Positions 1-14,925 of a DNA stretch of 14,925 nt are shown piece by piece. Every line of letters begins with the position of its first letter. Position 1 is the stretch's first letter. Source of the stretch: Caldilineaceae bacterium (lineage in GTDB: Bacteria > Chloroflexota > Anaerolineae > Caldilineales > Caldilineaceae); the NCBI GenBank assembly GCA_028819675.1, contig JAPPKT010000022.1:1-14925 (forward strand), in the 5' to 3' direction. Under the pieces are notes generated by a model, which did not search any database, was not told the origin of the DNA, and saw nothing but the letters and a program-made list of their open reading frames with translations. The position numbers and the translations under genes were made by a program.

Positions 1-22
1 GGGGGGGGGCCCCCCCCCCCCC
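1..22. repeat. G9/C13 homopolymer junction at the window edge
   Basis: Nine G are followed directly by thirteen C, giving a perfect 18-base self-complementary core. It sits at the very first base of the window, so it could be an assembly or library artefact such as homopolymer tailing at a contig end. If real, it could form a very stable hairpin or G-rich secondary structure. No gene overlaps it. Confidence 0.6.
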
Positions 23-30
23 ACAAGGGA

Positions 31-44
31 GGCCGCTTGCGGCC
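31..44. repeat. Short GC-rich inverted repeat
   Basis: GGCCGC, two T, then GCGGCC form a perfect inverted repeat; as RNA the practical stem is 5 bp with a CTTG loop. No T-tract follows on either strand, so support for a terminator is poor. It may mark the end of a transcription unit upstream of the window. Confidence 0.35.
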
Positions 45-56
45 GACCGCCCAAAA

Positions 57-91
57 ATGCGAGGAGAAAGTGAAGAGGAGTGAGGGGAGAG
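57..91. repeat. Heptad repeat array A (units end in AG)
   Basis: Five consecutive 7-base units all end in AG: ATGCGAG, GAGAAAG, TGAAGAG, GAGTGAG and GGGAGAG. The tract is almost pure purine on the plus strand. The 14-base block GAAGAGGAGTGAGG at 72-85 recurs exactly at 3948-3961 in array D, and the last unit GGGAGAG recurs as the last unit of array C at 3103-3109. It lies in the leader of the first epimerase gene; the gene upstream of it is outside the window. Confidence 0.7.
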
Positions 92-123
92 ATGCGTTCG
101 CTCGCCTCATTTTGAGTCACGAA

Positions 124-129
124 TTGACA
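124..129 (+). promoter_or_regulatory. Possible -35 element upstream of the first epimerase
   Basis: A perfect TTGACA hexamer lies 34 bases before the ATG of the epimerase gene. No convincing -10 hexamer is seen at 16-18 bases; the nearest A/T-rich stretch, GATATG at 153-158, is about 23 bases away. The hexamer alone is weak evidence for a promoter. Confidence 0.2.
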
Positions 130-163
130 TGATGGATGGCCTCATTCGGAGAGATATGGAGAT

Positions 164-1006
164 ATGACAACTGCATCCTTTACTATCAGCGCTTTTGGCG
201 ATGAGATCGCGGACGATTTGGAGGCGCAGCTGGAGACGCTCAATGAGCTGAAGATTTCCTGCCTGGAGCTGCGGGCGGCGTGGGGGGAGAATGTGCTGCA
301 TATGTCGGACGGGCGGGTCGCGAAGGTGCGGGCGCTGTGCGACGACCACGGCGTGACGATCAGCGCGATCGGCAGCCCGGTCGGGAAGAGCCCGATCGAG
401 GCGCTGATCGAGACGGAGGTGCAGAATCTGCGCCGCCTGAGCGAGATCGCCCGCCAGCTGGGTACCAGCAATATTCGCATCTTTTCGTTTCACCCGCCCG
501 AGGGCAGCGACGATTACGACAGCTTCGTGGAGACGGCCATCGACCGGCTGCGGCGTCTGACGGAGGTGGCCGCGGCGGAGGGCGTCACCCTGCTGCTGGA
601 AAACGAGAAGGGTATTGTCGGCGATACGCTCGACCGCTGTGTGAAGCTGGTCGAAGCTATTGACAGCCCGCATCTCGTCTTTCTCTGGGACCCGGCCAAC
701 TTCGTGCAGGTGGGCGAGGAGCGGATCACGGAGCGGGGCTGGCCTGTGATCGGCGGCCGGGTGGGCTATGTGCATATCAAGGACTGCAAGCTGGAGGGAG
801 GCGTGAAGGCCGCGGGGGAAGGCGACGGGCAGATCCCCGAGCTGCTGGACCGGCTGATCAGCAGCGGGTACCAGGGGATGCTGGCGCTGGAGCCGCACCT
901 GGCGATCGCCGCGCACAGCAGTGGTTTCAGCGGTCCGGACGGCATGGCGTACGCGGTGGAGTCGCTGCGGAAGGTGATGGATGCGGCAGGGGCTGTGGAG
1001 AACTGA
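164..1006 (+). CDS. Sugar phosphate isomerase/epimerase (TIM barrel), paralogue 1
   Basis: A 280-residue protein of the xylose isomerase-like TIM-barrel family (AP endonuclease 2 fold), usual length about 260-300. These enzymes isomerise or epimerise sugars, inositols or sugar acids in the cytoplasm using a divalent metal. The expected metal ligands are in order: Glu146 (LLENE), Asp176 (LWDPANF), His204 in HIKD, and Glu243 (LEPHL), so an active enzyme is expected. GGAGAG at 148-153 is a usable ribosome site 10 bases before the ATG. An 8-base direct repeat, GAACTGAG at 1000-1007 and 1011-1018, spans the stop codon. The next gene, GH88, starts 88 bases later on the same strand, suggesting a shared role in uronate or sugar-acid use. 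The substrate cannot be told from sequence. Confidence 0.9.
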   Translation: MTTASFTISAFGDEIADDLEAQLETLNELKISCLELRAAWGENVLHMSDGRVAKVRALCDDHGVTISAIGSPVGKSPIEALIETEVQNLRRLSEIARQLGTSNIRIFSFHPPEGSDDYDSFVETAIDRLRRLTEVAAAEGVTLLLENEKGIVGDTLDRCVKLVEAIDSPHLVFLWDPANFVQVGEERITERGWPVIGGRVGYVHIKDCKLEGGVKAAGEGDGQIPELLDRLISSGYQGMLALEPHLAIAAHSSGFSGPDGMAYAVESLRKVMDAAGAVEN

Positions 1007-1094
1007 GATTGAACTGAGCACGTATTGACGGTGATATGGAAGACATGTCCGCCGGAATGTAATCAGTGTAAACGAGCTGGGAGACCCAAACCCG

Positions 1095-2201
1095 ATGATT
1101 GACCTTGATAATCTGCAATCCAAGTGTGAAAGAACCGTCGATTTCGCGGCCGGGCAGCTGCGCCACCTGGTGGAGGCGCACCCGGACCATTTCCCGATGT
1201 ACACGCAGAACGGGAAGTGGATGCACAGCGGCGAGGCGTGGACGAACTGGTGCGAAGGCTTCCTGGGCGGACAGCTGTGGCTGGTCTACCAGGCCACGGG
1301 CGACGAGTATTTTCGCGAGAAGGCCGAGCATTACTCGCGCCTGCTGGAACACCGCAGGACGGACCGCAACGTCCACGATCTCGGCTTTCTGTTCTTCTCT
1401 ACCTGGAAGCGCTGGTACGACCTGACCGGCGAGGAGGACAAGAACGCGGTGGTCATCGAGGCCGGTCAGACGCTCGCCAAGCGTTTTAAGGAGAAGGGCG
1501 AATACCTGCGCTCCTTTGTCTCCGACGAGAGCCTCTTCATCGACATTATGATGAACGTGCCGATCATCTTTTACGCGGCACAGGAGACCGATGACGAGGA
1601 GCTGTGGGAGACGGCCTATCGCCACTGCCTGACCACCCGTCGCTACCTGGTGCGGGGCGACGGCAGCACCTCGCACGAAGGCATCTTCGACCTGGAGACG
1701 GGCGAGTTCCTCCGCCAGACGACGCACCAGGGCTGGCGCGACGACTCATCGTGGGCGCGGGGGCTGGGCTGGTCGCTCTACGGGTTCGGCACAGTGTACG
1801 GGCTGACGGGGGATGCCCGCTTCCTCAAGACCAGCCAGGACAACGCCTGGTTCTACATGGAAAACACGCCGGACCACGGCGTGCCGCCCAACGACTGGAT
1901 GGAGGCGCAGCCGCAGAATCCGCACGAGAGTTCGGCCGCGGCCATCGCCGCCAGCGGCCTGATCCAGCTTTCGCAGCTGGTCGGCGACCCGACGCTGGGC
2001 AAGCAGTATAACGACTACGCGCTGCAGATCGTGGATACGCTGACCGAGCCGGAGTTTGTCGCTTTTGACGATGAGGGCTGGGAAGGGGTGCTCAAGCAGG
2101 GCATGTACCACGAGCGGCTGGGGTTGGGCGTGAATGAGAGTGTGATGTGGGGGGACTACTTCTTTTTGGAGGCGGTGTGTAAGGTGCTGGGGGTGGAGTA
2201 G
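1095..2201 (+). CDS. GH88 unsaturated glucuronyl hydrolase
   Basis: A 368-residue (alpha/alpha)6-barrel glycoside hydrolase of family GH88, close to the usual length of about 375. It hydrates and removes the unsaturated uronic acid left at the non-reducing end of oligosaccharides by polysaccharide lyases. HDLGF (His94-Asp95) matches the segment of the first catalytic Asp (Asp88 in the Bacillus sp. GL1 enzyme), and Asp150 in DIMMN matches the second (Asp149). SHEG at 193, a WARGLGW motif at 220-226 and the C-terminal SVMWGDYFFLEA block are typical. No signal peptide is visible, so it acts on imported oligosaccharides in the cytoplasm. GGGAG at 1079-1083 is the ribosome site, 11 bases before the ATG. 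It is the best clue that the cluster degrades uronate-containing polysaccharides such as glycosaminoglycan, gellan or pectin-like material. GH105 is the main alternative. Confidence 0.9.
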   Translation: MIDLDNLQSKCERTVDFAAGQLRHLVEAHPDHFPMYTQNGKWMHSGEAWTNWCEGFLGGQLWLVYQATGDEYFREKAEHYSRLLEHRRTDRNVHDLGFLFFSTWKRWYDLTGEEDKNAVVIEAGQTLAKRFKEKGEYLRSFVSDESLFIDIMMNVPIIFYAAQETDDEELWETAYRHCLTTRRYLVRGDGSTSHEGIFDLETGEFLRQTTHQGWRDDSSWARGLGWSLYGFGTVYGLTGDARFLKTSQDNAWFYMENTPDHGVPPNDWMEAQPQNPHESSAAAIAASGLIQLSQLVGDPTLGKQYNDYALQIVDTLTEPEFVAFDDEGWEGVLKQGMYHERLGLGVNESVMWGDYFFLEAVCKVLGVE

Positions 2202-2235
2202 GGCAGTTTCTAGTTTTTTAGCAGTTAGTTTTTAG
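2200..2235. repeat. Heptad repeat array B (units end in AG)
   Basis: The array begins within the TAG stop of the GH88 gene. Its units are AGGGCAG, TTTCTAG, TTTTTTAG (one extra T), CAGTTAG and TTTTTAG, followed by TGACGGC. The block CAGTTTCTAGTTTTT at 2204-2218 recurs exactly at 6805-6819 in array E, and TTTTTAGTGAC at the end is also shared, so B and E are copies of one element differing by about one unit. Confidence 0.7.
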
Positions 2236-2298
2236 TGACGGCATTGGTGGGCGGCTGTTCTTTATGGGCTGGAAACTGTGGCGTGGGAGGGTGGTGTG

Positions 2299-3081
2299 AT
2301 GGGCAAAGTGGCATTGGTGACCGGTGCGGGACGGGGGATTGGGCGGGGCATTGCGCTGGCGCTGGCGGAGAGAGGGTGGTCGCTGGTTATTAACTATCGC
2401 GGCAATGCGGCGACGGCCAACGAGACCGCTGGGATGGTGCGAGAGGCCGGCGGTGGCGCGCTGGTGGTTCAGGCCGATATTGGCTCGGCGGCGGACCGGG
2501 CGCGGCTGGTGCAGGCGGCGCTGGAAGAGTTCGGCCGCATCGATCTGCTGGTGAATAACGCCGGCATGGGGCCGCGCACACGTATGGACATTCTGGAGAC
2601 GACGGAAGAGTCCTACGACGAGGTGATGAACGTAAACCTGAAGGGGCCGTTCTTTCTCAGCCAGCTGGTGGCGCGGACGATGCTGGAGCAGCTGGAATCC
2701 GGGCCGGCGGAGGCCGATGGCGGCAGGCCGCAGATCATCAATATTGGCTCGATCAGCGCTTACACCAGCAGCCCGGCGCGCGGCGAGTATTGCATCTCCA
2801 AGGCCGGTGTCGGCATGATGACGCTGCTGTTCGCGGACCGGCTGGCGGAGAGCGGCATCAACGTCGTCGAGGTGCGGCCCGGCATCGTCGAGACCGACAT
2901 GACGAGCACGGTGAAGGAGAAGTACGACAAGCTGATCGGCGACGGCCTGACGCCGATACGCCGTTGGGGGCAGCCGGAGGACGTGGGCAAAGCGGTCGCG
3001 GCACTGGCCGAGGGGCTGTTTCCGTTCTCGACCGGCGCGGTGCTGGATGTTGACGGCGGATTTCATATGCACAGGTTGTGA
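2299..3081 (+). CDS. SDR-family oxidoreductase (classical, FabG-like)
   Basis: A 260-residue classical short-chain dehydrogenase/reductase, the usual length. It is an NAD(P)-dependent enzyme that interconverts a hydroxyl and a ketone on a small substrate. The Rossmann glycine motif TGAGRGIG is at 8-15, NNAG at 86-89, the catalytic Ser is about 151, and Tyr164-x3-Lys168 forms YxxxK; the PGIVETDM stretch after it is also typical. I chose the ATG at 2299 because it has GGAGGG just upstream (2286-2291). A GTG at 2278 in frame would add seven residues ahead of the usual start of the fold and lacks a good ribosome site. FabG-like numbering does not prove fatty-acid synthesis; beside GH88 and epimerases a sugar or sugar-acid dehydrogenase is likelier. 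The next epimerase starts 36 bases after its stop. Confidence 0.88.
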
Positions 3082-3109
3082 ACGGCAGTAGTCAGTAGTC
3101 AGGGGAGAG
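3082..3109. repeat. Heptad repeat array C (units end in AG)
   Basis: Four perfect 7-base units follow directly after the SDR stop codon: ACGGCAG, TAGTCAG, TAGTCAG and GGGAGAG. The last unit is identical to the last unit of array A. It also supplies GGAG about 10 bases before the ATG of the next gene, so the array may double as that gene's ribosome binding region. Confidence 0.7.
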
Positions 3110-3117
3110 TGTAAGGC

Positions 3118-3945
3118 ATGAAACTGATCGTTTTCAGCAAGATGCTCCAGGAAAAGAGTATTGCCGAACTGGTCGAGCTGGCGCAGAAGCACGGCTACGA
3201 CGGTTATGACCTGGCGGTGCGGCCGGGCCATCCGGTCAACCCAGACAATGCGGCTGAGGCGCTGCCGCAGGCGCAGACGCAGATGGAGCAGGCCGGGCTG
3301 CAGATCGGTATGGTCACGGGCAACTTCGATCTGCTGACGGCCGACCACCCCCTGGCGGAGCCGCTGCTGGCGGCGATGGACAGCGCGGACGTGCGGCTGC
3401 TGAAGCTGGGCTATTTCAGGTTCGAGCCGCAGACGATGGACTACTGGGAGCAGGTGGAGAATGTGCGGCGAGCTTTTGCCGCCTGGGAAAGACTGGCCAG
3501 TATCTACAACGTCAAGATCTGCTATCATACGCACTCCGCCTACTGCATGGGCCTCAACGCGGCGGCGCTGATGCACCTGCTGCGCGACTTTGATCCCGCC
3601 TATTTGGGCGCGTATCTCGACCCCGGTCACTTTGCGGTCGACGGTGAACCGTTCGATTTCGGGCTGGCGATGGCGCGCGAGCATCTGAGCATTCTTTCGC
3701 TGAAGGATGTCCTCGTCGAGCGTGTTGAGAAGAACGGTCACGGTGCGGCCAAGCCGCGCTGGGTGGACGCCGGCGATGGGATCGTCGACTGGACGGCGGT
3801 ATTCGATGAGCTGCGCCGGATCGGGTATGACGGGTTCCTATCGATTCACTGCGAGTATGACATTGAGGAAGGCGCGGACTGGTTTGAGACCTTCGTGCGT
3901 GAGGTGGCGTTCTTTCGCAAGATGAGAGGGAACGGCGAGGAGTGA
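3118..3945 (+). CDS. Sugar phosphate isomerase/epimerase (TIM barrel), paralogue 2
   Basis: A 275-residue xylose isomerase-like TIM-barrel protein. The fold is supported by the GYDGYDLAVRPGHP segment at 27-39, YLDPGHF with Asp168, SLKD at 194-197 and IHCEYD with Glu246. Two of the usual four metal ligands look changed. The strand that normally ends in Glu reads YHTHS (His137, His139) with no Glu nearby, and the usual His before xKD is Ser194. It may bind metal through the histidine pair, have a different activity, or have lost activity. The gene starts 36 bases after the SDR gene, and heptad array D runs across its stop codon, so the last residues (NGEE) are partly encoded by the array. It is the last catabolic gene before the ATPase/DUF4435 cassette. 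It is only distantly similar to the other three epimerases here. Confidence 0.85.
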   Translation: MKLIVFSKMLQEKSIAELVELAQKHGYDGYDLAVRPGHPVNPDNAAEALPQAQTQMEQAGLQIGMVTGNFDLLTADHPLAEPLLAAMDSADVRLLKLGYFRFEPQTMDYWEQVENVRRAFAAWERLASIYNVKICYHTHSAYCMGLNAAALMHLLRDFDPAYLGAYLDPGHFAVDGEPFDFGLAMAREHLSILSLKDVLVERVEKNGHGAAKPRWVDAGDGIVDWTAVFDELRRIGYDGFLSIHCEYDIEEGADWFETFVREVAFFRKMRGNGEE

Positions 3946-3967
3946 GGGAAGAGGAGTGAGGAGTGAG
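3933..3967. repeat. Heptad repeat array D (units end in AG)
   Basis: Five 7-base units all end in AG: CGGCGAG, GAGTGAG, GGAAGAG, GAGTGAG and GAGTGAG. The stop TGA of the epimerase gene (3943-3945) lies inside the second unit, so the array enters the reading frame. It shares 14 exact bases with array A (3948-3961 with 72-85). Its end is 44 bases before the ATG of the low-GC ATPase gene. Confidence 0.7.
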
Positions 3968-4011
3968 AGCGTCTGCCGCCCCTCGCGGGTTGAGTATGGA
4001 GGCTCAAGCGA

Positions 4012-5151
4012 ATGATAAAGAGTCTTAGCGTTAAGGGCCTGAACAACCGAATCGATGCCGACCTGGAGTTCAATGAAGACCTGAACATCATTACGGGCAA
4101 GAATGGGTCGGGTAAGACAACGCTGCTGAAGCTGCTCTGGTATCTGATCAGCGGAAATCTTGAGCGCGTAATCTTTGAAGTCCCGTTTCAGCAAATTTCA
4201 GTGAAAGGCGATTCACTTTTGCTGGCGATTCATCGACGCAGTGCTAGCGAGTTCACATTAATTTCAACAGATTTTTTCAGTAATACTCAAAAGACAGGAA
4301 CTGTAGAACAACTGGATGACACGCTGAAAAGACTCAACAAGTATATCGTGACCGAGTCGAAAAAAAGTTTGTTCTTCCCCACATTCAGAAGAATAGAAGG
4401 GGGCTTTTCCGGTCTCAGCGATGTCAACCATCCAGACAGATCTGCAACTTCAACAACGGAGATGTTTCAGTCATCATTGGAAAGGTTCTCCTCTGATATC
4501 TCGACCAACGGTCACAGATTTGTCGCGTCAATCTCAACCCATGATGTTGGTACTCTGTTGACTCAGAAATACGCCGATATCAACGAGGAGATCAGAGACC
4601 GTCAGTCTCGGCTATTGGACGAGATTTCACAAAAGTTCCAGGTATCGCCTGGTGATTCCATAGGCTCGGAAGTATCTCAGGCTGTGCCCTCCGTACTTAC
4701 TGATATTCAACAGGTTGCTAAGGAGAGCGAGCGGCTTTTCAAGCCGTTTCTAGTGCTGTCCGAACTTACTCGAAACATCTTAGAATATCAGGCAATTCAA
4801 GTTGTGGGACAAAATGCCCATGGTGAAATAACGAAGGGGATTACTCTGGGAGAAGGATCAGACGGGGCAACTCTTGAAACAACAAAAGGAGCAATTGCAT
4901 CTGACAAGCTCTCCGCTGGAGAGAAGCAGATGCTAAGTTTTCTGTGCTACAACGCATTCAGCGAAAATACAGTCATCTTCATCGATGAGCCAGAATTGAG
5001 CTTGCATGTTGACTGGCAGAGACTCCTACTGCCAACGTTACTGGAACAGGAGACTGGGAACCAGTTCTTCATTGCTACGCATTCGCCCTTTATCTACGCA
5101 AAATATCCTGAAAAGGAGATTCCGTTGGGAGACAGGGGAGGTGCAAATTAG
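4012..5151 (+). CDS. ABC-type AAA ATPase of a PARIS-like defence pair (AriA-like)
   Basis: A 379-residue ATPase of the Rad50/OLD/ABC type. It shows Walker A GKNGSGKT (29-36, Lys35), an ABC signature LSAGE at 300-304, Walker B IFIDEP (Asp325-Glu326), and the switch His357 in ATHSP near the C-terminus. The middle (about 60-290) is divergent and probably carries the coiled or sensor insertion. GGAGG at 3998-4002 sits 9 bases before the ATG. Its stop overlaps the next gene's GTG by one base, so the two are translated together. In PARIS, AriA is the sensor that holds the AriB nuclease until a phage protein triggers release; that role is inferred here. Three 60-base lines count 50, 33 and 42% GC against 63% in the SDR gene, suggesting transfer. 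It is shorter than I recall for enterobacterial AriA. A non-PARIS ATPase/TOPRIM pair is the alternative. Confidence 0.82.
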   Translation: MIKSLSVKGLNNRIDADLEFNEDLNIITGKNGSGKTTLLKLLWYLISGNLERVIFEVPFQQISVKGDSLLLAIHRRSASEFTLISTDFFSNTQKTGTVEQLDDTLKRLNKYIVTESKKSLFFPTFRRIEGGFSGLSDVNHPDRSATSTTEMFQSSLERFSSDISTNGHRFVASISTHDVGTLLTQKYADINEEIRDRQSRLLDEISQKFQVSPGDSIGSEVSQAVPSVLTDIQQVAKESERLFKPFLVLSELTRNILEYQAIQVVGQNAHGEITKGITLGEGSDGATLETTKGAIASDKLSAGEKQMLSFLCYNAFSENTVIFIDEPELSLHVDWQRLLLPTLLEQETGNQFFIATHSPFIYAKYPEKEIPLGDRGGAN

Positions 5152-5897
5152 TGCCGATACCGTCCCCCACGGTAGAGGAGTTAGTTGCAACCCTTCGTCG
5201 CTCTTCCTTGCCAACGGTTCTCGTTGAAGGCCAAGAGGATATGCGCATCTATCGCTGGGTAGAGGCGCGCCTCGGCATTCAAGCCGCGAATGTGCTGCCT
5301 ACGGGTGGTAGAGACAAATTGTTATCTGTCTATGAACGAAGGCAGGAATTCTCCAATTTGCCGGTTGCCTTTGTCGCCGACAGGGACATGTGGTTTTTTT
5401 CAGGGATTCCATCAGACTACGATGAGGTCATTTGGACAGAAGGATATAGCGTTGAGAACGATCTGTATGCCGGCGCTGAACTTGAAAATCTCCTAGACGC
5501 CGAGGAGGCGCAGGCACAACAGCAATTGCTGGATGCTATTGCCGAGTGGTTCGCATTTGAGGTTGAAGAGTATCTTGCGGAGAGGCGTTATGAGGTCTCT
5601 CATCACTGCGACCGGGTTGTCCCGCGTGGACATGCACAGATAGATGAGGATTTCCGCAGAAGCCGTGGCTTTCGTACTCCTGGAGAGAGGATGCATCGGC
5701 AGATCAAGAGGGCGTATCAGCTTCAGCTCAGGGGAAAGCAGCTCTTTCAAATTCTGGAACGTTTTTTGAACGCCCCCAACCGCGGCACCCGCTATAACGT
5801 CGCATCGTTGCAAGAGATAGCACTGAAGATGACCCCTGGTCACCTACTGATGGGTCGTTTGATGCAAGAGATCGAACAAGCGGTAGCGGACCAGTAA
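5151..5897 (+). CDS. DUF4435 TOPRIM-like nuclease of a PARIS-like defence pair (AriB-like)
   Basis: A 248-residue DUF4435 protein, the family of the AriB effector of PARIS, which cleaves tRNA when released. TOPRIM-type acidic residues are in place: Glu26 in LVEGQED, the Asp77-Arg78-Asp79 pair after a hydrophobic strand (VAFVADRD), and Glu102 in the YSVEND motif typical of DUF4435. GGRDK at 52-56 fits the family pattern, and a C-terminal GKQLFQIL segment is also common in it. The GTG start shares its G with the TAG stop of the ATPase, and GGGGAGGTG just upstream (5134-5142) is a strong ribosome site, so the start is well supported. One line (5341-5400) counts 50% GC, lower than the flanks. The pairing with an ABC ATPase gene supports a toxin-like effector held by its partner. 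The nuclease target here is unknown. Confidence 0.8.
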   Translation: MPIPSPTVEELVATLRRSSLPTVLVEGQEDMRIYRWVEARLGIQAANVLPTGGRDKLLSVYERRQEFSNLPVAFVADRDMWFFSGIPSDYDEVIWTEGYSVENDLYAGAELENLLDAEEAQAQQQLLDAIAEWFAFEVEEYLAERRYEVSHHCDRVVPRGHAQIDEDFRRSRGFRTPGERMHRQIKRAYQLQLRGKQLFQILERFLNAPNRGTRYNVASLQEIALKMTPGHLLMGRLMQEIEQAVADQ

Positions 5898-5963
5898 CTC
5901 GCTCTAAGGAACACCAACGCAGTAGACAATAATAGTTTTTCAGGCTGAAAGGATTACAGAACT

Positions 5964-6785
5964 TTGCCTTACCCATACCCACTTGTATTCAGCACACTTG
6001 GCTCGCCGGGCTGGTCGTTGGAACGTGCGGCGGAGCAGGCGGTCGCCGACGGTTACGCCGGGCTGGAAGTGCGCATTCTGGACGGCCAGGTAATTCCGCC
6101 GGACCTGCCGGCTGAGCGCCGCGCCGCAATCCGCAGTCTGATGAAGGAGCACGGGCTGGTTATCGCCGGCATCGGCGCGTCCACCCGCTTTTCCTCGCCG
6201 GACGCGGACGACCGCGCCAAGCATCTGGCTGACCTGCGCGCCTATCTGGCGCTGGCCAGCGACCTGGAGGTGCCGATCGTGCGCACTTTCGGCGGCGGCC
6301 CGTCCGAGGGCCAGACGATGGAGGACGTGATCGATCTCGTTGCCGCCAGCCTGGCGGAGGCCGCGCCGGACGCTGAACGGCACGGCGTCACAATCTGCCT
6401 GGAGACCCACGACGCTTTCTGCCGCGGGCAGGAGGTGGCGGGCGTGCTGGACCAGGTGGATTCGCCGTGGGTCAAGGCGGTTTGGGACGTGCATCATCCC
6501 TTCCGCATGGGTGAATCGACCGAGGATACGTGGAACTACATCGGTTCACGCCTGGCCCATATCCATATGAAAGACGCCCGGCGAAGGGAGGACGGCAGCT
6601 GGGAGTTGAAGCTGATGGGCGAGGGCGAGGTCCCCTGCCGGGAGATCCTCCACCTGCTGGCGGCGAAGGGCTACGACGGTTATATCTGCGCCGAGTGGGA
6701 GAAGGCGTGGCATCCTGAGGTCGAGGAGCCGGAGATCGCTATTCCCCAGCATGCGCGGGTTCTGCGTGAGTGGATGGCGGGGTGA
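5964..6785 (+). CDS. Sugar phosphate isomerase/epimerase (TIM barrel), paralogue 3
   Basis: A 273-residue xylose isomerase-like TIM-barrel enzyme. All four expected metal ligands are visible: Glu147 (LETHD), Asp175 (WDVHHP), His201 in HMKD, and Glu244 or Glu246 (AEWEK), so it should be active. The start is a TTG. An in-frame TGA at 5946 leaves no upstream ATG, and GAAAGGA at 5947-5953 lies 10 bases before it. It restarts the high-GC catabolic run after the ATPase/DUF4435 cassette, 66 bases from its end. That gap is A/T-rich and includes a weak inverted repeat, TTTCA and TGAAA, around the ribosome site. The hydroxyacid dehydrogenase follows on the same strand after heptad array E. The substrate is unknown; the acidic context suggests a sugar acid or its keto form. 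Confidence 0.88.
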   Translation: MPYPYPLVFSTLGSPGWSLERAAEQAVADGYAGLEVRILDGQVIPPDLPAERRAAIRSLMKEHGLVIAGIGASTRFSSPDADDRAKHLADLRAYLALASDLEVPIVRTFGGGPSEGQTMEDVIDLVAASLAEAAPDAERHGVTICLETHDAFCRGQEVAGVLDQVDSPWVKAVWDVHHPFRMGESTEDTWNYIGSRLAHIHMKDARRREDGSWELKLMGEGEVPCREILHLLAAKGYDGYICAEWEKAWHPEVEEPEIAIPQHARVLREWMAG

Positions 6786-6793
6786 GACTTCGG

Positions 6794-6821
6794 TTTTTAG
6801 TATTCAGTTTCTAGTTTTTAG
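6794..6821. repeat. Heptad repeat array E (units end in AG)
   Basis: Four perfect 7-base units, TTTTTAG, TATTCAG, TTTCTAG and TTTTTAG, begin 9 bases after the stop of the third epimerase and are followed by TGACTGC. It is a near copy of array B: 15 identical bases at 6805-6819 and 2204-2218, and the same TTTTTAGTGAC ending. Confidence 0.7.
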
Positions 6822-6901
6822 TGACTGCGTCTCCTGGAGTTAGGTACGGTCAGGGACTGCCGGAGCTAGGAATTGGGGACGGCGGGGTGAGTGGGGTTGC
6901 G

Positions 6902-7918
6902 ATGGGGACGGAGAAGCCGAAGGGGCTGTATCTGCTGGGGGAGAGTGCCTTTGCCCGTATATACGGGGAAGACACGCGGCGGGACATCGAGGCGCATGTT
7001 GAGATCGTTGGGGCGTTGCAGACGCCTGAGACGGTCTCGGCGGACCCATCGGTGTTGGCGGATGTTTCGCTGATCTTTTCCGGCTGGGGTATGGCGCGGG
7101 TGGATGAGGCCTTTCTTGAGGCGGCGCCCAATCTGGAGGCGATCTTTTACGCTGCGGGTACGGTGCGCTACTTTGTGACCGATGCGCTGTGGGAGCGGGG
7201 CGTGCGCCTGACCAGCGGCTATGGCGCCAATGCCGAATTTGTGGCGCCGTACACGCTGGCGCAGATTATCCTCAGCCTGAAACGTGTCTGGCATTTCGCC
7301 AACAAGCTCCGTCAAGAGGGAACCTACAGCTCGTTTGATAAAGAGCCGCTGCCAGGCCTGTACACCGGCGTCGTCGGCCTGATCTCGCTGGGGCAGGTCG
7401 GGCTCCGGGTTGCGCGGCTGCTGCAAGAGACGCTGCCGGCGGTGCGCGTACTGGCTTACGACCCGTTTCTGACGCCGGTTTTGGCCGCGGAGCTGCACGT
7501 GGAGCCGGTCGGGTTGGAGGAGCTGTTCAGGAGCTGTGACGTGGTCTCGCTGCATACGCCGTGGCTGCCGGAAACGGTCGGCATGATTACGGGCGCGCAC
7601 CTGGCCTCGATGAAAGAGGGCGCGGCGTTTATCAACACGGCGCGCGGCGCGGTCGTGAACGAGCCGGAGATGGTCGCCGTGCTGCAGCAACGGCCAGATT
7701 TGTATGCGCTGCTGGATGTCACCCACCCGGAACCGCCGGCCGCGGGGTCGCCTCTCTACAGCCTGCCCAACGTGCTTCTCACTCCCCACATCGCCGGTGC
7801 GCACAACACCGAATGTCTGCTGATGGGCCGCACGATGGTGACCGAGCTGGCCCGCTACCTGGCGGGTGAACGCATGGAATACGAGGTCACGCAGGAGATG
7901 CTGCCGCTGCTGGCCTGA
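6902..7918 (+). CDS. D-2-hydroxyacid dehydrogenase (NAD-dependent)
   Basis: A 338-residue D-isomer-specific 2-hydroxyacid dehydrogenase. It interconverts a 2-hydroxy acid and a 2-keto acid with NAD(P). The nucleotide-binding motif GLISLGQVG is at 159-167, followed by Asp187 in AYDP. The catalytic set is Arg248 (NTARGAVVNE), Glu277 (HPEPP) and His296 (TPHIAGA). The reading frame opens at a GTG at 6821, but that codon overlaps heptad array E and the extra 27 residues are low-complexity Gly-rich sequence. The ATG at 6902 starts just before the first strand (KGLYLLG); the GTG at 6887 is a second candidate. The start is therefore uncertain within about 80 bases. The neighbours are epimerases on both sides, which fits a route through keto-sugar acids. 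The exact acid is not decidable. Confidence 0.87.
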   Translation: MGTEKPKGLYLLGESAFARIYGEDTRRDIEAHVEIVGALQTPETVSADPSVLADVSLIFSGWGMARVDEAFLEAAPNLEAIFYAAGTVRYFVTDALWERGVRLTSGYGANAEFVAPYTLAQIILSLKRVWHFANKLRQEGTYSSFDKEPLPGLYTGVVGLISLGQVGLRVARLLQETLPAVRVLAYDPFLTPVLAAELHVEPVGLEELFRSCDVVSLHTPWLPETVGMITGAHLASMKEGAAFINTARGAVVNEPEMVAVLQQRPDLYALLDVTHPEPPAAGSPLYSLPNVLLTPHIAGAHNTECLLMGRTMVTELARYLAGERMEYEVTQEMLPLLA

Positions 7919-7984
7919 TGCGGACCATCTTCTGGCCGCCCGAACATTTTGCCCGCGCAGTCTCCGTCCCCGACAGGATCACCT

Positions 7985-8761
7985 ATGTTTTTGCCCGGAC
8001 TCGTCTCCATAACTTTTCGCCAACTCTCTGTGGAGGAGATCATCGCCCTGGTGACGCAGGCCGGTCTGGCTGCGGTTGAGTGGGGCGGGGATATTCACGT
8101 TCCGCACGGGGACGAAGCGCAGGCGCGTACGGTCGCCCGCTTGGGCGCCGATTCCGGTCTGGACGCGGCGGCGTACGGCTCCTACTACCGCGTCGGGCAC
8201 CCCGAGACCGGACCTTTCGAAGCGGTGCTGGTCTCGGCGGTAGCGCTGGGCGCGCCGCAGATACGCGTATGGCCCGGGGAGCAGGGCAGCGACGAGGCGG
8301 ACGAGGCCTACTTTCAGACGGTGGTAGAGGACAGCCGCCGCATCGCCGACATGGCCCAGGCCGAGGAGATCGGCATCGTCTACGAGTTCCACGGCAATAC
8401 GCTTACCGACACGAATGCGGCGGCCTTGCATCTCCTGCAGAGCGTAGATCATGCCAATGTGCGCTCGCTGTGGCAGCCGCCGCGCTTCGCCGCGCGCGCC
8501 GACAACCTTGCCGGAATAGAGATGGTGCGGCCCTGGCTGGAACATCTGCATGTCTTCCACTGGCATCTGCAGACGGGTGAGCGCCGTCCCCTGGCAGAGG
8601 GCGAGGACCTGTGGCGGGACTATCTGGCGCAGGCGGGGGACCCCGAGCGCACGCGCTATGCGCTGCTGGAGTTCGTTGAGGACGACGCGCCGGAGGCTTT
8701 CCTGCGAGATGCGGCGACGCTGTTGAGGTGGCTCGGCGACCATCCCGCCGCGAGCAACTGA
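7985..8761 (+). CDS. Sugar phosphate isomerase/epimerase-like TIM barrel, paralogue 4 (altered site)
   Basis: A 258-residue TIM-barrel protein of the same superfamily, more divergent than the other three. Glu134 (VYEFHGNT), His residues around 189-194 (HVFHWH) and Glu229 (LLEF) are in the expected places. The metal-binding Asp of the usual WDP motif is replaced by Gln164 in LWQPP. If the substitution is real, the metal site differs from the classical epimerases and the reaction may differ too. I chose the ATG at 7985, just before the first strand (GLVSITF), with AGGA about 8 bases upstream. The TTG at 7949 would add a 12-residue Pro/Ser-rich tail. The gene lies 66 bases after the hydroxyacid dehydrogenase and 23 before the methyltransferase, so all three are likely co-transcribed. 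Confidence 0.82.
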   Translation: MFLPGLVSITFRQLSVEEIIALVTQAGLAAVEWGGDIHVPHGDEAQARTVARLGADSGLDAAAYGSYYRVGHPETGPFEAVLVSAVALGAPQIRVWPGEQGSDEADEAYFQTVVEDSRRIADMAQAEEIGIVYEFHGNTLTDTNAAALHLLQSVDHANVRSLWQPPRFAARADNLAGIEMVRPWLEHLHVFHWHLQTGERRPLAEGEDLWRDYLAQAGDPERTRYALLEFVEDDAPEAFLRDAATLLRWLGDHPAASN

Positions 8762-8784
8762 CCACGGTCCTCTGAACGCGACCC

Positions 8785-10089
8785 ATGGCCCACGTTCGCC
8801 AGCAGACCCCTACGGACGCGGATGGTTCTGACGCTGTTCTCGCGCTCATGGTCCGCCCCTGGGCGCCGGCAGCGGTCAGTCAGCATGTGCGCCTGGTGCT
8901 GGGGGATGCTGAGTGTGCTGCGTGCGACGCGGTCTGGGTGGAGATTGGCTATGGGCTGGAGGGCGCGCCGCTGACCTATCTGCGTCACATTCTGCAGGTT
9001 GACGGTTGGCACTTAGCCGAACCGATCGAACAGCTGCTCAGCGGCGAGACCCCTTACGCTACCTGGCGCAGCGGTTGCCCGCCGGCGTTGCTGATGGCGC
9101 GTGCCGGGGACGCCGACGCGCAGGGCAACCCGACTTATCAGCTGACGCTGCAGCTGACCGTCAGCGGGCTGACCGACGGTGGGCCACGGGACGGTTCAGC
9201 CATCACTTTTGCCCTAGACCGGATCGGTGGGGAGGAGCTTCTGCGTTTCGGCGAGGTGTTCGACCAGGAGCTGCGGCAGGCACTGGAATACTGGGGGGCC
9301 GACGGTGCTCTGACTGGTGGAGCGGCGGCGTCCGTCCTAGAGGTGAACAGTTTCAGCAGCCGCGTCAACGCGGCGGCCTATGATGCGCTCGGCAGCGACT
9401 ACAGCCATGACTATCTGGCCGAACCGTTTTTCCGGGAGGCGTTTGAGGGCTGGTTGGGGTTGCTGCCCGCCGGTGGCCGGGTACTGGAGGTCGGCTGCGG
9501 GCACGGGAGGCCGATTGCGGCCGCGCTGGCGGACGCGGGACAGCGCGTGACAGGCATTGACCCGTCAGCGCAGATGATCGCAGAGGCCCGGCAGGCTGTG
9601 CCGGGGCAGGATTTTCGTCAACTGGCACTGGTGGAGTTGGAGGAAACGGACGCTTTTGACGGGGCCTGCTGCTTCTTTTCGCTGCTGTGCATGGACCCGG
9701 TCGAACTGCGAATTGGTCTGGCGCGGCTGCACAGGGCGCTGAAAGCGGGTGCGCCGCTGCTGATTGTGTCCGGTGTGCCGGACCTGTTTACGCGTACGTC
9801 GCCCTTGCGCAGCGTACAGGGGCGGACCACCTGGGAATGGCCGTACGATCACGAGGACATGCCCGCCGTTCTGACGGCGGGCGGGCAGTGGCGGGTTGGG
9901 GCGCCGGCGGTACGGTTTTACGATACGGATACGCTTAAGCGGATCGAGGCAACTTCGCTGGACGAGCTGGCGGCTGATCCCCGTTATCTGCCCGGCGCTG
10001 AGATGTCCGATCCGCTGGCGTTTGCGACAGGGAAGCGGATTGTTAAGGGGGTGTATGCGCTTGTTGCGCGTAGGGCAGCAGGCGTGTAG
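8785..10089 (+). CDS. SAM-dependent methyltransferase with unidentified N-terminal domain
   Basis: A 434-residue protein. Residues about 195-345 are a class I SAM methyltransferase: motif I VLEVGCGHGRP at 233-243, the acidic residue of motif II Asp259 in VTGIDPS, and a later hydrophobic strand (PLLIVSG, about 324-330). The first 175 residues form a separate alpha/beta-looking domain that I do not recognise; it contains a WRSGCPPALL segment near 94-103. The C-terminal 90 residues (after TTWEWPYDHED) resemble lids of small-molecule or methyl-ester-type methyltransferases but give no substrate. No good ribosome site precedes the ATG at 8785, which is 23 bases after the epimerase stop, so translation may be coupled or start at the ATG at 8848. 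The link to sugar catabolism is positional only. Confidence 0.75.
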   Translation: MAHVRQQTPTDADGSDAVLALMVRPWAPAAVSQHVRLVLGDAECAACDAVWVEIGYGLEGAPLTYLRHILQVDGWHLAEPIEQLLSGETPYATWRSGCPPALLMARAGDADAQGNPTYQLTLQLTVSGLTDGGPRDGSAITFALDRIGGEELLRFGEVFDQELRQALEYWGADGALTGGAAASVLEVNSFSSRVNAAAYDALGSDYSHDYLAEPFFREAFEGWLGLLPAGGRVLEVGCGHGRPIAAALADAGQRVTGIDPSAQMIAEARQAVPGQDFRQLALVELEETDAFDGACCFFSLLCMDPVELRIGLARLHRALKAGAPLLIVSGVPDLFTRTSPLRSVQGRTTWEWPYDHEDMPAVLTAGGQWRVGAPAVRFYDTDTLKRIEATSLDELAADPRYLPGAEMSDPLAFATGKRIVKGVYALVARRAAGV

Positions 10090-10093
10090 CCCG

Positions 10094-10117
10094 TTGACTT
10101 TCCACGCAGGAAGTCAA
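10094..10117. terminator. Possible bidirectional hairpin between convergent genes
   Basis: TTGACTTTC (10094-10102) pairs with GGAAGTCAA (10109-10117), giving a 9-bp stem with one G-U pair and a 6-base loop. It starts 5 bases after the methyltransferase stop and lies downstream of the convergent LRR gene. No T-tract follows on either strand, so it would be an atypical terminator or only an RNA-end stabiliser. Confidence 0.35.
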
Positions 10118-10164
10118 GAGAGCGATAGTCGCAGAGTCTACAGGGATGGGCGCCGATGGGTCTG

Positions 10165-13100
10165 TTACCGATCCCGGGGCGTAACCACCTGTACGTTTTG
10201 AGCATTGGTTGCGGTTACCAGCGGTCCGTAAACCCATCCTGTCCGATCCCCAATGTCAATCTGCCACCAGTCGCCAGCACCGGGGCTCTTGCCGGTGATG
10301 ACGAATCGTTCGCCAGGCGGGGCTGTTCCCAGGATAGCATAATTGGTGCCTGGGCCTTCTCGTACGTTTATGCGAGTATTTATCGTCAGCCAAGGCCTCA
10401 GGGGCGTCAGGGTAGCTGTGGCGCGGGCTTGGTCTACAGAGACAAGGTACCCAGCCGGCGCGTGCCAACTTGAGTGTACGTTTTCGACGTCTACATAGTA
10501 CTCCCCAGTAAAGGGCGCTTGGAAGACAATTTTTGCGTCACCCCCGAACAGGCCTCCACCGCTGTTCTGATCTCTTATCCAAACCCCTAACGTCTCCTCC
10601 TGATAACCCCATACAGTAAGCTGGGTGTCGGCCAAGATTGATCGCGCCACAATCTCAACTGTCTCATTTCTCTCCAGATAAAGGAAAAAGTAATCAACAT
10701 TGGATGGGAAGTCGATGTTGCCGTGGAGGATCTCTCCAACCTGGATCCTCCTGCCTCGGTCTGGTTCATCGAAATGAACAAGACGGCGATTCGCTTCCAA
10801 GGTAATCTCATCGGAGACGTACGACGGGATCAGAAAGAGCGGCCCATGGCTTCTTGTGACAAAGGAATGTGAACTGGTTTCAGAATCTGCGTGTTTGTTG
10901 CCATATTTGTCAAGAATTTGGAAACTGACATCTTCTGCGCCAACAAACCTGATTTGAATTGCAGTTCCAGCTGGTTCATTGATGATATAGGCGTCGCCAA
11001 AGTTTTGCGACGTCAGTCTGTGACGGAGAGAACCGCCGTCCAAATTGATTTCTCTCTTTCCAAGGCCGGAAGGATCACGGCCTGCGATCAGTTGGCGGAC
11101 ACGTGGCAAAAGGTCGGCAGACGAGGCGGCAAGACCGAACTCCCTGAAGGCTCTAAAACCACTGATCCCGATCACAGCGCCCGTATCGGAGACAAGCGCG
11201 CCGCCACTTTGTCCTCCTGTGATTGCAGCATCGGTCTGGAAATAGGTGATGCCAACCGGCTCCCACTCTCGCAGCCGTGACAAGATTCCCCGAGTCATCG
11301 TCGTTTGTGGATAGGCTTCGACCTCGGCTGGATAGCCAATCAGATACACTTCGGAGCCAATCGATGTGTTCTCTCCGTCAAGCATAGGCAAGGGTTCCAC
11401 GGGGGTAGAAATTGGGCCAAGAACGGCTAAGTCCACCAACAGGTCCCAGCCTACTACTGGCACTTCCCTGTAAACGGAACCGTCCGGGAACACGACGACT
11501 ACTGCGTTGAACGGCCAGACCACATGGGCGTTCGTCACTACGTATCCCCCTTCGACGAGCACGCCGCTGCCGGTGCTGACACCCGTATGAATGAAGGCGA
11601 CTGCGGACGAGACCATTTCAAAGATTCGGGCGGAAGAGACCTTCTCTGTGGTTGCCGCAGATGTCGAGGTTGTCGCAGCTGTGGCGAAGCAGAACGGCAA
11701 CTCAAGATCCTCAAAGTCATTGCCTTCAACGTTTTCCCAAATGGCAGGAACACACCCTTCCAAGCGGTTACCTGAAAGATAGAGCTGTTCGAGCTTAGAG
11801 AGCTTGCCCAATTCTGGTGGGATATCGCCACTCAGGTTGTTGTCTGCGAGGCCTAGCCCGGTCAGTTTTGTCAGGTTGCCCAATTCCGAGGGCACAGCCC
11901 CAGTCAACCGGTTGTTCCAAAGGCTCAGCCCTGTCAATTTTGTCAGGTTGCCTAACTCTGAGGGGATCTCTCCACTCAATTGATTCGAGTGGAGGAACAG
12001 ATATTCCAGGTTGGAAAGATTGCCAAGCTCTGGCGGGATGGTCCCGCTCAATTTGTTTTGCCCTAGATATAACGCTTTCAATTCTGTAAGTTTATTCAGT
12101 GTTGGCGGAATTGGTCCACTTAGTTGATTCTCCGTAAGACTTAGCCATTCCAGGTATTCCAGATCGCCCAGTTCTATCGGAATTACCCCAGTCAATTTAT
12201 TTGAGTAGAGCCCTAACTCTTCTAGATTGCTTAAGTGTCCCAACTCAGTCGGGATCGTTCCGCCCAACTCGTTGTTCCCCAGGTGCAGCATTTCAAGGTT
12301 GGCAAGCCTGCCCAATTCTGGAGGAATTGTTCCGATCAGTTCGTTGCTCCAGAGGCTGAGCTCAATCAAGTTGGAAAGGGCGCCCAAGGCCGTCGGAAGT
12401 GTCCCGTTTAACTGGTTCTCTGAAAGATACAAGGCTTCCAGATGGGTTAGATGGCCTAATTCTGATGGAATCGTACCATTCAGTTCATTGTCCGAAAGGT
12501 CCAATTCAATAACGCGATCATTCTCGTCTGTGATGACGCCAAACCATGTCCCGATTGGCTTGTTGCTCAGCCAATTCTGGTTGCTCGTCCAGTTGTCGCC
12601 GCCAGTGGCCTCATAAAGGGCAATCAGCGCGTCTTCGTCTGTGCAAATGGGCAACCTAATCTCGTCCAGATCATTTTCCTTAACATCCTGCCATACTTCG
12701 GGTACACATCCGGTTAACCGGTTATCAGCAAGGTAAAGCCATTCCAGGCCGGAGAGTGTATTCAGTTGCGGCGGGATTCGGCCCGTCAGCCGATTGAAAC
12801 TGAGGGCCAACCCTTTCAGTTGTGTCAGGTTTCCAAGTTCTGATGGAATCGTTTCGCTCAACCGGTTTCCCGATAGAGCAAGTGATTCCAACTGGGCAAG
12901 TTCTCCCAATTCTGGGGGTATCAAACCACTCAACTGGTTCGAGTGAAGGTAGAGCAGGGTCAGTTTAGTAAGGTTTCCGAGTTCTGGTGGAACAGCCCCG
13001 CTCAGCCGATTCGCCGCGAGGCTCAACCCTTCCAGATTGGCAAGGTTTCCAAGTTCTGGAGGAATCGAACCACTTAACTGATTCGAAAAGACACTCAGCA

Positions 13101-14373
13101 GTGTCAATTTGGAAAGGTAGCTCAGTTCTGAAGGAATCGTCCCGTTCAGACTGTTCTGTGAAAGAATTAGCCACTCCAGTTTGGAAAGGTTGCCTAGTTC
13201 TGACGGAATCGAGCCACTCAGCTCGTTTTCCGAAAGATTCAGTTCAATGACACGGCCACTGTCGTCCGCAATAACCCCGTACCAGTCCCCAAGCGGCCTG
13301 TTGCTCAGCCAGTTTCTATTTTCAAGCCAATTATCGCCGTCCGTAGCTTCGTAAAGCGCAACCAATACGTCTCTATCCGAACAGAACTGCAAACCGACAT
13401 CATCCAGATCACTGTCTTCAATATCACGCCAAATCTCGGGCAGGCATCCAACTAATTGGTTGTCTGCAAGGAATAGCTGTGTCAGTCCCGTAAGATTTTC
13501 CAGATCTGGCGGAACAGTTCCGCTTAGTTCATTACCCCAAAGACTCAGGCCCTCCAGGTTAATGAGGTTGCCCAACTCTGGTGGAATCGCTCCGCTCAAT
13601 TGATTGTCCGAAAGGGCGAGCATCGTTAGATTAGTCAGATTGCCTAACACTGATGGGATCGTTCCATTCAATTGGTTTCCCCAGAGGAACAGTCTTTCAA
13701 GGTTCGTGAGGTTGCCCAATTCTGACGGTATCGTCCCGCTTAATCGGTTGTCCGAGAGGTACAGCCATCCCAGGTTGGTGAGATTGCCCAACTCTGGCGG
13801 AATCGATCCATCCAGCTGGTTGCCCCAGAGGAACAAGTACCTCAGATTGTTGAGTTTCGCCAGATCTGAAGGAATTGTCCCGCGCAGATTATTATTAAAG
13901 AGGGCCAACGCTCCCAGGTTGGTGAGGTTGCCTAACTCGGATGGAATCGTGCCGCTCAGTCGGTTTTCGAAGAGATTCAGCGCTTCCAGGTTGGTGAGGC
14001 TGCCCAGTTCCGGTGGAATCACTCCTCTCAACTGATTTTGTGAGAGATTCAGCCTTTCCAGGTTGGAGAGGTTACCCAACTCGGATGGAATCGTGCCGTT
14101 CAGCTCGTTTTCCGAAAGATCCAGCTCAACGACGCGGCCGTTTCGGTCCGTTGTGACGCCATGCCAGGAATCGAGCGATGCATTGGAGAGCCAGTTCCTG
14201 TTGTTCGTCCAGTTGTCGCCGTCGGTATCCTGGTAGAGCGCCACCAGGGCGTCCCTCTCTGCATCCTTGGCCGGAGCAGTAGGTGAAGATGCATGGGCCG
14301 CAGGGCCTTTCAGCCCGGCGATTAAGGCACACACAGCAAAGACGGCAATCAGGACTCTGAAAAATGACTGCAT
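10165..14373 (-). CDS. Secreted multidomain LRR / trypsin-like protease / PPC-like / SH3b protein
   Basis: A 1402-residue exported protein. The signal peptide is residues 1-28 (LIAVFAVCALIAGL core, cleavage after AHA). Three LRR modules follow (about 37-331, 332-577, 578-895). Each opens with a (V/I)ALY-x2-T-x-GDNW cap, runs through 10, 8 or 11 plant-type 24-residue repeats (NxLxGxIPxELGNL), and closes with GC(L/V)PxxW and a final Cys. Residues about 912-1095 form a trypsin/HtrA-like protease with His950 (TNAHVV), Asp981 (DLAVL) and Ser1056 (GQSGG). A PPC-like beta region (about 1200-1315) and an SH3b domain (about 1329-1388, INVREGPGTNY) follow. I chose the ATG at 14373: it has AGGAGGG just upstream and begins the signal peptide, whereas the longer frame from 14592 adds 73 unconvincing residues. 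It probably acts outside the cell, binding and cutting a protein or wall-bound target. Confidence 0.9.
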   Translation of the reverse strand: MQSFFRVLIAVFAVCALIAGLKGPAAHASSPTAPAKDAERDALVALYQDTDGDNWTNNRNWLSNASLDSWHGVTTDRNGRVVELDLSENELNGTIPSELGNLSNLERLNLSQNQLRGVIPPELGSLTNLEALNLFENRLSGTIPSELGNLTNLGALALFNNNLRGTIPSDLAKLNNLRYLFLWGNQLDGSIPPELGNLTNLGWLYLSDNRLSGTIPSELGNLTNLERLFLWGNQLNGTIPSVLGNLTNLTMLALSDNQLSGAIPPELGNLINLEGLSLWGNELSGTVPPDLENLTGLTQLFLADNQLVGCLPEIWRDIEDSDLDDVGLQFCSDRDVLVALYEATDGDNWLENRNWLSNRPLGDWYGVIADDSGRVIELNLSENELSGSIPSELGNLSKLEWLILSQNSLNGTIPSELSYLSKLTLLSVFSNQLSGSIPPELGNLANLEGLSLAANRLSGAVPPELGNLTKLTLLYLHSNQLSGLIPPELGELAQLESLALSGNRLSETIPSELGNLTQLKGLALSFNRLTGRIPPQLNTLSGLEWLYLADNRLTGCVPEVWQDVKENDLDEIRLPICTDEDALIALYEATGGDNWTSNQNWLSNKPIGTWFGVITDENDRVIELDLSDNELNGTIPSELGHLTHLEALYLSENQLNGTLPTALGALSNLIELSLWSNELIGTIPPELGRLANLEMLHLGNNELGGTIPTELGHLSNLEELGLYSNKLTGVIPIELGDLEYLEWLSLTENQLSGPIPPTLNKLTELKALYLGQNKLSGTIPPELGNLSNLEYLFLHSNQLSGEIPSELGNLTKLTGLSLWNNRLTGAVPSELGNLTKLTGLGLADNNLSGDIPPELGKLSKLEQLYLSGNRLEGCVPAIWENVEGNDFEDLELPFCFATAATTSTSAATTEKVSSARIFEMVSSAVAFIHTGVSTGSGVLVEGGYVVTNAHVVWPFNAVVVVFPDGSVYREVPVVGWDLLVDLAVLGPISTPVEPLPMLDGENTSIGSEVYLIGYPAEVEAYPQTTMTRGILSRLREWEPVGITYFQTDAAITGGQSGGALVSDTGAVIGISGFRAFREFGLAASSADLLPRVRQLIAGRDPSGLGKREINLDGGSLRHRLTSQNFGDAYIINEPAGTAIQIRFVGAEDVSFQILDKYGNKHADSETSSHSFVTRSHGPLFLIPSYVSDEITLEANRRLVHFDEPDRGRRIQVGEILHGNIDFPSNVDYFFLYLERNETVEIVARSILADTQLTVWGYQEETLGVWIRDQNSGGGLFGGDAKIVFQAPFTGEYYVDVENVHSSWHAPAGYLVSVDQARATATLTPLRPWLTINTRINVREGPGTNYAILGTAPPGERFVITGKSPGAGDWWQIDIGDRTGWVYGPLVTATNAQNVQVVTPRDR
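11722..14133 (-). repeat. 29 LRR-coding 72-base repeats in three arrays
   Basis: Within the LRR gene, 72-base units encode 24-residue leucine-rich repeats: ten at 13414-14133, eight at 12676-13251 and eleven at 11722-12513. The arrays are separated by cap-coding segments. Units such as SGTIPSELGNLTN recur nearly unchanged, so recombination within the gene, and misassembly from short reads, are both plausible. All units keep frame and no stop interrupts them. Confidence 0.85.
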
Positions 14374-14456
14374 GAAATCCCTCCTGCGTGCTGAATGGAC
14401 GGACCGAGTCGAAATACCTGAAAATTCAGAAGGAAATGGTGCGAGGAACCAATCTG

Positions 14457-14462
14457 ATTGTA
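14457..14462 (-). promoter_or_regulatory. Candidate -10 element of the LRR gene
   Basis: On the minus strand this reads TACAAT, five of six matches to the sigma-70 -10 consensus, in an A/T-rich patch. The corresponding -35 position (about 14480-14486, read as TTTCCC or TTCCCG) is a poor match. It would give a leader of roughly 80 bases before the ATG at 14373. Confidence 0.28.
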
Positions 14463-14505
14463 CAAAACATTTACGAAACCGGGAAATTGGACGGAGAACA
14501 GGAAA

Positions 14506-14530
14506 CCCCCGGGCCTGAGAGACCCGGGGG
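14506..14530 (-). terminator. GC-rich hairpin downstream of the alcohol dehydrogenase
   Basis: CCCCCGGG (14506-14513) and CCCGGGGG (14523-14530) form a perfect 8-bp stem around a 9-base loop. On the minus strand it is followed by TTTCC, a short U-run. It lies 162 bases after the stop of the minus-strand dehydrogenase and before the LRR promoter region, the right order for a terminator insulating the two genes. The long distance and short U-run make it only moderately convincing. Confidence 0.5.
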
Positions 14531-14692
14531 CGAAATACCGTTATCAATTGGTTTCGAAGGTGTCTTCGTTCTCGTTTCGCTGTCGAGTTCAACCTTTTCG
14601 CAATCGGCGAAGATCTCGCGGTATGAGTGCAGTTGCGGAAACTGTCTCGGGATAGATGGCTCGAAAACTATACGCCGCGAACAGAATCCCCC

Positions 14693-14925
14693 TCAGCCCA
14701 CATCCACGCCGAACGAACCCCGGACCGCGATCTTGAAGGCTGTTTTGCCGTCCAGCTCGTAGCCGCCGTCGAGGGCGTCGAAGCCTTCGGCCACGCGCTC
14801 GAGGGGCAGGACATGGCTGATTACGGCGCTGAAGTCGACGTCGCTGCTCTGGAGGACCGCCACCGCGCGTGTGAAGTGGTGGTAGCGGCTGCCCCAGACG
14901 CCTTCGAGGCGCAGATTGGGGCGCA
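14693..14925 (-). CDS. Zinc-type alcohol dehydrogenase (MDR), C-terminal part, cut by window
   Basis: Reading the minus strand into a TGA at 14693-14695 gives the last 76 residues of a medium-chain (zinc-type) alcohol or polyol dehydrogenase. The C-terminal pattern is characteristic: GVWGSRYHHFTRAVAVL near the start of the fragment, a helix pair around HVLPLERVAEGFDAL, then GKTAFKVAV as the last strand. The catalytic zinc ligands and Rossmann motif lie beyond the window edge, so the substrate cannot be named; threonine/polyol/sugar dehydrogenases share this ending. The gene is on the same strand as the LRR gene and 319 bases upstream of it. Being next to a sugar catabolism cluster, a polyol or sugar substrate is reasonable. 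Its start is not in the window. Confidence 0.75.
   Translation of the reverse strand, partial: RPNLRLEGVWGSRYHHFTRAVAVLQSSDVDFSAVISHVLPLERVAEGFDALDGGYELDGKTAFKIAVRGSFGVDVG

Follow-up and report, generated by a model that had tools for sequence, protein, structure and literature searches.

Intergenic heptamer arrays in Caldilineaceae chromosomes and their strand orientation along the replichore

The window analyzed here is a 14,925-nt stretch of a contig from a Caldilineaceae bacterium of the Chloroflexota (JAPPKT010000022.1). A GH88 gene, a short-chain dehydrogenase gene, and a sugar isomerase-like gene lie in it together with five arrays of 7-base units and the right part of a dispersed hairpin, the H module (Table 1). 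A sequence-only reading had described units that all end in AG at these five loci. This description was confirmed, in that four of the five arrays are exact (NNNNNAG)n runs and array B, which reads AGGGCAG TTTCTAG TTTTTTAG CAGTTAG TTTTTAG, has an extra T in one unit. Array E is exact over four units (6794-6821) and covers 6780-6821 when one GG unit is tolerated. The leader of array C, GAACGGCAG, overlaps the TGA stop codon of the short-chain dehydrogenase gene. The common blocks named in the same reading were also present when checked by eye (14 nt in A and D, 15 nt in B and E, GGGAGAG in A and C). The arrays belong to two classes, a purine (GAG) class and a YAG class, and the behavior of the classes differs. 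The proposed adjacency to stop codons holds for arrays B, C, D, and E; array A, for which the window shows no upstream gene, comes after the H module, whose bases 1-22 are a G run and then a C run. AG runs of five units occur twice in the window at period 7 and never at any other period from 3 to 15. The single run of four AG units on the minus strand (10734-10761) lies inside a called gene.

Table 1. Heptamer arrays and the H module in the window.
Feature	Position	Strand	Class and units	Place
H module, right part	1..62	+	Dispersed GC-rich hairpin	Precedes array A; compared by eye with L119 (10020-10080) and L090 (19650-19910)
Array A	57..91	+	GAG class; ATGCGAG GAGAAAG TGAAGAG GAGTGAG GGGAGAG; exact NNNNNAG x5	
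Array B	2200..2235	+	YAG class	Overlaps TAG stop (2199-2201) of GH88 gene
Array C	3082..3109	+	YAG class; exact NNNNNAG x4	Immediately 3' of TGA stop (3079-3081) of short-chain dehydrogenase gene
Array D	3933..3967	+	GAG class; exact NNNNNAG x5	Spans TGA stop (3943-3945) of sugar isomerase-like gene
Array E	6780..6821	+	YAG class; GGGTGAG ACTTCGG TTTTTAG TATTCAG TTTCTAG TTTTTAG	Begins at TGA stop (6783-6785)

Genome-wide counts were made on relatives of the host. Among 17 related loci, AG runs of five numbered 34 at period 7, and each other period from 4 to 12 had at most one. A sequence-blind scan of 400 kb in each of two complete relatives found 12 and 23 intergenic period-7 arrays, and 0 and 1 inside genes. 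Five resampled intergenic sets gave 0, 0, 0, 0, 0 and 0, 0, 0, 1, 0, so the comparison with shuffled intergenic sequence, carried out on relatives, left the proposal of a repeat family standing. In the same scan, periods 14 and 21 were also high, and period 10 gave 9 and 11 arrays. The arrays are thus intergenic heptameric tandem repeats, with period 7 above other periods and shuffles. They have a common leader, and TTTTTAG, TAGTCAG, and TGGTCAG are common units. YAG stands at the unit end in 94% of 237 units, from arrays that had been selected for AG; the other bases are freer.

Whole units are gained or lost in place at some orthologous sites. At the array E site, the number of units varies among relatives, and loci L009 and L011 differ by 14 nt with intact flanks. 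A 14-nt difference with intact flanks was also found in one aligned pair (pair 2) of the complete relatives G010 (OX638330.1) and G011. Another pair (pair 9) differs by 7 nt plus substitutions, and simple unit indels fit only some of the eight aligned pairs. TAGTCAG units at the array C site number six in L006 and two in the window. By eye, the array B site holds array-like sequence in L001-L016, and 6 of 16 loci lack both array D and the AriA/AriB-like pair downstream of it. Orthologous arrays with preserved flanks can differ in length by whole multiples of 7 nt, which supports the earlier suggestion of a slippage-driven repeat.

The strand of the arrays follows the replichore in two complete chromosomes. 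The point toward which arrays read 5' to 3' is here called point B; it lies near 5.1 Mb of OX638330.1, with its opposite point near 1.98 Mb. In G010, two switch points accommodate 43 of 44 TGGTCAGx2 loci and 49 of 51 TTTTTAGx2 loci, which read 5' to 3' toward point B; when TTTTTAG was searched with one mismatch, the reversed control also matched three times. Polarity in G011 agrees, save for one hit, among the matches listed. In sampled stretches of these two chromosomes, 44 of 46 YAG arrays and 20 of 25 GAG arrays point toward B. The orientation holds regardless of gene orientation, and the 5' neighbor gene is on the opposite strand for 30 of the 44 YAG arrays that point to B. At the window locus, the arrays point toward B in both complete relatives; they run along genes there because genes and replichore agree. 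Hand counts in draft genomes, restricted to contigs with hits more than 1 kb apart, found a single strand in 15 of 15 and 12 of 13 contigs among the matches listed, and in 2 of 2 contigs in a further count. The pattern has exceptions. A third complete relative, G013, showed no clear polarity, with mixed strands and weak skew; strands are mixed and skew is negative in G003; and the skew sign was wrong in 4 of 9 stretches of the G010 right arm. Literature searches found no report of replichore polarity for heptamer arrays. Heptamer arrays as such are a known kind.

Gene ends explain less of the arrangement. Enrichment near stop codons had been expected, and it was found where gene and array share a strand: of the 14 YAG arrays pointing to B that have such a 5' gene, 10 lay within 25 nt of its stop, against 3.1 expected, and none of 20000 permutations reached this value. 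It was absent at other gene ends, with 0 of 12 facing stops and 0 of 30 opposite-strand starts near YAG arrays. Of all 71 classed arrays, 15 lie within 25 nt past a same-strand stop and one is that close to a same-strand start. The enrichment, and the placement of three of the five replichore-opposing GAG arrays after stops in the gene sense, would suit a post-stop element that acts in RNA, on transcript 3' ends or on translation of either flanking gene. As the main reading, which had been among those offered for the window, this is very unlikely, because most polar YAG arrays have the opposite-strand 5' neighbors described above and folds are weak (z-scores of -0.48 for the array alone, -0.39 with 80 nt downstream, and -1.07 with 80 nt upstream); a T-rich tail is also absent. 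Only 43% of sense units yield a stop on repetition, which counts further against a post-stop element and rejects an all-frame stop array as a general reading. A terminator or hairpin was likewise rejected, given the weak folds and the rarity of a CT array of at least three units within 100 nt (1 of 44 downstream, 2 of 44 upstream). Single inverted pairs do exist (L094 and L015).

Some features of point B resemble an origin and others a terminus. Of 14 genomes searched, 12 have a conserved DnaA-box cluster at B; dnaA is about 0.2 Mb away. The cluster suggests that B is the origin. B is also the point toward which the G-rich strand, rpoB, the L2 operon, and one of the two 16S genes are directed. 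The coding strand was uninformative (46% and 53% toward B), and tRNA strands were split 6 and 6. In a codon-bias test, 121 of 146 genes in the top tenth pointed toward B, a result judged to be confounded by strand composition. Scans for dif gave no dif-like site and nothing usable. No parS-like site was found beside parAB among eight neighboring proteins scanned, and the reversed control of the parS pattern also matched in G011.

If B were the terminus, selection might keep arrays and H modules in one orientation as signals resembling AIMS or KOPS, putatively read by a translocase (e.g., FtsK) or by segregation. AIMS are leading-strand 8-mers whose abundance and bias increase toward the terminus (PMC5993296). 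The strand of the arrays, like that of AIMS and KOPS, tracks the replichore over both arms. Array density climbs toward B in G010, where 29 of 44 TGGTCAG and 44 of 51 TTTTTAG loci fall within a quarter turn of it; the directions of the G-rich strand and of the marker genes named above would also fit a terminus there. However, AIMS and KOPS are single 8-mers, not tandem 7-mers with variable letters, and the near-total polarity over whole arms is unlike a terminus-weighted signal. The DnaA-box cluster and nearby dnaA, the missing dif-like site, and the inverted H modules that persist near 1.30-1.43 Mb also speak against this explanation, which we consider unlikely. Arrays could instead be carried within larger blocks whose insertion at the fork has a fixed orientation, like that of IS200/IS605-type single-stranded DNA transposons. 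Tandemly repeated blocks of 152 and 161 bp include arrays, G011 carries an insert of about 750 bp with two arrays that G010 lacks, and H modules, which recur in the sampled stretches of both genomes, have the same polarity (74 toward B vs. 19 away, some places being counted twice). Nevertheless, many arrays stand alone directly after stop codons, and apart from the leader and trailer, constant ends were not observed. A separate MITE-like element is real, but its inverted ends and 8-bp target duplications are unlike IS200/IS605 elements. Strand-specific dispersal is an unlikely account. As to the earlier suggestion of a mobile element, the arrays examined have no inverted ends of their own but are borne in part within larger repeated blocks. 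The idea that heptamers are scars left by excision of the MITE-like element was rejected, as the target duplication, read by eye, is 8 bp in most copies. A scan of viral contigs found TGGTCAGx3 in 64 stretches.

The reading we prefer, with a probability of about one half, is that these are slippage-prone heptamer arrays dispersed between genes in Caldilineaceae chromosomes, with their strand set by DNA replication. The near-uniform orientation relative to replication in two complete chromosomes suggests that they are generated or maintained by DNA copying. Replication slippage would add and remove units, and a length of 7 nt has been proposed to suit polymerase slippage (summarized in PMC4679880). 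Founding duplication and slippage may occur or survive only with the AG strand on one side of the fork. Arrays would then endure where whole-unit change is harmless, namely between genes and, on the right strand, mostly just past a stop codon. Instability that depends on orientation is familiar from CTG/CAG repeats. Slippage alone is not the whole cause, because the H module, which is not a heptamer array, has the same polarity, and a leader common to many sites means that some dispersal is needed. The density rise toward B is not predicted by a uniform slippage bias.

The arrays might also be putative tandem primase start sites, which we regard as quite unlikely. YAG is 5'-CTR-3' on the opposite strand, and on templates E. 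coli and Bacillus-type DnaG use the trinucleotides CTG and CTA to start primers with pppAG (PMC5429622). With B as the origin, the arrays would offer CTG or CTA every 7 nt on the lagging-strand template, and repeated priming with misalignment would account for the polarity as well as for unit gains of 7 nt.

The STRR of cyanobacteria are short tandem heptamers, so the likeness to them noted earlier is fair as to kind, but their sequences are unlike the present arrays. Heptamers have been reported as the most abundant long simple repeats in most repeat-rich bacterial genomes surveyed (summarized in PMC4679880). The TAACTGA repeats of Beggiatoaceae, cyanobacteria, and Bacteroidetes resemble the arrays in being intergenic, in having a few units in each set, with related heptamers interspersed, and in 7-nt-step indels between close strains; eight Microcystis sets between stop codons have one common orientation (PMC4679880). 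They differ in that most sets in a Beggiatoaceae genome lie just upstream of start codons (PMC4679880). Reverse-complemented and rotated, TAACTGA gives the YAG unit TTATCAG, but this rotation is absent among the 34 unit types listed (172 units), and on these units the arrays are not TAACTGA repeats. GGGNATC repeats of Xanthomonas and GGGGA(C/T)T repeats of Nostoc are also intergenic heptamers, with coding-strand copies mostly less than 50 bp from a stop codon; however, they are G-quadruplex sequences that favor four units, and the available text of that study reports no replichore polarity (PMC4692102). A G-tract in every unit was not found here: GGGTCAG has one, and the common units TTTTTAG, TAGTCAG, and TGGTCAG have no GGG, for which reason a quadruplex was rejected as a general reading.

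Abundant bacterial heptamers have had no agreed cause. A nearly fixed period and YAG core, drifting other bases, and a strand that follows the replichore tie those described here to the replication fork. If the pattern is general, such arrays might serve as replichore markers in draft genomes of uncultured bacteria, and the heptamers of cyanobacteria and Beggiatoaceae merit a renewed look for replichore polarity.

Comparisons drew on relatives of the window. Its GH88 protein was a 98% match to a protein from a Caldilineaceae MAG, and a species-genome scan yielded 80 loci of 421 relatives. The related loci L001-L016 shared 92-99% identity, and every source record was titled Caldilineaceae. All genome-wide statements concern the relatives' genomes, not the window's own. 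The sequence-blind detector was run on G010 (OX638330.1) and G011 (OY282376.1), both complete chromosomes, with 20 stretches of 20 kb sampled per chromosome. Genes were called with an in-house script, consistent with the window's reading frames.

The five arrays were found in the window where the sequence-only reading had placed them. As it held, deviation was confined to array B, which has one 8-base unit; the other four are exact (NNNNNAG)n. The window contained two AG runs of five at period 7 and none at periods 3-6 or 8-15. Across loci L001-L017, 34 AG runs of at least five were counted at period 7, versus 0-1 at each other period from 4 to 12. The blind detector returned 12 (G010) and 23 (G011) intergenic period-7 arrays, and 0 and 1 inside genes. 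The anticipated excess over shuffled intergenic sequence was borne out in these relatives: five resampled sets per chromosome gave 0, 0, 0, 0, 0 (G010) and 0, 0, 0, 1, 0 (G011) arrays. The remaining tested periods gave 0-4 arrays, except 14 and 21 (harmonics) and 10. Intergenic period-10 arrays were also over-represented, at 9 and 11 per 400 kb versus 0-2 in shuffles (stretches L081-L120).

Positions of the arrays and other features
Feature	Stretch	Position	Strand	Remark
Array A	window	57-91	+	GAG class; GC-rich hairpin sequence on 5' side; no upstream gene within the window
Array B	window	2200-2235	+	YAG class
Array C	window	3082-3109	+	YAG class
Array D	window	3933-3967	+	GAG class
Array E	window	6794-6821 (6780-6821 with one GG unit)	+	YAG class
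H module (dispersed GC-rich double hairpin)	window	1-62		
H module	L119	10015-10075		
H module	L090	19450-19900		
G run, then C run	window	1-22		Probably the assembly end within a hairpin module
GH88 protein	window	1095-2201		
PARIS-like (anti-phage) two-gene module	window	4012-5897		AriA match E 2.9e-28; AriB match weak, E 8e-9; between two sugar-isomerase genes, immediately after array D
Long ORF	window	10165-14592	-	Leucine-rich-repeat-like unit repeated (72-base tandem repeats), then trypsin-like and SH3-like sequence (by eye)

A unit profile was drawn from 54 blind-detected arrays of G010 and G011, minus seven without AG phase. One of these seven, L098, is an ordinary array taken on the wrong strand because the assigned switch point lay slightly too far right. 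The consensus over 172 units was T/G, G, G, T, C/T, A (94%), G (99%). Two unit classes were distinguished, YAG (arrays B, C, and E) and purine GAG (A and D). By eye, the usual leader of YAG arrays was GGAACTGCAG or GAACGGCAG, and TGAAC or TAACT often followed on the 3' side. GAG arrays often adjoined an H module of the type at the window's start. In G010, the H module is carried by a MITE-like element approximately 285 bp long; the element's ends are GTAACTACT..AGTAGTTAC, and its target duplications mostly measure 8 bp.

Unit flavour varies between genomes. TAGTCAGx3 had 74 matches in G006 and 0-11 in each of the 15 other genomes searched, and TTTTTAGx3 with at most two mismatches was present in 13 of 16 genomes; the reversed-letter control gave 0 for both. 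TGGTCAGx3 was detected in 10 of 150 genomes sampled from the class (control 0). TGGTCAGx2 was detected in 20 of 46 genomes of the order, 13 of them reached through the related loci; here the reversed control also scored, with up to 16 matches in one genome without arrays. TGGTCAGx3 also occurred in 64 stretches of putative viral contigs (L236-L299).

Unit number was compared at orthologous positions, as the sequence-only reading had suggested. At the site of array E, loci L009 and L011 had matching flanks and a length difference of exactly 14 nt. The site of array C carried TAGTCAG twice in the window, six times in L006, TGGCCAG/TTGCCAG in L016, and GAG-type units in L017; an array was not recognisable there in several other related loci. 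Eight G010/G011 array pairs near point B, the chromosome point toward which arrays read 5' to 3' (approximately 5.1 Mb in G010), were aligned. The length difference was exactly two units in pair 2 and seven bases in pair 9, which had substitutions as well; pair 4 differed by a MITE, and the others showed compound changes or no difference. A MITE had likewise inserted inside the YAG array at site E in L004. Differences at some sites fit slippage plus point mutation. Larger changes included array-containing blocks of 152 and 161 bp amplified in tandem, and an insert of approximately 750 bp holding two arrays in G011 only. The PARIS-like module and array D were both missing from 6 of 16 related loci.

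The proposed enrichment next to stop codons held in part. Fourteen polar YAG arrays had their 5' neighbour gene on the same strand, and 10 of them lay within 25 nt of that gene's stop (random expectation in the same gaps, 3.1), a count that 0 of 20000 permutations reached. The enrichment did not extend to facing stops (0/12 polar YAG arrays within 25 nt) or opposite-strand starts (0/30). Heptamers of Xanthomonas and Nostoc are reported to follow a comparable stop-codon rule (PMC4692102).

Arrays were strongly polar along the two complete chromosomes G010 and G011. All 65 TGGTCAGx2 matches in G010 lay on the minus strand at 0.15-1.91 Mb, plus at 2.31-4.82 Mb, and minus at 5.21-5.91 Mb, with one exception (plus, 1.432 Mb). 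Merged into loci more than 1 kb apart, 43 of 44 were consistent with switch points at 1.985 and 5.145 Mb, which were picked from the same data and GC skew. TTTTTAGx2 with at most one mismatch obeyed these points at 49 of 51 loci (reversed control, 3 matches). At the 1.432-Mb exception the H modules were reversed as well, and a stretch at 1.29 Mb had opposite-sign skew, as after an inversion; skew in that arm was patchy, with the wrong sign in 4 of 9 stretches. In G011, strands among the matches listed conformed except one plus match at 88 kb, and 38 of its 40 stretches had conforming GC skew. Across the sampled stretches, self-similar YAG arrays pointed toward B in 44 of 46 cases and GAG arrays in 20 of 25. 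The 5' neighbour gene was on the opposite strand for 30 of the 44 B-directed YAG arrays. Among the matches listed for draft genomes, a hand count gave a single strand per contig in 15/15, 12/13, and 2/2 contigs. Counting against polarity were mixed strands with weak skew in G013, mixed strands with negative skew in a G003 contig, and a blurred strand switch in a G008 contig. The GAG class may follow gene orientation, since 3 of 5 replichore-opposing GAG arrays sat after stops in gene sense. Among the matches listed in the literature searched, none described heptamer arrays with replichore polarity; the closest hint is a single chromosomal orientation noted for eight Microcystis sets that lie between stop codons (PMC4679880).

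Point B bears both origin-like and terminus-like marks. A region near it with 6-12 DnaA-like boxes was single-copy in 12 of the 14 Caldilineales genomes scanned (L203-L214) and fell between called genes in G011. dnaA lay approximately 0.2 Mb, parS-like pairs 0.3-0.5 Mb, and 16S genes at most 0.7 Mb from it. The array switch did not coincide with the box cluster: in G010 and G011 it sat approximately 40-80 kb to one side, and G008 showed the same less clearly. This region is an origin candidate, yet it is placed where skew would put the terminus. The G-rich strand, rpoB, the L2 operon, and one of two 16S genes pointed toward B, which argues against an origin there and matches terminus expectation. 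For another chloroflexote, Thermomicrobium, which has dispersed dnaA and gyrB genes, the origin was assigned by skew (PMC2615216).

Base composition alone seems too weak a cause of polarity, by reasoning rather than computation, because skew is approximately 0.1 and TTTTTAG holds one G per unit. The most natural reading places a formation bias at the replication fork, where slippage and founding duplications would arise, or persist, in one orientation only. We infer that this is preferable to site-by-site selection, because polarity is approximately 97% across whole arms. DnaG start sites are reported as CTG and CTA, with primers beginning pppAG (PMC5429622); in the most daring reading, YAG units would be tied to primase start sites, which is unlikely and would need B to be the origin. 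H modules pointed toward B in 74 cases and away in 19, some places being counted twice in overlapping stretches. The H module is also polar, so a formation bias would extend beyond the heptamers.
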